A DNA stretch of 64,000 nt from positions 62,001-126,000 of the forward strand of contig NZ_FQVP01000006.1 of NCBI RefSeq assembly GCF_900129395.1, written 5' to 3'. Positions 1-64,000 of the stretch are shown one piece after another. A program made the position numbers and the translations under genes. Numbering within the stretch: position 1 is the stretch's first letter; every line of letters starts with the position of its first letter. The notes beneath the pieces are model-generated. The model saw only the letters and a list, made by a program, of their open reading frames with translations, had not been told where the DNA came from and did not search any database. The stretch is from Pseudosulfitobacter pseudonitzschiae. Lineage in GTDB: Bacteria; Pseudomonadota; Alphaproteobacteria; Rhodobacterales; Rhodobacteraceae.

Positions 1-7
1 GCTTTCG

Positions 8-1090
8 GTGGATCTGATGACGTCAAAAGGCAATGAATCAAACGATGCGCCCCCTGTTGATCCTGCTCAGGGCGAGACAGGCGAAAGTGCCGCGATTGCC
101 TTGCCTGCCGATGTGGCGGGCTCAGGGACCCTGGATCGTCTGGTCGACACCGCCCGCGATTATGCGCGGGCCGCGACCTCGGACAACACGCTGAAAGCCT
201 ACACCACGGACTGGGCGCATTTCACCCGCTGGTGCCGGATGAAGGGCGCAGACCCCCTGCCCCCCGCGTCCGAATTGATCGGGCTGTATCTGGCGGACCT
301 CGCCGCCGGTACGCGCCCGCTCTCTGTCAGCACCATCGACCGCCGTCTGTCGGGACTGGCCTGGAACTACGCGCAGCGCGGGTTCACCCTGGACCGCAAG
401 AACCGGCACATCGCCACGGTGCTGGCCGGGATCAAACGCAGGCACGCCCGCCCGCCAGTGCAGAAAGAGGCGATCCTGGCCGAGGATATCCTGGCCATGG
501 TCGCCACCCTGCCCCAGGATCTGCGCGGATTGCGCGACCGTGCGCTGTTGTTGATCGGCTATGCCGGGGGCCTGCGCCGCTCCGAGATCGTCGGGTTGGA
601 CCGCCACAAGGACGACACGCCCGACAGCGGCGGCTGGATCGATATCATGGACGACGGCGCCCTGCTGACCCTGAACGCCAAGACCGGCTGGCGCGAGGTC
701 GAGATCGGGCGCGGGTCGTCGGACTTCAGTTGCCCGGTGCGCGCGCTTGAACAATGGCTGCACTTTGCCCGCATCGACTTTGGCCCGATTTTCGTCCGCA
801 CCGCACGGGACGGCACGCGGGCGCTGGACACCCGGTTGAACGACAAACACGTCGCGCGCCTGATCAAGCAAACCGTCGAAGACGCGGGGTTGCGGCCCGA
901 GCTGTCAAAAGCGGACCGTGCCAAGCTGTACTCGGGCCACAGCCTGCGCGCGGGGCTGGCCAGTTCGGCCGAGGTGGACGAACGCTATATCCAAAAGCAG
1001 CTTGGCCATGCCTCGGCGGAAATGACCCGCCGCTACCAGCGTCGCCGCGACCGGTTTCGGGTGAACCTGACAAAGGCGGCGGGGCTGTAA
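8..1090 (+). CDS. tyrosine recombinase / site-specific integrase
   Basis: A 360-residue phage-integrase-family recombinase, of the kind that resolves replicon multimers or moves DNA elements. Residues about 42-145 form the SAM-like core-binding domain and 150-355 the catalytic domain. The catalytic set can be read as Arg190 (GLRRSEI), Lys225 on the beta hairpin, His311 and Arg314 (GHSLRAG), His334 (QLGH) and the nucleophile Tyr343 (RRYQ), so the enzyme looks intact. The start is uncertain: GTG at 8 opens the frame, ATG at 17 is in frame, and the window edge hides any ribosome binding site. It ends 5 bp from the converging parB stop. Placement beside the partition and replication genes suggests dimer resolution for the replicon, but a mobile-element integrase is not excluded. 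Confidence 0.85.
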   Translation: MDLMTSKGNESNDAPPVDPAQGETGESAAIALPADVAGSGTLDRLVDTARDYARAATSDNTLKAYTTDWAHFTRWCRMKGADPLPPASELIGLYLADLAAGTRPLSVSTIDRRLSGLAWNYAQRGFTLDRKNRHIATVLAGIKRRHARPPVQKEAILAEDILAMVATLPQDLRGLRDRALLLIGYAGGLRRSEIVGLDRHKDDTPDSGGWIDIMDDGALLTLNAKTGWREVEIGRGSSDFSCPVRALEQWLHFARIDFGPIFVRTARDGTRALDTRLNDKHVARLIKQTVEDAGLRPELSKADRAKLYSGHSLRAGLASSAEVDERYIQKQLGHASAEMTRRYQRRRDRFRVNLTKAAGL

Positions 1091-1095
1091 GGCCC

Positions 1096-2223
1096 CTACC
1101 CTTCCTCGTCCAGCGTGGCCAGAAAGGCCTCGATCCCGGCCTGAAGCCGGGCGCGTGGCACGGCGGAAAAATCGCGGTCCAGCCGCAACTCGACCTTGCC
1201 ATCCGATGCGGTCACCCGCGCCTCGCCCTCGGGTCGCCCCAGCCGGAGCGAGGTTTTCGAAACGGATTTCGCCACCGGTTCCGCCTTGGCTTTTTTCTGC
1301 GGCACAAGGCTGTCGCGCAGAATTCGCATTTCGGCAGCGGCATCACGGTCCGGCATCTCCTTCAGCGCCTTCATGATGCCCTCGGCCCGCTCCGGCTCGG
1401 CGTCCAACAGCTTGTAGACATCCAGCCCCAGCGCGCGCGGGATCGCTTCGGGATGGCGCACCGTGCCGTCCAACGCCTCGAGCACGCGGGCGAACTGACG
1501 GATATAGGTCCGCTTCTGTTTCAGCGCCGAGGCATACAGCGTCGACACCGCCTCGCCCGACGGGATACTTTCATCGCGGGCATAGGACAGCGCAAGCTGG
1601 GCCATCTCGCCAAAGGACAGATCCTTGCGGATCAGGTTTTCATCCACCATCTTGCGGTACAGCGCCACCAGCGGTTCCCCGCGGGGAACCATCGCCGCCG
1701 GGATGCGGGTGTACCGCGGGTCACCGGTTTCCTCGGCCAGTTGCCGGAACGCGGTCAGGCGACGAAAGCCCTGGATCAGTTCAAAGCCCTCTGCGGTCTG
1801 CTCCACGCGGATCGGATTAGAGAGACCAACCGCCTTGATAGACTCTTTCAACTCGGCCAGTTCCGGGTCGACATTGGCCGACCGGTCGCGCGTCAGCTTT
1901 GAGGTCAGCACGTCCGAGGTCTGGATAAGATCGGTGATCAGCCCCAGCTTTTTCAGCCGCACATGCTCGTGCGCCAGCGCGTCGTTTTCGGCGCGGATGG
2001 CTGCCTCGGCCTGGGCCCGCTCGGCTGTGGCATCGGCGGTTTCGGCAATCGCACTGGCCATTGGCCCGCGTCGAGGCGCGCCAACTTCGCTGACCCGCGG
2101 CTGTGGCGACACGTCCATCGACTTGGTCTCGGGCGCGCGCTGGTTCCCCGCGGGGAACCCTGCGGTCTCTTCTTCTTCGTCCAGTTCAAAATTGATATCG
2201 AAGACAGAGCGTTTCTTAACCAT
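1096..2223 (-). CDS. parB: ParB/RepB-type partition protein
   Basis: A 375-residue centromere-binding partition protein. The N-terminal 95 residues are acidic and low in complexity. A ParB/Spo0J-like nuclease/CTPase-fold domain follows at about 115-200, with QGFRRLTA (151-158) at the place of the GxRRxxA nucleotide-binding motif. A helical DNA-binding region covers about 200-300. It starts 3 bp after the parA stop, so the two are co-transcribed. The coding sequence contains two copies of an 18-bp perfect palindrome, around codons 23-27 and 178-185; a third copy lies upstream of parA. The protein probably binds these and spreads from them. It is closer in layout to plasmid RepB/ParB than to chromosomal ParB. 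The role is firm; the target sites are inferred. Confidence 0.88.
   Translation of the reverse strand: MVKKRSVFDINFELDEEEETAGFPAGNQRAPETKSMDVSPQPRVSEVGAPRRGPMASAIAETADATAERAQAEAAIRAENDALAHEHVRLKKLGLITDLIQTSDVLTSKLTRDRSANVDPELAELKESIKAVGLSNPIRVEQTAEGFELIQGFRRLTAFRQLAEETGDPRYTRIPAAMVPRGEPLVALYRKMVDENLIRKDLSFGEMAQLALSYARDESIPSGEAVSTLYASALKQKRTYIRQFARVLEALDGTVRHPEAIPRALGLDVYKLLDAEPERAEGIMKALKEMPDRDAAAEMRILRDSLVPQKKAKAEPVAKSVSKTSLRLGRPEGEARVTASDGKVELRLDRDFSAVPRARLQAGIEAFLATLDEEG
1673..1690. promoter_or_regulatory. putative parS palindrome, copy 1 (inside parB)
   Basis: Perfect 18-bp palindrome GGTTCCCCGCGGGGAACC within the parB reading frame (around residues 178-185). The same 18 bases recur at 2142 and 3566 and nowhere else that I found. 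Repetition of a perfect palindrome in a par operon is the usual look of a ParB binding site. The parS role is inferred. Confidence 0.6.
2142..2159. promoter_or_regulatory. putative parS palindrome, copy 2 (inside parB)
   Basis: Second identical copy of the 18-bp palindrome, in the parB frame near residues 22-27, inside the low-complexity N-terminal segment where the protein sequence is least constrained. Confidence 0.6.
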
Positions 2224-2226
2224 TCA

Positions 2227-3522
2227 TCAATCCTCCAGCTTGTCCCACGCGGCAACCAGCGTGGCTTGGAATTCGTCATAGGCCCGATCAAAGGACATCC
2301 GCGCACGACGCCAGGTTTCCCGCGTCATCTGGCGGTAATCCATTTCATAGATCGACGACAGGAACCGCCCGGACTGTTCAACCGCCCGCGTCATCTCGAT
2401 CGGATGCTCTGTTACATGTGACTTAAAAACCTGACCAAATGCTGTCTGCATCGCACGGTGCAAATCATTGTTCGGCTCGAACCGGGTCAGCAGGAACCGG
2501 ATATCGGAAAACACCTTGTCCGGGTTCGTGCCCGATGGCAGCCGACCGCGGAACCGACCCAGATCCTCCAGCGCCTCGGACAGCTGTCCGATAAAGCTGG
2601 TGGTGCTGTCATATTCCCAATAGCCCGGACCCGAGGGCACATAAAGAACGTCGGCGGCAAAGACCGCGTTCATCGACTGATAGCCGATCGCAGGCGGACA
2701 GTCGAAGATGATCAGGTCATAGGCATCGGCCGGGATCTGATCCAGATAGCGCGACACGGCGGCAAAGAACGACCATTCGGGATTCAGGTGCCGGTACTGC
2801 GCGCTGGCAAATTCGACAAAGGCCGCGTTGGCGCAGCTGGGGATGATGTCGATGGTGGACCAGCTGGTCGGCTTGATGAAATCCGTGACACGCAGATCGC
2901 TCAGCCCCATGCCGGTGACGGACGCGGGCAGCTTGCGCTGGGGCAGGGCGGTTCCGCTCTCGGCCCCGGCGGCGGCGGCGTTCATGCGTTCGGTCTCGCG
3001 GATCAGGTCGCGGGCCATGATGCCCCAGACGGTGACCTCTTCCGAAACATCGGACAGGCCCATCGAATGGCTCAGCGTCGCCTGCGGGTCAAAGTCGACG
3101 GCCAGCACGCGGTAGCCATCCAGCGCGGCGGCATGGGCGAAATGCAGCGCGACGGTGGACTTGCCGGCACCCCCCTTGAAGTTTGCAATCGCCGCCCGCA
3201 CCGCTCGCTTGCCCGCCGGACGGACAGGCATCAGCGACTTGCTCTTGATTTTCAGCTTGCGGCGCAGCTCGTTGATCTCATCCAGCGTGTACCACCGCTG
3301 GCGCCCGTCCTCCTCGACCAGCCCCTCGGGCAGGGACGGGTCCGCGGCAAGCCGCCCCCGGAAGGTGGAGGGATTGATCTTGAGGATCAGTTCGGCGACC
3401 TCCCAGCTCGAGAACCGGCGCAGGGTTTTTTCCATCTCGGGGGAATACGTCTGTTTGCGGATAAACCCCTGCATCTTCAGCGACTGCGCCTGCAGCTTTG
3501 CCAGATCGGTGTGCGTGTACAT
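2227..3522 (-). CDS. parA: ParA/RepA-type partition ATPase
   Basis: A 431-residue plasmid-type ParA. Residues about 30-95 form a winged-helix/HTH region as in type Ia ParA and RepA proteins, which autoregulate their operon. The ATPase domain begins near 105 with the deviant Walker A motif KGGAGKST (116-123), followed by the VDFDPQ motif near 142-147 and a Walker B-like IIFDCPPA. Its ATP-driven nucleoid gradient would move ParB-parS complexes. It heads the parAB operon and is transcribed divergently from the replication initiator across a 527-bp region. One copy of the palindrome sits 44 bp upstream of its start, where ParA/ParB autoregulation would be expected. Family assignment is secure. 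Confidence 0.92.
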   Translation of the reverse strand: MYTHTDLAKLQAQSLKMQGFIRKQTYSPEMEKTLRRFSSWEVAELILKINPSTFRGRLAADPSLPEGLVEEDGRQRWYTLDEINELRRKLKIKSKSLMPVRPAGKRAVRAAIANFKGGAGKSTVALHFAHAAALDGYRVLAVDFDPQATLSHSMGLSDVSEEVTVWGIMARDLIRETERMNAAAAGAESGTALPQRKLPASVTGMGLSDLRVTDFIKPTSWSTIDIIPSCANAAFVEFASAQYRHLNPEWSFFAAVSRYLDQIPADAYDLIIFDCPPAIGYQSMNAVFAADVLYVPSGPGYWEYDSTTSFIGQLSEALEDLGRFRGRLPSGTNPDKVFSDIRFLLTRFEPNNDLHRAMQTAFGQVFKSHVTEHPIEMTRAVEQSGRFLSSIYEMDYRQMTRETWRRARMSFDRAYDEFQATLVAAWDKLED

Positions 3523-3565
3523 AAAGAGACCTCGGATTGCCGGTTGCTGCCCCTGATTTGGTCCG

Positions 3566-3583
3566 GGTTCCCCGCGGGGAACC
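3566..3583. promoter_or_regulatory. putative parS palindrome, copy 3 (upstream of parA)
   Basis: Third identical copy of the 18-bp palindrome, 44 bp upstream of the parA start codon. The position would allow both partition-complex loading and repression of the par operon. Confidence 0.65.
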
Positions 3584-3744
3584 GACGCCAGACAGAAAAC
3601 AGAACGCTAATTCTTCTTCTTTCTTGGTTTAAGCCGAACTTGCATAGTAAAGGAAGTGATATATTCTGAATTCGGGAAATTCGTGATCCCCTTGCATTTA
3701 TGCCTGCCGCATAGATTCGCAACGGTTCCACGGGCCAGGGCAAC

Positions 3745-3848
3745 CTTGCGGGAATCCCCACGATATTGCGGGACACCTTTGTTTGTTCTGCTATGTATTG
3801 GGGGACAAAACTGTCAAATTGGGGGACGCCCTGTATGGCCCCCAATAC
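3745..3848 (+). repeat. iteron-like G-rich direct repeats
   Basis: Ten-base units with a shared pattern: CTTGCGGGAA at 3745, ATTGCGGGAC at 3765, and ATTGGGGGAC at 3797 and 3818. An inverted relative follows at 3838-3848 (GGCCCCCAATA, plus strand). Unit spacings are 20, 32 and 21 bp, close to two helical turns for two of the three steps. The array ends about 200 bp before the initiator start codon. It is a candidate binding array for the replication initiator, but it is short and degenerate, so the call is tentative. Confidence 0.4.
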
Positions 3849-4049
3849 CTATATACCCAAAATTCTAAATTGAATGAGGGGGTTTGAAGGTGCTCTGCGA
3901 AACAGCCTCTTGACAGAATCGCAACTTTGGACGCAAATCAGGGAATAAGTTGGAAAGACGTTGTCTGCGTTTGCTCCAATACAGGATCCGCCAAGAGATC
4001 CTTCTATGAGGCACAGTATAGCTGCGTCCCGGCGCAGTAGAGGGCATCC

Positions 4050-4730
4050 ATGCACATTGTCAAACCCGCACGTCCGCGCGACGCTGCGCGCAAATATGAT
4101 ATCATCACCGCCCTGGGCGCCTATGCGCTGGCGCGTGACAAACATGACCAGCGGTTGGTTCTGCGGCTGATCACCCTGATCACCGCGCGCTACAACTGGG
4201 CACGGGATGAACTGGCGGTGGGCCAGCGCGAGATCGCGCGGTTGTGGTCGGTGGACGAACGCACGGTGAAACGCGAGATGGCAAAGCTGCGGGGCAAGGG
4301 CTGGCTGGTGGTCAAACGCCAGGGTGCCCGTGGCCGTGTCACGGAATACGGCATGGACCTGGACCGGATGCTGGCCATGACCGAGGGCGACTGGAGCAAC
4401 GTCGGACCGGATTTCGATCTGCGGATGAGCGGCAAGACCGAAGAGACGCCGGTGGTGTCCTTGCCGCTGAAAGGCGACGTGCCGCCCCCCGATGTCAGCG
4501 CGGGCACGGAATGGGTTCTGGCCCAGGCGATCCTGCACGCCGAGGCACCGGACGTCTATGGCAGCTGGTTGCGCAACCTTGAACGTGTGGGCAGGGCAGG
4601 GGGGCGGCTGACGCTGAAAGCGCCCAGCCGGTTTCACGGAACCTATGTTCAGACGCATCTGGCCCGACGGGTGCTGGCCGCCTGCCAAGCGGTGGATTCG
4701 GATGTGACGGATGTCGGGATCGTGGTCTGA
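4050..4730 (+). CDS. DnaA-like replication initiator of an extrachromosomal replicon
   Basis: A 226-residue protein with two visible parts. Residues about 15-110 contain a winged-helix module (VGQREIARLWSVDERTVKRE), followed by a basic wing. The C-terminal part, about 150-215, resembles DnaA domain I: an alternating pattern with SWLRNLERV, a GGRLTLKAPSRF strand, and a THLARRVLAAC helix. Rhodobacteraceae plasmids are known to use four replicase types, one of them called DnaA-like, and the divergent arrangement with parAB matches that module. There is no AAA+ ATPase domain, so it is not chromosomal DnaA. The start is the first ATG after the spacer. Initiation at the AT-rich region just upstream is inferred from context. 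Confidence 0.72.
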   Translation: MHIVKPARPRDAARKYDIITALGAYALARDKHDQRLVLRLITLITARYNWARDELAVGQREIARLWSVDERTVKREMAKLRGKGWLVVKRQGARGRVTEYGMDLDRMLAMTEGDWSNVGPDFDLRMSGKTEETPVVSLPLKGDVPPPDVSAGTEWVLAQAILHAEAPDVYGSWLRNLERVGRAGGRLTLKAPSRFHGTYVQTHLARRVLAACQAVDSDVTDVGIVV

Positions 4731-4795
4731 TCCGCTGCCGCTTCACCTGATCCGCACGACAGGCTAGGCTGGCGCAGCCTCAGGAAAGCCAGCCC

Positions 4796-6733
4796 ATGAC
4801 ATCCGTTCGCCTGCGACTTTTGATCCTTGCCCTTGCGCCGTTGATCGTGCTGATGCCGTTGCTGTTGCTTCTGGGCATGACCCGCTGGACCTCTGATTAC
4901 GACAAGGTGCTGATCGCCAATGTCGAAAGCGACCTGAAAATCGCGAGCCAGTACCTGTCACGCTTGCGGGCCAAGACCGGGGACGAACTGAACGCGGTCA
5001 CGGCATCGGTGGAGTTCAACACATGGCTGGACCGTCCCGAAGATGAACGCGCCCGCTATTTCGACGAGACCCGCGACCGGCTGGGGCTGACGTTTCTGTA
5101 TTACCTGCCCGCCGAACAGGTTGGCCGGGCGGGGGCCATCTGGCCGGTGATCGCACAGGCGGCAGCAGGGCAGGGCGGCGCGCAGATCGATATCATGGCC
5201 AGTGACACCTTGGCCCGGCTGTCACCAGAGATTGCCCAGACCGCGCGCATACCGCTGATCGCCACGCCAGCCGCCGTGCCCACAACCCGTGCCGTCGAGG
5301 ACCGTGGCATGGTCATTCACGCGGCCAGCCCGATCACGCTGAACGGGCATCGCGGGGTTCTGGTGGGCGGCATCCTGTTGAACCGCAATCTGGATTTCAT
5401 CGACACGATCAACGACCTTGTCTATGCGCACGCCGGGGCTGCGGGGGCGCGACAGGGGACGGCGACGCTGTTTCTAGATGATGTGCGGATTTCAACCAAC
5501 GTGCGCCTGTTCGAGGATGTGCGCGCTCTGGGCACGCGGGTGTCGGGCGAAGTGCGCAAGGCCGTGCTGAGCGAGGGGCGCATCTGGCTGGACCGGGCGT
5601 TTGTGGTCAACGACTGGTATATCTCGGGCTATCTGCCGATCACCGACAGCTTTGGCGACCGGGTGGGCATGTTGTACGTGGGCTTTCTGGAAGCGCCGTT
5701 CAACGTGGCCAAGCGGGATGCCTTCCTGTGGATGATGGCGGCCTTTGCCGCCGTGCTGATCCTGTCGGCACCGGTGTTTCTGTGGATGGCGCGGGGCATT
5801 TTCGCGCCGCTGGAACGGATGACCCAAGTGATCAACCGCGTCGGGCGGGGCGATCTGTCGGCGCGGATCGGTCCCGTGGGCGCGCGCGGCGAGATCGGCG
5901 AGGTGGCGCAGCATCTGGACGGGCTGCTGGAGCAGGTACAGGACCGCGACCTGCGGCTGCGCGCCTGGAACGAGGAGTTGAACAAACGCGTCGACCAGCG
6001 CACCGCCGAGTTAAGCGAAGCGAACGCCAAGCTGGAACAGACGTTCCGGCAACTGGTGATGAGCGAAAAGCTGGCCTCGATCGGGGAGATCACTGCCGGC
6101 GTCGCCCATGAGATCAACAATCCGGTGGCGGTGATCCTGGGCAATGTCGATGTGATCCGGCAGACCCTGGGCGAGGGCGCGGTCCCGGTGCGGACCGAAC
6201 TGGACCTGATCGACAAACAGGTGTCGCGGATCGAGGCGATCGTGGGCAAGTTGTTGAAATTCGCGGCCCCGTCGGATTTTGCCGACCATCAGCAACAGGT
6301 CGACCTGGCCCCCGTGGTGCGCGATTGCCTGGTGCTGGTCGATCACCTGATCAGCCAGCATCAGATCACCGTGACCTGTCAGTTTGATCCGGTGCCGCCG
6401 GTGCGTGTGGACACGGGCGAGATCCAGCAGGTGATTGTCAATCTGGTGGTGAACGCGGTTCAGGCGATGGGCGACGGGGGGCAATTGATCCTGCAACTGT
6501 ATCCCGACCCGCGCGGGGGCGCGGCGCTGGTGGTGCAGGACAGCGGGCCGGGCGTGGCCGAGGACCAGCTGGGGTCGGTCTTTGATCCGTTCTTTACCAC
6601 CAAGCGGGGTGAGGGGACCGGGCTGGGCCTGTCGATCTCGCAAACGCTGATCCAGCGGGCGGGTGGCTTGATTTCGGTGCGCAACCGCGACGGGGGCGGG
6701 GCGGAGTTCACCGTCTGGCTGCCCGAAAGATAG
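4796..6733 (+). CDS. membrane sensor histidine kinase (Cache-HAMP-HisKA-HATPase)
   Basis: A 645-residue inner-membrane sensor kinase. Transmembrane helix 1 spans about residues 7-28. A large periplasmic double-Cache-like region (about 30-305) follows, then transmembrane helix 2 (about 311-335), HAMP (336-390), a short coiled coil, HisKA with phospho-acceptor His438 (GVAHEINNP), and a HATPase_c domain with N, G1 (DSGPGVAE) and G2 (GTGLGLS) boxes. Cache domains bind small molecules, often carboxylates, and the layout is like DctB-type kinases. No response regulator gene is adjacent. The only response regulator in the window is the NtrC-like gene at 50.5-51.9 kb, a possible but unproven partner. 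A GGAAAG ribosome binding site lies six bases before the ATG. Confidence 0.9.
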   Translation: MTSVRLRLLILALAPLIVLMPLLLLLGMTRWTSDYDKVLIANVESDLKIASQYLSRLRAKTGDELNAVTASVEFNTWLDRPEDERARYFDETRDRLGLTFLYYLPAEQVGRAGAIWPVIAQAAAGQGGAQIDIMASDTLARLSPEIAQTARIPLIATPAAVPTTRAVEDRGMVIHAASPITLNGHRGVLVGGILLNRNLDFIDTINDLVYAHAGAAGARQGTATLFLDDVRISTNVRLFEDVRALGTRVSGEVRKAVLSEGRIWLDRAFVVNDWYISGYLPITDSFGDRVGMLYVGFLEAPFNVAKRDAFLWMMAAFAAVLILSAPVFLWMARGIFAPLERMTQVINRVGRGDLSARIGPVGARGEIGEVAQHLDGLLEQVQDRDLRLRAWNEELNKRVDQRTAELSEANAKLEQTFRQLVMSEKLASIGEITAGVAHEINNPVAVILGNVDVIRQTLGEGAVPVRTELDLIDKQVSRIEAIVGKLLKFAAPSDFADHQQQVDLAPVVRDCLVLVDHLISQHQITVTCQFDPVPPVRVDTGEIQQVIVNLVVNAVQAMGDGGQLILQLYPDPRGGAALVVQDSGPGVAEDQLGSVFDPFFTTKRGEGTGLGLSISQTLIQRAGGLISVRNRDGGGAEFTVWLPER

Positions 6734-6757
6734 GCGCAGGATTAATGGGCCCTGACC

Positions 6758-7366
6758 CTAGGCCAGATAACCGCGCATGGCGTCGCTGACCACCGCGCGG
6801 GCGATCTCCTGTGGTTTTTTTGACCCCGATGCACGGAACCAGATGCCGACCCAGTTGACGGCGCCCAGGATCACGAGGCTGGCCAGTTTCGGGTCAAGGT
6901 CTGCGCGCAGCGATCCGTCGTCGATGCCGTCCTGCAGCATGGCGCGAAACAGGCTGTCGATCTTGTCGCGGCTGGTCTGGACGCTGCGTTTGTCGCCGGG
7001 GGCCAGCAGCGGGCGGATGTCATTCCACAAGTATTGCATGTCCTTGCGCGTCATCGTGACGACATAGGTTTCCAGCGCGATCCGCAGCCGTTCCGCCGCA
7101 GTGTCCGAGGGCGTGTCCATGGCCTGTTCGACCGAGGCGATCAGCCGGTCCATCCCGACCTCGTAGCATTGCATCAGCAGGTCGTTCTTGCTGCTGACAT
7201 AATTGTACAGCGCGGCCTTGGTCACGCCCAGTTCGGCGGCGATGGCATCCAGGGGGACGTTTTCATACCCCTCGGTGCCAAATTTTTCGGACGCGCAACG
7301 CACGATTTCACGGCGCTTGTGATCGCGCAATTCTTGTTTGGTCGGGAAGCCGCTGATTGCTTTCAT
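6758..7366 (-). CDS. TetR/AcrR family transcriptional regulator
   Basis: A 202-residue TetR repressor. The N-terminal HTH covers about residues 28-60, with AIAAELGVTKAALYNYVSSKNDLL as the recognition region (written here as the known TetR signature). The C-terminal helices form a ligand pocket of the acyl-CoA-type regulator kind. The ATG at 7366 is preferred because the HTH then sits at the family-typical distance from the N terminus; an upstream GTG at 7480 would run through the probable operator. It is divergent from the acyl-CoA carboxylase operon and converges with the sensor kinase gene, 24 bp apart. It probably represses the carboxylase-ligase-TRAP operon and responds to a CoA thioester intermediate, by analogy with TetR regulators beside acyl-CoA genes. 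Confidence 0.87.
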   Translation of the reverse strand: MKAISGFPTKQELRDHKRREIVRCASEKFGTEGYENVPLDAIAAELGVTKAALYNYVSSKNDLLMQCYEVGMDRLIASVEQAMDTPSDTAAERLRIALETYVVTMTRKDMQYLWNDIRPLLAPGDKRSVQTSRDKIDSLFRAMLQDGIDDGSLRADLDPKLASLVILGAVNWVGIWFRASGSKKPQEIARAVVSDAMRGYLA

Positions 7367-7458
7367 CCTCAGGTTATCCTCTGGCGACGTTACGGCGTCA
7401 ATAGAATGACCAGTATCAAGTTGACTTCCCGAGAGGCGCAAAACTAATCTTCGGAAAG

Positions 7459-7481
7459 TTTGGTAACCGACGGTAACCAAA
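7459..7481. promoter_or_regulatory. probable TetR operator
   Basis: Inverted repeat with 10-base arms TTTGGTAACC and GGTAACCAAA around a GAC spacer; nine of ten positions are symmetric. It lies in the intergenic region between the tetR start (7366) and the carboxylase start (7552), 71 bp before the latter. Position and symmetry fit a TetR binding site controlling both genes. Confidence 0.6.
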
Positions 7482-7551
7482 GTGCCGATGGGTTATGGCT
7501 TTGCGCCAATATCCAAAGGGGAGGAATACGGTTGCAGGGGAGGGCCACCGA

Positions 7552-10500
7552 ATGATCAAGCGGCTGTTGATAGCCAATCGCGGGGAGATCGCGATTCGCG
7601 TGGCGCGCACTGCGGCAGCCCTTGGGGTGGAAACGGTGGGCGTTTACACGGCCGATGACGCGACGTCCCTGCACGTCAAACATGCCGATAGGGTGCGCGC
7701 GCTGCCGCAGGCGGGCGTGGCCGGGTATCTGGACATCGATGCGTTGATCGCCATTGCCACCGACACGGGATGCGATGCGGTGCACCCCGGTTACGGATTG
7801 CTGAGCGAGCGCGCGGATTTTGCCGATGCCTGTGCGGCTGCCGGTCTGGTCTTTGTCGGTCCCGATGGCGCGACGTTGCGGCGGCAGGGGGACAAGGTGT
7901 CGGCCCGTACGCTGGCCGAAACGGCGGGCGTGCCGGTGTTGCGCGGTTCGGACCTGTTGGCGACGGCGGCGGACCTGCACGCGTTCTTTGACGCCCATGG
8001 CGGCGCGCCGCTGATGATCAAGGCGGTGAACGGCGGCGGCGGGCGCGGGATGCGTATCGTTCAGGCGGCAGAGGAGATCGACGCGGCCTTCGCGCAGGCG
8101 CGGGCCGAGACATTGGCCGCCTTTGGCGACGATCAGCTTTATGCGGAACGGTTCCTGCAATCGGTGCGCCATATCGAGGTGCAGATCGTCGGCGACGGTC
8201 AGGACGTCACCCATCTGTGGGAGCGCGATTGCACCGTTCAGCGGCGGCATCAGAAGGTGATCGAGCTTGCCCCCGCGCCGAACCTCTCCGATGCCACGCG
8301 CGACGGGCTGTTGAACGCGGCGGTCGCCATCGGGCGGGCCTGTGGTTATCGCGGGCTGGGCACGGTCGAGTTTCTGGTCGAGGCCGGTGGCGCGTTCCAT
8401 TTCATCGAGACCAACCCGCGCATCCAGGTTGAACATACGATCACCGAGGAAATCACCGGTTTTGACCTGGTGGAAATCCAGTTGGGGCTGGCGTCGGGGC
8501 TGTCGCTGGCACAGGTGGGTCTGGGCGATGCACCCGCGCGTCCCCGGGGATTTGCCGTACAGGCGCGGATCAATGCCGAAACGCCGGACGGGCAGGGGGG
8601 CTTTACCCCCACGGGCGGGCGTCTGGAGACCTATGCCGCGCCTTCGGGACCGGGCGTGCGGATCGACAGCTATGCCTATGCGGGATACAGCACCAACCCA
8701 AGTTTCGATTCCATGCTGGCCAAGCTGGTGGTGCACGACACCTCGGGTGATCTGGGGCGGTTGTTTGCACGGGCCGAGCGGGCGCTGTCCGAGTTCCAGA
8801 TTGACGGGGTCGGCACCAACATCGGGTTCTTGCGGTCCTTGCTGAAACGGCCCGCGATCACGGCGTGGGATGTGGACGTGCGCACGCTGGACACGCAGGC
8901 GCTGGACATGTCCGCCAGCGACGCAGGTCAGACGCGGTATTTCGAGGCGGAGGCCACCGAGGCCGCCTGCACCCATGACATCCCCGAGGGGGCCGAGGCG
9001 CTGCGCGCGCCGATGCAGGCGATGGTGCAGGCGGTGCAGGTGGCGGTGGGCGACCAGATTGCCAAGGGGCAGGTCGTGGCCGTGATCGAGGCGATGAAGA
9101 TGCAGCACACGGTGCTGGCCGAGGCTGGTGGCACGGTGGTTGCGGTCTATACCGTAGCGGGCGAGACGGTGGCGTCGGGCGCGCCGGTTCTGGCCTTTGC
9201 CCCCGACGATACGCTGGACGAGATTGCCCGCGACGAGGCGGTTGCGGACCCGGATCATATCCGCCCCGATCTTCAGGCGCTGAACGACCGGCTGGCGCGC
9301 ACGCTGGACGAAAACCGGCCCAAGGCGGTCGAACGTCGCCGCAGCCGCGACCAACGCACCACCCGCGAGATTGTCGCGGGCCTGTGCCAGGGCGGGGATT
9401 TTCATGAATACGGGCAACTGGTGCTGGCCGGGCAGCGGCGCAAGCTGGGGATTGATGCGCTGATTGACGTGTCGCCTGCGGATGGGATCGTCACGGGCGT
9501 GGGGGCGGTGAACGCCGACCGCTTTGCCGAGGATCGCAGTCAGGTGGCGTTGCTGGCCTATGATTCCACCGTGATGGCGGGGACGCAGGGGTATTTCGGT
9601 CACCTGAAAACCGACCGGATGATCGAGGTTGCCAAGGCGCGCGGGCTGGCCTCGGTGTTCTTTACCGAAGGGGGCGGCGGGCGGCCAAATGACGACGATT
9701 TCGCTGAAACCGTGCAATCGGGGCTGAAGGTCACCACATTCGCCGAATACGCCCGCCTGCGCGGCTGGGGGCCACGGATCACGGTCAGCTCGGGCTTTTG
9801 TTTCGCGGGCAACGCGGCGCTGTTTGGTGCGGGTGACATTCGCATCGCCACGCGCAACAGCTGGATCGGTCTGGCCGGTCCCGCGATGATCGAGGCGGGC
9901 GGGATCGGGGCATATCACCCCAAGGAGATCGGCCCCGCGCCGATGCACGCGGAAAACGGGTTGCTGGACATTCTGGCCGAGGATGACGACGCCGCCATTC
10001 AGGCCACGCGCGACGTGCTGTCCTATTTCCAGGGGCCGCTGGCCGATTGGGACGCGCCGGATCAACGTCTGTTGCGCCACATGATCCCCGAAAACCGCAA
10101 GCGGTCGTACCTGATCCGTCCGGTGATCGAGGGGCTGGCCGACACCGGCAGCTTTCTTGAACTGGGCGCGGAACATGCGCCGGGCATGGTCACCGGGTTC
10201 CTGCGGATCGAAGGCCGGCCGATGGGGGTGATCGCCAACAACCCGCAGCATCTGGGCGGGGCGCTGGATGCGGCGGCCTCGGCCAAGGGGGCGCGGTTCA
10301 TCAACCTGTGCGGGCGGTTCGACCTGCCGGTGCTGTCCCTGTGCGACACGCCCGGCTTCATGGTCGGCCCTGAAAGCGAAACCCAAGGGGCGGTGGCCGC
10401 GGCCTGTGACCTGATTTCGGCGGGGGCCAACCTGGACGCGCCGATGTTCTTTGTCTGTTTGCGCAAGGGCTATGGCATCGGTGCACAGGCGATGGCGGCG

Positions 10501-10779
10501 GGCAGTCTGGGCGAGCCTGCGTTCTCGCTGGCGTGGCCCACGGGCGAGTTTGGCCCGATGGGGTTGGAGGGGGCTGTGCAGCTTGGCTATCGCAAGGAGC
10601 TTGAGGCCGAGACGGACCCGGACAAACGGACGGCGCTGTATGACCGGCTGGTCGCTGGACTGTACGAACGGGGCAGTGCGATGAACGTCGCCTCGACCCA
10701 TGAAATCGACGCGGTGATTGATCCGGCGGACACGCGCGGGTGGATCGCCAAAGGCATGCGTATGGCGGCGCGGATGTGA
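7552..10779 (+). CDS. single-chain biotin-dependent acyl-CoA carboxylase (BC-BCCP-CT fusion)
   Basis: A 1075-residue enzyme that would carboxylate an acyl-CoA using biotin, bicarbonate and ATP. Residues 1 to about 445 are biotin carboxylase (LIANRGEIAIRV start, ATP-grasp loop NGGGGRGM). The biotinyl domain carries EAMKMQH with biotin on Lys516. The carboxyltransferase halves fill about 590-1075. Most bacterial acyl-CoA carboxylases split these activities over two chains; single-chain forms are known, for example in mycobacteria. The start ATG at 7552 follows AGGGGAGGG by seven bases and removes 19 upstream residues that lack family similarity. It heads an operon with an acyl-CoA ligase and TRAP genes, which suggests that an imported acid is activated and then carboxylated. 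The acyl substrate cannot be told from sequence. Confidence 0.9.
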   Translation: MIKRLLIANRGEIAIRVARTAAALGVETVGVYTADDATSLHVKHADRVRALPQAGVAGYLDIDALIAIATDTGCDAVHPGYGLLSERADFADACAAAGLVFVGPDGATLRRQGDKVSARTLAETAGVPVLRGSDLLATAADLHAFFDAHGGAPLMIKAVNGGGGRGMRIVQAAEEIDAAFAQARAETLAAFGDDQLYAERFLQSVRHIEVQIVGDGQDVTHLWERDCTVQRRHQKVIELAPAPNLSDATRDGLLNAAVAIGRACGYRGLGTVEFLVEAGGAFHFIETNPRIQVEHTITEEITGFDLVEIQLGLASGLSLAQVGLGDAPARPRGFAVQARINAETPDGQGGFTPTGGRLETYAAPSGPGVRIDSYAYAGYSTNPSFDSMLAKLVVHDTSGDLGRLFARAERALSEFQIDGVGTNIGFLRSLLKRPAITAWDVDVRTLDTQALDMSASDAGQTRYFEAEATEAACTHDIPEGAEALRAPMQAMVQAVQVAVGDQIAKGQVVAVIEAMKMQHTVLAEAGGTVVAVYTVAGETVASGAPVLAFAPDDTLDEIARDEAVADPDHIRPDLQALNDRLARTLDENRPKAVERRRSRDQRTTREIVAGLCQGGDFHEYGQLVLAGQRRKLGIDALIDVSPADGIVTGVGAVNADRFAEDRSQVALLAYDSTVMAGTQGYFGHLKTDRMIEVAKARGLASVFFTEGGGGRPNDDDFAETVQSGLKVTTFAEYARLRGWGPRITVSSGFCFAGNAALFGAGDIRIATRNSWIGLAGPAMIEAGGIGAYHPKEIGPAPMHAENGLLDILAEDDDAAIQATRDVLSYFQGPLADWDAPDQRLLRHMIPENRKRSYLIRPVIEGLADTGSFLELGAEHAPGMVTGFLRIEGRPMGVIANNPQHLGGALDAAASAKGARFINLCGRFDLPVLSLCDTPGFMVGPESETQGAVAAACDLISAGANLDAPMFFVCLRKGYGIGAQAMAAGSLGEPAFSLAWPTGEFGPMGLEGAVQLGYRKELEAETDPDKRTALYDRLVAGLYERGSAMNVASTHEIDAVIDPADTRGWIAKGMRMAARM

Positions 10780-10816
10780 TGCGCGGCCCTGACAGATTTT
10801 CGAAAAGGATGACGGG

Positions 10817-12526
10817 ATGACCCAAAACCAACAGATCGAAGAACACGTGGCAGACTTGCGCAAACGCCAGGCCGAAAGCTGGCCCAAGGGCGTGTCGCGC
10901 GACATCACCTATCGTCTGGGCAAGGTCCCGATGAGCCAGTACGTGCGCGCCGAAGCCAAGGCCCGACCGGACGCCGCGATGGTACATTACTATGGTCGCA
11001 CGCTGAGCTGGGCCGAGATTGACGGCGCGTCGGACCGTTTCGCGGGTCTGTTGCAGGCCCATGGCGTCGCGGCAGGCGACCGGGTTGCGGTGATGTTGGG
11101 CAACTGTCCGCAGTTCCTGATCTGCTTTTGGGGGATCATGAAGCTGGGCGCGGTTCTGGTGCCGGTGAACCCGATGTTCAAGGGTGTCGAGCTGACCTAT
11201 CAGCTGAATGACAGCGGTGCGGAAACGCTGGTGTTTCAGGACGATCTGGCGCCGCTGGTGGCGTCGGTGGTGGATGACACGCCGGTGCGGATGATGTGGG
11301 CCACGGGGGCGGCCGAAATGGCAGGCGACGGCGGTGCGGTGCCGCGCCCGGCGGGCATGGGCGATGCGCCAAAGGCCGCGGGTGTCGCGCGGCTGTTGGA
11401 GGCGCTGGACGCGGCCACGCCCTTTGCCGGACCGGATTGCACCGATCTGGATGCGGTGGCCGCGCTGAACTACACGGGCGGCACCACGGGGATGCCCAAG
11501 GGGTGCGTGCACACGCATGGCGACATGCTGTATACCGTCGCGTCCTATTGCGGCTGCGCGATGGGGGATGCAGGCCCGGACGACGTTGTGGTCAACTTTT
11601 TCCCGATGTTCTGGATCGCGGGCGAGGATCTGGGCGTGCTTGCGCCGGTCTATACCGGCGCTGCCGTCAGCATCCTGCACCGTTGGGATGCGGTGGGATG
11701 GATGGCGGCGGTGGCCGAGCATCGCGCCACCATCGTCACGCTGCTGGTCGACAACGCGGTCGAAGTCATGCGCCACCCGCGCGCCGGGGACTATGACCTG
11801 ACATCGCTGCGCAACACGTCGGTCTGTTCCTTCGTCAAGAAACTGGGTGCGGCGTTCCGCGCGGAATGGCGTGCGCTGACCGACAGCGCGATGGTCGAGG
11901 CCGCCTATGGCATGACTGAAACCAACACCTGCGATACCTATACGGTGGGGCTGCAGGAGGACGACTATGACCTGCAGCAACAACCGGTGTTCGTGGGCCT
12001 GCCGGTGCCCGAAACCGATATCATCATCCGCGATTTTGAAACCGGCGCACTGAAAGAGATCGGCGAGACCGGCGAGATTTGCGTGCGCTCGCCCTCGGTC
12101 CTGAAATCCTATTGGAACAAGCCAGACGAGACCGCACACGCCCTGCGTGATGGCTGGCTGCACACCGGCGACATCGGAATGGTGAACGAACGCGGCTTTG
12201 TACACTACCTGGGGCGACGCAAGGAAATGCTGAAAGTGAACGGCATGCCGGTGTTCCCCGCCGAGATCGAGATGCTGCTGGGCCGCCACCCGGCGATCCT
12301 GGGGTCCGGTGTGATCGGGCGCAAGGACGAGGCCAAGGGCGAGGTGCCGGTGGCCTTTGTCCACATCGACCCGGAAAAGGCCGACGGCATCGACGCCGAC
12401 AGCCTGCGCGCATGGTGCCGCGAGCAGATGGCGTCGTTCAAGGTGCCGGAGATCCGTTTGGTGGACGCCCTGCCGATGACGGCCACGGGCAAGGTCAAGA
12501 AAGAGGAATTGGCGGCGCTGCTGTAG
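10817..12526 (+). CDS. AMP-forming acyl-CoA synthetase/ligase
   Basis: A 569-residue member of the ANL superfamily, which activates a carboxylic acid to its CoA thioester through an acyl-adenylate. The phosphate-binding motif YTGGTTGMPKG lies near residues 218-228. YGMTE (A5), the HTGDIG (A7) hinge region and the C-terminal catalytic lysine in TATGKVKKEE are present. The gene starts 37 bp after the carboxylase stop, and the TRAP solute receptor gene follows 76 bp downstream, so substrate uptake, activation and carboxylation are probably co-expressed. Length and motifs suit medium- or branched-chain acid ligases. The substrate is unknown. Confidence 0.9.
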   Translation: MTQNQQIEEHVADLRKRQAESWPKGVSRDITYRLGKVPMSQYVRAEAKARPDAAMVHYYGRTLSWAEIDGASDRFAGLLQAHGVAAGDRVAVMLGNCPQFLICFWGIMKLGAVLVPVNPMFKGVELTYQLNDSGAETLVFQDDLAPLVASVVDDTPVRMMWATGAAEMAGDGGAVPRPAGMGDAPKAAGVARLLEALDAATPFAGPDCTDLDAVAALNYTGGTTGMPKGCVHTHGDMLYTVASYCGCAMGDAGPDDVVVNFFPMFWIAGEDLGVLAPVYTGAAVSILHRWDAVGWMAAVAEHRATIVTLLVDNAVEVMRHPRAGDYDLTSLRNTSVCSFVKKLGAAFRAEWRALTDSAMVEAAYGMTETNTCDTYTVGLQEDDYDLQQQPVFVGLPVPETDIIIRDFETGALKEIGETGEICVRSPSVLKSYWNKPDETAHALRDGWLHTGDIGMVNERGFVHYLGRRKEMLKVNGMPVFPAEIEMLLGRHPAILGSGVIGRKDEAKGEVPVAFVHIDPEKADGIDADSLRAWCREQMASFKVPEIRLVDALPMTATGKVKKEELAALL

Positions 12527-12602
12527 CGCGCCGCCCAGGACGGACGCCGCAGCACAGGGAGGTGCGCGCGGCGGAAAAATACATGTAAATCGGGAGGATG
12601 AC

Positions 12603-13715
12603 ATGAAACATTTGAAACTGACGACACTGGCCGCCACGGCAGCCATCGCACTGGCCCCCATCGCACAGGCCGAAACGCTGCGCCACGCGGTCGGATCGGC
12701 CGGGGTCAGCGGGCTGATCGACGGCACCGAGGCCTGGGCCGACTATATCAAGGAGCAGACCGGCGGCGAGACCGAGATCAAGATCTATGCCGGGTCGCTG
12801 CTGAACTTTACCGAAACCTTCACCGGCCTGCGCGATGGCATCGCCGACAGCGGCTTTGTCGTACCGGCCTATCACCGCGCCGAGCTGCCCTATGCCAACC
12901 TGCTGAGCGACATGGGCACCGCCGGCGTTGATCCGGTTGCCATGGCCGGGGCTGCGAATGAATTCATGTTCACCTGTGCGCCCTGTCTGGCCGAGTTCAA
13001 CAATGCGGGGCAGATTTTCCTGGGGAACACGGTCACCGGCCCATACTATATGTACAACCAGAAACCGGTGAAGGCGCTGGCCGATTTCGAGGGCATCAAG
13101 GTGCGCGGTTTTGGTCCCTTTGCCCGCTGGCTGGACGCGATGGGGGCATCGACCGTCAGCCTGGGGGCCACCGACATTTACGAGAGCATGAGCCAGGGCC
13201 ATATCGATGGCAACGTGCACACGCTGGAAACGCTCGACACGCTGTCGACGGGTGAGGTGGCCGACTATGCCCTGAACCAGCCGATTGCGGTGTTCATCGG
13301 CAACACCATGTTCAACGTCAGCGCGATGACCTGGGCCGGGCTGAGCGACCAGACCAAGCGCGCGATGATTGACGGCGCGGCCATCGGCCACGCCATTGCA
13401 ACCATCGACAGCGTCAACCAGGCCGAGGCGATCCTGGCCGATCCGCAGGCGCATGGTGTCGAACTGCTGGAGCCTGATGCGGACGTGAAGGAAAAATCCG
13501 AAGCCTTCCGCACCTCGGACATGGAAGCCGTTGTGACCCTGAACCGCGATGAATACGGCATTTCGGACGCCGAGGCACAGGTGGCACGGTTCCAGGAGCT
13601 GGTCGCCAAGTGGGACGCGCTGGTCAAGGACATCGACACCAGCGACCCCAAGGCCGTGGGTGATCTGTACCTGCGTGAAGTGTTCTCCAAGGTCGACCCG
13701 GCGTCGCTGGGTTAA
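12603..13715 (+). CDS. TRAP transporter solute-binding protein (DctP family)
   Basis: A 370-residue periplasmic receptor of a tripartite ATP-independent periplasmic transporter. A Sec signal peptide covers residues 1 to about 22 and is cleaved after AQA. GGGAGG stands before the ATG. The mature protein has a Cys-Ala-Pro-Cys pair near residue 123, which could form a periplasmic disulfide. A paralogous receptor at 46.4 kb has CDDC at the equivalent place and an almost identical C-terminal FSKVDxAS ending. TRAP receptors bind organic acids through an arginine salt bridge. The linked CoA ligase and carboxylase suggest a monocarboxylate rather than succinate or malate. Confidence 0.9.
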   Translation: MKHLKLTTLAATAAIALAPIAQAETLRHAVGSAGVSGLIDGTEAWADYIKEQTGGETEIKIYAGSLLNFTETFTGLRDGIADSGFVVPAYHRAELPYANLLSDMGTAGVDPVAMAGAANEFMFTCAPCLAEFNNAGQIFLGNTVTGPYYMYNQKPVKALADFEGIKVRGFGPFARWLDAMGASTVSLGATDIYESMSQGHIDGNVHTLETLDTLSTGEVADYALNQPIAVFIGNTMFNVSAMTWAGLSDQTKRAMIDGAAIGHAIATIDSVNQAEAILADPQAHGVELLEPDADVKEKSEAFRTSDMEAVVTLNRDEYGISDAEAQVARFQELVAKWDALVKDIDTSDPKAVGDLYLREVFSKVDPASLG

Positions 13716-13727
13716 CCGCGCACCTGC

Positions 13728-13755
13728 CCCGTCGCACCGATCCGGGTGCGGCGGG
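13728..13755 (+). promoter_or_regulatory. intercistronic stem-loop between TRAP receptor and DctQ genes
   Basis: Stem of 11 pairs (CCCGTCGCACC with GGTGCGGCGGG, one G-T wobble) and a six-base loop, 12 bp after the receptor stop. There is no T tract. Such hairpins after TRAP or ABC receptor genes usually stabilise the receptor mRNA or cause partial termination, so that the receptor is made in excess over the membrane subunits. That role is inferred. Confidence 0.5.
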
Positions 13756-13804
13756 ACATCCCCGTTCTTTCCCGCCAGACCTGCGCCCAACGAAAGCTTT
13801 GCCG

Positions 13805-14353
13805 ATGGCACATCTGATCCGTTTCGACCTTTTGCTGACCCGCATCGCCGCCGCGATTGCCGCTGTTGCGGTGATCCTGATGATGCTGACCGTCGCCTCT
13901 GACGCGTTTTCGCGACAGGTGTTCAACGCGCGTATTCCCTTTGTTTCGGTGATCGTGGCCAATTATTTCATGGTCGCCATCGCGTTCCTGCCGCTGGCCA
14001 TGGCCGAAGCGCAGGACCGCAATATTTCGGTCGACCTGGTCTATGGCAACCTTGGACCGGGCGCGCAGCGGCTGGTCGGGTTGCTGGTGCATGTGCTGGC
14101 CTTTGCCACCTGCTGCGGGCTGACCTCGACCATGTGGGACGAGGCCATGCGCCGCTATGCCAGCGGATCGGTCGCGGTCGAGGACGGCGTGTCGATGGCG
14201 GTCTGGCAGGGGTATTTCCTGTTGCCCGCCGGGTTCGCGTTGTTGGCGATGACCTATTTGCTGCGCATCGTTCTGGGTCTGGTTGGCGCGCGGGAAGCGC
14301 GCGAACCGCTGATCCCCGACGTCTCGGAGATCGCAGGGGAGGGCGGCCAATGA
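13805..14353 (+). CDS. TRAP transporter small permease subunit (DctQ family)
   Basis: A 182-residue membrane protein with four hydrophobic segments, as expected for the DctQ subunit that links the receptor to the DctM channel. Conserved features include the AEAQDRNISVDLV stretch after the second helix. The ATG at 13805 is chosen over TTG at 13799 because it is the first standard start after GAAAG. The stop overlaps the dctM start by four bases (ATGA), which implies translational coupling. Confidence 0.87.
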   Translation: MAHLIRFDLLLTRIAAAIAAVAVILMMLTVASDAFSRQVFNARIPFVSVIVANYFMVAIAFLPLAMAEAQDRNISVDLVYGNLGPGAQRLVGLLVHVLAFATCCGLTSTMWDEAMRRYASGSVAVEDGVSMAVWQGYFLLPAGFALLAMTYLLRIVLGLVGAREAREPLIPDVSEIAGEGGQ

Positions 14354-15654
14354 CGCCCGAAATCATCGGATTGCTGGGACTTGGCGTTCTGGCGCTGTTG
14401 CTGCTGTTGCGGATGCCGGTCGGCCTGTCGCTGATCTTGGTCAGCTTCAGCGGGATTTACATCCTGCTGGGGCCGCGTCCGGCCTGGGGGATTCTGACCA
14501 GCGTGCCCTATCAGTTTGCGGCGAAATGGACGTTGTCGTCGGTGCCAATGTTCCTGTTGATGGGCTATGTCTGTTATCACGGCGGCATGACAAAGGCGCT
14601 GTTTGCCGCAGCGCGGGCGTGGCTGGGTGCCTTGCCCGGCGGGCTGGCGATTGCGTCGGTGTTCGGGGCCGGCGGCTTTGCGGCGGTGACCGGATCGTCG
14701 GTGGCCTGTGCGGCGGCCATGGGCCGGATCGCGGTGCCCGAGATGACGCGCGCGGGGTATGATCCGGGGCTGGCGACAGGGTCGATTGCGGCGGCCGGCA
14801 CGCTGGGTGCGCTGATCCCGCCGTCGATCCTGTTGATCCTGTTTGGCATCTTTGCGCAGGTTCCGATCGGCCAGTTGTTCCTGGGCGGCATCGGGGCAGG
14901 CGTGCTGACGGCGCTGGTCTATGCCGCGATGATCTATATCCGCGTGCGCCTCAATCCCGCGCTGGCCCCGGTGCGCGAGGACCCGGCCAGCTGGGGCGAA
15001 CGCTTTGCCCATTTGCGGGGCATCTGGCCGGTGATCCTGCTGTTCGTGGTGGTGATCGGCGGCATGTTCGCGGGCCTGTTCACCGCGACCGAAGCGGGGG
15101 CCGTCGGTGCATTGGCGGCCTGCATCATCGCCTGGGCGGGTGGCGGGCTGACCCTGGCCACGTTGCGCCAGTCGGTGAATGAAACCATCGTGACCACCGC
15201 CGCCCTGTTCCTGATCGCCATCGGGGCCAACCTGCTGACGCGGTTCCTGGCGCTGTCCGGTTCGGGCGAGCTGATCACCCAGACGATCCTGACCTTTGGT
15301 GCGTCCGAGCTGGCGCTGATCATGGGGATTGCGCTGGTCTATATCATATTGGGCATGTTCCTGGACCCGATTGGCGCGATGCTGCTGACGTTGCCGGTGT
15401 TGCTGCCGGTGGTGGACGAGGCGGGGCTTTCGCTGATCTGGTTCGGGGTGTTCGTCGCAAAGTTCCTTGAGATCGGGATGATCACGCCGCCCGTTGGGCT
15501 GAACGTGTTCGTCATCAAGGGTGTCGTGGACCGGTCGATTTCGCTGGGTGTGATCTTTCGCGGGGTGATCTGGTTCCTGGTGGCCGATGCTGTGGTCGTG
15601 ACGATCATGGTGGCCTTTCCGCAGGTGATCCTGTGGTTGCCGGGGTTGTCCTAG
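14350..15654 (+). CDS. TRAP transporter large permease subunit (DctM family)
   Basis: A 434-residue, about twelve-helix DctM permease, the Na+-coupled transport subunit. Typical motifs are RMPVGLSL near the N terminus, GGLAIASVFGAGGFAAVTGSS, and the paired GALIPPS and MITPPVGLNVF loops in the two inverted repeats. It overlaps dctQ by ATGA. It is strikingly similar along its length to the DctM at 44.5-45.8 kb (shared GPRxAWG, VPYQF, SSxPMFL, GLATG-type segments), so the two TRAP systems are paralogues. It converges with the uronate dehydrogenase gene across 94 bp. Confidence 0.92.
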   Translation: MTPEIIGLLGLGVLALLLLLRMPVGLSLILVSFSGIYILLGPRPAWGILTSVPYQFAAKWTLSSVPMFLLMGYVCYHGGMTKALFAAARAWLGALPGGLAIASVFGAGGFAAVTGSSVACAAAMGRIAVPEMTRAGYDPGLATGSIAAAGTLGALIPPSILLILFGIFAQVPIGQLFLGGIGAGVLTALVYAAMIYIRVRLNPALAPVREDPASWGERFAHLRGIWPVILLFVVVIGGMFAGLFTATEAGAVGALAACIIAWAGGGLTLATLRQSVNETIVTTAALFLIAIGANLLTRFLALSGSGELITQTILTFGASELALIMGIALVYIILGMFLDPIGAMLLTLPVLLPVVDEAGLSLIWFGVFVAKFLEIGMITPPVGLNVFVIKGVVDRSISLGVIFRGVIWFLVADAVVVTIMVAFPQVILWLPGLS

Positions 15655-15659
15655 GCTGT

Positions 15660-15681
15660 CGGTTTCAATCTCGCGAAACCG
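15660..15681 (+). terminator. stem-loop after the TRAP operon
   Basis: Seven-pair perfect stem CGGTTTC / GAAACCG with an eight-base loop, starting six bases past the dctM stop and inside the convergent gap with the uronate dehydrogenase gene. There is no T tract, so intrinsic termination would be weak. Confidence 0.35.
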
Positions 15682-15748
15682 CCGCTGCGCAGGGTGGATG
15701 CGCGGGGGCAGGGCCTGGCGTCCGCCTGTCGTAAACGGGAGGGGGGCG

Positions 15749-16540
15749 TCAGGTCTTGTGGATCGGTTCGGCGGTGAACACGCCACCCTGATAGACGCTT
15801 TGCGGGGCGTCGGCGGGCGGGCGCGGGGTGGCCTCGATCTCGACACGGAAGATTTCCGAGTTGTCCTTGGGCCGCCAGCCGATCAGCTTGGCGGTTTCGG
15901 TGTTCCACCAGCCCGCGTTGTTGTCGGACACGCCCCAGATGATCGGACAGCCCAGCATCGGCGCGCGGAACACGCATTCGATCAGGGAGACGAAATCGTC
16001 GGGCGACAGCCATGTGGACATCATCCGCCGGTCGCGGGGTTTGTCCAGACAGGAGCCGATGCGCACCAGCGCGGTCTCTTGCCCGAATTTCGAGTGATAC
16101 ATCGAGGCCATCGCTTCGCCAAAGCATTTGGACACGCCGTAAAGCCCGTCGGGTTTGACCGGATCAGTGACGCGCAGCACCTGATCCTGACGGTAATAGC
16201 CGATGGTGTGGTTCGACGTGGCAAAGAGGATACGGGGGTGGCCGTGGGCGCGTGCGGCCTCGTACAAGTTATAGACGCCGGTGATGTTGCCGCGCTGGAT
16301 CTGGTCCCAGGACCGTTCGACGGAAATGCCGCCCAGATGCAGGATGCCGTCGCAGCCCTGCACCAGATCGTGCACAGCGGCCGCGTCGGCCAGATCGCAG
16401 GGCACGACCTCTTCGCCGTCCCCCGCCGGGTCCATGTCGGCGATGTCGGCCAGGCGCAGCACATCGGCCATGTGGCCCAGCCGCGCGCGGGCCAGTTTGC
16501 CAAGGGTTCCGGCGGCACCGGTGATCAACAGTCGTTTCAT
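15749..16540 (-). CDS. udh: uronate dehydrogenase
   Basis: A 263-residue short-chain dehydrogenase of the extended NAD-epimerase type. It oxidises D-glucuronate or D-galacturonate to the aldarolactone with NAD+, the first step of the oxidative uronate pathway. The nucleotide motif TGAAGTLG is at residues 7-14. SNHTIGYY follows at 109-116, and the catalytic pair Tyr134/Lys138 is in YGVSK. LGGISVERSW (69-78) and the overall length match known Udh enzymes. The ATG at 16540 has GAGG five bases upstream, and the longer frame adds only low-quality sequence. It is divergent from the gntR-kdgD unit, which encodes a later step of the same pathway. The lactonase and aldarate dehydratase steps are not in the window. 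Confidence 0.88.
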   Translation of the reverse strand: MKRLLITGAAGTLGKLARARLGHMADVLRLADIADMDPAGDGEEVVPCDLADAAAVHDLVQGCDGILHLGGISVERSWDQIQRGNITGVYNLYEAARAHGHPRILFATSNHTIGYYRQDQVLRVTDPVKPDGLYGVSKCFGEAMASMYHSKFGQETALVRIGSCLDKPRDRRMMSTWLSPDDFVSLIECVFRAPMLGCPIIWGVSDNNAGWWNTETAKLIGWRPKDNSEIFRVEIEATPRPPADAPQSVYQGGVFTAEPIHKT

Positions 16541-16692
16541 GAAAACCTCTTTCAAAGTGGTGTTTTGGGCAGCCGATGCGCGGGACAGGCCGACAAAGCC
16601 ATGGGTAAAGTGTAAATTGATATGATGACTTTGCACAAGGTTTGACAAATTTCGCCTGATACCGCTTTAGTCGTCGCGTAAGGAGCCGCGCC

Positions 16693-17439
16693 ATGGACGA
16701 AACCCCGCCGCAGAAATCGCCCCTCGTGCCAGAGCGTGCGCGCGGAAACCTTGTGGCTGCGGTCGTGGCAGCCCTGCGCGAGCAGATTGTCGGAGGGCGG
16801 TTTGCAGTCGGGGAAAAGCTGCCGTCCGAGGCGCGTTTGACCGAGGCGTTTTCGGTGTCACGCACGGTGATCCGCGAGGCAATTGCCACGCTGCGCGCCG
16901 ATGGTCTGGTCGAGCCGCGCCAGGGGGCAGGGGTGTTCGTCCTGGCCCCGGCAGAGCCTGAGGTGCGCCCGTTCCAGGTGGTGGATGTCGACAAGATTTC
17001 CTCGATCATCGAAGTGCTTGAACTGCGCACGGCGGTCGAGATCGAGGCGGCGGCGCTGGCTGCAACACGGCGGTCACCTGCGCAGGAAGACGAGATCTAT
17101 CAGGCCGAGGCCGAGGTGCGCGCGCTGGCGCAGGAAGGCCAGCCTACGGCGCAGGCGGATTTCCGGTTTCACCGCGCCGTGGCGCTGGCGGCGAACAACC
17201 CGCGCTTTGTCGAATTTCTGGACATGATGGGCGAGGCATCGATCCCGCGGTCGCGTCTGGAAGGGGCGGGCGGACAGCACAGCACGGACAGCTACATCGC
17301 GCTGATTTCAGCCGAACACCGCGCGATTGCCAACGCCATTGCACAGGCCAATGCAGACGACGCGCGTGCCGCGATGCGCCATCATCTGATGGGCAGCCAG
17401 CAGCGGTATCGCAGTCTTTTGCGCGGCCCTGCCGAATAG
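16693..17439 (+). CDS. GntR family (FadR subfamily) transcriptional regulator
   Basis: A 248-residue regulator with an N-terminal winged HTH (about residues 20-85, including KLPSEARLTEAFSVSRTVIREAI) and a C-terminal all-helical FCD ligand domain (about 100-235). FCD domains typically bind carboxylates or sugar acids through metal-coordinating residues. AGGAG stands before the ATG. It lies between udh (divergent) and kdgD (same strand, 72 bp downstream), so it most likely controls uronate use in response to a uronate or aldarate. TTGACA at 16642 could serve its promoter. Confidence 0.88.
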   Translation: MDETPPQKSPLVPERARGNLVAAVVAALREQIVGGRFAVGEKLPSEARLTEAFSVSRTVIREAIATLRADGLVEPRQGAGVFVLAPAEPEVRPFQVVDVDKISSIIEVLELRTAVEIEAAALAATRRSPAQEDEIYQAEAEVRALAQEGQPTAQADFRFHRAVALAANNPRFVEFLDMMGEASIPRSRLEGAGGQHSTDSYIALISAEHRAIANAIAQANADDARAAMRHHLMGSQQRYRSLLRGPAE

Positions 17440-18417
<978 letters not shown>

Positions 18418-18418
18418 A

Positions 18419-19174
18419 CTAGCCTTGCGTGCCGGTCAGGCGCGCGCGCAGGGTCAGGCGCACCTCTTCGGGCAGGCCAATCGACTGTAGATAGCTGCGG
18501 AATGTCCCGTATTTCGCGCGGATCGCGTCCATCGTCGCGGCCAGCGTCTCGGCCGGGCTTTCCAACATGCGGGCATAGCGTTCGGTGTCGCCACCGCGCG
18601 CGCGGGAGATGTCCAGGAATTCGGCCACCAGATCGGGGATAAACTCGGCGGTCAGCGCATAGTCGGCGATGATCTGTTCGCGGCGCACACCCGCAATGCC
18701 CAACAGCAGCGCCGCGATGATGCCGGTGCGGTCCTTGCCTGCGGTGCAGTTGAACAACACGGCACCGTCGTCGATCTGGGCCATCTCGGTCAGGATTTCG
18801 CAGATCGCATCGCCGCGTGTTTCCAGTGCGGTCATGTAAAAGGTGAACAGCGGATGGTCGCCCTCTTGCGCGGCATCCGACATGGATTGCGGCGACAGGT
18901 CGTCAAACAGCGGCAGGTTCAGATATCGCACATCCGGATAGGCGGCAAAGGGGTTGGGGGCGGTTGCCACCTCGGCGCTGGTGCGCAGGTCGATGACGGC
19001 GCGCAGACCCTCGTCATGCAGGCGGGTGATTTCCTGCGGGGCGATGCGGTGCAGGCTGTCCGACCGCAGGAACCGCCGCCACGGGATCGGCGTGCCTGCA
19101 CGTGTCTGGTATCCGCCGAGGTCGCGGATGTTAAAGGCGCCCTCGACGGGCAGGTGCCGTTTGCCGCCGCTCAT
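18419..19174 (-). CDS. tyrosine-phosphatase-family protein (CX5R phosphatase)
   Basis: A 251-residue protein with the FNIRDLGGY N-terminal motif and the catalytic P-loop FNCTAGKDRTG (Cys-x5-Arg), typical of the bacterial Tyr/Ser phosphatase (Y_phosphatase3) family. Members dephosphorylate proteins, phosphoinositides or small phosphate esters. No signal peptide is seen, so it is cytoplasmic. Its ATG overlaps the stop of the preceding metallophosphoesterase gene (ATGA), making it the last gene of a seven-gene ABC-transporter operon. Two coupled phosphoester hydrolases in one transporter operon suggest a role in processing imported phosphorylated compounds. The substrate is unknown. Confidence 0.82.
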   Translation of the reverse strand: MSGGKRHLPVEGAFNIRDLGGYQTRAGTPIPWRRFLRSDSLHRIAPQEITRLHDEGLRAVIDLRTSAEVATAPNPFAAYPDVRYLNLPLFDDLSPQSMSDAAQEGDHPLFTFYMTALETRGDAICEILTEMAQIDDGAVLFNCTAGKDRTGIIAALLLGIAGVRREQIIADYALTAEFIPDLVAEFLDISRARGGDTERYARMLESPAETLAATMDAIRAKYGTFRSYLQSIGLPEEVRLTLRARLTGTQG

Positions 19175-19980
19175 GTGAAGGCCAGCAGGCGCGCGCGGTC
19201 GATCACGCCCAGTTCGCGCGCTTCGGGTGTCAGGGGGACAAAGCTGACGGTCAGCCCGCTGTCACGCCAGTCGCAGATGCCTAATGCGCGGCCTTCGATC
19301 AGGCGCAGGTCGCGGGTTTCCAGCAGGTCGACGGTGGAATTCAGCCCCATCGAGACCACGATGGGAATGCCGTGCCACTGGGTGACCTGATTGATGTGGA
19401 TGTGCCCCGACAGGATCGCCGCCACGCGATGCCCGTGCAGCATATCGGCCAGCCGGTTGGTGCTGTCCATGTCGATGCTGCCCCATGGCAGGCCCGCGTC
19501 ATCAATGCGCGGCGGGTGGTGCATGACGATCAGCTTTGGCAGCTCTGCGTGACGGGTCAGCGGCTGTGCCAGATAGTCGAACTGTGCATCGCAAATGGTG
19601 CCCGCCACATGGCCCGGCACCATGGTGTCCAGCGTGATCACATGCAGGCCCGCGTGCACGGCATCGTGGAAATAGGGCGCGTCGGATGTCGCGCCGTCAA
19701 ACACCTGATGAAACCCTTCGCGCTTGTCATGGTTTCCCAGCGCCAGCACCAGCGGCGCGGCCAGCGGGGACAGGATGTCCTTGATCAGCTCATAGCTGGC
19801 CGGATCGCCCATGTTGGTCAGATCGCCGCTGGCCACGACGAAATCGGGCTGGCGGTCCATGGCGTTGATGATCCCAACCACCTGTTCCAGCATCGCGGCG
19901 TTTCCGGCCACGTTTGCCGACGGATCGCCCGCGTCGGGGTGCGATACGTGGATGTCTGTCAGGTGGATAAAGCGCGTCAT
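19171..19980 (-). CDS. metallophosphoesterase (CpdA/GpdQ-like phosphodiesterase)
   Basis: A 269-residue class III cyclic-nucleotide/glycerophosphodiester phosphodiesterase-like enzyme. The dinuclear-metal motifs are all present in order: DIHVS (D-x-H), GDLTN, GNHD, an MHHPP histidine and SGHIHINQ (G-H-x-H). GpdQ and CpdA relatives hydrolyse phosphodiesters such as glycerophosphodiesters or cAMP. There is no signal peptide. ATGA overlaps join it to the upstream ABC ATPase gene and to the downstream phosphatase gene, so it is made in step with the transporter. This favours a catabolic phosphodiesterase over a housekeeping cAMP regulator, though that is inference. Confidence 0.85.
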   Translation of the reverse strand: MTRFIHLTDIHVSHPDAGDPSANVAGNAAMLEQVVGIINAMDRQPDFVVASGDLTNMGDPASYELIKDILSPLAAPLVLALGNHDKREGFHQVFDGATSDAPYFHDAVHAGLHVITLDTMVPGHVAGTICDAQFDYLAQPLTRHAELPKLIVMHHPPRIDDAGLPWGSIDMDSTNRLADMLHGHRVAAILSGHIHINQVTQWHGIPIVVSMGLNSTVDLLETRDLRLIEGRALGICDWRDSGLTVSFVPLTPEARELGVIDRARLLAFT

Positions 19981-20762
19981 GTGGAAACTCCTGCGGCCTT
20001 GAGCAAGGTTTGGGTATAAGCATGGGCCGGACTGCGCAAGACCTGCGCGGCGGGGCCGGATTCCAGCGGCTTGCCGTGCTGCATGACAAGGATGTGGTCG
20101 CAGATCGACGCCACAACGGCCAGATCGTGGCTGATGAACAGGATGCCCAGCCCCAGATCGTCCTGAAGGTCCATCAACAGGTTCAGGATCTGCGCCTGCA
20201 CCGACACGTCCAGCGCCGAAACGGCCTCGTCCGCGACCAGCAGGGCGGGGCGGGTGACGATGGCGCGGGCGATGGCGATGCGCTGGCGTTGGCCGCCGGA
20301 AAACTCGTGCGGGTATTTGTCTGCATCGCGGGCGGGCAGGCCGACCTGTTCCAGCGCCTCGGCGGTGCGGCGGGCGGTGTCGGTATCGGCGCCAATCGCG
20401 CGCATGGGTTCGGCAATCGACCAACCCACGGTGCGGCGCGGGTCCAGCGAGCCGAAGGGGTCCTGAAACACCATCTGGAATTTCTGGCGTTGCAGGCGCA
20501 ATTCGTAAGGCGACAGGGCGTGCAGGTTCTGCCCCTGAAACAGCACCTCGCCCGCGTCCGGTGTCTCGAACGCCATGACCATGCGGGCGATGGTCGACTT
20601 GCCCGAGCCGGATTCCCCCACCACGCCCAGCGTTTCGCCCGCGCGGATGGTGAAACTGGTGTTGTCCACCGCCGTCAGCACCGGGGCCGGGTGCAGCAGC
20701 GACGTGCGCGGCAGGCGGTAGCGGCGGGTCAGGTTGCGGGCGTCCAGCAGCGGGGCGGTCAT
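19977..20762 (-). CDS. ABC transporter ATPase, dipeptide/oligopeptide type (DppF-like)
   Basis: A 261-residue ATPase with Walker A GESGSGKST, the FSGGQRQR signature, Walker B LLVADEAVSALD and the H-loop ISHDLAVV. It lacks the C-terminal oligopeptide/dipeptide extension with cysteines that its partner carries, so it is at the short end for DppF. ATG 20762 is used because it overlaps the partner stop (ATGA). It energises import of the ligand of the SBP_5 receptor at 23.5 kb. Confidence 0.87.
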   Translation of the reverse strand: MTAPLLDARNLTRRYRLPRTSLLHPAPVLTAVDNTSFTIRAGETLGVVGESGSGKSTIARMVMAFETPDAGEVLFQGQNLHALSPYELRLQRQKFQMVFQDPFGSLDPRRTVGWSIAEPMRAIGADTDTARRTAEALEQVGLPARDADKYPHEFSGGQRQRIAIARAIVTRPALLVADEAVSALDVSVQAQILNLLMDLQDDLGLGILFISHDLAVVASICDHILVMQHGKPLESGPAAQVLRSPAHAYTQTLLKAAGVST

Positions 20763-21727
20763 GGCGTGGCCCCCAGCAGGTGACAGGCGGCAGAGCGGTC
20801 CGCGTCCAAAGCGTGGTCCGTGGGGCGCGTGCCCGCGCACTGCGGCAGCTCGACACTGCACCGGCCCGAAAAGCGGCAGCCTTGGGGCAGGGCGGCCAGT
20901 GGGGGCACGGTGCCCGGCAGGGTCGGCAGGCGGCGGCGTTTGCCGGTCGCGTCACGCGGCGGGACGGTGGGGTCGGGACGCGCGGCCAGCAGTCCTTGCG
21001 TATAGGGATGCGCGGGGGCCGACAGCACCTGCGCGGTCGGGCCACGTTCGATCATGTCGCCGCCGTACATCACCACGATGTCCTTGGTGGTGCGCGCCAC
21101 CGCCGCCAGATCATGGGTGATGAACACCAGCGCCATGCCGCGTTCCTGCGCCAGCCGCACCAGCAGATCGGTGATCCGAAGCGCCACGTTCGCGTCCAGC
21201 GCTGTCGTCGGTTCATCCGCGATCAGCAGCGCAGGGTTGCACGCCAGTGCCAGCGCGATCAGCACCCGCTGACGTTGGCCGCCGCTTAGCTCGTGCGGGA
21301 ACATGCGCAGGCGCGCGGCGGGGTCGGGAATGCCGACCTCCTCCAACAAAGCCAGCACGCGGGCCTGCGCCTGTGCGCGGCTCAGCCCCTCGTGCACGAT
21401 CAGCGGTTCCATCACCGTGTCGCCTATGCGGCGCAGCGGGTTCAGCGCGCTCATCGGTTCCTGAAAGATCATCGCAACCCGCCGCGCGCGCATCTGCTGC
21501 CATGTGGCTTCGGTCGCGTGGGTCATGTCGTGGCCGTCGATGGTCAGCCGTCCGCTGATTGTTGCCGCGTCAGGGGCCATGCCCATCAGGGCCAGCGCCA
21601 GCATGGTCTTGCCCGACCCGCTTTCACCGACAATGCCCAGCCGGTCACCCTGACGGATGTCCAGCGTGGCCCGGCGCAGGGCGGTGGCGGTGCCAAAGCT
21701 GACGGAGAAATCGGCAAGCTGGAACAT
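20759..21727 (-). CDS. ABC transporter ATPase, dipeptide/oligopeptide type (DppD-like)
   Basis: A 322-residue ATPase with Walker A GESGSGKTM, signature LSGGQRQRV, Walker B LLIADEPTTALD and H-loop ITHDLAAV. The C-terminal oligo_HPY extension is present, with the cysteine-bearing GCRFSGRC segment. It starts directly after the DppC-like gene stop. With the DppF-like protein it forms the ATPase heterodimer of the transporter. Confidence 0.9.
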   Translation of the reverse strand: MFQLADFSVSFGTATALRRATLDIRQGDRLGIVGESGSGKTMLALALMGMAPDAATISGRLTIDGHDMTHATEATWQQMRARRVAMIFQEPMSALNPLRRIGDTVMEPLIVHEGLSRAQAQARVLALLEEVGIPDPAARLRMFPHELSGGQRQRVLIALALACNPALLIADEPTTALDANVALRITDLLVRLAQERGMALVFITHDLAAVARTTKDIVVMYGGDMIERGPTAQVLSAPAHPYTQGLLAARPDPTVPPRDATGKRRRLPTLPGTVPPLAALPQGCRFSGRCSVELPQCAGTRPTDHALDADRSAACHLLGATP

Positions 21728-22549
21728 CTAACGCTCCCTCGACAGGCGGGGGTCGGACATATCGCGCAGCCCGTCGCCCAGCAGGCCAAAGCCGACAACC
21801 GCCACGACGATGCACAGCCCCGGATAGATCGCCAGTTGCGGCGCAAGATACATCAGCGTCTGCGCCTCGGACAGCAGGCGGCCCCAACTGGACGCGGGCG
21901 GTTGCGCGCCAAGGCCAAGGTAGGACAGCGCCGCCTCGGCCAGGATGGCGACGGCGAATTCAATGGTCGCCTGCACGATGATCGCGGCGGCGATGTTGGG
22001 CAGGATGTGGTCGCGGCTGATGGCAAAGCGGTTCATGCCCGCCGCGCGGGCCGCCAGCACATAGTCCAGCGTCCAGACCTGGTTGGCCGCGCCGCGCGTC
22101 ACACGGGCAAAGACCGGAATGTTGATAAACGCAATCGCCAGCACCGCGTTCGTCAGCGACGGGCCAAAGACCGCCGCCAGCATGATCGCAAACAGCAGCG
22201 CCGGAAAGGCAAAGCCAAGATCGGCCAGCCGCATCACCCCGTCTTCGACCCAGCCGCCGATGGCCGAGGCCAGCAGCCCCAGCGCCACGCCGACCGACCC
22301 GCCCAGCAGCACCGCCACCAGCGCCACCGCCATCGAATTGCGCGCGCCCGCCATCAGTTGCGAGACCACATCGCGGCCCAGCTGGTCGGTGCCCAGCCAG
22401 TGGGTGGCCGAGGGGGGCGCGAACTTGTTCGAAATCGTCATCAGCGTCGCGTCATGCGGGGTCCACACCAACGAAAGTGCTGCGGTGCCGACGACCAGCG
22501 CCACCAGCACCGCGCCAAGGATGAAATTGACAGGCAAACGGCGGGTCAT
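21728..22549 (-). CDS. ABC transporter permease, DppC-like
   Basis: A 273-residue inner-membrane permease. It has an N-terminal helix, a periplasmic stretch containing HWLGTDQLGRDV (hallmark of DppC/OppC), a BPD_transp_1 core and the EAA-type loop (EAALSYLGLGAQPPASSWG). It overlaps the dppB-like stop by four bases and directly precedes the ATPase gene in the transcript. Confidence 0.9.
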   Translation of the reverse strand: MTRRLPVNFILGAVLVALVVGTAALSLVWTPHDATLMTISNKFAPPSATHWLGTDQLGRDVVSQLMAGARNSMAVALVAVLLGGSVGVALGLLASAIGGWVEDGVMRLADLGFAFPALLFAIMLAAVFGPSLTNAVLAIAFINIPVFARVTRGAANQVWTLDYVLAARAAGMNRFAISRDHILPNIAAAIIVQATIEFAVAILAEAALSYLGLGAQPPASSWGRLLSEAQTLMYLAPQLAIYPGLCIVVAVVGFGLLGDGLRDMSDPRLSRER

Positions 22550-23490
22550 GTGCGGGCCTTCAGGCGCGGGTCGATCACCACGTACAGCAGATCAACCACG
22601 AAATTGGCCGTCACCACGATGGCGGCAAACAGCATCACCAGCGCCTGCACCGTCGGCAGGTCGCGGTTGGAAATCGACTGGAATATCAGCCGCCCCAGCC
22701 CGGGCAGGTAGAACACGTTTTCAATCACGATGGTGCCGGTCACCAGCGCCGCGAACTGCATTCCCACGATGGTCACGATCGGCACCAGCGCGTTCGGCAG
22801 CACGTGCCGCCACAACACCCGCCGCCGCGACAGCCCCGAGGCGCGGGCGGTGCGCACAAAATCCTGCCGCATGACTTCAAGCGCCGATGACCGCGTGACC
22901 CGCGCCAGCACCGCCGACTGCACCACGCCCAGGGCAATGGTCGGCAACACCAGCGAACGCATCGCCGCCACCGGATCGGACCAGCCCGCGAAGCCGCCGG
23001 GCGGCAGCCAGCGCAGTTTGACCGCGAACAGCAACACCAGCAGCATCGACAGCCAGAACGCAGGCACCGCGATCCCGATCTGCGAGATGAACATCACCCC
23101 CCAGTCGCCCACCTTGCGGTGCCGCGCCGCAGCACCGATGCCCAGGCTCAGCGCGATCACCAGCGTAAAGATCATGCCCGCCACCGCCAGCGACACGGTC
23201 ATCGGCAGCCGTTCCGCGATCAGCTCGGACACCGGCACGCGGAAGGAATGGCTGATGCCGAAATCACCCTGCAGGGCGTTCCAGATCCACGAGACATAGC
23301 GCGCCAGCACCGGCTGGTTCAGCCCCAGCTGTTCGCGCAACGCGGCCAGCGCGTCGTCGGTCGCGTCCAGCCCCAGGATGGTCAGCGCCGGATCACCCGG
23401 CAGGATGTTCATCACTGCAAAGACAACCGCCGACACCACAAACAGTGTCGCCACGAAACCGGCGGTCCGGCGAAAGATGAAATACCACAT
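22546..23490 (-). CDS. ABC transporter permease, DppB-like
   Basis: A 314-residue permease with the family N terminus ([21 protein letters not shown]-like hydrophobic start), the PGDPA motif, and a C-terminal EAA loop region ([23 protein letters not shown], seen as the usual cytoplasmic coupling helix). About six membrane segments are expected. It pairs with the DppC-like subunit encoded immediately downstream. Confidence 0.9.
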
Positions 23491-23536
23491 CCGTTTGATC
23501 CGGCAGCAGGGTCCGAAACCCTGCCGCCGATCCTTG

Positions 23537-25024
23537 TCAGCCTGGGTTCGTCACACCCTTGAGCGGCATGTACAGGACGGGGGCCGAGGACCAGTAGCCT
23601 TCGACGCTGGTCTTGAAGACGCCCAGCAGCGGCAACTGGAACAGGAACACGTGCACCGACTGGTCGGTCAGAAAGCGTTGACCTTCCTGCAGCAGTTCAT
23701 CGCGCCGGGTGGGATCGGTTTCGGTTTCGATCCGGCCCCACAGGTCGTTGAAGGTGGCGTCATCGTAGCCGTAGAAATAATCCGGCCCCCGCGCAAAGTT
23801 GCCCATGTCGTTGGGCGACGTGTGCGCGATGATTGTCATGTCATAGTTCTTTTTCTTGTAGATCTCGTCGATCCAGAAGCCCCATTCGACGTTCTCGACC
23901 TTGGCGTCGATGCCGGCCGCGGCCAGTTCCGACTGAATGATTTCAGCCGACCGTGTGGCATAGGGGAAGGGCGGCACGCGCAGGGTCATGGTGGTGCCTT
24001 CGACGCCCGCGTCCGTGAACATCTGCTTGGCCTTGGCCGTGTCGTGCGGATAGGCGTCGGTCAGGTCGACATAGGCGGTGCCGTGCGGTGGGTAAAAGCT
24101 GCCGATGGGCACGGCCTGGCCGTACATCGCGCCTTCGATGATCTCGTCGCGGTTCACGGCGGTGGCCACGGCGCGGCGCACCTCGATGTTGTCGAAGGGC
24201 GGTTTCGAGTTGTTCATGGCCAGGATGACCTCGCCCTCGGTCGAACCGATGTTCACGCGAAAGCGCGGGTCGGCTTCGAACTGGGTCAGCAGCTCGGGCG
24301 CGGGAAAGCCGGGGAAGGCGTCCAGCTCTTCGGCCATCATCGCGGCAGTGGCCGCCGACGGGTCCGAGATAAAGCGGAACTCGACCTTGTCCAGTGCCAC
24401 GTTCGCGGCGTCGCGGTGGTCGGGGTTTTTCACCAGCGTCAGGCGGTCGCCCCGGGTCCAGCTGTCAAATTTGAACGGACCGGTGCCCACGGGGTTGGTG
24501 TTGTTGGTGTCCACCGATTCAGAGGCCACGATGGCGCTGTCGCCCTGACCCATGTTGAACAGGAAAAACGCATCCTTGCGCGACAGTTTGATTTCAACGG
24601 TGTGCGGGTCGATGGCGGTGACGCTTTCGATCGGCTTGAAAATCGACTTGGACGGGTTCACGCTGTCTTCGGCCATGGCGCGGTTGAACGAGAAGACCAC
24701 GTCGTCGGCGTCAAAGGCGGTGCCGTCGTGGAATGTCACGTCCTGGGCCAGCTGGAACGTATAGGTCAGCCCGTCGTCCGAAATTTTCCAGCCCGTGGCC
24801 AGGTTCGGTTGAACCTCGCCGTTCTCGGCAACGGTGGTCAGCGCCTCGAACACGTTCATGGTCATCATGCCGTCAATAGACGCGGTGGCATCGGCGGTGG
24901 GGTCCAGCGTGGTCGGTTCCTGTTGCAGGCCGATGATGATTTGGTCGGCGGCGGCGGCCAGTGGTGACAAGCCCATTCCCAGCGCGACAGTGGTTGCGGC
25001 GAAAATTCTTGAAAATTCAGACAT
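23537..25024 (-). CDS. ABC transporter substrate-binding protein, SBP_5 (peptide/opine/nickel) family
   Basis: A 495-residue periplasmic receptor with a signal peptide at residues 1 to about 25 (cleaved near LAAAADQ). The family entrance motif LQQEPTTLDP is followed by LATGWKISDDGLTYTF and VGTGPFKF. It is the first gene of a seven-gene minus-strand operon: receptor, two permeases, two ATPases, metallophosphoesterase, CX5R phosphatase. The family binds peptides but also opines, heme, nickel and sugar-like ligands, so a dipeptide should not be assumed. The phosphoesterase neighbours hint at a phosphorylated ligand. Confidence 0.9.
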   Translation of the reverse strand: MSEFSRIFAATTVALGMGLSPLAAAADQIIIGLQQEPTTLDPTADATASIDGMMTMNVFEALTTVAENGEVQPNLATGWKISDDGLTYTFQLAQDVTFHDGTAFDADDVVFSFNRAMAEDSVNPSKSIFKPIESVTAIDPHTVEIKLSRKDAFFLFNMGQGDSAIVASESVDTNNTNPVGTGPFKFDSWTRGDRLTLVKNPDHRDAANVALDKVEFRFISDPSAATAAMMAEELDAFPGFPAPELLTQFEADPRFRVNIGSTEGEVILAMNNSKPPFDNIEVRRAVATAVNRDEIIEGAMYGQAVPIGSFYPPHGTAYVDLTDAYPHDTAKAKQMFTDAGVEGTTMTLRVPPFPYATRSAEIIQSELAAAGIDAKVENVEWGFWIDEIYKKKNYDMTIIAHTSPNDMGNFARGPDYFYGYDDATFNDLWGRIETETDPTRRDELLQEGQRFLTDQSVHVFLFQLPLLGVFKTSVEGYWSSAPVLYMPLKGVTNPG

Positions 25025-25252
25025 TAGGACCCCCAGGTTCCATGGCAGATACGGGTGGCCAACCGCCTCCCTTGTGCGCATCAGTCTGCGCAGGCGCACG
25101 GGGATGGTCAATGCAATTACGGCAGAGACAAAAAAACTTCATAGTTCCGCTTGCGGGCGTTTGTTGCGCGGGGCCGTGTCTGGTGCGGAGGATCTTTGCA
25201 AGATTTCGTCAGTATGGCTTGAGCGCGCTGTCGGTCGGCCTAATTCACGAGG

Positions 25253-25897
25253 ATGAAATATTGTATCATCTTCGCCCTGTGCCTGCTGAGCGCCTGTGGA
25301 CGCGGCGTGCCGCAGGATGCACGCATCGTTGTGGCGGGGGATTCCGTCATGGCTTGGAACCGGACCGCAGGCGGGTCTGTCGCTGATGGCTTGCGCGCGG
25401 GTCTGGGCGCACCTGTCGGCGATGTTTCCCTGCCCTCTGCGCGTATCATCGGCGGCATCGGGCCGTTGAACATTCCGGCACAGCTGGAGGGGGTGCGGTC
25501 CGAGTGGGTGATCCTGAACGGCGGCGCCAACGACCTGAGCGCGAATTGCAGCTGCTCTGACTGCGGGGCGGTTCTGGATCGGTTGATTTCCGAAAACGGG
25601 ACCCAAGGTGCGATCCCTGCGTTGGTGGCCGATCTGCGGGCGCGCGGGTCAAAGGTGATATGGGCGGATTACTACACCGCGCCGCGCTATGCGGGCACCG
25701 CGTGTGAACAGCCCTATCAGGTGCTGGAGGACCGGCTGCGGCGGATGGCCGGATCTGATGCCGGGGTGACGCTGGCGGATATGGATGACGTGTTCCGGGC
25801 CGACGACCTGTCCCTGTTCGCTTCGGACCGTCTGCACCCGTCGCCAAAAGGATCGGCGCGCATTGCCGGACTGATCGCGCCATTGCTGGCGCGTTGA
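25253..25897 (+). CDS. SGNH/GDSL-type hydrolase lipoprotein
   Basis: A 214-residue predicted lipoprotein with lipobox LLSAC (Cys15). The four SGNH blocks are readable: GDSVMAW with nucleophile Ser, a Gly in block II, GGANDL (block III Asn) and DRLHPSPKG (block V Asp and His). Such enzymes are esterases or acyl/acetyl hydrolases acting on lipids or cell-wall polysaccharide. A cysteine-rich segment (CSCSDC) near residues 99-104 is uncommon and could be disulfide-bonded in the periplasm. It converges with the CHAP lipoprotein gene, 33 bp apart. The substrate is unknown. Confidence 0.8.
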   Translation: MKYCIIFALCLLSACGRGVPQDARIVVAGDSVMAWNRTAGGSVADGLRAGLGAPVGDVSLPSARIIGGIGPLNIPAQLEGVRSEWVILNGGANDLSANCSCSDCGAVLDRLISENGTQGAIPALVADLRARGSKVIWADYYTAPRYAGTACEQPYQVLEDRLRRMAGSDAGVTLADMDDVFRADDLSLFASDRLHPSPKGSARIAGLIAPLLAR

Positions 25898-25930
25898 ACA
25901 GTCTTCGCAACGGGTGGCAGCAGGCCGCCT

Positions 25931-26488
25931 TTAGTCGAGCGATGCGATTTTGGGCTGGTTTTCGACGGGATAGATGAACCCGTGGGTCGGATAGGTCGAT
26001 CCAAGGTTGCCGGGGGTGCTTTCGAGGCGCACGGCGGTCCAGTCATTTCCCTTGGACACGTCAACCGCAACCATTTTCATCGTGACCCTGTTTTTCTCCC
26101 AGTTGGCATGATCCACCTGGATCATCCTGTCCGAGAGAATTTGCGAAACCACCGCCACGTGTCCCATGGGATTTTTGCTGGTTGACCGGAATGCCAGAAC
26201 CGAGCCGGGGGCCGGGGCGTTGCCGCGCGGGTAGAGGCCCTTGGCCTTGTCCCACCACAGGTTCGCATTTCCGTAAATTTCAATGCCGCTCAGATCGCGG
26301 GCGAATGGGACGCACCACACGCGCGCGCCGCGTTCGTGCTTGGCCTCGACCTCCATCAGCGCCAGCGTCAAACGGTTCTGATCGATCCCGCTGTGCGTAA
26401 CTTCAGGTTTCTGGGCGCAGGCTGAGACCAGCATGCCCAAGGCCAGAAAAGCCCAGGGAAGTTTGCGCGCGTTGTTGGTTCGTAACAT
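25931..26488 (-). CDS. CHAP-domain lipoprotein (putative peptidoglycan amidase/endopeptidase)
   Basis: A 185-residue predicted lipoprotein with signal peptide and lipobox (LVSAC, Cys24). The CHAP fold is suggested by WCVPFARDLSG with the catalytic Cys, NANLWWDKA, an APGSVLAFR segment, and GHVAVVSQI with the catalytic His, followed by DHANW. CHAP enzymes cleave amide bonds in peptidoglycan or glutathionylspermidine. Membrane anchoring suggests cell-wall remodelling. It faces the SGNH lipoprotein gene tail to tail. Confidence 0.78.
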   Translation of the reverse strand: MLRTNNARKLPWAFLALGMLVSACAQKPEVTHSGIDQNRLTLALMEVEAKHERGARVWCVPFARDLSGIEIYGNANLWWDKAKGLYPRGNAPAPGSVLAFRSTSKNPMGHVAVVSQILSDRMIQVDHANWEKNRVTMKMVAVDVSKGNDWTAVRLESTPGNLGSTYPTHGFIYPVENQPKIASLD

Positions 26489-26840
26489 GATTTTGACTGC
26501 CCGTGTTTTTTGGACAGTCAGTATCGGTGACCGACGATTCTGGCAAATGGCATGGGCGGGAATTCGCGCGCGCGATAAAGTCTATCAATAACAGTGCCTT
26601 ATGTGAGTTTTGGCGGCGATCTGCCCGCCAGTCCGGTACGGCACGACGGCCCGTGAAAGCGCAGGACCGGAATCACGGTCGCGATATGCGCGGGGTCAAA
26701 GGGAGTGATCCGCGTTTTCCGGCGAGCGCGGCCGCGCGCCTCAAGGGGTGGCCGGACGTCATTTGAGGCATAGTCGTCAGAATCTTGATTGACGTACCTC
26801 AAGAATTCTCCGATCCTTGGGCAACTGGGGGGGAATCGAG
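26489..26840. other. intergenic region upstream of the lacI-type gene
   Basis: This 352-bp region holds no convincing gene. It is the divergent regulatory space between the CHAP lipoprotein gene and the LacI-family gene. It contains an inverted repeat TGACTG / CAGTCA (26494-26499 and 26515-26520) next to the CHAP start, a small CGGTGACCG palindrome at about 26525, and a nested inverted repeat near 26763-26802. No RNA gene was recognised. Confidence 0.5.
26763..26802. promoter_or_regulatory. nested inverted repeat, putative operator of the sugar operon
   Basis: Outer arms TTGAGG (26763) and CCTCAA (26797) enclose inner arms CGTCA (26775) and TGACG (26790), with a ten-base centre. It lies 38 bp before the lacI-type start codon, which also opens the xylA operon. 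It could be an operator for the LacI protein or an RNA hairpin. Position is the main support. Confidence 0.35.
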
Positions 26841-27848
26841 ATGAGCGGGCCAACGGTACGCGATGTCGCTGAGGTGGCGCAGGTAAGCCTTGCGACCGTG
26901 GACCGCGTTCTGAACAATCGCGGCGGCGTGTCGGCCAAGGTCGTGGAGCGCGTCAAGGCGGCTGTTGTCCAGACCGGCTATGTCCGCAATCTGGCCGCTG
27001 CCAACCTGTCGCGCCGCCGCATCTATCGGTTCTGTTTTGTCGTGCCGACCGGCGACACCGGCTTTGTGGCCTTGCTGCACGCGGCGCTGGCGCAGGAGCA
27101 GCATCGGCTGAGAGAGGAACAGGTGGTCGTCCAGATCGTCCCGACCCGCCCCTTTGACGTCGAGGACCAGATCGCGGCGTTGCGCAATCTGGACTGTGAC
27201 GCGGTTGCGGTGATGGTCAGCGAGGCCCCCGAGATCAACGAGGAGATCGCCGCGCTGCTTGCCGCAGGCGTCCGGGTTGTCAGCTTGGTCGCGGACCTGC
27301 CCAGTTCGGGGCGGGACGCCTATGTCGGCCCCGACAACGTCATGGCAGGGCGCACCGCGGCCGAGTTCATGGGGCGGTTCATCAAGGACACGGGTAACAT
27401 CCTGATGATTGCGGGATCGCTGGCCGCGCGGGACCACAGCGAGCGTTTGCTGGGGTTCCAGATGGTCATGCAAGAACGATACGACGGCTGCACCTTGTTG
27501 CCCGCGGCGCAGGGCGCTGATGACGCCGCCCGGGTTGAGCAGATTGTCATGGACACCGCCCGCGACCGGCCGATTGCAGGGATCTATGCCATCGGGGCGG
27601 GCAATCGCGGGCTGGTGCGCGCGGTCGGCACGCTGAACCCCAAGCCCGTGACCATCGTGCACGAACTGACCCAGGTTTCGCGCGAGGCGCTGCGCACGGG
27701 CACCTTTGATCTGGTGATTGATCAGGACATTCGCGCGGGCGTCATTGCCGCCGTCGGGGTCATGCGTGACCTGACGGATTCCATCACACCCCCTGCCGAT
27801 GCCGGCAGGATCAAATTGAACATCTACAGTCGTGAGAACATACAGTGA
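26841..27848 (+). CDS. LacI family transcriptional regulator
   Basis: A 335-residue LacI/PurR-type regulator. The HTH and hinge lie at residues about 4-55 ([21 protein letters not shown]). The periplasmic-binding-protein-like sensor domain extends from about 60 to the end. ATG 26841 follows a GGGGGGGAA tract; an upstream TTG frame start at 26817 adds eight residues without support. The stop overlaps the xylA GTG start (GTGA), so it is co-transcribed with the sugar genes it presumably controls. The effector is probably the sugar handled by the operon. Confidence 0.9.
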
Positions 27849-29155
27849 GCCAATATTTCGCAGACATCGCCCCGGTGACATTCGAAGGTGCGGACAGCAC
27901 CAATCCGATGGCCTTTCGTCACTATAACCCGCAGGAAAAGCTGGGGGGCAAGACGATGGAAGAGCATCTGCGCTTTGCCGTCTGCTATTGGCACAACTTC
28001 GTCTGGGAGGGGAACGACCCCTTTGGCGGGCAGACCTTCCAGCGCCCGTGGTTCCCGGCGGATACGATGGAACTGGCGCGGGCCAAGGCGGATGCCGCCT
28101 TTGACATGTTCCGCATTCTGGGTGTGCCGTTTTTCTGCTTTCACGACCATGACGTGCGCCCCGAAGGTGACAGTCTGGCCGAGAGCCACAAGCGGCTGAA
28201 CGAGATGGCCGATTACTTTGAAAAGAAGATGGCCAACGGCGGGCCGCGCCTGCTCTGGGGGACGGCGAACATGTTCTCGAACCGGCGCTACATGGCCGGT
28301 GCCAGCACCAACCCCGACCCGGATGTGTTCGCCTATTGCGCGTCGACGGTAAAGGCCTGCATGGACGTGACCCACCGGCTGGGCGGCGAGAACTATGTGC
28401 TGTGGGGCGGGCGCGAAGGATACGAGACGCTGCTGAACACCGATCTGGGCCGCGAGCTGGAACAGATGGGCCGGTTCCTGTCGATGGTGGTCGAATACAA
28501 GCACAAGATCGGCTTCAAGGGCGCGATCCTGATCGAGCCGAAGCCGCAGGAGCCGACCAAGCACCAGTACGATTACGATGTGGCGACCGTCTACGGGTTC
28601 CTCAAACGGTTCGGCCTTGAGGATGAGGTCAAGGTGAACGTGGAGCAGGGCCATGCCATTCTGGCCGGTCATTCGTTCGAACATGAACTGGCGATGGCGC
28701 GGACGCTGGGTATTTTCGGGTCGATCGACATGAACCGCAACGATTACCAGTCCGGCTGGGACACCGACCAGTTCCCCAATTCCCCGTCCGAGGCGGCGCT
28801 GGCCTATTACGAGGTGTTGATGGCAGGCGGGTTCACCACCGGCGGCACCAATTTCGATGCCAAACTGCGGCGTCAGTCGCTGGATGCCGAAGACCTGATC
28901 GCGGCTCACGTGGGGGCAATGGACATCTGCGCGCGGGGGCTGAAATCGGCATACCGGATGATCGAGGACGACGCGCTGGAGGGGCCGCGCCGCGCCCGTT
29001 ACGCCGGTTGGGACAGCGCCGATGCGCAAGCCATGCTGGCCGCAGACGCCACGCTGGACGGGATCGCCGCCCGTGCCGAGCAGGCCCGCGTGAACCCGCA
29101 ACCGCGATCCGGCGCACAGGAAAAGCTAGAGAATATCGTCAACCGCTACGTCTGA
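27845..29155 (+). CDS. xylA: xylose isomerase
   Basis: A 436-residue class II xylose isomerase that interconverts D-xylose and D-xylulose (often D-glucose and D-fructose too) using two divalent metals. Active-site stretches are present: [12 protein letters not shown] with the catalytic His and Asp, a Trp-containing [24 protein letters not shown] with metal ligands, [12 protein letters not shown] and SIDMNRND. Length and N terminus ([15 protein letters not shown]) match class II enzymes. The start is GTG overlapping the lacI-type stop. No xylulokinase gene is adjacent, so the product may be phosphorylated elsewhere or the true substrate may be another sugar. Confidence 0.93.
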
Positions 29156-29172
29156 CGAAAGGGAGGAATGAC

Positions 29173-30225
29173 ATGAAAACGATCAAAGGACCGGCGCTGT
29201 TCCTGGCGCAATTTGCAGGCGATGACGCGCCGTTCAATTCATGGGATGCGATCACCAAATGGGCCGCCGACTGCGGCTACAAGGGCGTTCAGGTGCCCAG
29301 CTGGGACGCGCGGATGATCGACCTGGAGCAGGCCGCCACGTCCAAGGGCTATTGCGAGGATTGGGCCGGACAGGCGCGCGCCAATGGCGTCGAGGTGACC
29401 GAGCTTTCGACGCACCTGCAAGGGCAGTTGGTTGCGGTGCATCCGGCCTATGACGACGTGTTTGACGGCTTCGCCGCCGAAAGCGTGCGGGGCAATCCCA
29501 AGGCACGTCAGGAATGGGCGGTCGATCAGGTGAAAAAGGCGCTGACCGCCTCGAAACACCTGGGCATCGGGGCACATGCGACGTTTTCGGGCGCGCTGGC
29601 CTGGCCCTATGTCTATCCGTGGCCGCAGCGGCCCGCGGGGCTGGTCGAGCAGGCCTTTGACGAACTGGCAAAACGGTGGTTGCCGATTTTGGACCACGCC
29701 GAGGACTGCGGCGTCGATGTCTGTTACGAGATCCACCCGGGCGAGGACCTGCACGACGGGATCACCTACGAGATGTTTCTGGAACGCACAGGCAATCACG
29801 CGCGCGCCAACATGCTGTATGATCCGTCGCATTACGTGCTGCAATGTCTGGATTATCTCGACAACATCGACATTTACCGCGACCGCATCCGCATGTTCCA
29901 CGTCAAGGATGCCGAGTTTAACCCGACGGGCCGGCAGGGCGTCTATGGCGGCTATCAGTCGTGGGTCAACCGCGCTGGCCGCTTCCGCAGTCTGGGCGAC
30001 GGGCAGGTCGATTTTGGCGCGGTGTTTTCCAAGATGGCGGCGAATGATTTCGACGGCTGGGCCGTGGTGGAATGGGAATGCGCGTTGAAGCACCCCGAGG
30101 ACGGCGCCCGCGAGGGGGCGCAATTCGTCAAGGATCACATCATTCGCGTGACCGAGCGCGCCTTTGACGATTTTGCAGATGGCGGGGCGGATAAGGCGCT
30201 GAACGCCAAGATGATGGGGATTTGA
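29173..30225 (+). CDS. sugar phosphate isomerase/epimerase (AP endonuclease 2-like TIM barrel)
   Basis: A 350-residue TIM-barrel protein of the xylose-isomerase-like/IolE-IolI superfamily. Likely metal ligands are Glu186 (YEIHPGED), Asp217 and His220 (YDPSHY) and His243 (FHVKDAE), plus a glutamate in VEWE near 288. Members isomerise or epimerise keto-sugars or dehydrate inositol derivatives. GGGAGG precedes the ATG at 29173. It sits 17 bp after xylA and 3 bp before the Gfo/Idh/MocA gene. Together with that oxidoreductase it suggests oxidation and isomerisation of a polyol or rare sugar rather than simple xylose use. Confidence 0.85.
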   Translation: MKTIKGPALFLAQFAGDDAPFNSWDAITKWAADCGYKGVQVPSWDARMIDLEQAATSKGYCEDWAGQARANGVEVTELSTHLQGQLVAVHPAYDDVFDGFAAESVRGNPKARQEWAVDQVKKALTASKHLGIGAHATFSGALAWPYVYPWPQRPAGLVEQAFDELAKRWLPILDHAEDCGVDVCYEIHPGEDLHDGITYEMFLERTGNHARANMLYDPSHYVLQCLDYLDNIDIYRDRIRMFHVKDAEFNPTGRQGVYGGYQSWVNRAGRFRSLGDGQVDFGAVFSKMAANDFDGWAVVEWECALKHPEDGAREGAQFVKDHIIRVTERAFDDFADGGADKALNAKMMGI

Positions 30226-30228
30226 CGG

Positions 30229-31362
30229 ATGAAACCTATCAGACTGGGCATGATCGGCGGCGGCAATGACGCATTCATCGGCGGGGTGCATCGCATTGCG
30301 TCGCGCATTGACGGGCGGTTTCAGCTTGTCGCAGGGGCGCTGTCCTCGACGGCGGAGAAATCCAAAGCCTCGGGTGCTGCGCTGGGGCTGGCCGAAGATC
30401 GCTGCTATGGCGATTTCACCGAGATGGCGAAGCGCGAGGCGCGGTTGAAGGACGGGGTTGAGGCAGTGGCGATTGTCACGCCGAATCATGTGCATTACCC
30501 GGCGGCGCGCGAGTTCCTGAAACGCGGCATCCATGTGATCTGTGACAAGCCGCTGACCTCGACGCTGGTGGATGCGAAAAAGCTGGTGGCGGCGGCGGAG
30601 AAATCGGATGCGTTGTTTGTGCTGACGCATAATTACACCGGCTATCCCATGGTCCGGCAGGCCCGCGAGATGGTGCGGCAGGGCGATCTGGGCAGGTTGC
30701 GTGTTGTGCAGGTCGAGTATCCGCAAGACTGGCTGACCGATCCGGTGGAGGCCGACGGCAGCAAGCAGGCGGAATGGCGCACCGATCCGGAACGGTCCGG
30801 CGCGGGGGGCTGTGTGGGCGACATCGGCACGCATGCCTATAACCTTGCGCGCTTTGTCACCGGGTTGCAGCTGGAAAGCCTTGCGGCGGACCTGAGCACC
30901 TTTGTCGAGGGGCGGCGGCTGGATGACAACGTGCATGTGATGCTGCGCTTTGACGGCGGGGCGAGAGGCATGTTGTGGTCCTCGCAGGTGGCGCCGGGCA
31001 ATGAGAACGGGCTGAGGCTGCGTGTGTACGGCGACAAGGGCGGGCTGGAATGGGCGCAGGAAGATCCGAACTATCTGTGGTTCACGCCGTTTGGCGAACC
31101 CAAGCGCCTGCTGACGCGCAACGGGGCGGGTGCGACTGCGGCCAACCAAAGCGCCTCGCGCATTCCGGGGGGACACCCCGAGGGCTATCTTGAAGGCTTT
31201 GCCAATATCTACAACGAGGCCGCCGACCTGATCGTCGCGGCGCGTGACGGCAAAGTGCCGGATCACCTGTTGCCCACCGTGCAGGACGGGCTGGAGGGTG
31301 TTGCATTCATCGACGCCTGTGTGCGGTCGTCGAAGCGTGATGCGGCATGGGTCAGGCTATGA
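30229..31362 (+). CDS. Gfo/Idh/MocA family oxidoreductase
   Basis: A 377-residue NAD(P)-dependent sugar or inositol dehydrogenase-like protein. The Rossmann motif MIGGGNDAFIGGVH is at residues about 8-21. The CDKPLTS motif near 104-110 corresponds to the family EKP signature, with Asp in place of Glu. GGGCVGDIGTHAYN resembles the catalytic Asp-x-x-x-His stretch. Its stop overlaps the ABC ATPase start (ATGA). The substrate is probably the sugar imported by the same operon, or its isomerised form. Confidence 0.88.
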   Translation: MKPIRLGMIGGGNDAFIGGVHRIASRIDGRFQLVAGALSSTAEKSKASGAALGLAEDRCYGDFTEMAKREARLKDGVEAVAIVTPNHVHYPAAREFLKRGIHVICDKPLTSTLVDAKKLVAAAEKSDALFVLTHNYTGYPMVRQAREMVRQGDLGRLRVVQVEYPQDWLTDPVEADGSKQAEWRTDPERSGAGGCVGDIGTHAYNLARFVTGLQLESLAADLSTFVEGRRLDDNVHVMLRFDGGARGMLWSSQVAPGNENGLRLRVYGDKGGLEWAQEDPNYLWFTPFGEPKRLLTRNGAGATAANQSASRIPGGHPEGYLEGFANIYNEAADLIVAARDGKVPDHLLPTVQDGLEGVAFIDACVRSSKRDAAWVRL

Positions 31363-32867
31363 GCGAAACCCGCGCCCTTTCGCTGGCTGATGTCTGCCGG
31401 AGTTTCGGGCCGGTGCAGGTGTTGCATGACATCAGCCTGACCCTGCGGCCCGGAGAGGTGCATGCCCTGATCGGCGAGAACGGGGCGGGCAAATCGACGG
31501 CGATGAAGATCATGTCGGGCTATCTGGAGCCGACCAGGGGGCAGGTGAAGCTGGACGATGCGCCGGTGCGCTTTGCCTCTTCGCAGGAGGCCGAGGCGCA
31601 GGGGGTTGTGCTGATCCATCAGGAGTTCAACCTGGCGGATCAGCTGAGCGTGGAGCAGAACATCTTTCTGGGTCACGAAAAGCGGCGGGGGTTGTTTCTG
31701 GACCGACCCGCAATGCAGGCCGAGACACGCAAGCTGCTGGACAGGCTGAATTGCACGGTGTCGCCCACCGCGCGGGTCCGCGACATTTCCAACGCGGACA
31801 AGCAGATGGTCGAGATCGCCAAGGCGCTGTCGCGGCGCGCGCAGGTTCTGATTATGGACGAACCCACCGCCGTATTGACCGAACGCGAGGCGGAGGTGCT
31901 GTTTGAACAGGTGGACCGGCTGAAGGCCGAAGGCGTGGCGATCCTGTTCACCTCGCACAAATTGGACGAGGTCAAGCGCATCTCGGACCGGATCACGGTG
32001 CTGCGCGACGGGCATGTGGTGGCACAGGGCATGACGACCGAGTTCAACGAGGACCAGATGGCGCAAGCCATGGTGGGGCGCGATGTGTCCTCGCTCTATC
32101 CTGTGCGCTCTGTCGCGGTGGGCGATGCGCCGGCGCTGGAGGTCAATGGGCTGAACGTGCCGGGCTATGCCCGCGACATCAGCTTTACCCTGCGCAAGGG
32201 CGAGATACTGGGGATTTCCGGGCTGATCGGGTCGGGCCGAACCGAGGCGATGGAGGGGCTGACGGGTCTACGCACCGCCCATGGCGATGTGCGCATCAAC
32301 GGGCGGCCCGTGTCACTGAAGTCACCGCAACAGGCGCAGGCGGCGGGGCTGTGTTACCTGACCGAAGACCGCAAGGGGCGGGGGCTGCTGCTGCAAAAGG
32401 GGATGCGGGAAAACCTGACCCTGCAGGCGCTGCCCGCGTTCACCAACTGGCTGATAGATCACAAGGCGGAAGAGAACGCGCTGACCAAGGCGATTGCCGA
32501 TTTCGACATTCGCGCACCGAGCCGCGAGGTGCTGGTGGGCAACCTGTCGGGGGGCAACCAGCAAAAGCTGCTGATCGCCAAGATCATGCTGACCGACCCC
32601 GACATCGTCATCATCGACGAGCCGACGCGGGGCATCGACATCGGCACCAAGCAACAGATTTACGAATTCATCCATGCGCTGTCGGCGGCGGGCAAATCCA
32701 TCATCGTGGTCAGTTCCGAGATGCAGGAGGTCATTGGCCTTGCGGATCGGGTGCTGGTCATGCGGCTGGGCACCATCGCGGGCGAAGTCAGCGGCGATGA
32801 CATGACAGAAGACAAGATCGTGCGGCTCGCAATGGGGCTGGGCGCGACAAGGCAAGAGGCGATTTGA
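31359..32867 (+). CDS. sugar ABC transporter ATPase (two nucleotide-binding domains)
   Basis: A 502-residue RbsA/XylG-type ATPase with two tandem nucleotide-binding domains. Domain 1 has Walker A GENGAGKS and Walker B LIMDEPTAVL. Domain 2 has the degenerate Walker A GLIGSGRT, signature LSGGNQQK and Walker B IIIDEPTRGID. This asymmetry is normal for sugar importers. ATG 31359 overlaps the upstream stop and is preferred to ATG 31347. The next gene, the permease, starts in a four-base overlap. Confidence 0.92.
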   Translation: MSETRALSLADVCRSFGPVQVLHDISLTLRPGEVHALIGENGAGKSTAMKIMSGYLEPTRGQVKLDDAPVRFASSQEAEAQGVVLIHQEFNLADQLSVEQNIFLGHEKRRGLFLDRPAMQAETRKLLDRLNCTVSPTARVRDISNADKQMVEIAKALSRRAQVLIMDEPTAVLTEREAEVLFEQVDRLKAEGVAILFTSHKLDEVKRISDRITVLRDGHVVAQGMTTEFNEDQMAQAMVGRDVSSLYPVRSVAVGDAPALEVNGLNVPGYARDISFTLRKGEILGISGLIGSGRTEAMEGLTGLRTAHGDVRINGRPVSLKSPQQAQAAGLCYLTEDRKGRGLLLQKGMRENLTLQALPAFTNWLIDHKAEENALTKAIADFDIRAPSREVLVGNLSGGNQQKLLIAKIMLTDPDIVIIDEPTRGIDIGTKQQIYEFIHALSAAGKSIIVVSSEMQEVIGLADRVLVMRLGTIAGEVSGDDMTEDKIVRLAMGLGATRQEAI

Positions 32868-33865
32868 TGACAGCCACCGAAACACAGCCCTCACGGGCAA
32901 CCAGAAGCGTGAACCTGAAGGTGCTGGGGCCCATTCTGGCGCTGGTCGTGCTGGTGATTGTCGGCGCGGCGCTGAACGGGAATTTCCTGAGCGCGGCCAA
33001 TATCACCAACGTGCTGTCGCGGTCCGCCTTTATCGGGATCATCGCGGTTGGCATGACATTTGTCATCACGGCCGGCGGGCTGGACCTGTCGGTTGGGTCC
33101 ATGGCGGCCTTCATCGCGGGGTTGATGATCCTGGTGATGAACGCGATGCTGCCCACAATGGGGCCGGGGTGGCCGCTGGTTTTTGTCGGCATGCTGACGG
33201 CGATGGTGGCGGGGACGCTGGCCGGATTCGTCAACGGGTTCCTGATCACGACGATGCGGATCGAGGCGTTTATCGTGACGCTGGGCACCATGGGCATTTA
33301 CCGTAGCCTTGTCACATGGCTGGCGGATGGCGGCACGCTTTCGCTGGATTTCGGGATGCGGTCGGTGATCCGGCCGATCTATTTCGACGGTATTCTGGGG
33401 ATCAGCTGGCCGATCATCGTCTTTGCACTGGTGGCGATCATTGGCGAGTTGGTGATGCGCCGCGCGGCCTTTGGGCGGCACGCGGCTGCGGTCGGGTCCA
33501 ACGATCAGGTGGCGCGCTATTCTTCGGTGAACGTCAACCGCGTGCGGATGCTGACCTATGTCTTTCTGGGAATCCTCGTGGGGGTGGCGACAATCATGTA
33601 TGTGCCGCGCCTTGGCTCGGCGTCGCCCAGCACCGGGGTGCTCTGGGAACTGGAAGCCATCGCGGCGGTGATCATCGGCGGCACCATGCTCAAGGGCGGT
33701 TTTGGCCGGGTCTGGGGCACGGTGATCGGCGTGCTGATCCTGTCGCTGATCGACAATATTCTGAATCTGACGGATGGCGTATCGCCCTATCTGAACGGGG
33801 CCATACAGGGTGTGATCATCATCCTGGCCGTCATCCTGCAGCGCGACAAGAAGGCGGAGAGCTGA
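32864..33865 (+). CDS. sugar ABC transporter permease (RbsC/XylH type)
   Basis: A 333-residue BPD_transp_2 permease with eight to ten hydrophobic segments and the family stretch ITAGGLDLSVGS. The C-terminal cytoplasmic/membrane motif GGTMLKGGFGRVWGTVIG, conserved in ribose and xylose permeases, is present. The start overlaps the ATPase stop; a second ATG follows immediately. One permease gene implies a homodimer. Confidence 0.92.
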   Translation: MMTATETQPSRATRSVNLKVLGPILALVVLVIVGAALNGNFLSAANITNVLSRSAFIGIIAVGMTFVITAGGLDLSVGSMAAFIAGLMILVMNAMLPTMGPGWPLVFVGMLTAMVAGTLAGFVNGFLITTMRIEAFIVTLGTMGIYRSLVTWLADGGTLSLDFGMRSVIRPIYFDGILGISWPIIVFALVAIIGELVMRRAAFGRHAAAVGSNDQVARYSSVNVNRVRMLTYVFLGILVGVATIMYVPRLGSASPSTGVLWELEAIAAVIIGGTMLKGGFGRVWGTVIGVLILSLIDNILNLTDGVSPYLNGAIQGVIIILAVILQRDKKAES

Positions 33866-33908
33866 AAACAGCCCTTCGGGAGAACATGGTAAACAGAGGA
33901 GATAAGCC

Positions 33909-34853
33909 ATGAAATTTACGAAAATCACGGCGGCCGCGCTGGCTGCGACACTGGCGATGCCGGTCTTTGCCCAGGACACCAAGGTCATCGGGGTTTCGAT
34001 CCCGGCGGCAACGCACGGCTGGGCAGGGGGCATGAACTTTCACGCGCAACAGGCGGTGGACCGGCTGGAAAAGGTCTATCCCGAGCTGGATTTCGTGCTG
34101 GCCACGGCCTCTGATCCGGCCAAACAGGTCAACGACATCGAGGACATGCTGGCCACGCGCAACATCAGCGCGCTGGTGGTGCTGCCGTTCGAATCCGAAC
34201 CGCTGACCAGCCCGGTCAAGGCGGTGGCAGACAGCGGCGCGTGGGTGACGGTGGTGGACCGTGGCCTGGCGCAGCCGGGGATCGAAGACCTCTATGTCGC
34301 GGGCGACAACCCCGGCTTTGGCAAGGTGTCGGGCGAATACATGGTGTCGGCCATGCCGGACGGCGGTGACATCGTTGTGTTCCGGGGCATCCCGACCACC
34401 ATCGACAACGAGCGCGTCGAAGGGTTTGAAAACGCCATTGACGGATCGGGCATCAACATCCTGGCGATGGAGCACGGAAACTGGAACCGCGACGACAGCT
34501 TTACCGTGATGCAGGATTTCCTGTCGAAATACGACAAGATCGACGCGGTCTGGGCTTCGGATGACGATATGGCCATCGGCGTGCTGGCGGCCATCGAGCA
34601 ATCGGGGCGCGATGATATCAAGTTTGTTCTGGGTGGGGCCGGCATGAAGGAAATGGTCGCAAAAGTACGCGACGGCGATCCGATGATCCCGGCCGACGTG
34701 ACCTATCCGCCGTCGATGATTGCGACCGCCATCGAACTGACCGCCGTGGGCCTGACCTCGACCGCGCCGGTGTCTGGCACGTTCACCATCGGGTCGGTGC
34801 TGATCACTTCGGAAAACGCTGCTGACTTTTATTACGAAGACAGCCCGTTCTGA
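33909..34853 (+). CDS. sugar ABC transporter substrate-binding protein (Peripla_BP_4)
   Basis: A 314-residue periplasmic sugar receptor with a signal peptide to about residue 21 (VFAQD). The RbsB-like fold is shown by IGVSIPAATHGWAGGM, the PAKQVNDIEDML helix and DDDMAIGVLAA. A strong AGAGGAGA ribosome binding site stands before the ATG, in line with high receptor output. The sugar specificity cannot be read. It is the last gene of the lacI-xylA operon and is followed by a stem-loop. Confidence 0.92.
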   Translation: MKFTKITAAALAATLAMPVFAQDTKVIGVSIPAATHGWAGGMNFHAQQAVDRLEKVYPELDFVLATASDPAKQVNDIEDMLATRNISALVVLPFESEPLTSPVKAVADSGAWVTVVDRGLAQPGIEDLYVAGDNPGFGKVSGEYMVSAMPDGGDIVVFRGIPTTIDNERVEGFENAIDGSGINILAMEHGNWNRDDSFTVMQDFLSKYDKIDAVWASDDDMAIGVLAAIEQSGRDDIKFVLGGAGMKEMVAKVRDGDPMIPADVTYPPSMIATAIELTAVGLTSTAPVSGTFTIGSVLITSENAADFYYEDSPF

Positions 34854-34865
34854 TCCGCGTGAACC

Positions 34866-34893
34866 GATCGAAGGGCTTTGCGGCCCTTCGATC
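34866..34893 (+). terminator. stem-loop terminator of the sugar operon
   Basis: Eleven-pair perfect stem GATCGAAGGGC / GCCCTTCGATC with a six-base loop, 12 bp after the receptor stop. There is no T run, so it may act as an mRNA 3' stabiliser or with Rho. Confidence 0.55.
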
Positions 34894-35134
34894 ACCTTCG
34901 CCAGCCTTGCATTCAGCGCATATCCGTTCTGGTAATGCGTTTCCTGAGGGTTCTGTTCGGTACATATTTCTGGAAATGAGCAGAACTCAGGATATTTTCC
35001 CCATAGAGCCGTGCCAAACGAACAGCGCAGTGCTTGCGTGCGCTGGCGCGGATAAATCGTCTTGATTTTGCGGGACAGTTGAAGCGCGCGGCTTGCGGTG
35101 ACATTTGGAGGCAAGAGTTACAGGAGTGAATTCA

Positions 35135-35893
35135 ATGCTTAAACAGATCATCGCCGTCGGCGCGCTTGCCCTGACATGGGGCGGGGCGGCCATCGCCCAG
35201 GACACCGATACGCTGCGCGTCGGCATGTCGGGGGGCTATTTCCCGTTCACCTTCGTCAAGCTGGACGAATTGCAGGGGTTCGAAGTCGACGTGATGAACG
35301 CCGTGGGCGCAGAGGCCGGGCTGGACGTGACGTTTGAAACCATGGCGTTTTCGGGTCTGATCGGCGCGCTGGACGCAGGCCGGATCGACACGATTGCCAA
35401 CCAGATCACCATCACGCCGGAACGCGAGGCCAAGTTCATCTTTACCGCGCCCTATGTCATCGACGGCGCACAGGTCGTGACCAAGGCGGGCAACGAAGAC
35501 ATCACCGGCGTCGAGGACCTGCGCGGCAAGACGGTTGCGGTGAACCTGGGTTCGAACTTTGAGCAGTTGCTGAATGAACTGCCCTATGCGGATGAGATCA
35601 CGATCAAGACTTATGATTCCAACATCGCGCAGGACACGGCGCTGGGGCGGGTCGATGCCTTTGTGATGGACCGCGTGTCGTCGGCGCAGTTGATCAAGGA
35701 AAGCCCGCTGCCGCTGCAACTGGCCGGTCAGCCGTTTTCGGAAATCCGCAACGCGCTGCCTTTCCGCGACACCGAAGCCGACCGGGCGCTGCGCGACCGT
35801 GTTGACGCGGCCCTGACCACGCTGCGGGACAACGGCACGTTGGCTGAAATCTCGGACAAGTGGTTCGGCACCGACATCACCACGGCGGAATGA
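35135..35893 (+). CDS. polar amino-acid ABC transporter substrate-binding protein
   Basis: A 252-residue SBP_bac_3 receptor with a signal peptide to about residue 21 (AIAQD). Family motifs include LQGFEVDVMNAV, GRIDTIANQITITPEREAKF and the C-terminal EISDKWFGTD. AGGAG lies nine bases before the ATG. The set of one receptor, one permease and one ATPase resembles cystine or other polar amino-acid importers. The ligand is not certain. It starts a three-gene operon after a 281-bp gap from the sugar operon. Confidence 0.92.
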   Translation: MLKQIIAVGALALTWGGAAIAQDTDTLRVGMSGGYFPFTFVKLDELQGFEVDVMNAVGAEAGLDVTFETMAFSGLIGALDAGRIDTIANQITITPEREAKFIFTAPYVIDGAQVVTKAGNEDITGVEDLRGKTVAVNLGSNFEQLLNELPYADEITIKTYDSNIAQDTALGRVDAFVMDRVSSAQLIKESPLPLQLAGQPFSEIRNALPFRDTEADRALRDRVDAALTTLRDNGTLAEISDKWFGTDITTAE

Positions 35894-35896
35894 TCC

Positions 35897-36571
35897 ATGC
35901 GGGCGCTTGACCTTGATTACATGCTGGGACTGGTGCCCGTTATCCTGGGCTATGTGCCGCTGACACTGTTCATGGCGGGCGCGGGGATGGTGCTTGCACT
36001 GATCCTTGGCGCGCTGCTGGCGGTCGAGCGGGTGGCAAAAGTGCCGGTGCTGGACTGGTTCGTGGTGCTGTTCATCAGCTTTTTCCGCGGCACGCCGCTG
36101 CTGGTGCAACTGTTCCTGTTCTACTTTGGCTTGCCGCAGATCCTGCCGTCGTTGACCCAGATTGACGGGGTGACGGCGGCGATCATGGGGCTGACGCTGC
36201 ATTTCTCGGCCTATATGGCGGAATCGATCCGCGCCGCGATTGTCGGCGTGGACCGCAGCCAATGGGAGGCCGCGCAGTCCATCGGCATGACTCAAGGCCA
36301 GATGATGTGGCGGATCATCCTGCCACAGGCCGCGCGGGTCGCGGCGCCGACGCTGGTGAATTACTTTATCGACATGATCAAGGGCACCTCGCTGGCCTTT
36401 ACGCTGGGTGTCACGGAAATGATGGGCGCGGCACAGAAAGAGGCGGCGGGCAGCTTTCTTTATTTCGAGGCCTTCCTTGTCGTGGCGATCATCTATTGGG
36501 TGATCGTTGAAATCCTCAGCCAGGGCCAGAAACGGTTGGAAACACATCTGAACAAGGCGTTTGTGCGATGA
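35897..36571 (+). CDS. polar amino-acid ABC transporter permease
   Basis: A 224-residue HisM/TcyL-type permease with about five membrane helices. The SFFRGTPLLVQLFLFYFGLPQ stretch (read as the RGTPxxVQ signature) and the EAAQSIGMTQGQMMWRIILPQA coupling helix are diagnostic. It starts 3 bp after the receptor stop, and its stop overlaps the ATPase ATG. Confidence 0.92.
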   Translation: MRALDLDYMLGLVPVILGYVPLTLFMAGAGMVLALILGALLAVERVAKVPVLDWFVVLFISFFRGTPLLVQLFLFYFGLPQILPSLTQIDGVTAAIMGLTLHFSAYMAESIRAAIVGVDRSQWEAAQSIGMTQGQMMWRIILPQAARVAAPTLVNYFIDMIKGTSLAFTLGVTEMMGAAQKEAAGSFLYFEAFLVVAIIYWVIVEILSQGQKRLETHLNKAFVR

Positions 36572-37302
36572 TACGCGTCCGTGGTTTGACCAAACATTTT
36601 GGCGCAGCCCCTGTGCTGGACGGCATTGATCTGGACATTGCCGATGGCGAGCGGGTGGTGATCATCGGCCCCTCGGGCACGGGCAAGTCGACGTTGCTGC
36701 GCTGTCTGAATTTCCTGGATGTGCCACAGGCCGGGGTCATCACCATCGGCGACGTGACCGTGGATGCTGCAAAGGCGCGCAAGGCCGACATTCTGGCACT
36801 GCGCCGGTGCACGGGCATGGTGTTCCAGAACTATGGGCTGTTCGCCAACAAGACGGCCAAGGAAAACATCATGGAGGCGCTAACCACCGTGCAAAAGCGC
36901 CCCCGTGCCGAGGCCGAACAGCGCGCGCTGGCGGTGCTGGCGGAAACCGGTCTGGCGGACAAGGCGGACAGCTATCCATCGGCGCTGTCGGGTGGCCAGC
37001 AACAGCGCGTGGGCATCGGGCGCGCCATGGCGCTGGGAGCCGAGCTGTTGTTGTTTGACGAACCGACCTCGGCACTGGACCCCGAATGGGTGGGCGAGGT
37101 GCTGGACCTGATGCGTGCGGTGGCCGAACGTCGCCAGACCATGCTGATCGTCACCCACGAGATGCAGTTCGCCCGCGAGATCGCGGACCGCGTTCTGTTC
37201 ATGGAAGGCGGCAAGATTGTCGAAAGCGGCCCGCCGTCGCAAATCTTTGGTGCGCCACAGGATGCGCGGCTGCGCAAGTTCCTGCAACGGGTCGAAGGCT
37301 GA
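36568..37302 (+). CDS. polar amino-acid ABC transporter ATPase
   Basis: A 244-residue GlnQ/TcyN-type ATPase. Walker A GPSGTGKST, Q-loop VFQNYGLF, signature LSGGQQQRVGIGRA, Walker B LLLFDEPTSALD and H-loop VTHEMQFA are all intact. It is the last gene of the amino-acid operon and converges with the thiolase gene across 65 bp. Confidence 0.93.
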   Translation: MIRVRGLTKHFGAAPVLDGIDLDIADGERVVIIGPSGTGKSTLLRCLNFLDVPQAGVITIGDVTVDAAKARKADILALRRCTGMVFQNYGLFANKTAKENIMEALTTVQKRPRAEAEQRALAVLAETGLADKADSYPSALSGGQQQRVGIGRAMALGAELLLFDEPTSALDPEWVGEVLDLMRAVAERRQTMLIVTHEMQFAREIADRVLFMEGGKIVESGPPSQIFGAPQDARLRKFLQRVEG

Positions 37303-37311
37303 GCCGTTGCA

Positions 37312-37347
37312 GGACCACGTGACGTGTTCCGCATAATCTGAATTATG
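37312..37347. terminator. two inverted repeats in the convergent gap
   Basis: GGACCACGT (37312) and ACGTGTTCC (37322) form a near-perfect palindrome. CATAAT (37332) and ATTATG (37342) form a six-pair stem with a CTGA loop. They fill the 65-bp gap between the converging amino-acid ATPase and thiolase genes and may form a weak bidirectional terminator. Confidence 0.3.
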
Positions 37348-37367
37348 TTGCGAAAATCCTCGTCTGA

Positions 37368-38528
37368 TCAGACCGCTTCAAGGATGGTGACATTGGCGAT
37401 GCCGCCGCCTTCGCACATGGTTTGCAGCCCGTATCTGAGCCCTCGGGCATGCAACGCATGGACCAGCGTCGTCATCAGCTTGGCCCCCGAAGCGCCCAGC
37501 GGATGCCCCAGTGAAATGGCGCCGCCGTTGACGTTCAGCCTGGCGGGATCGGCGTCCAGCTCTTTCAGCCAGGCCAGCGGGATCGGGGCAAAGGCTTCGT
37601 TGACTTCGTAAAGGTCGATATCGCCGATCTTCATGCCCGCACGTTCCAGCGCACGCCGTGTGGCGGCAATCGGCTCTTCCAGCATGATCACCGGATCGCC
37701 TGCCGTCACTGTCAGGTTCACGATGCGCGCCACCGGCGTCAGGCCGTATGTCTTCAGCGCGGCGGCGCTGACCACCAGCACACCGGCAGCGCCGTCGCAG
37801 ATCTGCGAAGCGTTGGCGGCGGTGATCATGCCGCCCTCTTCCAGCAGCCGCACGCTGCCGATGCTGTCCAGCGTTGCATCCGCGCGGATGCCTTCGTCGC
37901 GGGTGTGAAGCCCGCCCTCGACAGCCAGCGGCACGATTTCGGCGTCAAAGGCACCCGCTTCGGTGGCTTTGGTCGCGCGGCGGTGGCTTTCCAGTGCAAA
38001 GCGGTCCAGCGTCTCGCGGTCAAACCCGTATTTGCGCGCGATCATCTCGGCGCCTTTGAACTGGCTGAAATCCTTGGTGCCAAAGCGTGCCGCGATCCGG
38101 TCGGAAAACGGACCCTCGCCCAGACCTTCCTGCATGTGGAATTGCACGTTCGAAAACATCGGCACGCGGGTCATGCTTTCGACGCCCATGGCGATCACGA
38201 CGTCCTGGGTTCCCGACATCACGGCCTGTGCCGCAAATTGCACCGCCTGTTGCGAGCTGCCGCATTGACGGTCGATGGTCACGGCAGGCACCGATTGCGG
38301 CAGTTTCGATGCCAGCACGCAGTTGCGGCCAAAGGCAAAGGCCTGTTCGCCTGCCTGGGTCACACAGCCCACGATCACGTCGTCCACCGTCGCGGGGTCG
38401 ATGCCAGAGCGGTCGATCAACGCGTTGATCACCTCGCCGCCCATGTCGGCAGGATGCCACCCGGCCAGCGCGCCATTGCGGCGGCCGCCTGCGGTGCGTG
38501 CGGTTGTGACGATATAAGCTTCAGTCAT
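37368..38528 (-). CDS. thiolase family acetyl-CoA acyltransferase
   Basis: A 386-residue thiolase. The nucleophile Cys89 is in DRQCGSSQQA, a His in GHPLGASGAK near 342, and the second active-site Cys372 in TMCEGGG. Such enzymes split 3-ketoacyl-CoA with CoA to release acetyl-CoA or propionyl-CoA. It is the last gene of a twelve-gene minus-strand array carrying the rest of a beta-oxidation cycle, so degradation is more likely than condensation. Confidence 0.92.
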   Translation of the reverse strand: MTEAYIVTTARTAGGRRNGALAGWHPADMGGEVINALIDRSGIDPATVDDVIVGCVTQAGEQAFAFGRNCVLASKLPQSVPAVTIDRQCGSSQQAVQFAAQAVMSGTQDVVIAMGVESMTRVPMFSNVQFHMQEGLGEGPFSDRIAARFGTKDFSQFKGAEMIARKYGFDRETLDRFALESHRRATKATEAGAFDAEIVPLAVEGGLHTRDEGIRADATLDSIGSVRLLEEGGMITAANASQICDGAAGVLVVSAAALKTYGLTPVARIVNLTVTAGDPVIMLEEPIAATRRALERAGMKIGDIDLYEVNEAFAPIPLAWLKELDADPARLNVNGGAISLGHPLGASGAKLMTTLVHALHARGLRYGLQTMCEGGGIANVTILEAV

Positions 38529-38561
38529 TTTTGAGATCCCCCGGGGTTTCGGTAATGGTGG

Positions 38562-39626
38562 TCATGTGCAGGCGTCCATGGCCTCTTGTGCCAGTTTCAA
38601 CAGGCGCGGATAGGCGGCAAGGCGGTCGGCGGCATGGGCGGACGATGCCTGACCACGCGCGACACGCCCCTTGATGCCGTGAAAGATCGCCGCCATGCGG
38701 AAAAAGTTGAAGGCGATGTAAAAGTCGTAGTTCGGGATGCCCGCGCGTCCCGTGTTGGCGCAATAGGCCGCGATATATTCCGCTTCTGTCGGCAGCGACA
38801 GGGTTGCGGGGTCCACCCCGTCCAGACCGGCGACGATCTCGGGCGGCATCCGGTACATCAACGCATGATAGGCAAAATCCGCCAGCGGATGGCCCAGCGT
38901 CGACAGCTCCCAGTCCAGCACCGCCAGAACCCGCGGTTCCGTGGGGTGGAATATCAGGTTGTCACAGCGGAAATCGCCGTGAACGATGGTGCTTTCGTCG
39001 CCTTCAGGAATGGCGGCCGGCAGCCATTCGATCAGCCGGTCCATCACCGCGTCACGGCCCGCGTCGGTGTCCGCCAGATAGCTTTTGGTCCAACGTCCGA
39101 TCTGGCGTTCGAAATAGTTGCCTTGCCGCCCGTAATCGCCCAGGCCCACGGCATTGGGGTCGATCCCGTGCAACTGCGCCAGCACGCGGTTCATTTCCAT
39201 GAAATAGGCGGCCCGCTCAGGCGCGGGTATCTCGGCAAAGCTGGCATCCCAGAAAATCCGGCCTTCGACCATCTCCATCACGTAAAAGATCGACCCGATC
39301 ACGCTTTCGTCCAGACACAGGCCATGGACCTGTGCCACGGGAAATCCCGCCTTGCCCAGGGCACTCAGCACTCGTGCCTCGCGGTCGATGGCATGTGCCC
39401 CCTTGGCCAACTGGCCACCGGGTTTGCGGCGCAGCACATAATCGCCGCTTTTGGCACGCAGCATAAAGGTGGGGTTGGATTGCCCGCCCTTGAATTGCAG
39501 CACCTCAAGCGGCCCTTGAAACCCCGCCACGTTGTCGACCATCCAGCGCGCCAGCGGTTCGACGGCAAAGCCGAACCCCGCGCGCACCGGCATCACACCA
39601 GCGTTTGCCTCGGCACCTGTGCTCAC
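38562..39626 (-). CDS. ACAD10/11-type phosphotransferase (APH-fold kinase)
   Basis: A 354-residue aminoglycoside-phosphotransferase-fold kinase. The Brenner motif HGDFRCDN (216-223) and DWELSTLGHPLAD (238-250, metal-binding Asp) are complete. VLRRKP carries the probable ATP lysine, near 68. The fold is that of the kinase half of ACAD10/ACAD11 and of LvaA from the Pseudomonas levulinate pathway, which phosphorylate the 4-hydroxy group of 4-hydroxyacyl-CoA. It begins at GTG 39626 within the stop of the adjacent acyl-CoA dehydrogenase (GTGA overlap), so the two are translationally coupled, like a split ACAD11. Resistance to aminoglycosides is not suggested. The substrate is inferred from family and context. 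Confidence 0.85.
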   Translation of the reverse strand: MSTGAEANAGVMPVRAGFGFAVEPLARWMVDNVAGFQGPLEVLQFKGGQSNPTFMLRAKSGDYVLRRKPGGQLAKGAHAIDREARVLSALGKAGFPVAQVHGLCLDESVIGSIFYVMEMVEGRIFWDASFAEIPAPERAAYFMEMNRVLAQLHGIDPNAVGLGDYGRQGNYFERQIGRWTKSYLADTDAGRDAVMDRLIEWLPAAIPEGDESTIVHGDFRCDNLIFHPTEPRVLAVLDWELSTLGHPLADFAYHALMYRMPPEIVAGLDGVDPATLSLPTEAEYIAAYCANTGRAGIPNYDFYIAFNFFRMAAIFHGIKGRVARGQASSAHAADRLAAYPRLLKLAQEAMDACT

Positions 39627-40813
39627 AGACCTTGCGCCTTTTTCCAGTCGCGCTTGATCTTCTTGGCCAGCGACCATTTGTGAACCTCGGTCGGGCCGTC
39701 ATAGATGCGGAAGGCGCGGATTTCGCGGAACACCTGTTCAACGATGGTGTCACCGGTCACACCCTGCCCGCCCATGACCTGCACACAGCGGTCAGCCACA
39801 CGCATCAGCGCCTCGGACACGGCGACCTTGGTCATCGAGCTTTCGGCGGTGCCCAGAACGCCGGTGTCCAGGATATCGGCACACCAATAGATCATCAGTT
39901 CCGCCTGTTTGAGGTCAATCAGGTTCTCGGCCAGCATAAAGCCGACACCTTCGTGATCGACCAGCGGTTTGCCGAATGCCATGCGACGGTTGGCATAATC
40001 GCTGGCGATTTCATTGGCGCGGATGCAGGCCCCCAGCCAGCGCATGCAGTGGGTCAGACGCGCGGGCGACAGGCGCACCTGGGCGTAACGGAACCCCTCG
40101 CCGCTTTGGCCCAGCATCTGGCTGGCAGGCACCCGCAGGTTGTCGATGCTGATCACCGCGTGCCCACCGGGCATCGAGCTGTCGATGGTGTCCATCACCC
40201 GTTCGATGCGGATCGCGGGATCGGGCAGGTCGACCAGAAACATGCAGGCCCCGTCGTCGGATTTGGCCATGACAATGCCCAGCCCGGCCCCTTCGGCACC
40301 GGTGATATAGGTCTTGCGGCCGTTGATGACCCAGTGATTGCCGTCCATCTTGCAGGTGGTCTGCATCATCATCGGATCGGAACCGGCCCCGCCATCCTCG
40401 GCGGGTTCGGTCATGAAAAACGCCGACCGCATCTCGCCGCGCACCATTGGCTCAAGAAACCGTTCCTTCAACTCGGGCGAGGCTTGCTTGCCCAGAAGAT
40501 ACATGTTGCCCTCGTCGGGGGCCGCGACGTTGCAGGCCACGGGCCCCAGCGGCGACAGCCCGGACCGGATCAGCACGGCGGCGGTTTCCAGATGGGTCAG
40601 GTGATCGCCACCCTCAAGGATATGCGGCGTCAGCACGCCGGCGTCACGCGCCTTGGCCTTGATTTCGTTGGCCAGCGCGTCGGTGGGGCCGTGGGATGTC
40701 TTGCGCGTGTCCTTTTCATAGGGCGCGATGGTCTCGCGCACAAAGGTTTCCACGCGGTTTGCGATGTCCAGCGCGCGGTCGGTCATGCGGGTGTTGTCGA
40801 GGGTAAAGCTCAT
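39623..40813 (-). CDS. acyl-CoA dehydrogenase, ACAD10/11-like
   Basis: A 396-residue FAD acyl-CoA dehydrogenase. FAD and substrate motifs include FFMTEPAEDGGAGSDP and YITGAEGAG. At the position where medium-chain enzymes have the catalytic Glu (IYEGT) it reads IYDGPTEVH, with Asp, a form I associate with the ACAD10/11 branch. The partner kinase is encoded immediately downstream with a GTGA overlap, and the upstream SDR stop overlaps its start by ATGA. The pair may remove a phosphorylated 4-hydroxy group and generate an enoyl-CoA, as proposed for ACAD10/11 and LvaA/LvaC. This is inference from family and coupling. Confidence 0.88.
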   Translation of the reverse strand: MSFTLDNTRMTDRALDIANRVETFVRETIAPYEKDTRKTSHGPTDALANEIKAKARDAGVLTPHILEGGDHLTHLETAAVLIRSGLSPLGPVACNVAAPDEGNMYLLGKQASPELKERFLEPMVRGEMRSAFFMTEPAEDGGAGSDPMMMQTTCKMDGNHWVINGRKTYITGAEGAGLGIVMAKSDDGACMFLVDLPDPAIRIERVMDTIDSSMPGGHAVISIDNLRVPASQMLGQSGEGFRYAQVRLSPARLTHCMRWLGACIRANEIASDYANRRMAFGKPLVDHEGVGFMLAENLIDLKQAELMIYWCADILDTGVLGTAESSMTKVAVSEALMRVADRCVQVMGGQGVTGDTIVEQVFREIRAFRIYDGPTEVHKWSLAKKIKRDWKKAQGL

Positions 40814-41571
40814 TTTGGGGCCATTCGGATTGCGCCGTCCAGGCGGATCGTCTCGCCGTTCAGCATGATGTTGGTCACGATGCTTTGCACCATGGCTGCG
40901 AATTCGGTCGGGTTGCCCAGACGGGGCGGGAACGGCACCTGGCGGCCCAGGCTGTCCTGGGCCTCTTGCGGCAGGGACGCCATCAGCGGTGTCAGGAACA
41001 GACCCGGTGCGATGGTCATAACGCGGATGCCATAGCGCGCCAGTTCACGGGCGACAGGCAGGGTCATGCCAACGATGCCACCCTTGGATGCCGCATAAGC
41101 CGCCTGCCCGATCTGCCCGTCAAAGGCCGCGACAGACGCGGTGTTGATGATCACGCCGCGCTCTTCCCCGATGGGGTCGGCGGTGTGCAGGCTGGCTGCG
41201 AATTTCGACAGCACGTTGAACGTCCCGAACAGGTTCACATTCACGATTGACGTGAAATCCTTTAGCGGGATGGCGTTGCCTTCGCGGTCGATGACCTTTT
41301 TGGGCGGCCCGATGCCCGCGCAGTTTACCAGAATTCGGGCCTTGCCATGGACGCCTTCGGCCTCGGCGATGGCGGCTTCGACCTCACTTTCATCGGTGAC
41401 GTTCACCTTGATGAACTTGCCGCCGATGTCCTTGGCCTTCGCCTCGCCCAGATCGGCGTTCAGGTCGAAGATGGTAACCTTGGCGCCGGCCTGCGCCAGC
41501 ATGTCGGCGGTTGCACCCCCCAGCCCCGATGCGCCGCCCGTTACGATGGCGGCCTGTCCCTTGATGTCCAT
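40810..41571 (-). CDS. SDR family 3-hydroxyacyl-CoA dehydrogenase (HSD17B10-like)
   Basis: A 253-residue short-chain dehydrogenase. TGGASGLGG (11-19) binds the cofactor and Asp36 in FDLN favours NAD. The catalytic residues are Ser146, Tyr159 and Lys163 (AYAASKGG). The insertion after LVNCAGIG and the RMAPK ending are typical of type 2 3-hydroxyacyl-CoA dehydrogenase (HSD17B10/FadB2x). It would oxidise 3-hydroxyacyl-CoA to 3-ketoacyl-CoA, supplying the thiolase at the end of the array. Alternatively, by analogy with LvaD, it could act on a 4-hydroxy/4-keto group. Confidence 0.9.
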   Translation of the reverse strand: MDIKGQAAIVTGGASGLGGATADMLAQAGAKVTIFDLNADLGEAKAKDIGGKFIKVNVTDESEVEAAIAEAEGVHGKARILVNCAGIGPPKKVIDREGNAIPLKDFTSIVNVNLFGTFNVLSKFAASLHTADPIGEERGVIINTASVAAFDGQIGQAAYAASKGGIVGMTLPVARELARYGIRVMTIAPGLFLTPLMASLPQEAQDSLGRQVPFPPRLGNPTEFAAMVQSIVTNIMLNGETIRLDGAIRMAPK

Positions 41572-41672
41572 GTCTTGTCCTTTTTGCTTCTTGCGGTTGA
41601 CCGATCGTCAGGCCAACGCGCGTCTTTCCAATTGGGTTTGATCCGGTGCGCGCAAACGCCCCGCTGTTTCAC

Positions 41673-42821
41673 TCAGCCACGATCCCCCAGCCCCAGCTTG
41701 CGCCCGATGATCTCTTTCATGATCTCAGAGGTGCCCGCATAGATCCGGCTGACCCGCGCCGAGCAGTACATGCGTCCGATTTCGTATTCTTCCATAAAGC
41801 CTGCGCCGCCGTGCAGTTGCAGACAGGCGTCAACGACCTCTCCCTCGATCTCGGAACACAGCAGTTTGGCCTGCGCCGCCAGATCGGCGGTCAACGCACC
41901 TTCCAGATGTTCGCGTGCGCAGTGATCGACAAAAGCCCAGCCCGCGTCGATCTTTGTCTTCAGCGCCGCCATCTGGAAACGCGAGTTCTGGAACGAGCCG
42001 ATGGTCTGCCCAAAGGCTTTGCGTTCGAGAATGTAATCCAGCGTGATGTCAAAAGCGCGCTGCGCATGGGCGATGAACTGGTTCGAGCCGACCAGCCGTT
42101 CCTCGGCCAGGTTCTGCATCATCATGCGAAAACCGCCCGCAGGTTCGCCCAGCACCGCGCTCTTGGGCAGCTTTACGTTTTCAAAATGCAGCTCGGCGGT
42201 GTCTTGGGAATGCAGACCGATCTTTTCCAGCCGACGGCCACGGGTGAACCCCGCCGTGCCTTCGGGCACCAGAAACAACCCGATGTCGTGTCGGCCCGTT
42301 CCGGTGCGCGCGGCGACGATGACCAGACCGGCAAGAATACCGTTCGAGATATAGGTTTTGGACCCGTTCAACAGCCAGTGGTCGCCCCGGTCCTCGGCGC
42401 GGGTGCGCATCCCGGCCAGATCGGACCCGATGTCGGGTTCGGTCATCGCAATCGCCAGAACGGTGTCGCCCGACACCACGCCGGGCAGGTGCTGACGTTT
42501 CTGCGCGTCAGAGCCAAAGCGGTGCAGATAGGGCCCGACAATGCGGTTGTGCAACGGGATGTAAAGTCCGTTTTCGCGTGCCGCCAGCTCTTCGATCAGC
42601 ACCATGTCAAAGCGGAAATCGTCCAGCCCAAGACCGCCATATGCGGGATCGGCATACATCGCCAGAAACCCCTGCCTGCCGGCCGAGGCCCAGACATCCC
42701 GCGCGACCATGCCCGCGCGGCGGAACTCTGCGCTGCGCGGATAGACTTCGGCCTCGGCCCACTTGCGGACCGTGTCGCGGAACATCTCGTGCTCGGGTTC
42801 GAATATGCGTCTGCGGATCAT
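41673..42821 (-). CDS. acyl-CoA dehydrogenase, LCAD/IVD-like
   Basis: A 382-residue acyl-CoA dehydrogenase. AIAMTEPDIGSDLAGM and the FAD-binding QLHGGAGFMEEYEIGR helix are clear. At the usual base position it has Ala (IYAGTSEIM), as in long-chain and isovaleryl-type enzymes, which place the catalytic Glu on another helix. It is therefore a different type from the ACAD10/11-like neighbour and probably performs the ordinary alpha,beta-dehydrogenation. It lies 54 bp after the CoA ligase gene and 101 bp before the SDR gene in the transcript. Confidence 0.9.
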   Translation of the reverse strand: MIRRRIFEPEHEMFRDTVRKWAEAEVYPRSAEFRRAGMVARDVWASAGRQGFLAMYADPAYGGLGLDDFRFDMVLIEELAARENGLYIPLHNRIVGPYLHRFGSDAQKRQHLPGVVSGDTVLAIAMTEPDIGSDLAGMRTRAEDRGDHWLLNGSKTYISNGILAGLVIVAARTGTGRHDIGLFLVPEGTAGFTRGRRLEKIGLHSQDTAELHFENVKLPKSAVLGEPAGGFRMMMQNLAEERLVGSNQFIAHAQRAFDITLDYILERKAFGQTIGSFQNSRFQMAALKTKIDAGWAFVDHCAREHLEGALTADLAAQAKLLCSEIEGEVVDACLQLHGGAGFMEEYEIGRMYCSARVSRIYAGTSEIMKEIIGRKLGLGDRG

Positions 42822-42845
42822 GTCATGTTCCCTGTCGCTGGCCCT

Positions 42846-42864
42846 GCCCCGGTGCGCGCGGGGC
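42846..42864 (-). promoter_or_regulatory. intercistronic stem-loop (CoA ligase / acyl-CoA dehydrogenase)
   Basis: Six-pair perfect stem GCCCCG / CGGGGC with a seven-base loop in the 54-bp gap between two genes of the array. One of three such hairpins in this transcript; the function is not known. Confidence 0.4.
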
Positions 42865-42875
42865 TGGGGCTGGTT

Positions 42876-44456
42876 TCAATCCTCTGCAAAGACATCGCCA
42901 TACTGCTGGCGTAAATCCCGTTTCAGGATCTTGCCACTGGCGTTCTTGGGCAGCTGGTCGGTGATCGCGATATGTTTGGGTGCCTTGTAGTGGGTCAGGG
43001 TCTCGCGGCAGTAGGTCTGGATCTGCTCGACCGTCGCGGTGGCACCTGCCTTGAGGACGACAATCGCCGTCACCGCTTCGATCCACTTGGGATGCGGCAC
43101 GCCAAAGACGGCCACTTCGGCCACCTCCGGGTGCCGAAAGATCGCTTCCTCGACCTCGCGGCTGGCCACGTTTTCGCCACCCGTCTTGATCATGTCCTTC
43201 TTGCGGTCGACGATATAAAGGTAACCCTCATCGTCATACCGCCCCAGATCGCCACTGTGGAACCAACCGTTGCGAAAGGCGTCTGCGGTCTTGTCGGTGT
43301 CGTTGTAGTATTCCGAGATCAGATGCGGGCTGCGGTGCACGACCTCGCCCACTTCGCCCACGGCGACGGGTTCGTCGTTGTCATCGACCACGCGCGTTTC
43401 CACGTTCAGCGCCGGACGCCCGGCCGAGCCCAGCTTGCGCACCTGATCCTCGGGGCGCAGGATCGTGGCAACGGGGGCCATTTCCGTCTGGCCGTAAAAG
43501 TTGAACAGCCGCATGTTTGGCAACCGCTGCATCAGCTCTTCGATCACCGCCGTCGGCATGATCGACGCGCCGTAATAGCCCACGTTCAGGCTGCTCAGGT
43601 CGCGCTTGTCGAAATCGGGATGGCGCAGCAGCGCGATCCAGACGGTTGGCGGGCAGAACAGTTTGGTCACGCCATGGTCTTCGATGGCCGCCAGCATGTC
43701 CGCGGGGTCGGCCTTTTCGTGCAGGATCGACGTGACGCCCAAGTACAGGTCAGGGCTGAGGAAACAGTCCAACTGCGCGCAGTGGAACAGTGGCAGGCAA
43801 TGCAGCGATACGGCGTCGCCGGTCATCTCGCCGTCGACGATACAGCTGACATATTGCGCATACAGCGCGTCCGACGACAAAAGCGCGCCCTTGGGACGGG
43901 ATTCCGTGCCGCTGGTGTACATCATCTGCACCGGATCATCGCCCGCAAGGTCGGTCCAGACCTCTGCGGCGTCGTCGTGGTCCAGGATGGCCGCGACCGG
44001 CTCCCATCCGTCCGCGACTGCACCGCCCGCATGCGGGATCACCAGCTTTGGCATGTTGCTGTTCATCGCGCTCAGCGCCGCATCTGCCACCGCGCACAGC
44101 GCATCCTCGGCCACCAGCATCCGCGCGCCGGAATGGTCGAGGATATAGGCAAAGTCCTCGGCGTTCAGCATGAAGTTCACCGGCGTCGCAATCGCCCCCA
44201 ACCGCGCGAGCGCAAAGCGCAGCACGACAAAGCTGCGGTTGTTGTGGGTGAACAGCGCGACCCGGTCCCCCTTGCTGATGCCGCGCGCGCGCAGCGCGTT
44301 GGCGGCACGGTTCACGGCGGCATCAAGCTCGACAAAGGTGTCGCTTTGATCGCGGAACACCAGTGCGGTTTTGTTCGGCACACGCGCCGCCGACCGCCGC
44401 AGCAGATCGCCCAGTTGCTGGCTGCGGGCACGACGCACCAGACGTTCATTTCCCAT
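42876..44456 (-). CDS. AMP-forming acyl-CoA synthetase/ligase
   Basis: A 526-residue ANL-superfamily acid-CoA ligase that would activate the acid brought in by the adjacent TRAP transporter. The A3 phosphate loop reads YTSGTESRPKG, with Glu-Ser where Thr-Gly is usual. YGQTE (A5), HSGDLG (A7), VDRKKDMIKTGGENV and the catalytic lysine of NASGKILKRDL are present. ATG 44456 follows AAGGAT and gives the family length; a longer frame adds 47 residues without similarity. The altered A3 loop may slow or tune adenylation, but the lysine is retained. Confidence 0.9.
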   Translation of the reverse strand: MGNERLVRRARSQQLGDLLRRSAARVPNKTALVFRDQSDTFVELDAAVNRAANALRARGISKGDRVALFTHNNRSFVVLRFALARLGAIATPVNFMLNAEDFAYILDHSGARMLVAEDALCAVADAALSAMNSNMPKLVIPHAGGAVADGWEPVAAILDHDDAAEVWTDLAGDDPVQMMYTSGTESRPKGALLSSDALYAQYVSCIVDGEMTGDAVSLHCLPLFHCAQLDCFLSPDLYLGVTSILHEKADPADMLAAIEDHGVTKLFCPPTVWIALLRHPDFDKRDLSSLNVGYYGASIMPTAVIEELMQRLPNMRLFNFYGQTEMAPVATILRPEDQVRKLGSAGRPALNVETRVVDDNDEPVAVGEVGEVVHRSPHLISEYYNDTDKTADAFRNGWFHSGDLGRYDDEGYLYIVDRKKDMIKTGGENVASREVEEAIFRHPEVAEVAVFGVPHPKWIEAVTAIVVLKAGATATVEQIQTYCRETLTHYKAPKHIAITDQLPKNASGKILKRDLRQQYGDVFAED

Positions 44457-44482
44457 TCCACTATCCTTTCTGTTGAATGGCT

Positions 44483-44501
44483 CCGGCGCTTGCCCCGCCG
44501 G
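44483..44501 (-). promoter_or_regulatory. intercistronic stem-loop (DctM / CoA ligase)
   Basis: Six-pair perfect stem CCGGCG / CGCCGG with a seven-base loop in the 53-bp gap between dctM and the ligase gene. It may reduce read-through or protect the upstream mRNA. Confidence 0.4.
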
Positions 44502-44509
44502 ACCGGTGT

Positions 44510-45817
44510 TTATTGCATCAATGCAGGCAGGGTCAGGACCAGCGCGGGAAAGGCACACAGGATGGCCACCAGGACCAGATCCATGACAAGGAACCACAGC
44601 ACCCCGCGAAAAATGGCCGAAGTGGATACCAGGTTGCCCACCACGCTTTTGATTACAAAGACGTTCATCCCGATGGGCGGCGTGATCATCCCGATCTCAA
44701 GCAGCTTGGTCAGCACGATGCCAAACCACAAAAGGCTCCACCCCGAGGCATCGACCACCGGCAGGATGATCGGCAGCGTCAGCAGCATCGCCCCGATGGG
44801 TTCCAGGAACATGCCGATCAGCAGGTAAACGCAAACGATCCCCAGCATCAAAAGCACCGGGCTGTCCGCGATGGACAGGATACCCGACGACAGGTAGTTC
44901 CCCGCTCCCGACAGCGCCAGAAAGCGGGTCAGCAGGCTGGCCCCCACCGCGATCACCAGCAACGACGCCGTGGTCATCAGCGTTTCGCGCGCCGCCGTCA
45001 GGAAACGGGCCCATGTCATTTCGCCGGTGACCAATGCCACGATACAGGCCAGAAAGGCACCCACGGCGCCCGCCTCGGTCGGTGTGAAGACACCGCCAAA
45101 CAGGCCTCCGAAAATCCCCAGCATGATCAGCAGCAGTGGCCAGGTCTCGCGCAAAGCGAGGATCTTTTCCCGCGTCGTGACGCTTTCGTCCTTTTGCGGG
45201 GCCAGGTCCGGGTTCAGTTTGACCCGGATCAGCACGACGATCACATACCCCAGCGCGGTCAGCAGACCGGCAGAGACGCCGCCCAGAAACAGGTCCGCAA
45301 TCGAGATCTGGGCGATGACACCGTAGAGGATCAGAATGATCGACGGCGGGATCAGCGCGCCGATGGTCCCCGCCACCGCCACGGTGCCGGTGGCCAGCTC
45401 GGGGTGGTATTTGTGCTTCATCATTTCCGGGATCGCGATGCGCCCCATTGCCGCCGAACAGGCGATGGACGACCCCGACACCGCCGCGAAACCGGTCGAA
45501 CCAAAGATCGACGCAATCGCCAGACCGCCGGGCAAGCCGGCCATCCAGACGCGCGCGGCATTGAACATGCCCTTGGTCAGTTGCGTGTGATAGCTGATGA
45601 ACCCCAGGAACAGGAACATCGGGATCGACGACAAGATCCAGCTGGACGTGAACTGATAGGGCACCAGCCCCATCGCCCCCCAGGCCACGCGCGGTCCCAT
45701 CAGCACCCACAGCCCGCCGAACGACACTCCGATCAGCGAGATACCAATCGGAACCCGCATTGCGATAAGGGCGATCAGTGTCGCCAGGCCGGTCAGGCCA
45801 ATTCCAACATCAGTCAT
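44510..45817 (-). CDS. TRAP transporter large permease subunit (DctM family), second system
   Basis: A 435-residue DctM channel subunit with about twelve helices. It is closely similar throughout to the DctM at 14.3-15.7 kb: MRVPIGISL, GPRVAWG, GGLAIASIFGSTGFAAVSGSS, GALIPPS and MITPPIGMNVF align without visible gaps. It overlaps the dctQ stop by eight bases. The likely cargo is the organic acid activated by the CoA ligase encoded downstream. Confidence 0.92.
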   Translation of the reverse strand: MTDVGIGLTGLATLIALIAMRVPIGISLIGVSFGGLWVLMGPRVAWGAMGLVPYQFTSSWILSSIPMFLFLGFISYHTQLTKGMFNAARVWMAGLPGGLAIASIFGSTGFAAVSGSSIACSAAMGRIAIPEMMKHKYHPELATGTVAVAGTIGALIPPSIILILYGVIAQISIADLFLGGVSAGLLTALGYVIVVLIRVKLNPDLAPQKDESVTTREKILALRETWPLLLIMLGIFGGLFGGVFTPTEAGAVGAFLACIVALVTGEMTWARFLTAARETLMTTASLLVIAVGASLLTRFLALSGAGNYLSSGILSIADSPVLLMLGIVCVYLLIGMFLEPIGAMLLTLPIILPVVDASGWSLLWFGIVLTKLLEIGMITPPIGMNVFVIKSVVGNLVSTSAIFRGVLWFLVMDLVLVAILCAFPALVLTLPALMQ

Positions 45818-46346
45818 TTATAAATTCAGCATCTATTCCGGTTTCGTTCAACCCGCTGCGCAGGCCCGTGAGGGTCGTGATGACACGGTAGGCGGCAATC
45901 AGGACCATCAGCCCCGCACCGACCGGAATGGCCCAGTAGCTCTGCCAGACCTCGATCATCTGCGACCCTTGCTCCATCGTGGCGCCGATGTTCGTCTTTT
46001 TCATCGCTTCGGTGTAGCCTGCCACCATCAGCGCCGAGATCACCACGACGGTCAGCGCACTGGAAAAGACGGAGAACCCGGTCTGCACCCGTTCGGGCAT
46101 CATGTCCGTGACGAACTCGACCGAGATATGCGCCCGCTGTTCCTCGGCCACGCCGATCGCGAGGAACACCAGCACAACCATGTAATAGTTCGCCACCACG
46201 ACGATCGTGCCGGGCAATGGCGCGTTGAAGAAATAGCGTCCGATGACGTCGGCGGTGACGTGCAGCATCATCAGAATGACGCAGATCGTCCCGATCAAGG
46301 ATGATAGCTTGGACAGGGATGACAGAAATCTGCCGATCAGAAACAT
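45810..46346 (-). CDS. TRAP transporter small permease subunit (DctQ family), second system
   Basis: A 178-residue four-helix DctQ subunit. The AEEQRAHISVEFV stretch after helix two matches the paralogue at 13.8 kb (AEAQDRNISVDLV). It lies 81 bp downstream of the receptor gene, with a strong stem-loop in the gap. Confidence 0.88.
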   Translation of the reverse strand: MFLIGRFLSSLSKLSSLIGTICVILMMLHVTADVIGRYFFNAPLPGTIVVVANYYMVVLVFLAIGVAEEQRAHISVEFVTDMMPERVQTGFSVFSSALTVVVISALMVAGYTEAMKKTNIGATMEQGSQMIEVWQSYWAIPVGAGLMVLIAAYRVITTLTGLRSGLNETGIDAEFIND

Positions 46347-46373
46347 GGTGGGGCCTCCCGTTGTTGCAAGTGT

Positions 46374-46401
46374 CGGGCACCGAACCGCAGTCCGGTGCCC
46401 G
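46374..46401 (-). promoter_or_regulatory. intercistronic stem-loop between TRAP receptor and DctQ genes, second system
   Basis: Nine-pair perfect stem CGGGCACCG / CGGTGCCCG with a ten-base loop, 26 bp after the receptor stop on the minus strand. It occupies the same place as the hairpin in the first TRAP operon, consistent with raising receptor mRNA over permease mRNA. Confidence 0.55.
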
Positions 46402-46427
46402 ATCTTTCCCAGGTGTGGTCTCGCGGA

Positions 46428-47564
46428 TTATTTGCCGTAGCTGGCGACATCGACCTTCGAGAAGATTTCATCGTAGTACAGCTTGGCCAGTGCCTCGCCG
46501 CCCTCGACGCCCTTGGTCAGGTCGGTCCACTTGACCAGCAACGTGTTCAACGCCTCGGCCGCTGCGGCGCCGGTTTCCAGACCAAACCGCTCTTTATAGA
46601 TCGAGGCGATGGCGTCCTTGTCCTTGGCGATGAATTCGCGGTTCATCTGCACAAGATCCGCCGCCGCATCGGTGTATTCGATGCCCAGCCCCGGTGCCCG
46701 TTCCTTGCCCGCGCGCGCCTCTTCGATATAGACCCATGTGACATCTGCCATCAGTTTGGCATTGGCCCGCATAACCTGACCCTTGGAGTCGTCCGACAGG
46801 CTGTTCCAGGCGTCCATGTTCATGGTGAACGGCACGTTGAACTGCGCGCCCGGCAGCCCGACGTAAAGATATTTCACAACGTCGATAAAGCTGAAGTTCA
46901 CAAAGTCAGCCGTGTTGCTGGCGGTGCAGTCCACAACGCCTTGGTTCAGGCCTTCCAGTGTTTCGTTGACCGACATCGAAACGGGCACGGCCCCCACGGT
47001 TTCCGCCCAACGTGCCCAATAGGCACCGGCGGCGCGAATGCGTTTGCCCTTGAGGTCCGCGACCGAGTTCAGCGGCACGACGCATTGCAGCACATAGGAC
47101 GTGGTCGATGCCGCACCCAGATAGACCTGGTTTTGCGCCGCGACCTCTGTCTGGCAGTCGTCGCAGTTCAACATGACGTATTCGGTGATCGCACCGGCAA
47201 AGGCGGTCGAGCTCAGCTCGCCCGCGAATTCCTCAAGCTCGACCAGTTCCGAGAATTCGGACAGCATGTTCAGGTTGGGATATTCCGCAGGGAAATAGGC
47301 GGTCAGGTTGGCGGCAGCGTCGGCGATCCCGTCGCGCACGCCTGCGTTCACCTCGGCAAAGCTGAGCAGGGACAGCGGGAACACACGCATGGTCACATCG
47401 CCGTTTGTGTATTCCTCTACCGCCTTGGCATAGTCCTCCAGCATCCGCGTCGGCGCAGAACCGGGCGGCCAGCCGCCTGCGAATGTCAGGTCCTGGGCAT
47501 AGGACGCCCCCGCCATTGCCAGCATGGATGCGCTGGCCAGAATTCCCTTGATAGCTGTTTTCAT
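46428..47564 (-). CDS. TRAP transporter solute-binding protein (DctP family), second system
   Basis: A 378-residue periplasmic receptor with a signal peptide to about residue 23 (ASYAQD). ATG 47564 has GGAGG upstream; the longer frame has no similarity. A Cys-Asp-Asp-Cys pair near residue 134 matches CAPC in the paralogous receptor at 12.6 kb, and an extra Cys pair (QCVVPL, VDCTAS) may form disulfides. The ending FSKVDVASYG is almost that of the paralogue. The ligand is probably the carboxylic acid degraded by this gene array. Confidence 0.9.
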   Translation of the reverse strand: MKTAIKGILASASMLAMAGASYAQDLTFAGGWPPGSAPTRMLEDYAKAVEEYTNGDVTMRVFPLSLLSFAEVNAGVRDGIADAAANLTAYFPAEYPNLNMLSEFSELVELEEFAGELSSTAFAGAITEYVMLNCDDCQTEVAAQNQVYLGAASTTSYVLQCVVPLNSVADLKGKRIRAAGAYWARWAETVGAVPVSMSVNETLEGLNQGVVDCTASNTADFVNFSFIDVVKYLYVGLPGAQFNVPFTMNMDAWNSLSDDSKGQVMRANAKLMADVTWVYIEEARAGKERAPGLGIEYTDAAADLVQMNREFIAKDKDAIASIYKERFGLETGAAAAEALNTLLVKWTDLTKGVEGGEALAKLYYDEIFSKVDVASYGK

Positions 47565-47674
47565 GGTCTCGTTTCCTCCGATTGAGACATTCCCTTCCCG
47601 TTTCACCGGCTGGCGAACTGGGTCTCCCTTAAACGTGTGCGCTGGCCTCACTCCCATTTGGCCCGCGCAAGCGC

Positions 47675-48451
47675 TTATGCGTTGAACCGTGCAGGGCGTT
47701 TCTGCAGAAACGCTGACAGTCCTTCGGCAAAATCGGGCGTTTCTCCCGCCTTTTTCTGCCATTCACGCTCGTTTCCAAGCGTGGATTCAAAGTCGCTGTC
47801 GGCAGCACGCCATGCCGCGCGACGGATCAGGGCAAGGCTGGACGATGGTCCCTCGGCCAGTCGCTGCGCAATTTCCATCGCCGTCGCTTCGACCGCGTCG
47901 TTGTCGACCAGCCGCGTGATCAACCCCCAGTCGAACGCCTGTGGCGCGGGGATCTTTTCAGCCAGCAACATCATTTCCATTGCCCGCACACGGCCCACCG
48001 CACGGGTCAGCAACCATGTCGCCCCGCCGTCGGGGATCAGGCCGATGCGCGCGAAAGCTTCGAGGAAATAGGCATCCCGCCCCGCGACGATGATGTCGCA
48101 CGACAGGGCAATCGACGCGCCCACCCCTGCCGCAGCGCCATTGACCGCCGACACCAGCGGGATCGACAGATCACGGATCGCCAGCATCAGCGGGTTATAG
48201 TCCTGCTCCAGCGTCTCGCCGACATCGAAACTGGCGATGTCCTGGGGGATCGCCGCCTTCAGGTTGGCCCCCGTGGAAAATGCGCGCTCAGTTCCGGCCA
48301 GCACGATGGCGCGGGCGGTTTTGGCCTCTTCGACCAGCCGTGCGTGCAGCGCGCGCGCCATGGCGGGCGTCAGGCTGTTCATCGTGGCGGGGTCGTTCAG
48401 ACGCAGTGTTGTGACCGCGCCCTTGCGTTCGACCCGAATCTTGTCGGTCAC
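47675..48451 (-). CDS. enoyl-CoA hydratase/isomerase family protein
   Basis: A 258-residue crotonase-fold protein. The CoA oxyanion-hole segments are RAFSTGANLK and NGAAAGVGASIAL. LIPDGGATWLLTRAVG carries Asp at the usual second acid site. The first catalytic Glu of true hydratases (usually in a GxGxELA-type helix) is not evident, so isomerase or another crotonase activity is possible. It starts at GTG 48451 overlapping the upstream stop (GTGA). The next gene, the TRAP receptor, is 110 bp downstream. Confidence 0.87.
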   Translation of the reverse strand: MTDKIRVERKGAVTTLRLNDPATMNSLTPAMARALHARLVEEAKTARAIVLAGTERAFSTGANLKAAIPQDIASFDVGETLEQDYNPLMLAIRDLSIPLVSAVNGAAAGVGASIALSCDIIVAGRDAYFLEAFARIGLIPDGGATWLLTRAVGRVRAMEMMLLAEKIPAPQAFDWGLITRLVDNDAVEATAMEIAQRLAEGPSSSLALIRRAAWRAADSDFESTLGNEREWQKKAGETPDFAEGLSAFLQKRPARFNA

Positions 48452-49350
48452 TTCGGCTCTCCCTTGCGCGGCGCCATCGTCCATTCGGGTTCGTCCCACC
48501 AAGGAAAGAATCCGGGCATGTCGGTCGAAACCTTGTCACGAAACACCGGCGCACGTTTTTCCATGAAGCTGGCCACGCCTTCTGCGGCGTCCGCGGACCC
48601 ACTGCGCGCGGCAATCCCACGGCTGTCGATCTGGTGTGCCGCCATCGGGTGCGCAGCCCCGGCCATGCGCCACATCATCTGGCGGGTCAGGGCGATGGAC
48701 ACGGGCGCGGTGCTGTCCGCAATCTCGCGCGCGATACGGTGCGCTTCGGCCAGCAGGTCCTCGGGGTCATGCACCGAACGGACCAGCCCGCCCGCCATGG
48801 CCTCTTCCGCGTCGAACACCCGACCGGAATAACACCACTCCAACGCTTGCGACATGCCCACAAGACGCGGCAGGAACCATGACGACGCCGCTTCGGGCAC
48901 GATGCCGCGCCGGGCAAAGACAAATCCGAACCGCGCCGAGGTTGATGCGATGCGGATGTCCATCGGCAGTTGCATGGTCATGCCGATCCCGACAGCGGGA
49001 CCATTCACGGCAGCAATCACCGGCTTGAGACAGTTGAACAGGCGCAGCGCCACAAGCCCGCCCATGTCGCGGTTGGTCGGATCGTTCCACACCGCCGGAT
49101 CGGTCGAGGTCATGTCGGGCCGTGCCGAAGTGAACGCATCGGGGTCATCCAGATCCACACCGGCACAGAAGCCCCGCCCCTCGCCGGTGACGATGATCGC
49201 GCGCACGTCGTCATCCGCATCGGCCACGTCCAGCGCCGCGATCATCTCTTGCATCATCACCAGCGTAAAGGCGTTCAGCCGGTCGGGCCGGTTCAACGTC
49301 AGCACCATGACGCCATCGGCGGTGTGCGTGGTCAGTGTCTGGTATGTCAT
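48448..49350 (-). CDS. enoyl-CoA hydratase/isomerase family protein
   Basis: A 300-residue crotonase-family protein, longer than the usual 260 because of an insert near residues 75-105 and a C-terminal extension. The oxyanion segments are RGFCAGVDL and NGPAVGIGMTM, with IVPEAASSWFLPRLVG carrying a Glu. ATG 49350 has GGAGGAA upstream. It is the first enzyme gene after the GntR regulator, 26 bp away. The Glu-bearing loop makes it the better hydratase candidate of the two. Confidence 0.87.
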   Translation of the reverse strand: MTYQTLTTHTADGVMVLTLNRPDRLNAFTLVMMQEMIAALDVADADDDVRAIIVTGEGRGFCAGVDLDDPDAFTSARPDMTSTDPAVWNDPTNRDMGGLVALRLFNCLKPVIAAVNGPAVGIGMTMQLPMDIRIASTSARFGFVFARRGIVPEAASSWFLPRLVGMSQALEWCYSGRVFDAEEAMAGGLVRSVHDPEDLLAEAHRIAREIADSTAPVSIALTRQMMWRMAGAAHPMAAHQIDSRGIAARSGSADAAEGVASFMEKRAPVFRDKVSTDMPGFFPWWDEPEWTMAPRKGEPK

Positions 49351-49376
49351 CTTGTTTCCTCCCCCCAAGGTCCGCG

Positions 49377-50117
49377 CTATGACAAGGCGCGCGGGTTCAG
49401 GGCGATCTCGTCCTCGAGGCCCGCAATCTGCGCCCCGCGCCAGAAATCCTCGATGTGCATCCGCGCCCATTTCTCGGCGCGGTCGGCATCACGGTCGCGC
49501 AGGGCGGCGATGATGTTGGAATGGGCCTCGATCTGGCGTTTGTAGAATTTGGGCGCAAAGGGCGCGATCTGTTCAAAGCCACGGAACAGCAACAGCGCAA
49601 TCGGTTCGCGCGCCAGCCCCAGCACGCGGTTGCGGCCCATGTCGGCCAGACGGGTGTGAAAATCCTCGTCCAGGCTGATGGTGCGTTTCATCATGCCCTC
49701 GGCGGCGACGGTTTCGGCGTGCAGGCTTTGCAGGCCGTTGATTTCATCCGCCGTGCCATGTTCGGCAGCCAGGCGCGCGGCCAGCGGCTCTGTCATCATG
49801 GTGACCTGCCACAGCTCGCGGAACGTCACCTTCATCAGGGCCATCGCACGCCCGGACCGCGTGGTCAGCTGATCCGCCTGCGGCACCGCAACCTCCAGCC
49901 GTCGCGGCGACGGGCGATGCACCAGACCGTCGCTTTCCAGCTGGCGCAACCCTTCGCGCAGGGTCGAGCGTGTCACCCCGAACTGTCCGGCAAGCTCGGC
50001 CTCGCCGGGCAACTGGTCGCCGGGGTTGAGGTCTCCGCGCAGGATCTGCGCCTCGATCTCGTCGGCGATCTGCTGGTAGGCAAAGTGCACCTGTGCCGGT
50101 TTTCCTGCGGCCTTCAT
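49377..50117 (-). CDS. GntR family (FadR subfamily) transcriptional regulator
   Basis: A 246-residue regulator. The winged HTH is at about residues 12-78 (QLPGEAELAGQFGVTRSTLREGL) and the FCD-type helical ligand domain at about 95-230 with DEDFHTRL and HSNIIAAL, whose histidines could bind metal. It leads the twelve-gene acid-degradation array on the minus strand and probably controls it. Repeated TCnGACAC motifs and a GACACC/GGTGTC inverted repeat upstream are candidate operators. Confidence 0.88.
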   Translation of the reverse strand: MKAAGKPAQVHFAYQQIADEIEAQILRGDLNPGDQLPGEAELAGQFGVTRSTLREGLRQLESDGLVHRPSPRRLEVAVPQADQLTTRSGRAMALMKVTFRELWQVTMMTEPLAARLAAEHGTADEINGLQSLHAETVAAEGMMKRTISLDEDFHTRLADMGRNRVLGLAREPIALLLFRGFEQIAPFAPKFYKRQIEAHSNIIAALRDRDADRAEKWARMHIEDFWRGAQIAGLEDEIALNPRALS

Positions 50118-50536
50118 GCCGACACCCGGATGGTGTCACGGGATGCAGTTTCCGGTTGAGAATGCTGTTTGATCACGTCGCAGGTCATGAGGCCCTCTTG
50201 GTCTGACACTCAGGCACTCTGGATGTGTCTCATGAATTCTGTCAACCGGGGCAAATCTGCGCGGTTTTCACCAATATGTAGATGTTTTGGGGAAAAACAT
50301 GCTGCATCTAGTGAAATCTCGGGAAATCTATACGGTTTTTACCCTGTTTTCCTGCCGGCGCGCTTGAATTTAGTGTCGGACACAAAGCGCGTGACGCAGC
50401 GGCATTTTACCCTTTCGGACCACACTGTATCGGTGGCCTGCGCATTCTGGGGCTCATCTGCTGGTTGTTTGGACGTCAATCCACAGATTCGATGCCTGCC
50501 CGAAGACGGGCGCGCGGCAAAGGCAAAACGGCAAGG
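50118..50536. promoter_or_regulatory. regulatory region upstream of the gntR-led array
   Basis: This 419-bp non-coding region is less GC-rich than its flanks. GACACC (50121) and GGTGTC (50132) form a perfect six-base inverted repeat just ahead of the gntR start. TTGGTCTGACACT (50198-50210) and AGTGTCGGACACA (50372-50384) share a TCnGACAC core that resembles the FadR-type TGGTCnGACC operator. The second contains the perfect palindrome GTGTC-G-GACAC. These are plausible GntR sites. No gene is seen here. Confidence 0.4.
50498..50511 (-). terminator. stem-loop after the NtrC-like regulator gene
   Basis: GCCCG / CGGGC five-pair stem with a four-base loop, 25 bp past the regulator stop at the end of the formate dehydrogenase transcript. 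There is no T tract. Confidence 0.35.
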
Positions 50537-51877
50537 TCAGCCCGGAGGCACTTCGCCCCAGGCTTGCAGCTTGCGGTCGATGGTCTTGCGCGACACACCC
50601 AGACGGCGGGCGGCCTCGGCGCGATTGCCCTGGCACAGGTCCAGCATGTGCAACATGTGCCGTTGCACCACCAAATCCAGATCCTCGATGGCACGCGCCC
50701 CCGCAACCGATCCTTTCCCCGCGAATTCATCGGGAAAGAACCCCAGGATCACCGAGCGTTCGATCAGGTTGCGCAGTTCGCGCACGTTTCCGGGCCAGTC
50801 GTAGCGGCGCAGCTTCAGCAACGTGTCGTCGTCCAGCCGTAACGCGGGCATGCCCAGGGCGGTGGAAAACTGCTCCATGAACAATGCGGCCAGTTCGACG
50901 ATGTCCTCCGACCGGTCCTTCAAGGGGGGCATCTCGATCTTCATCACGTTGATGCGGTGATACAGGTCGGCGCGGAACCGCCCCTGCGCCACCGCCTGTT
51001 CCAGATCGGCGTTGGTGGCGAACAAGAACCGCAGGTCCAGCGGGATTTCGCGTTCGGCCCCCTGCGGGCGGATGCGCTGGTCCTCAAGCACCCGCAGGAA
51101 CGCCGCTTGCAGCGGTTCGGGCATCTGCGCCACTTCGTCCAGGAACAGCGTGCCGCCATCGGCCAACAACAGCAGGCCGGGTTTCAGCGTCGCGTCCCCC
51201 TCGACCGAGCCGAACAGTTCCGGCACGATCCGGTCCGGCGCGATGGCCGCACAGTTCACCGCCACGAACGCCTTGTCGGCGCGCGGCGACATCTGGTGCA
51301 ACTGCCGCGCCGCCAGCTCCTTGCCTGTGCCGCTGGCGCCGGTGAACAGAACCGGCGTCGGCAGCGGCGCCAGCCGTTTCAGCAGGTCGCGCACCGCGGT
51401 CAGGGCGGGCGACTTGCCCAGCATCCGCGCGGTTGACCCAGCGTCCAGCTCGCGCCGCAGCAACGTGTTGTCGCGGCGCAGGTTCTTGCGGTCCAGCGTG
51501 CGCGACACCGCCCCCAGTATCTGGTTGGTGCGGAACGGTTTCAGGATGAAATCACTGACCCCTGCCCGCAGTGCGGCGATGGCGGTTTCCAGATCGGCAT
51601 AGGCGGTGATCAGGATGGTATCGGCGTAGAACCCCTTGCGACGCTGTTCGGTGACCCATTCCAGGCCCGTCTTGCCCGGCATGATGTTGTCCAGCACGAC
51701 CACGTCGAAATGGGCCTTGTCCAGCAACTGCGTCGCTTCTGCGGGCGACGCGGCCTGCTCCACCCGCTTCACGCGCGGTTCCAGCATCTTGACCAGGAAA
51801 TTGCGCATACCCGGCTCGTCGTCGATCACAAGGACCGACGCGCCCGCAAGCGTGCCGCCGTATTCGTCATCTGCCAT
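50537..51877 (-). CDS. NtrC-family response regulator lacking the GAFTGA loop
   Basis: A 446-residue regulator. Receiver domain: Asp19/Asp20 acidic pocket, phospho-acceptor Asp63, Thr91, Lys113. AAA+ domain: Walker A GASGTGKE (180-187), Walker B GTLFLDE (242-248), sensor I FLFATN, arginines in FRADLYHR. A Fis-type HTH lies at 405-440. Where sigma-54 activators have GAFTGA after LFG, this protein reads SVEGDATLKPG and the loop is several residues shorter, so contact with sigma-54 is doubtful. NtrC of Rhodobacter capsulatus also lacks the motif and works with the housekeeping sigma factor. The gene is 14 bp after a 41-residue membrane-protein gene and closes the formate dehydrogenase transcript. 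No kinase gene is adjacent. Confidence 0.9.
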   Translation of the reverse strand: MADDEYGGTLAGASVLVIDDEPGMRNFLVKMLEPRVKRVEQAASPAEATQLLDKAHFDVVVLDNIMPGKTGLEWVTEQRRKGFYADTILITAYADLETAIAALRAGVSDFILKPFRTNQILGAVSRTLDRKNLRRDNTLLRRELDAGSTARMLGKSPALTAVRDLLKRLAPLPTPVLFTGASGTGKELAARQLHQMSPRADKAFVAVNCAAIAPDRIVPELFGSVEGDATLKPGLLLLADGGTLFLDEVAQMPEPLQAAFLRVLEDQRIRPQGAEREIPLDLRFLFATNADLEQAVAQGRFRADLYHRINVMKIEMPPLKDRSEDIVELAALFMEQFSTALGMPALRLDDDTLLKLRRYDWPGNVRELRNLIERSVILGFFPDEFAGKGSVAGARAIEDLDLVVQRHMLHMLDLCQGNRAEAARRLGVSRKTIDRKLQAWGEVPPG

Positions 51878-51891
51878 GGTCTTCCCTCGTG

Positions 51892-52017
51892 TCAGTCCAC
51901 GCGGACGTTGTCACTGGAATAGACCTGTTGCGAGGAAAAGCCCATCTCGTGCAGCCCGAAATAGGCCACGACACCGATCACGATGATCCCGGCAAAGCCT
52001 GCAAACATCATTTTCAT
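51892..52017 (-). CDS. 41-residue single-span membrane protein in the formate dehydrogenase operon
   Basis: A short frame with an excellent ribosome binding site (AGGAG, seven bases before ATG 52017). It encodes MKMMFAGFAGIIVIGVVAYF, about one transmembrane helix at residues 5-22, followed by a polar tail ending SSDNVRVD. It fills the gap between the cytochrome b subunit gene (stop at 52052) and the response regulator (start at 51877), with tight spacing on both sides. I do not recognise a named family. A small subunit or assembly factor of the membrane-bound enzyme is a reasonable guess from position. Confidence 0.75.
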   Translation of the reverse strand: MKMMFAGFAGIIVIGVVAYFGLHEMGFSSQQVYSSDNVRVD

Positions 52018-52051
52018 GGCCGGTCTCCTGTTGCCTGTGCCCTGAATGCGG

Positions 52052-53254
52052 TCATTCTGCAGGCCTCCGAAGTTCGTCTTCCTTGACCTTTTCCAGCCAG
52101 ATCGAATGGTGTTGCTCGGCCCAGTTCACGTCAACCTCGCCGCTGCCCATCGCGTCATAGGCGCCTTCCATACCCAACGTGCCGATATAGATGTGGCCAA
52201 AGATGATCGCCATCATGACAAAGCCGATGATGGCGTGCCACAGTTGCGCATATTGCATCTCTTCCTGCGGGGCCAGATTGACGGGCATGGTGCCAAGGCC
52301 CACGGCCTGCGGCACTCCGCTGTCGTTCAACAGTGCGAACGTATGCCCGAACAGCGGCAGGTCGAAGGGAAACAGCAATGACAGGCCCGAGGCCGACACC
52401 GATGCGCCCAGCACGATCACCGACCAGAAGATCAGCTTTTGACCGGCGTTGAACTTCTTCGCGGGCGGGTGCTTTTTGCCGATGATGCCACCGCCATAGC
52501 GGAACCATGTCAGGTCGGTGCGGTCGGGCAGGTTGTGCCAGACCCACATCACGAACACCATCACCAGCGCGATCATGAACGCCCACGAGACGTTGTTGTG
52601 AATGAACTTTGACCCGATCAGCAGCACCGAATTGAATTCGTGCCCAAAGGCAGGGATCAAAACCTTGCGCCCGAACAGCGACAAAAGCCCGGTCAGCCCC
52701 AGCAGGATGAACGACCCCGCCAGCATCCAGTGGGCAAAGCGTTCAATCGCCTTGAACCGCGTGACGGTGCGCCCCGACATGCCGTCCTCGACCCGTACGC
52801 GCCCGCGCAACAGGAAAAACACGGCCAGAACGGCCAGCGTGCCCAGCAGCAGCCAGCCGCCATAGGTCAGCAACGGGCCACGGCGCACATCCAGCCACCA
52901 CATGCCACCGTCCTGCACCAGCACTTTGCCGGTGGGGTTCAGGGTCGACACGCGCACGTCCGCCTCGTTATAGCGCAGCGCGCGCCATTGCTCGGCATCC
53001 GACGTGCCGCCCAACGGGCCAAGGCCGGGTGCCGTGCCCGCGTCGCCGCCGATGTTGTTGCGGCGGAAACTGTCATCAACCTCAAGACCCTGCTGGCGGC
53101 GCAGCACGTCCTGAAGCGTTTGCGCCCCGCCGGTCGAGGCGCGTGGCGTGTCGACGTTTGCCGCGTTTTCCGGCGGGCGCACGTCTTGTGCAGATGCGAT
53201 GCCGGGCAAAGCCAGCAACGCAATAACGAATAGTGCCATCAGATGGCGCAACAT
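52052..53254 (-). CDS. formate dehydrogenase cytochrome b subunit (gamma)
   Basis: A 400-residue membrane subunit that would take electrons from the Fe-S subunit to quinone through two b hemes. A cleavable signal peptide (to about residue 22, IASAQD) precedes an approximately 115-residue periplasmic domain. One extra helix (TYGGWLLLGTLAVLAVFFLL) is followed by the FdnI-like four-helix core, with histidines in RFAHWMLAG, HNNVSW, WVWHNL and LWHAIIGF. The N-terminal domain makes it longer than E. coli FdnI (217 residues), as is usual for alphaproteobacterial and epsilonproteobacterial relatives. ATG 53254 follows a GGGGGA tract. Confidence 0.9.
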   Translation of the reverse strand: MLRHLMALFVIALLALPGIASAQDVRPPENAANVDTPRASTGGAQTLQDVLRRQQGLEVDDSFRRNNIGGDAGTAPGLGPLGGTSDAEQWRALRYNEADVRVSTLNPTGKVLVQDGGMWWLDVRRGPLLTYGGWLLLGTLAVLAVFFLLRGRVRVEDGMSGRTVTRFKAIERFAHWMLAGSFILLGLTGLLSLFGRKVLIPAFGHEFNSVLLIGSKFIHNNVSWAFMIALVMVFVMWVWHNLPDRTDLTWFRYGGGIIGKKHPPAKKFNAGQKLIFWSVIVLGASVSASGLSLLFPFDLPLFGHTFALLNDSGVPQAVGLGTMPVNLAPQEEMQYAQLWHAIIGFVMMAIIFGHIYIGTLGMEGAYDAMGSGEVDVNWAEQHHSIWLEKVKEDELRRPAE

Positions 53255-53364
53255 GGGAAATCCCCCGCATGAATAACGGTGAAGCGGCGGCCCGCCACAA
53301 CGGGGGCCGCCAGACCTGTCATCGGCACGGACGCGTGGCCCGTAAGTGTGCCCGTGCCGCCGGG

Positions 53365-53958
53365 TTACTGACCCTTCTGGCCGTAGGCTGTGCCCCAACC
53401 CCAGGCGCCGGACCCGAAACCACGGGCCACCACACGTTCGCGGTAGATGTCCGACACCATGTCGCCGTCACCGGCCAACAGGGCCTTGGTCGAACACATC
53501 TCGGCGCAGATCGGCAGCTTGCCTTCTGCGATCCGGTTGCGCCCGTACTTCTGGAACTCGGCGGCCGAGTTGTTTTCCTCGGGACCACCGGCACAGAAGG
53601 TGCACTTGTCCATCTTGCCGCGCGAGCCGAAGTTGCCCGCCTGCGGGTACTGCGGCGCACCAAAGGGGCACGCGTAGAAACAGTAACCACAGCCGATGCA
53701 CAGATCCTTGGAGTGCAGGACCACACCTTCGTCAGTCTGGTAAAAGCAATCCACGGGACAGACGGCCATACAGGGCGCATCCGAACAGTGCATACAGGCC
53801 ACCGAGATCGAGCGTTCGCCCGGCTTGCCGTCCTGAATGGTCACCACCCGACGGCGGTTGATGCCCCAGGGCACCTCGTGCTCGTTCTTACAGGCCGTGA
53901 CACAGGCGTTGCATTCGATGCAGCGTTCGGCATCGCAGAGAAATTTTGATCTAGCCAT
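53365..53958 (-). CDS. formate dehydrogenase iron-sulfur subunit (beta)
   Basis: A 197-residue electron-transfer protein with four [4Fe-4S] clusters. The first motif is CIECNACVTAC (13-23). It is followed by CMHCSDAPCMAVCP, CIGCGYCFYACP and a split CTFC ... CAEMC set. It has no C-terminal membrane anchor, unlike FdnH of E. coli, so it must dock on the cytochrome b subunit. It starts 12 bp after the catalytic subunit stop. Confidence 0.92.
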   Translation of the reverse strand: MARSKFLCDAERCIECNACVTACKNEHEVPWGINRRRVVTIQDGKPGERSISVACMHCSDAPCMAVCPVDCFYQTDEGVVLHSKDLCIGCGYCFYACPFGAPQYPQAGNFGSRGKMDKCTFCAGGPEENNSAAEFQKYGRNRIAEGKLPICAEMCSTKALLAGDGDMVSDIYRERVVARGFGSGAWGWGTAYGQKGQ

Positions 53959-53970
53959 TCTCTTGTCTCC

Positions 53971-56967
53971 TTACGCGGGCATGATTTTGCAAAGAGTCGC
54001 TTTGGTCTCTTGCATCTGTGTGACGGAATCGTAGCCATAGGTCTGCACGGTGTTGGTGCTTTCCCCCAGAACGATCGGATCGGCACCCACGGGGTATTTG
54101 TCCCGCAGGCTGACGCCTTCCATGTGGCCGCCAAAGTGGAACGGCATAAAGGCAACGCCTTCGCCGACCCGTTCGGTGACCATGGCCTGCACCTTGATCC
54201 GCCCGCCTTCCGGCCCTTCGACCCACACATCGGTCCCGTCACGCACGCCCAGATTGTTGGCATCGCGCGTGTTGATCTCGATGAACATGGTCTGCTGAAG
54301 CTCGGCCAGCCACGGGTTCGACCGCGTTTCGTCCCCGCCGCCCTCGTATTCGACCAGACGGCCTGAGGTCAGGATAATCGGAAACTCCTTGGAAAAGTCG
54401 TTCTTCTGGATCGACGCATACAGCGTCGGCACCCGCCAGAACGATTTGTCCTCGTAGGTCGGATAGTCTTCGACCAGATCGCGACGGTTTGTGTACAGCG
54501 GCTCGCGGTGCACGGGCACAGGGTCGGGGAAGGTCCAGACCACGCAACGTGCCTTGGCGTTGCCAAAAGGCGCACAGCCGTGGGCAATTGCCACACGCTG
54601 GATGCCGCCCGACAGGTCGGTCTTCCAGTTGATACCGCCCACAGCCTCGACATAATCCGACGGCATGTCGCCCTGTTGCGAGGTTTCGCCCACCTCTTCG
54701 GTGCCTTCGTCGGCCTTTTCGGGCGCTTCATAGCCTGCGACCATTTCAATCGAACGACGCTCTTCCGCCGTCAGATCACCGTCCCAGCCCAGGTCGATCA
54801 GCATCTGCATGGTGAATTCAGGGTATCCATCCTGAATTTCCGACCCGACAGAATAGACGCCCTCGGCCAGCAGGTTTTCACCGTCCCGTTCCACGCCGAA
54901 CCGGGCGCGGAAGGTCAAACCGCCTTCGGCCACCGGCATCGACATGTCATAAAGGTTCGCCGTGCCGGGGTGCTTCATCTCGGGCGTGCCCCAGCAGGGC
55001 CACGGCATCCCGTAGAAATCCCCATCCGCAGGACCGCCATTGGCCCGCAGCGTGGTCTTGTCGAAGGTGTGCTGGTTTTCCATGTGCATCTTCATCCGCT
55101 CGGGGCTTTGACCCGTATAGCCGATGGTCCACATGCCGCGGTTGAACTCGCGGGTCAGATCCTCGACCAGCGGCTCCTCGCCGTTCACCTCGATGTTGCG
55201 GAACATGCGATCCGCAAAGCCGAACTTGACGGCGAACTTGTACAGGATCGTGTGATCGGGCAGCGATTCAAACAGCGGCTCGACAACCTTTTCCCGCCAT
55301 TGCAGCGACCGGTTCGACGCGGTGACCGAGCCAGAGGTTTCGAACTGCGTCGACGCGGGCAACAGATAGGTGTTGTCGGTGCGGTCGTGCAGCACGGCGG
55401 AAACGGTCGGGTACGGGTCCACCACGACCAGCAGGTCCAGCTTTTCCATCGCCGTCTTCATTTCCTTCTGACGGGTCTGCGAGTTGGGCGCGTGACCCCA
55501 CAGCACCATCGCCTTGGTGTTGTCGGGCTGTTCCAGGTTTTCGCGTGCCTCAAGAACACCGTCGATCCAGCGCGAAACGGGAATGCCCGTCAGCCCCATC
55601 ATCTCCTTGTCCTTGCCATCGGCCCCCTTGATGGTGCCAAAGCGGCCCTTGAGCCAATCCAGGTCTTCCTCCCAGACACGCGCCCAGTGGGCCCACGATC
55701 CGGCAGACAGGCCATAATAACCCGGCAGCGTGTCGGCCAGAACGCCCAGATCGGTCGCCCCCTGCACGTTGTCGTGGCCGCGGAAAATGTTGGTGCCACC
55801 ACCGGCCACACCCATGTTCCCCAGCGCAAGCTGAAGGATGCAATAGGCGCGGGTGTTGTTGTTGCCGTTGGTGTGCTGCGTGCCACCCATGCACCAGATC
55901 ACGGTGCCGGGGCGGTTGTTGGCCAGCGTGCGGGCCACGCGTTTCAACTGTGCTTCGGGCACACCTGTCACACGCTCGACCTCGTCCGGCGTCCAGTTGG
56001 CCACCTCTTTGCGGATCTCGTCCATGCCCCAGACACGGGTGCGGATGAACTCCTGATCCTCCCAGCCGTTGTCAAAGATATGGTACAGAATGCCCCACAC
56101 CAGCGCCACGTCCGACCCGGGCCGGAAGCGCACGAATTCGTCCGCATGGGCCGCCGTGCGCGTAAAGCGCGGGTCGCAGACGATCAGCGGCGCGTTGTTC
56201 TGTTCCTTGGCTTTCAGCAGGTGCTGAAGCGAAACAGGGTGCGCCTCGGCGGGGTTGCCGCCGATGATGAAGATCGCCTTGGAATTGTGGATGTCGTTAT
56301 AGCTGTTGGTCATGGCGCCATAGCCCCATGTGTTCGCAACACCTGCAACGGTCGTCGAGTGGCAGATACGCGCCTGGTGATCGACGTTGTTGGTGCCCCA
56401 ATAGGCCGCGAACTTGCGGAACAGGTACGCCTGTTCGTTCGAATGCTTGGCCGAGCCCAGCCAATAGACGCTGTCGGGACCGGATGTGTCACGGATCGAC
56501 GTCATCTTGTCGCCGATCTCGTTGATCGCTTGTTCCCAACTGATGCGCTGCCATTCGCCGCCGACTTTCTTCATCGGATACTTCAGGCGGCGTTCGCCGT
56601 GGGCGTGTTCACGCACCGATGCCCCCTTGGCGCAGTGGGCGCCCAGGTTGAAGGGGCTGTCCCAGCCGGGTTCCTGCCCGACCCAGACACCGCCCGACAC
56701 TTCGGCGATGACCGTGCAGCCCACCGAACAGTGGGTGCAAATGGATTTCTTGATTTCGATGGCGCCTGTCGCCGCAGCCGTTGCGGCATTGGCTTGTTGG
56801 ACGGTGCCGCCTGTCGCAGCAATGGCAGCAATGGCAGCAAGGCCGCCAATGGCCAGCCCTGAACCGCGCAGAAACGCACGGCGGTCAATCTTGGACCGGG
56901 CCACGTCAGACAGGATACTTGTCCGCTGGGGGCGTCGCGCAACCCCGTTGGTCTTTTTCCTCAACAT
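53971..56967 (-). CDS. formate dehydrogenase catalytic subunit (alpha), Cys type
   Basis: A 998-residue molybdopterin enzyme that oxidises formate to CO2. The TAT signal DRRAFLRG (28-35) and a hydrophobic stretch imply export of the folded enzyme to the periplasm. The N-terminal [4Fe-4S] ligands are Cys77, Cys80, Cys84 and Cys112. The active-site pair is Cys202-His203 in ARICHST, encoded by TGC, so this is the cysteine and not the selenocysteine form. The C-terminal molydop-binding domain contains GRLVEYEGGGDETR. Mo or W cannot be told from sequence. A GGGAG ribosome binding site supports the start. It is followed by its beta and gamma subunits and preceded by chaperone and accessory genes. 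Confidence 0.95.
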   Translation of the reverse strand: MLRKKTNGVARRPQRTSILSDVARSKIDRRAFLRGSGLAIGGLAAIAAIAATGGTVQQANAATAAATGAIEIKKSICTHCSVGCTVIAEVSGGVWVGQEPGWDSPFNLGAHCAKGASVREHAHGERRLKYPMKKVGGEWQRISWEQAINEIGDKMTSIRDTSGPDSVYWLGSAKHSNEQAYLFRKFAAYWGTNNVDHQARICHSTTVAGVANTWGYGAMTNSYNDIHNSKAIFIIGGNPAEAHPVSLQHLLKAKEQNNAPLIVCDPRFTRTAAHADEFVRFRPGSDVALVWGILYHIFDNGWEDQEFIRTRVWGMDEIRKEVANWTPDEVERVTGVPEAQLKRVARTLANNRPGTVIWCMGGTQHTNGNNNTRAYCILQLALGNMGVAGGGTNIFRGHDNVQGATDLGVLADTLPGYYGLSAGSWAHWARVWEEDLDWLKGRFGTIKGADGKDKEMMGLTGIPVSRWIDGVLEARENLEQPDNTKAMVLWGHAPNSQTRQKEMKTAMEKLDLLVVVDPYPTVSAVLHDRTDNTYLLPASTQFETSGSVTASNRSLQWREKVVEPLFESLPDHTILYKFAVKFGFADRMFRNIEVNGEEPLVEDLTREFNRGMWTIGYTGQSPERMKMHMENQHTFDKTTLRANGGPADGDFYGMPWPCWGTPEMKHPGTANLYDMSMPVAEGGLTFRARFGVERDGENLLAEGVYSVGSEIQDGYPEFTMQMLIDLGWDGDLTAEERRSIEMVAGYEAPEKADEGTEEVGETSQQGDMPSDYVEAVGGINWKTDLSGGIQRVAIAHGCAPFGNAKARCVVWTFPDPVPVHREPLYTNRRDLVEDYPTYEDKSFWRVPTLYASIQKNDFSKEFPIILTSGRLVEYEGGGDETRSNPWLAELQQTMFIEINTRDANNLGVRDGTDVWVEGPEGGRIKVQAMVTERVGEGVAFMPFHFGGHMEGVSLRDKYPVGADPIVLGESTNTVQTYGYDSVTQMQETKATLCKIMPA

Positions 56968-57115
56968 ATCTTCACTCCCTGAACGCGGGTCTTGGCCCGC
57001 ATCTGGTGGCTAATGGATGGCAATCTGCAGTCGGGCGTCACGCAACCAGTCGCTTATTGCCGGTGTTGCAGGTCCGGGATCGGGCCGTGCGGTGTCTTGG
57101 GGCCGGGCCGGGGGC

Positions 57116-57322
57116 CTAGAACCGCGCGCTGGCGTAATAGGCGCGGGTGTGTGCGGTGTCCTGCATCTTGTCCGATGACAGGTCTGCCTCGACGGGGGCG
57201 GCCTGCGCCTCGGTCGTGCCGGTGGCCACGGCCACCGCAGCCAGCGGTGCGGCGGTGCCCGCAAATTTCAGGAACGCACGTCTGTCCTTGCGGACCTCGG
57301 GTGCGTCGGATTGCTTGGTCAT
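57116..57322 (-). CDS. small twin-arginine-signal protein of formate dehydrogenase loci
   Basis: A 68-residue protein whose first half is a TAT signal (DRRAFLKFAGTAAP, with a hydrophobic region to about residue 43), followed by a short mature part ending YYASARF. GAGGAGG precedes ATG 57322. Small TAT-bearing proteins of this type recur beside formate dehydrogenase genes and are described as formate dehydrogenase region TAT targets. It lies between the TorD-like chaperone gene and the catalytic subunit gene. The function is unknown. Confidence 0.8.
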   Translation of the reverse strand: MTKQSDAPEVRKDRRAFLKFAGTAAPLAAVAVATGTTEAQAAPVEADLSSDKMQDTAHTRAYYASARF

Positions 57323-57380
57323 CTTTGCCTCCTCTTGGTGTCTTGAAGTGTCAGCGGGCAACCTGCCCGCGGGTTTGGTA

Positions 57381-57986
57381 TCAGGTGCCGCTCAGCCGGA
57401 AGGCCTCGGATTCGACCTCCATGAAGGCGCGGCCGATCTTGCCCACGGGCGCGTAGAAGACCGACGTTTTGGCCCCCTCCAGATCGGAAAAGAAATGTCC
57501 CGCCCAAGGGGCGATGTGTTTGCTGAAAAACGTCTTTTGCTGGTCCAGCGTGGCCGGCGTGCCAAAGCGGCCCGCAATCATCGCGCCCATCATCTCCATC
57601 AGCGATGCGATGTTGTCCTCGGGCTCGAACACCGTATCGGCCCGCGCCAGCCCCCGCGCCGCCATGTCCTGACGCAACAGCGCCAGCGGCTTTTCGTTCA
57701 GGAAACCGGTCAGGTAATAGCTGGCATAGGGCAACAGCTCGCCCCGCCCCAGCCCGATGAACAGGCGGTTGAACTCTGCCTCGACCGTCGCGGGCTTGGT
57801 CAGGCGCGCCAGTTTGGCCAGCGTGGCAATCCCCTGCCCCAGCTCGGTGTCGTCGCCGTTCAGCCCCGCACACTGGTCCAGCAACATGCGATCCGGCGGG
57901 GCCGACAGGATCAGGCCCATAAAGTTGTAAAGGTCCGCGCGCAGGCGGTCTTCTTCGGGGATCTGGGTGCCGGTCATCTGGTTCAT
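57381..57986 (-). CDS. TorD family molecular chaperone
   Basis: A 201-residue all-helical chaperone of the TorD/DmsD/NarJ family. It binds the TAT signal of a molybdoenzyme and helps cofactor insertion before export. Family features are the LYNFMGLILSAPP N-terminal helix, the EFNRLFIGLGRGELLPYASYYLTG core motif and FFSKHIAPWAGHFFSDL. Its ATG overlaps the DUF3306 stop (ATGA). The client is very probably the TAT-exported formate dehydrogenase alpha subunit encoded downstream. Confidence 0.9.
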   Translation of the reverse strand: MNQMTGTQIPEEDRLRADLYNFMGLILSAPPDRMLLDQCAGLNGDDTELGQGIATLAKLARLTKPATVEAEFNRLFIGLGRGELLPYASYYLTGFLNEKPLALLRQDMAARGLARADTVFEPEDNIASLMEMMGAMIAGRFGTPATLDQQKTFFSKHIAPWAGHFFSDLEGAKTSVFYAPVGKIGRAFMEVESEAFRLSGT

Positions 57987-58579
57987 GCGCCTGTGCTTTC
58001 TGCGTCGGGTGCCGCTGCGAAATGAAAGCGCATCCGGCGGTGTGTCGGGGCGGACGCCATCACGTCCGCGTCGTCCTCGGTCTCTTCGTGGACATAGGCC
58101 GGGGCGGTTTCGATCTGCGTCACCTGCGGTTCGGGCACGTCCACATCCGTGGTTTGGGCCAAGATCACCTCGTCCTGCGGCGCTTCTTCCTCAAGCATAT
58201 CGGCAATCGGCTGCACCATGCCCTTGCCGACCTGATACAGCGTGTTCACCGTCTGCCCCGCAGTCGACGCCAACGTGTAATCGTCGTCGTAATCGTTCAG
58301 CCCGTCCAGACAGGCCAGAACCGGATTGCTGCGCCAGAACCCGCGCAGCGCCCGTGTTTTCAGCCGTTGCGGCAATTGTGCCTTGAGGAATGCGCGCAAC
58401 TGCGCCCCATCCACCAGGTTGTCCGGCGACGGCAGGCCCAGTTCTTCCAACAGCTCCGCATCGTCGCGCGCCTCCAGCTCGGCTTGCTCTTGCGCCTGCA
58501 CCGCGGCGGCAACAGCTTGCGCCTCGCCTTCGGCCTCGGCGGCCACGGCAGCGCGGCGGCGATCCCAGAACCCGCTCAT
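57983..58579 (-). CDS. DUF3306 domain protein
   Basis: A 198-residue protein. The N-terminal part is WDRRRAAV, then Ala/Glu-rich and probably helical to about residue 45. The conserved DUF3306 core lies near 50-100 (LPSPDNL, then LKTRALRGFWRSNPVLACLDGLNDYDDDYT, cited here by its WRSNPVL centre). An acidic, variable tail follows. The family is found almost only next to DUF3305 and formate dehydrogenase genes; no biochemical role is established to my knowledge. It overlaps DUF3305 upstream and TorD downstream by ATGA. Confidence 0.85.
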   Translation of the reverse strand: MSGFWDRRRAAVAAEAEGEAQAVAAAVQAQEQAELEARDDAELLEELGLPSPDNLVDGAQLRAFLKAQLPQRLKTRALRGFWRSNPVLACLDGLNDYDDDYTLASTAGQTVNTLYQVGKGMVQPIADMLEEEAPQDEVILAQTTDVDVPEPQVTQIETAPAYVHEETEDDADVMASAPTHRRMRFHFAAAPDAESTGA

Positions 58580-59145
58580 ATCATCCGCCTGCGTTTCAAC
58601 GCGGGCGAGGCGTAGACATCCGCGCTGGTCTGTACGCGCGGATCGCCGATGCCATCCTGTTGTTGATCTGTGCGCTGCTTGTCGCGGCGACGTTTCACGA
58701 ACACCTCGTCCTGGTGGAACTGCTCGACAAAGTCGCGCACCCACGCCTCCAGCCCCTGCGGCATGGCGACCTTCTCGACCACCTCTTCGGCGCTGTCGCA
58801 ATAATCCTGCGCCTCGTAGGGCGACGCGGTCACCAGAAGAACATCGAACGGGCGATCCGTGGCCCCCGCAATCGGGCGCATCACCACGTAGACGCACGGC
58901 ACCTCGGCGCCCAGCCCGTGCACATAGGCCTCGGTCTCGGCCCCGTGCAACTCTAGCGGCAAGGTGGCGGCGTGATATTCTGTGACTTCTCCCTCGCGGC
59001 GCAGCTCGCGCCAGTGCGCGTCCGATGCACCGGGCAGGACGGCGGTGGCCTTCCAGCTCCACCTGGCCCAACGGGTCACACCGGGGGTCCGCCGCAGCAC
59101 GACGCCCACGGGCAAGGTCCGGTACATATTCGGGTTGTAAATCAA
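58576..59145 (-). CDS. DUF3305 domain protein
   Basis: A 189-residue cytoplasmic protein with the DUF3305 start LPVGVVLRRTPGVTRWARWSW and the VTASPYEAQDYCDSAEEVVEKV core, ending in a basic KRRRMI tail. The start is decided by the ribosome binding site: GGAGGAG lies five bases before TTG 59145, while the first in-frame ATG (59127) has none. The TTG start adds six residues. It is the first gene of the nine-gene formate dehydrogenase transcript and overlaps DUF3306 by ATGA. The function is unknown beyond its constant genomic link with formate dehydrogenase. Confidence 0.8.
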   Translation of the reverse strand: MIYNPNMYRTLPVGVVLRRTPGVTRWARWSWKATAVLPGASDAHWRELRREGEVTEYHAATLPLELHGAETEAYVHGLGAEVPCVYVVMRPIAGATDRPFDVLLVTASPYEAQDYCDSAEEVVEKVAMPQGLEAWVRDFVEQFHQDEVFVKRRRDKQRTDQQQDGIGDPRVQTSADVYASPALKRRRMI

Positions 59146-59492
59146 GATGCTCCTCCGGTCTCTATCCTCTCGCGGCCTTGGTCCGGTGCAAAGCCTTAAC
59201 GCCCAGCTAGCCCAAAAAATCCTGTCCTCCAGACAAGTTGGCCCGTCCGCGAGGGGCAAACCGGCGCTGTCGGACGAATTGTCTAACCCGACTGTTTTCA
59301 TAGGAAAAAGCCGCCGCGCCTGAAAACGAATCACGTGATACGAATGCTGCCGTGCGGCATCGCTGGCTGACGGGCCTTGCTCCCGCGTCGGCGCAGAATT
59401 GCGGTTGTGGGCGGCCCGGAAACCCGTCTAGCTTGGAGCCTGATCGCCGTCCGCGAACCGCCCGAAAAGGCGTGTCCAGCAAGGGAAAAATC
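59146..59492. promoter_or_regulatory. divergent promoter region of the formate dehydrogenase locus
   Basis: This 347-bp non-coding region separates the two divergent halves of the locus and must hold both promoters. A nested inverted repeat is visible: GACAA (59232) and TTGTC (59279) outside, CGTCCG (59244) and CGGACG (59271) inside. A perfect eight-base palindrome TCACGTGA lies at 59331. Either could bind the NtrC-like regulator encoded in the locus. No convincing -24/-12 element was found, in keeping with that regulator lacking GAFTGA. Confidence 0.45.
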
Positions 59493-61475
59493 ATGGCAAA
59501 GACGTTGATAACATGTGATTGTGAAGGCTCGCAAAGCATCGATTCCGCAGCACTTGCCAACACCCTTGGCCATGCGGTCGCGCCCCCCTGTTCGGCCCTG
59601 TGCACCCGCCAGATCGACCGTGCCGCCGCCGCATTGACCGCAGGTGATGCAATTTTCTGCTGCACCCAGGAATCGCGGGTCTTCACCGAACTGGCCGAGG
59701 AACTGGGGGTGGCCCCGCCCCCCCTGCTGGACCTGCGCGACCGGGCCGGTTGGTCCGATGACCCCGCGTCGAAACTGCCCAAAATGTCCGCGCTGGCATC
59801 CGAGGCGCTGCTGAACGCCCCGCTTGAAAAGTCGCTGGATGTGACATCCGAAGGGCTGTGCCTGATCCTGGGCACGGGCGAGGCCGCGGTGCAGGCCGCG
59901 CATCAGTTGAAAGACCACCTTGCCGTCACCCTGCTGACCGACCCGTCGCAGCCCCTGCCCGACACCCGCGCGTTTGACGTGATCGGCGGCACCCTGCGCA
60001 AGGCAAAGGGCGCGCTGGGGCACTTCGAGGTGACCATCGACGCCCTGCGTCAGGTCGTGCCCGGCGGCCGTGGCGAGCTGACCTACACCGCCCCGCAAGA
60101 CGGCGCGATCAGCCACTGCGACGTGATCCTGGATATGCGTGGGCAGCAGCAGCCGCTGTTCCCCGCCCACGAGAAACGCGAGGGCTACCTGCGCGCCGAT
60201 CCGGCCCACCCGCCTGCCGTCGCCGCCGCCGTGCTGGCCGCGTCGCATCTGGTCGGCACGTTTGAACAACCCTTGTACGTGCGCACCGAACCGCTGCTGT
60301 GCGCCCACAGCCGCGCGGGGCAAACCGCCTGCACCAACTGTCTGGACCTGTGCCCGACGGGGGCGATCACCCCCGACGGCGACCACGTGAGCGTTGATCC
60401 GATGATCTGCGCAGGCTGCGGGGCGTGCTCTGCCGCCTGCCCGTCCGGTGCCATCAGCTATGACGCGCCGGCCGTCGATTTCACCATGCTGCGGGTGCAG
60501 ACGCTGGCGCGCGCCTATCTGGATGCGGGCGGCACCGCCCCCCGCCTGCTGGTCCACGACGACACCCACGGCGCGGAAATGATCCGCCTGTCGGCCCGCC
60601 ACGGGCGCGGCTTGCCGGCCGATGTGATCCCTATGGCCCTGCCCGCGCTGGCGGCATTCGGCCATGCCGAAGCGCTGGCCGCGCTGGCCGCCGGTTTCGC
60701 GGGCGTCAGCCTGCTGCTGGGGCCGAAATCGGACCGCGACGCGATCGAAACCCAGATCGCTCTGGCCCGTGCCATCGGTGGCGACGCCCGCGTGCAGCTG
60801 ATCGACACGCCCGACCCCGATGCCATGTCCGACACGTTGTATGACGGCACGGCCCCCACCCCCGACGGCACGGCCCCCGCCCCCGCCCCCGTGGCCAGCC
60901 CCGTGCGCCCCATGGGCACCCGCCGCCAGATCACCCGTCAGGCCGCCCGCGCCTTGCACCCCGAGGCCGAGGTGCTGCCATTGCCCGCCGGTGCGCCTTA
61001 CGGGGCTGTTGTGGTCGACAGTGACGCCTGCACCCTGTGCCTGTCCTGCGTGTCGCTGTGCCCCTCGGGCGCATTGGGCGACAACCCCGACCTGCCGCAA
61101 CTGCGCTTTCAGGAAGACGCCTGTCTGCAATGCGGCCTGTGCGCCAACATCTGCCCCGAGGATGCGATCACCCTTGCCCCCCAACTGAACCTGACCGGCG
61201 CCGCACTGGAACAGCGCGTGCTGCACGAGGAAGAGCCGTTCCCTTGCGTCGAATGCGGCACGCTCTTTGGCGTCAAATCCACCATCGACCGGATCACCGA
61301 CAAACTGCGCAACCATTCCATGTTCGCGGATGAGAGCAAGTTGCGCATGATCCAGATGTGTGATGATTGCCGCATCAACGCGCAGTATCACAGCGCCAAC
61401 AACCCGCTGGCCGGGGCCGAACGCCCCCGCCCCCGCACCACCGACGATTACCTTAGCAAGCGGCGCGATCACTGA
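59493..61475 (+). CDS. multi-[4Fe-4S] ferredoxin-like protein of the formate dehydrogenase locus
   Basis: A 660-residue cytoplasmic protein. The N terminus has several cysteines (Cys8, Cys10, Cys33, Cys37, Cys56, Cys57). A first ferredoxin pair is at Cys280-Cys287 and Cys306-Cys316. A central Rossmann-like region (about 345-440) is followed by a Pro/Ala-rich linker (452-470). A second ferredoxin pair is at Cys513-Cys523 and Cys544-Cys554. C-terminal CVEC and CDDC pairs could bind another metal. At least four [4Fe-4S] clusters are predicted. ATG 59493 is preceded by AAGGGA. It leads the plus-strand half of the locus, before DUF6494, Mrp, the ligase-like gene and DUF6505. An electron carrier for enzyme maturation is possible; the role is unproven. 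Confidence 0.85.
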   Translation: MAKTLITCDCEGSQSIDSAALANTLGHAVAPPCSALCTRQIDRAAAALTAGDAIFCCTQESRVFTELAEELGVAPPPLLDLRDRAGWSDDPASKLPKMSALASEALLNAPLEKSLDVTSEGLCLILGTGEAAVQAAHQLKDHLAVTLLTDPSQPLPDTRAFDVIGGTLRKAKGALGHFEVTIDALRQVVPGGRGELTYTAPQDGAISHCDVILDMRGQQQPLFPAHEKREGYLRADPAHPPAVAAAVLAASHLVGTFEQPLYVRTEPLLCAHSRAGQTACTNCLDLCPTGAITPDGDHVSVDPMICAGCGACSAACPSGAISYDAPAVDFTMLRVQTLARAYLDAGGTAPRLLVHDDTHGAEMIRLSARHGRGLPADVIPMALPALAAFGHAEALAALAAGFAGVSLLLGPKSDRDAIETQIALARAIGGDARVQLIDTPDPDAMSDTLYDGTAPTPDGTAPAPAPVASPVRPMGTRRQITRQAARALHPEAEVLPLPAGAPYGAVVVDSDACTLCLSCVSLCPSGALGDNPDLPQLRFQEDACLQCGLCANICPEDAITLAPQLNLTGAALEQRVLHEEEPFPCVECGTLFGVKSTIDRITDKLRNHSMFADESKLRMIQMCDDCRINAQYHSANNPLAGAERPRPRTTDDYLSKRRDH

Positions 61476-61502
61476 TCCGCCCGAACACAGGGAGCCACCC
61501 CA

Positions 61503-61706
61503 ATGAGCGATGACTTCAACATGTCGATGCGCAAGTTTCTCAAACAGGTCGGCGTGACCTCGCAGCAGGCCATCGAAAAGGCCATGCGCGAGGGTGCAAC
61601 CGCCGGTCAGGCCGTGCCGGTGCGCGCCGTCATCACCATCCCCGAACTGGGCATGACCCACGAGGTCACCGGCACCATCACCGCGCCAGACGCAGAACAG
61701 GACTAA
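61503..61706 (+). CDS. DUF6494 family protein
   Basis: A 67-residue protein matching my recollection of the DUF6494 pattern FNMSMRKFLKQVGVTSQQAIEKA. A helical N-terminal half is followed by a short beta-rich half (VRAVITIPELGMTHEVTGTI). GGGAGCC lies before the ATG. It is tightly placed between the Fe-S protein gene and the Mrp gene, three bases ahead of the latter. The function is unknown; constant pairing with Mrp-like genes suggests a partner role. Confidence 0.75.
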   Translation: MSDDFNMSMRKFLKQVGVTSQQAIEKAMREGATAGQAVPVRAVITIPELGMTHEVTGTITAPDAEQD

Positions 61707-61709
61707 ACC

Positions 61710-62780
61710 GTGGCAGCCACCAGAGAGGCGGTTCTGACCGCGCTCAAGACCGTCAATGATCCGGCAACCGACACCGACATCGTCGCCAGCGGCGTGATGC
61801 GCGCCCTGAACGTCGATGCCAACGGCGCGGTGCGTTTCGTCATGGAAATCCCGCCCGCACTGGCCGACTCCTACGCGCAGGCCAAGGCACAGGCCGAGGC
61901 CGCGCTGGCGCAGGTCGATGGCATCGGCAAAGTGTCCATCGTGCTGACCGGCCACAGCGAAAAGGCCCCGCCGCCCGACCTGAAACCGCAACGCGCCGCC
62001 GAACCCAAAGGCCCGCAGAAAATCCCCGGCATCGACCGTATCCTGGCCGTCGCCTCGGGCAAGGGCGGCGTGGGCAAATCCACCGTATCCGCCAACCTGG
62101 CCTGCGCCCTGGCGCAACAGGGGCGGCGTGTCGGCCTGCTGGACGCCGATGTTTACGGCCCCAGCCAGCCGCGGATGCTGGGCGTGTCGGGGCGGCCCGC
62201 CTCGCCCGATGGTAAGACGATCCTGCCGATGCGCAACCACGGTGTCACGATGATGTCCATCGGCCTGATGACCAACGAGGATCAGGCCGTGGTCTGGCGC
62301 GGCCCGATGCTGATGGGCGCGCTGCAACAGATGATGACCCAGGTGCAATGGGGCGCGCTGGACGTGCTGATCGTCGACCTGCCCCCCGGCACCGGCGACG
62401 TGCAGATGACGCTGGCGCAAAAGGCGCAGGTGGACGGGGCGATCATCGTCTCGACCCCGCAGGACGTGGCGCTGCTGGACGCGCGCAAGGGCATTGATAT
62501 GTTCAACCAGCTCAAGGTGCCGATCATCGGCATGATCGAAAACATGTCCACGCACATCTGCACCAACTGCGGCCACGAGGAACATGTGTTCGGCCACGGC
62601 GGCGTGGCGGCAGAAGCGGCCAAGATGGGCGTGCCCCTGCTGGCCGAGGTGCCGCTGGACCTGCAAATCCGTCTGGCCTCGGACGGCGGCGCGCCGATCA
62701 CCGTCAGCCAGCCCGACAGCGCGCAGGCGGCCAGCTTTCAGGCCATCGCCCGCCAATTGATCGACGGCGGCCACGCATGA
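61710..62780 (+). CDS. Mrp/NBP35-family ATP-binding Fe-S carrier
   Basis: A 356-residue P-loop scaffold protein that carries and delivers Fe-S clusters. The N-terminal MIP18-like domain spans about residues 5-80. The deviant Walker A SGKGGVGKST is at 116-125, DADVYGPSQP follows, and DLPPGTGDVQ is Walker B-like. The cluster-binding pair is CTNC in STHICTNCGHEE. The start is GTG 61710 with AGGA upstream. Its place in the formate dehydrogenase locus points to cluster delivery to the nine or so Fe-S sites of the enzyme and its accessory protein, in addition to any chromosomal Mrp. Confidence 0.9.
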   Translation: MAATREAVLTALKTVNDPATDTDIVASGVMRALNVDANGAVRFVMEIPPALADSYAQAKAQAEAALAQVDGIGKVSIVLTGHSEKAPPPDLKPQRAAEPKGPQKIPGIDRILAVASGKGGVGKSTVSANLACALAQQGRRVGLLDADVYGPSQPRMLGVSGRPASPDGKTILPMRNHGVTMMSIGLMTNEDQAVVWRGPMLMGALQQMMTQVQWGALDVLIVDLPPGTGDVQMTLAQKAQVDGAIIVSTPQDVALLDARKGIDMFNQLKVPIIGMIENMSTHICTNCGHEEHVFGHGGVAAEAAKMGVPLLAEVPLDLQIRLASDGGAPITVSQPDSAQAASFQAIARQLIDGGHA

Positions 62781-63493
62781 CCGACACGCTGACCTTTCCG
62801 CCGCTGCTGTGGGGCGAGGCCGTGGCGGCGGATGCGTTCGAGCACGCCGCCATGCGCGCCGCCATGGGCTGTGACGCAGGGCTGGTGGTCTATGCGCTGG
62901 CCGGTCACGTGGTGCAGGCGGCATTGGTTTTTGCCCCCGAGGTGCCCTTGCGCGACGCCATGGCGATGCTGCCGCTGTGTGGCATCGGCTTTCAGAACGC
63001 ATTGGGCGCGCTGGCCCCGCCCGAGATTGCCGTGCATCTGGATTGGGATGGCGGCATTCGCATCAACAACGCGGCGTGCGGGCGGTTCCGCTGCATCGCG
63101 TCCACCACCGACCCCGAGGCGGTGCCCGACTGGCTGGTCGTGGGGTTCACCCTGCCGCTGTATCCGCTCGACGATCCCGACCTTGCCGAAACCGGCCTGC
63201 GCCCGGATCAGACCGCGCTTTATGCCGAAGGTTGCGCGGAGGTGTCCCCGCCCGCACTGGTCGAGGCATGGGCGCGCCACAGCCTGCACTGGATCAACCG
63301 CTGGGACGGCGAGGGCGCAGCCCCCCTGCACAGCGAATGGCGCGGGCTGGCTTACGGCATCGGCGAAGCGACCACCCAGGACGGCAAGACCGGCACCTAT
63401 CTTGGCGTCGACGAACGCTTTGGCCTGCTCTTGCGCGACGCCGACACCACCCACCTGATCCCGCTGACCGCTATATTGGAGCCCAGCCCGTGA
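62777..63493 (+). CDS. biotin/lipoate protein ligase-like protein with DUF4444 C-terminus
   Basis: A 238-residue protein. The N-terminal part (about 1-175) has the BPL_LplA_LipB fold pattern, with VHLDWDGGIRINNAACGRFR at the site of the ligase motif. The C-terminal part (about 180-238, WRGLAYGIGE then TYLGVDERFGLLLRD) matches the DUF4444 idea. The canonical GRGRxG biotin ligase motif is absent, so real ligase activity is uncertain. It overlaps Mrp upstream (ATGA) and DUF6505 downstream (GTGA). Recurrent linkage with formate dehydrogenase accessory genes suggests an assembly role. Confidence 0.75.
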   Translation: MTDTLTFPPLLWGEAVAADAFEHAAMRAAMGCDAGLVVYALAGHVVQAALVFAPEVPLRDAMAMLPLCGIGFQNALGALAPPEIAVHLDWDGGIRINNAACGRFRCIASTTDPEAVPDWLVVGFTLPLYPLDDPDLAETGLRPDQTALYAEGCAEVSPPALVEAWARHSLHWINRWDGEGAAPLHSEWRGLAYGIGEATTQDGKTGTYLGVDERFGLLLRDADTTHLIPLTAILEPSP

Positions 63494-63987
63494 CCCAGCC
63501 CGACCTGCGCAAACTTGCCCGCGCGATCCATTTCGACGAAAGCGACACGAACGTGTTTTCCAGCCCTGCGCGCACCGGGGAATGGTGCGTGTCGGGCGGG
63601 TTCGAGTTTTCGGACTGGACCGACGGCGACCTGACCGGCAAGGCGCGACAGGCCTTTGCCAACGGCTGGCTGGGGCTGGAAACCTTTGGCCGCGTGACAT
63701 TCGTCGCGGTGACGCAGGTAGAGCCGTCTGAGATTGCCACGCTGACCGACATGCTGGCGCAGCATTTCGTCACCTACTACGGCGCACCTGACGTGAACGC
63801 CGCCCGCCCCGTCGCCGCCGAGGAACTGGCGCAGATGATGGACATGTGCGCCGACCACGACGCCAACACCCTGCTGACCGTGGCGCGCGAACTGACCGAC
63901 GCGGGCGTGCGCGAAAGCTTTCGCGTGATCCAGCCACAGGATGCCGGGCTGGAACAGTTCGCCATTCACGGCGACCTGCCGGAATAG
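63490..63987 (+). CDS. DUF6505 family protein
   Basis: A 165-residue protein starting at GTG 63490, overlapping the preceding stop. It begins VTQPDLRKLARAIHFDESDTNVF-like (cited by RAIHFDESD) and contains GEWCVSGGFEFSDW and a C-terminal ESFRVIQPQDAGLEQF. It has no signal peptide or membrane segment. I know the family as a small protein of unknown function next to the Mrp and formate dehydrogenase genes. The stop at 63987 is 13 bp from the window end, so the operon may continue. Confidence 0.72.
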   Translation: MTQPDLRKLARAIHFDESDTNVFSSPARTGEWCVSGGFEFSDWTDGDLTGKARQAFANGWLGLETFGRVTFVAVTQVEPSEIATLTDMLAQHFVTYYGAPDVNAARPVAAEELAQMMDMCADHDANTLLTVARELTDAGVRESFRVIQPQDAGLEQFAIHGDLPE

Positions 63988-64000
63988 CGCCACCGCGCCC

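Follow-up and report, generated by a model that had tools for sequence, protein, structure and literature searches.

Putative parS palindromes embedded in the partition genes of a DnaA-like-I plasmid, and a single ParB residue that predicts their sequence in related plasmids

Results

A DnaA-like-I replication and partition module

The window, a stretch of 64,000 nucleotides of Pseudosulfitobacter pseudonitzschiae DNA, lies on contig C19 (250,548 bases) and carries a parAB pair, a divergent gene for a DnaA-like replicase and three copies of a perfect palindrome (Table 1); a XerC-like integrase gene lies beyond parB. The window ParB scored 23.2 bits against the ParB_N profile, under the 26.3 cut-off, and the scores with the RepA model (211 of 348 bits) and the RepB model (28 of 201.5 bits) were both below cut-off. 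No NCBIfam model matched the replicase, which carries DnaA_N instead and whose relatives are annotated as 'DnaA N-terminal domain-containing protein'. The module is not a repA-repB-repC operon with a RepC replicase. Its gene set (parAB and a DnaA-like replicase) is the same as that of the DnaA-like-I modules of Rhodobacterales, and the arrangement of parAB beside a divergent DnaA-like replicase was also found in loci L018-L021 and L024. L019 is plasmid pDSM14862_b, whose ParB is 80% identical to that of the window and which is tabulated as DnaA-like-I in PMC9025767; the ParB of pDSM14862_d (L138), tabulated there as DnaA-like-II, is 35% identical. The window module is a DnaA-like-I plasmid replication and partition module, and the original prediction of a DnaA-like Rhodobacteraceae plasmid is borne out by the gene set and by the relative pDSM14862_b.

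Positions 1000-4800 of the window matched plasmid unnamed7 (250,456 bp) of P. pseudonitzschiae H46 with 100% identity. The two ends of C19 (1-110 and 250490-250548) repeat the same stretch, which contains a one-mismatch copy of the palindrome; because of this repeat C19 looks like a complete circular plasmid, as far as its sequence indicates. Type-I and type-II-like modules co-occur in this genome: contig C17 carries a DnaA-like-II-like module (L129, 3458-4525) with two copies of GGTAACCCATGGGTTACC (4531 and 4603) just downstream of parB, and in its ParB a lysine aligns with residue 235 and a methionine with residue 236 of the window ParB.

Table 1. Features of the par module in the window (class A, modules with the same 16-mer as the window)
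Feature	Position	Strand	Remarks
parB	1096..2223	-	375 aa; Lys235 opens predicted recognition helix 235-250
parS-like palindrome GTTCCCCGCGGGGAAC	1674..1689	.	parB codons 179-184 (VPRGE); exact in 25/27 class A modules
parS-like palindrome GTTCCCCGCGGGGAAC	2143..2158	.	parB codons 22-27 (FPAGN); exact in 24/27 class A modules
parA	2227..3522	-	431 aa, ParA/RepA-type ATPase
parS-like palindrome GTTCCCCGCGGGGAAC	3567..3582	.	44 nt before parA ATG; upstream copy in 24/27 class A modules
DnaA-like replicase	4050..4730	+	226 aa, divergent from parAB; Pfam DnaA_N at residues 167-213, E 8.9e-6

Three copies of a 16-bp palindrome

The perfect 18-mer GGTTCCCCGCGGGGAACC occurred at 1673-1690, 2142-2159 and 3566-3583, and no fourth copy with up to three mismatches was found across the 64 kb. 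This agrees with the original prediction, which had given 1673, 2142 and 3566 as its positions with no further copy in the window, and the ORF coordinates confirm its statement that two copies lie in the parB frame and one upstream of parA. Dinucleotide shuffles of the window (n = 100) gave a mean of 0.11 hits, and none of the 100 reached three. The palindrome had been described as 18 bp long; although a perfect 18-mer is present in the window, the outer G/C pair varies among relatives (the flanks around the 16-mer in L019 are tt..ca and ga..ca), and 18 bp is therefore ruled out as the unit. The conserved unit is the inner 16 bp, GTTCCCCGCGGGGAAC, which fits the RepABC parS consensus GTTNNNNGCNNNNAAC as given in the accessible part of PMC9040568.

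A search of the whole genome (4,948,028 bases) revealed exact matches to GTTCCCCGCGGGGAAC at only three places, all in the par module, and the reversed pattern used as a control had no exact match. One-mismatch copies were identified elsewhere at C19:59 (and again at the contig end), at C19:183016 and once on C16; given three matches of the reversed control pattern at up to two mismatches, they are not clearly above chance as extra sites of the replicon. The parS sites of ParABS systems are palindromes of 14-16 bp, with several copies near parAB and specific to the replicon, and the 16-mer has these properties.

Synonymous variation is suppressed at the site codons

For comparison we assembled 95 modules, comprising the window, 14 plasmid loci and 80 genome loci from a ParB profile search, the latter being the best 80 of 425 candidate stretches encoding a ParB relative. 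L022 (two par modules, with a partial class A parB), L023 (S. pontiacus like L021, with a later annotated start) and L029 (a 100% ParB copy of the window) were left out. Class A comprised the 27 modules with the 16-mer of the window and includes the near-identical window, L018 and L048. The copy around codon 25 of parB was exact in 24 of the 27, that around codon 181 in 25 and the upstream copy was present in 24; among the three modules without the upstream copy, L039 is cut there by a contig end. The mean pairwise synonymous difference in class A (n = 27) was 0.037 at the 10 slot codons compared with 0.551 at 229 other conserved parB codons, an approximately 15-fold reduction. None of 100,000 random codon sets was as low as the slot codons, and the lowest of 203 five-codon windows of parB fell in the two slots. 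The original prediction had asked whether relatives keep the palindrome at the same codons with suppressed synonymous variation; both were seen, and the sequence part of its refutation test (absence or synonymous drift in close relatives) did not go against it.

These data bear on an explanation in which the recurrence reflects constraint on the protein or on codon usage, or a spreading repeat, with no role in DNA binding. Two of the copies are coding and the peptide VPRGE also occurs outside class A, as this explanation would have it, but synonymous positions are frozen only within the site codons, and the codons on either side are free of this effect. Two class C modules, L027 and L078, provide a natural control: both keep VPRGE by other codons and have no palindrome, showing that the peptide can exist without the site. 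Copies occupied three different reading phases as well as non-coding DNA, those within one module were mostly of one class, and the genome contained no further exact copy. We regard this explanation as barely credible.

Palindrome classes share a set of slots

The comparison was widened to 175 modules, of which 150 remained after 25 were dropped at 95% ParB identity. The genome search yielded 76 places with E <= 5.0e-55; 70 were used, four (G000, G105, G107 and G245) were already in the set, and G249 and G083 were left out. L129 and L136-L139, with other palindrome cores, were also left out of the 175. We counted as a site any perfect palindrome of 14 bp or more that fits nnTnnCCn and lies between 1.8 kb before and 1.5 kb after parB. 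Seven of the 150 modules had no qualifying palindrome, leaving 143 with a site. The palindromes of the other classes were TGTCCCCGCGGGGACA, CTTCCCCGCGGGGAAG, TTTCCCCGCGGGGAAA and CTTATCCGCGGATAAG, and the wider set added CTTACCC and TTTACCC forms. Five changes, the minimum for six states, accounted for the palindrome classes on a ParB tree that included the slot and helix columns.

Sites recurred at a limited number of places. A site was present upstream of parA in 93 of the 150 modules, at about codon 330 of parA in 88, and at about codon 25 of parB in 64, with an identical reading phase in all 64. About codon 181 of parB carried a site in 35 modules, a count that takes in seven nATCCCCG sites of R235 modules, a non-matching ATCCCC form off the class of their module. 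The ParB linker (residues 285-336) held a site in 31 modules. Downstream of parB, a site lay within 300 bp in 73 modules and farther away in 37. Codons ~326-333 of the window parA form a slot without a site, though this slot is filled in most other classes; it is unused in the 27-member class A clade and used in the K235 modules L123 and L125. Most modules carried copies of one class, with L144 and L157 being mixed.

Several loci departed from this pattern. L026, L083 and L088 (Salipiger, Alloyangia) had 12-15 copies, many in short runs upstream and downstream of parAB, compared with 1-5 in class A. The Y235 modules L096 and L113, labelled class 'R', had GTTGACAGCTGTCAAC as their only repeated palindrome, 0.3-1.6 kb upstream of parA, and were counted as site-less; GTTGACAGCTGTCAAC may belong to another system, and L113 also has one CTTCCCCGTGGGGAAG. 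In L022, a Sulfitobacter faviae plasmid (235-1317 and 4025-4837), the partial class A parB still has one site (4397) and lies near a foreign par module. The foreign ParB of this plasmid (28% identical) has its own palindrome, GTTTCGCGCGCGAAAC, at codon ~23, which indicates that N-terminal placement recurs in a distant ParB.

The idea that palindrome classes are separate compatibility groups was not supported. None of the 295 genomes searched (up to six candidates scored per genome) had two ParB matches at E <= 4.3e-76, whereas 73 by our own count of rows had one; the cut-off was our choice, and the matches typed were those above it. This may point to exclusion that acts elsewhere, perhaps through the replicase, irrespective of parS class.

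Predicted positions of the slots and of the recognition helix

In the AlphaFold2 model of the window ParB almost all of residues 21-46 had pLDDT <50 and the N-terminus is thus predicted to be disordered, residues 180-184 formed a loop between strand 173-179 and helix 185-198, and the third slot (305-333) was a linker with a beta-turn. This agrees with the original prediction, which had put one copy in an unconstrained N-terminal segment and one inside the folded domain. The parA slot corresponds to a coil (323-339) in the ParA model, predicted with moderate confidence. Residue 235 opens the predicted recognition helix (235-250). Foldseek matched the ParB model to ParB, Noc and KorB structures; the top matches were CDP-bound ParB (E 1e-8), with low TM-scores (0.22/0.40 for the first). 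GFRR at 152-155 of the window ParB aligns with the GERR motif of the host chromosomal ParB. The profile alignment to the chromosomal ParB covers the N-domain only and stops before the 235 helix, and the correspondence of residues 235/236 to Caulobacter G170/K171 was an alignment by eye.

A single ParB residue predicts the site sequence

Of all ParB columns, 235 best predicted palindrome class in the initial 95 modules, with a simple rule for half-site positions 8-7: K with GT, R with nG, Y with CT and P with TT. The rule was right in 85/85 modules of its own source set. As a hold-out we used 62 dereplicated modules fetched later, 56 of which had both a site and a prediction. Site and prediction agreed in 51 of the 52 that had been obtained through ParB similarity alone and in three of the four obtained through the palindrome (54/56 overall). 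At the level of single half-sites, agreement in the hold-out was 144/152 for R, 16/16 for K, 36/42 for P and 114/126 for Y. Leave-one-out accuracy over the 143 modules was 98.6% for residue 235 and 79.0% for the next best column, 27, which is itself a site codon (baseline 47.6%). L123 and L125 combine K235 with GTT sites, and their ParBs share only about 52-57% identity with the closest ParBs in the comparison. The exceptions were L122 (R235 with GTT sites) and L187 (Y235 with one asymmetric site), and two Ala235 modules, both with TT, were unforeseen by the rule.

The neighbouring residue 236 was associated with half-site positions 5-4: Q occurred with CC (125/125), T with AC (7/7) and V with AC (3/3), and S was mixed (CC 2, AC 3, AT 3). 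L184, with P235 and V236, carries TTTACCC, as both tendencies combined predict. On a tree with slots and helix removed, residue 235 changed about eight times and the outer pair nine times, with at most four independent pairs per trait; with so few changes, phylogeny-aware sign tests cannot reach significance. A single ParB residue, 235, predicts the site version in related plasmids and may be the cause of the specificity.

The association with ParB also bears on whether the sites are replication-initiator boxes, iteron-like, for the DnaA-like replicase. A divergent replicase of this type adjoins in nearly all of the first 95 modules and the copies cluster nearby, but a residue of ParB predicted the site class at the accuracy given above, and some sites fall in genes at the far end of the module from the replicase. 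Nor do perfect 16-bp palindromes with hundreds of bp between them resemble iterons. We therefore consider initiator boxes highly improbable.

Sites inside photosynthesis genes

Plasmid-borne photosynthesis gene clusters contain DnaA-like-I modules at a conserved position (PMC6052148). Where bchO and bchD adjoin the par module, we identified palindromes of the class of the module inside these genes, 0.2-2.2 kb downstream of parB (L067, L070, L089, L090, L097, L105 and L108; bchO/bchD gene identity was tested in L105). A survey of bchD, with matches in 80 of 198 genomes, was evaluated for the best 30 loci. All five loci in which a ParB was found (L210, L214, L215, L218 and L220) had sites in bchD, compared with none of the 25 in which none was found. 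The presence of sites in these genes beside the par module argues against a special role of parB as the carrier.

A further alternative is that the sites are operators for autoregulation of parAB, bound by ParB or ParA, and not a centromere. One copy lies just upstream of parA in the window, as in most of the 150 modules, and RepA autorepression of repABC operons has been published (PMC4492784, accessible part). However, just 111 of the 507 sites counted were upstream of parA, up to 15 copies occurred per module, the bchD sites are far from the par promoter region, and the surroundings of the upstream site revealed no sigma-70-like promoter. Across palindrome classes, full-length ParA matches share 75-99% identity with the ParA of the window, whereas the palindrome follows the recognition helix of ParB. 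An operator role in place of a centromere is, in our judgement, unlikely.

Discussion

Comparison of the palindromes of this module with those of its relatives indicates that they are very probably parS sites, the centromere of a DnaA-like-I ParABS module. Counting against this reading are the exceptions L122 and L187, the seven of 150 modules without a site, and the mixed modules L144 and L157. The original prediction had proposed a centromere inside parB that would tie formation of the partition complex to parB expression. The behaviour expected of parS, at the same codons and with frozen synonymous positions, was observed. The proposed coupling to parB expression was not supported: sites also lie upstream of parA, in parA, downstream of parB, in non-coding DNA and in bchO and bchD, and the common factor is closeness to parAB.

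In the centromere reading, ParB dimers would recognise the 16-bp palindrome via the helix that starts at residue 235. The predicted fold of ParB and its putative GxRR motif resemble those of CTP-clamp ParBs and would make loading and sliding the likely mode, such that ParB would load at the sites as CTP clamps, like other ParBs, and then spread. ParA would then separate the ParB complexes; binding and partition at these sites are what we infer from the sequence comparison. Through the copy that precedes parA, ParB might in addition repress its own operon, although the lack of a sigma-70-like promoter near this site makes autorepression a weak part of the scheme. Sites would accumulate in the few kb around parAB, at places where the encoded protein tolerates the dictated residues (a disordered tail, a loop or a linker), and selection on the DNA would freeze the slot codons. 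A shift in ParB specificity would be accompanied by a matching change in the copies that the module carries, among them those within parA and parB. We favour, with some reserve, a natural and partly combinatorial ParB-parS code, in which residue 235 would set the two outer pairs and residue 236 would influence the position-5 pair. Each change of the code would rewrite the embedded centromere copies in ParA, ParB and even photosynthesis genes, so that the residues of those proteins would follow the centromere.

Palindromes are already known as partition anchors of DnaA-like and RepABC plasmids. Conserved palindromes in the DnaA-like module were reportedly described by Petersen et al. in 2011 as probable centromeric anchors. 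In Bacillus subtilis, a chromosomal parS lies within spo0J (parB), the gene of its own ParB; that chromosome has a single consensus, and its embedded site is not known to switch along with the class of ParB. No printed precedent for a parS inside parB was found in the literature searched. The same literature, which excluded most subscription papers, contained no fixed coding slots and no residue-235 correlation in DnaA-like modules; the palindrome classes within type I, the slots in coding sequence and the correlation with residue 235 are results of the present analysis.

For RepABC plasmids, palindromes serve as partition anchors (PMC5613091, PMC3910554, PMC3910702, PMC9426580). According to the accessible parts of PMC9040568 and PMC5613091, their parS are group-specific palindromes of the consensus form given above, and one symmetric base exchange separates RepABC-1 from RepABC-2. 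In Rhizobiales they have been reported from the 5' end of repB, and in Rhodobacterales from ORFs that follow repC (PMC9040568). In contrast, the window module has no repC; its sites occupy two fixed parB codons, to which relatives add a parA codon, and these slots outlast changes of the site sequence.

Narrow cognate specificity has been described for similar 16-bp parS sites (PMC5450999, accessible part). In ParB and Noc, which base is preferred at given half-site positions depends on a small number of residues in the DNA-binding domain that can switch it, and R173 contacts G at one of the two switching positions (PMC7383237, Jalal et al. 2020, as far as accessible); this contact is comparable to R235 with nG in the DnaA-like-I ParBs. 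The ParB/Noc switch involves four residues and was defined by mutagenesis, whereas the link described here is a correlation between the site and a single natural residue (plus 236) that takes at least four states.

What began as a single palindrome in parB has become a comparative dataset of 143 dereplicated modules with several site switches, matched site sequences and a single residue as candidate determinant. Single substitutions now suffice to test how ParB-parS specificity evolves, and in DnaA-like-I plasmids parS can be guessed from sequence with the residue rule. Inside plasmid maintenance genes, synonymous freedom is overridden by selection on cis-acting DNA.
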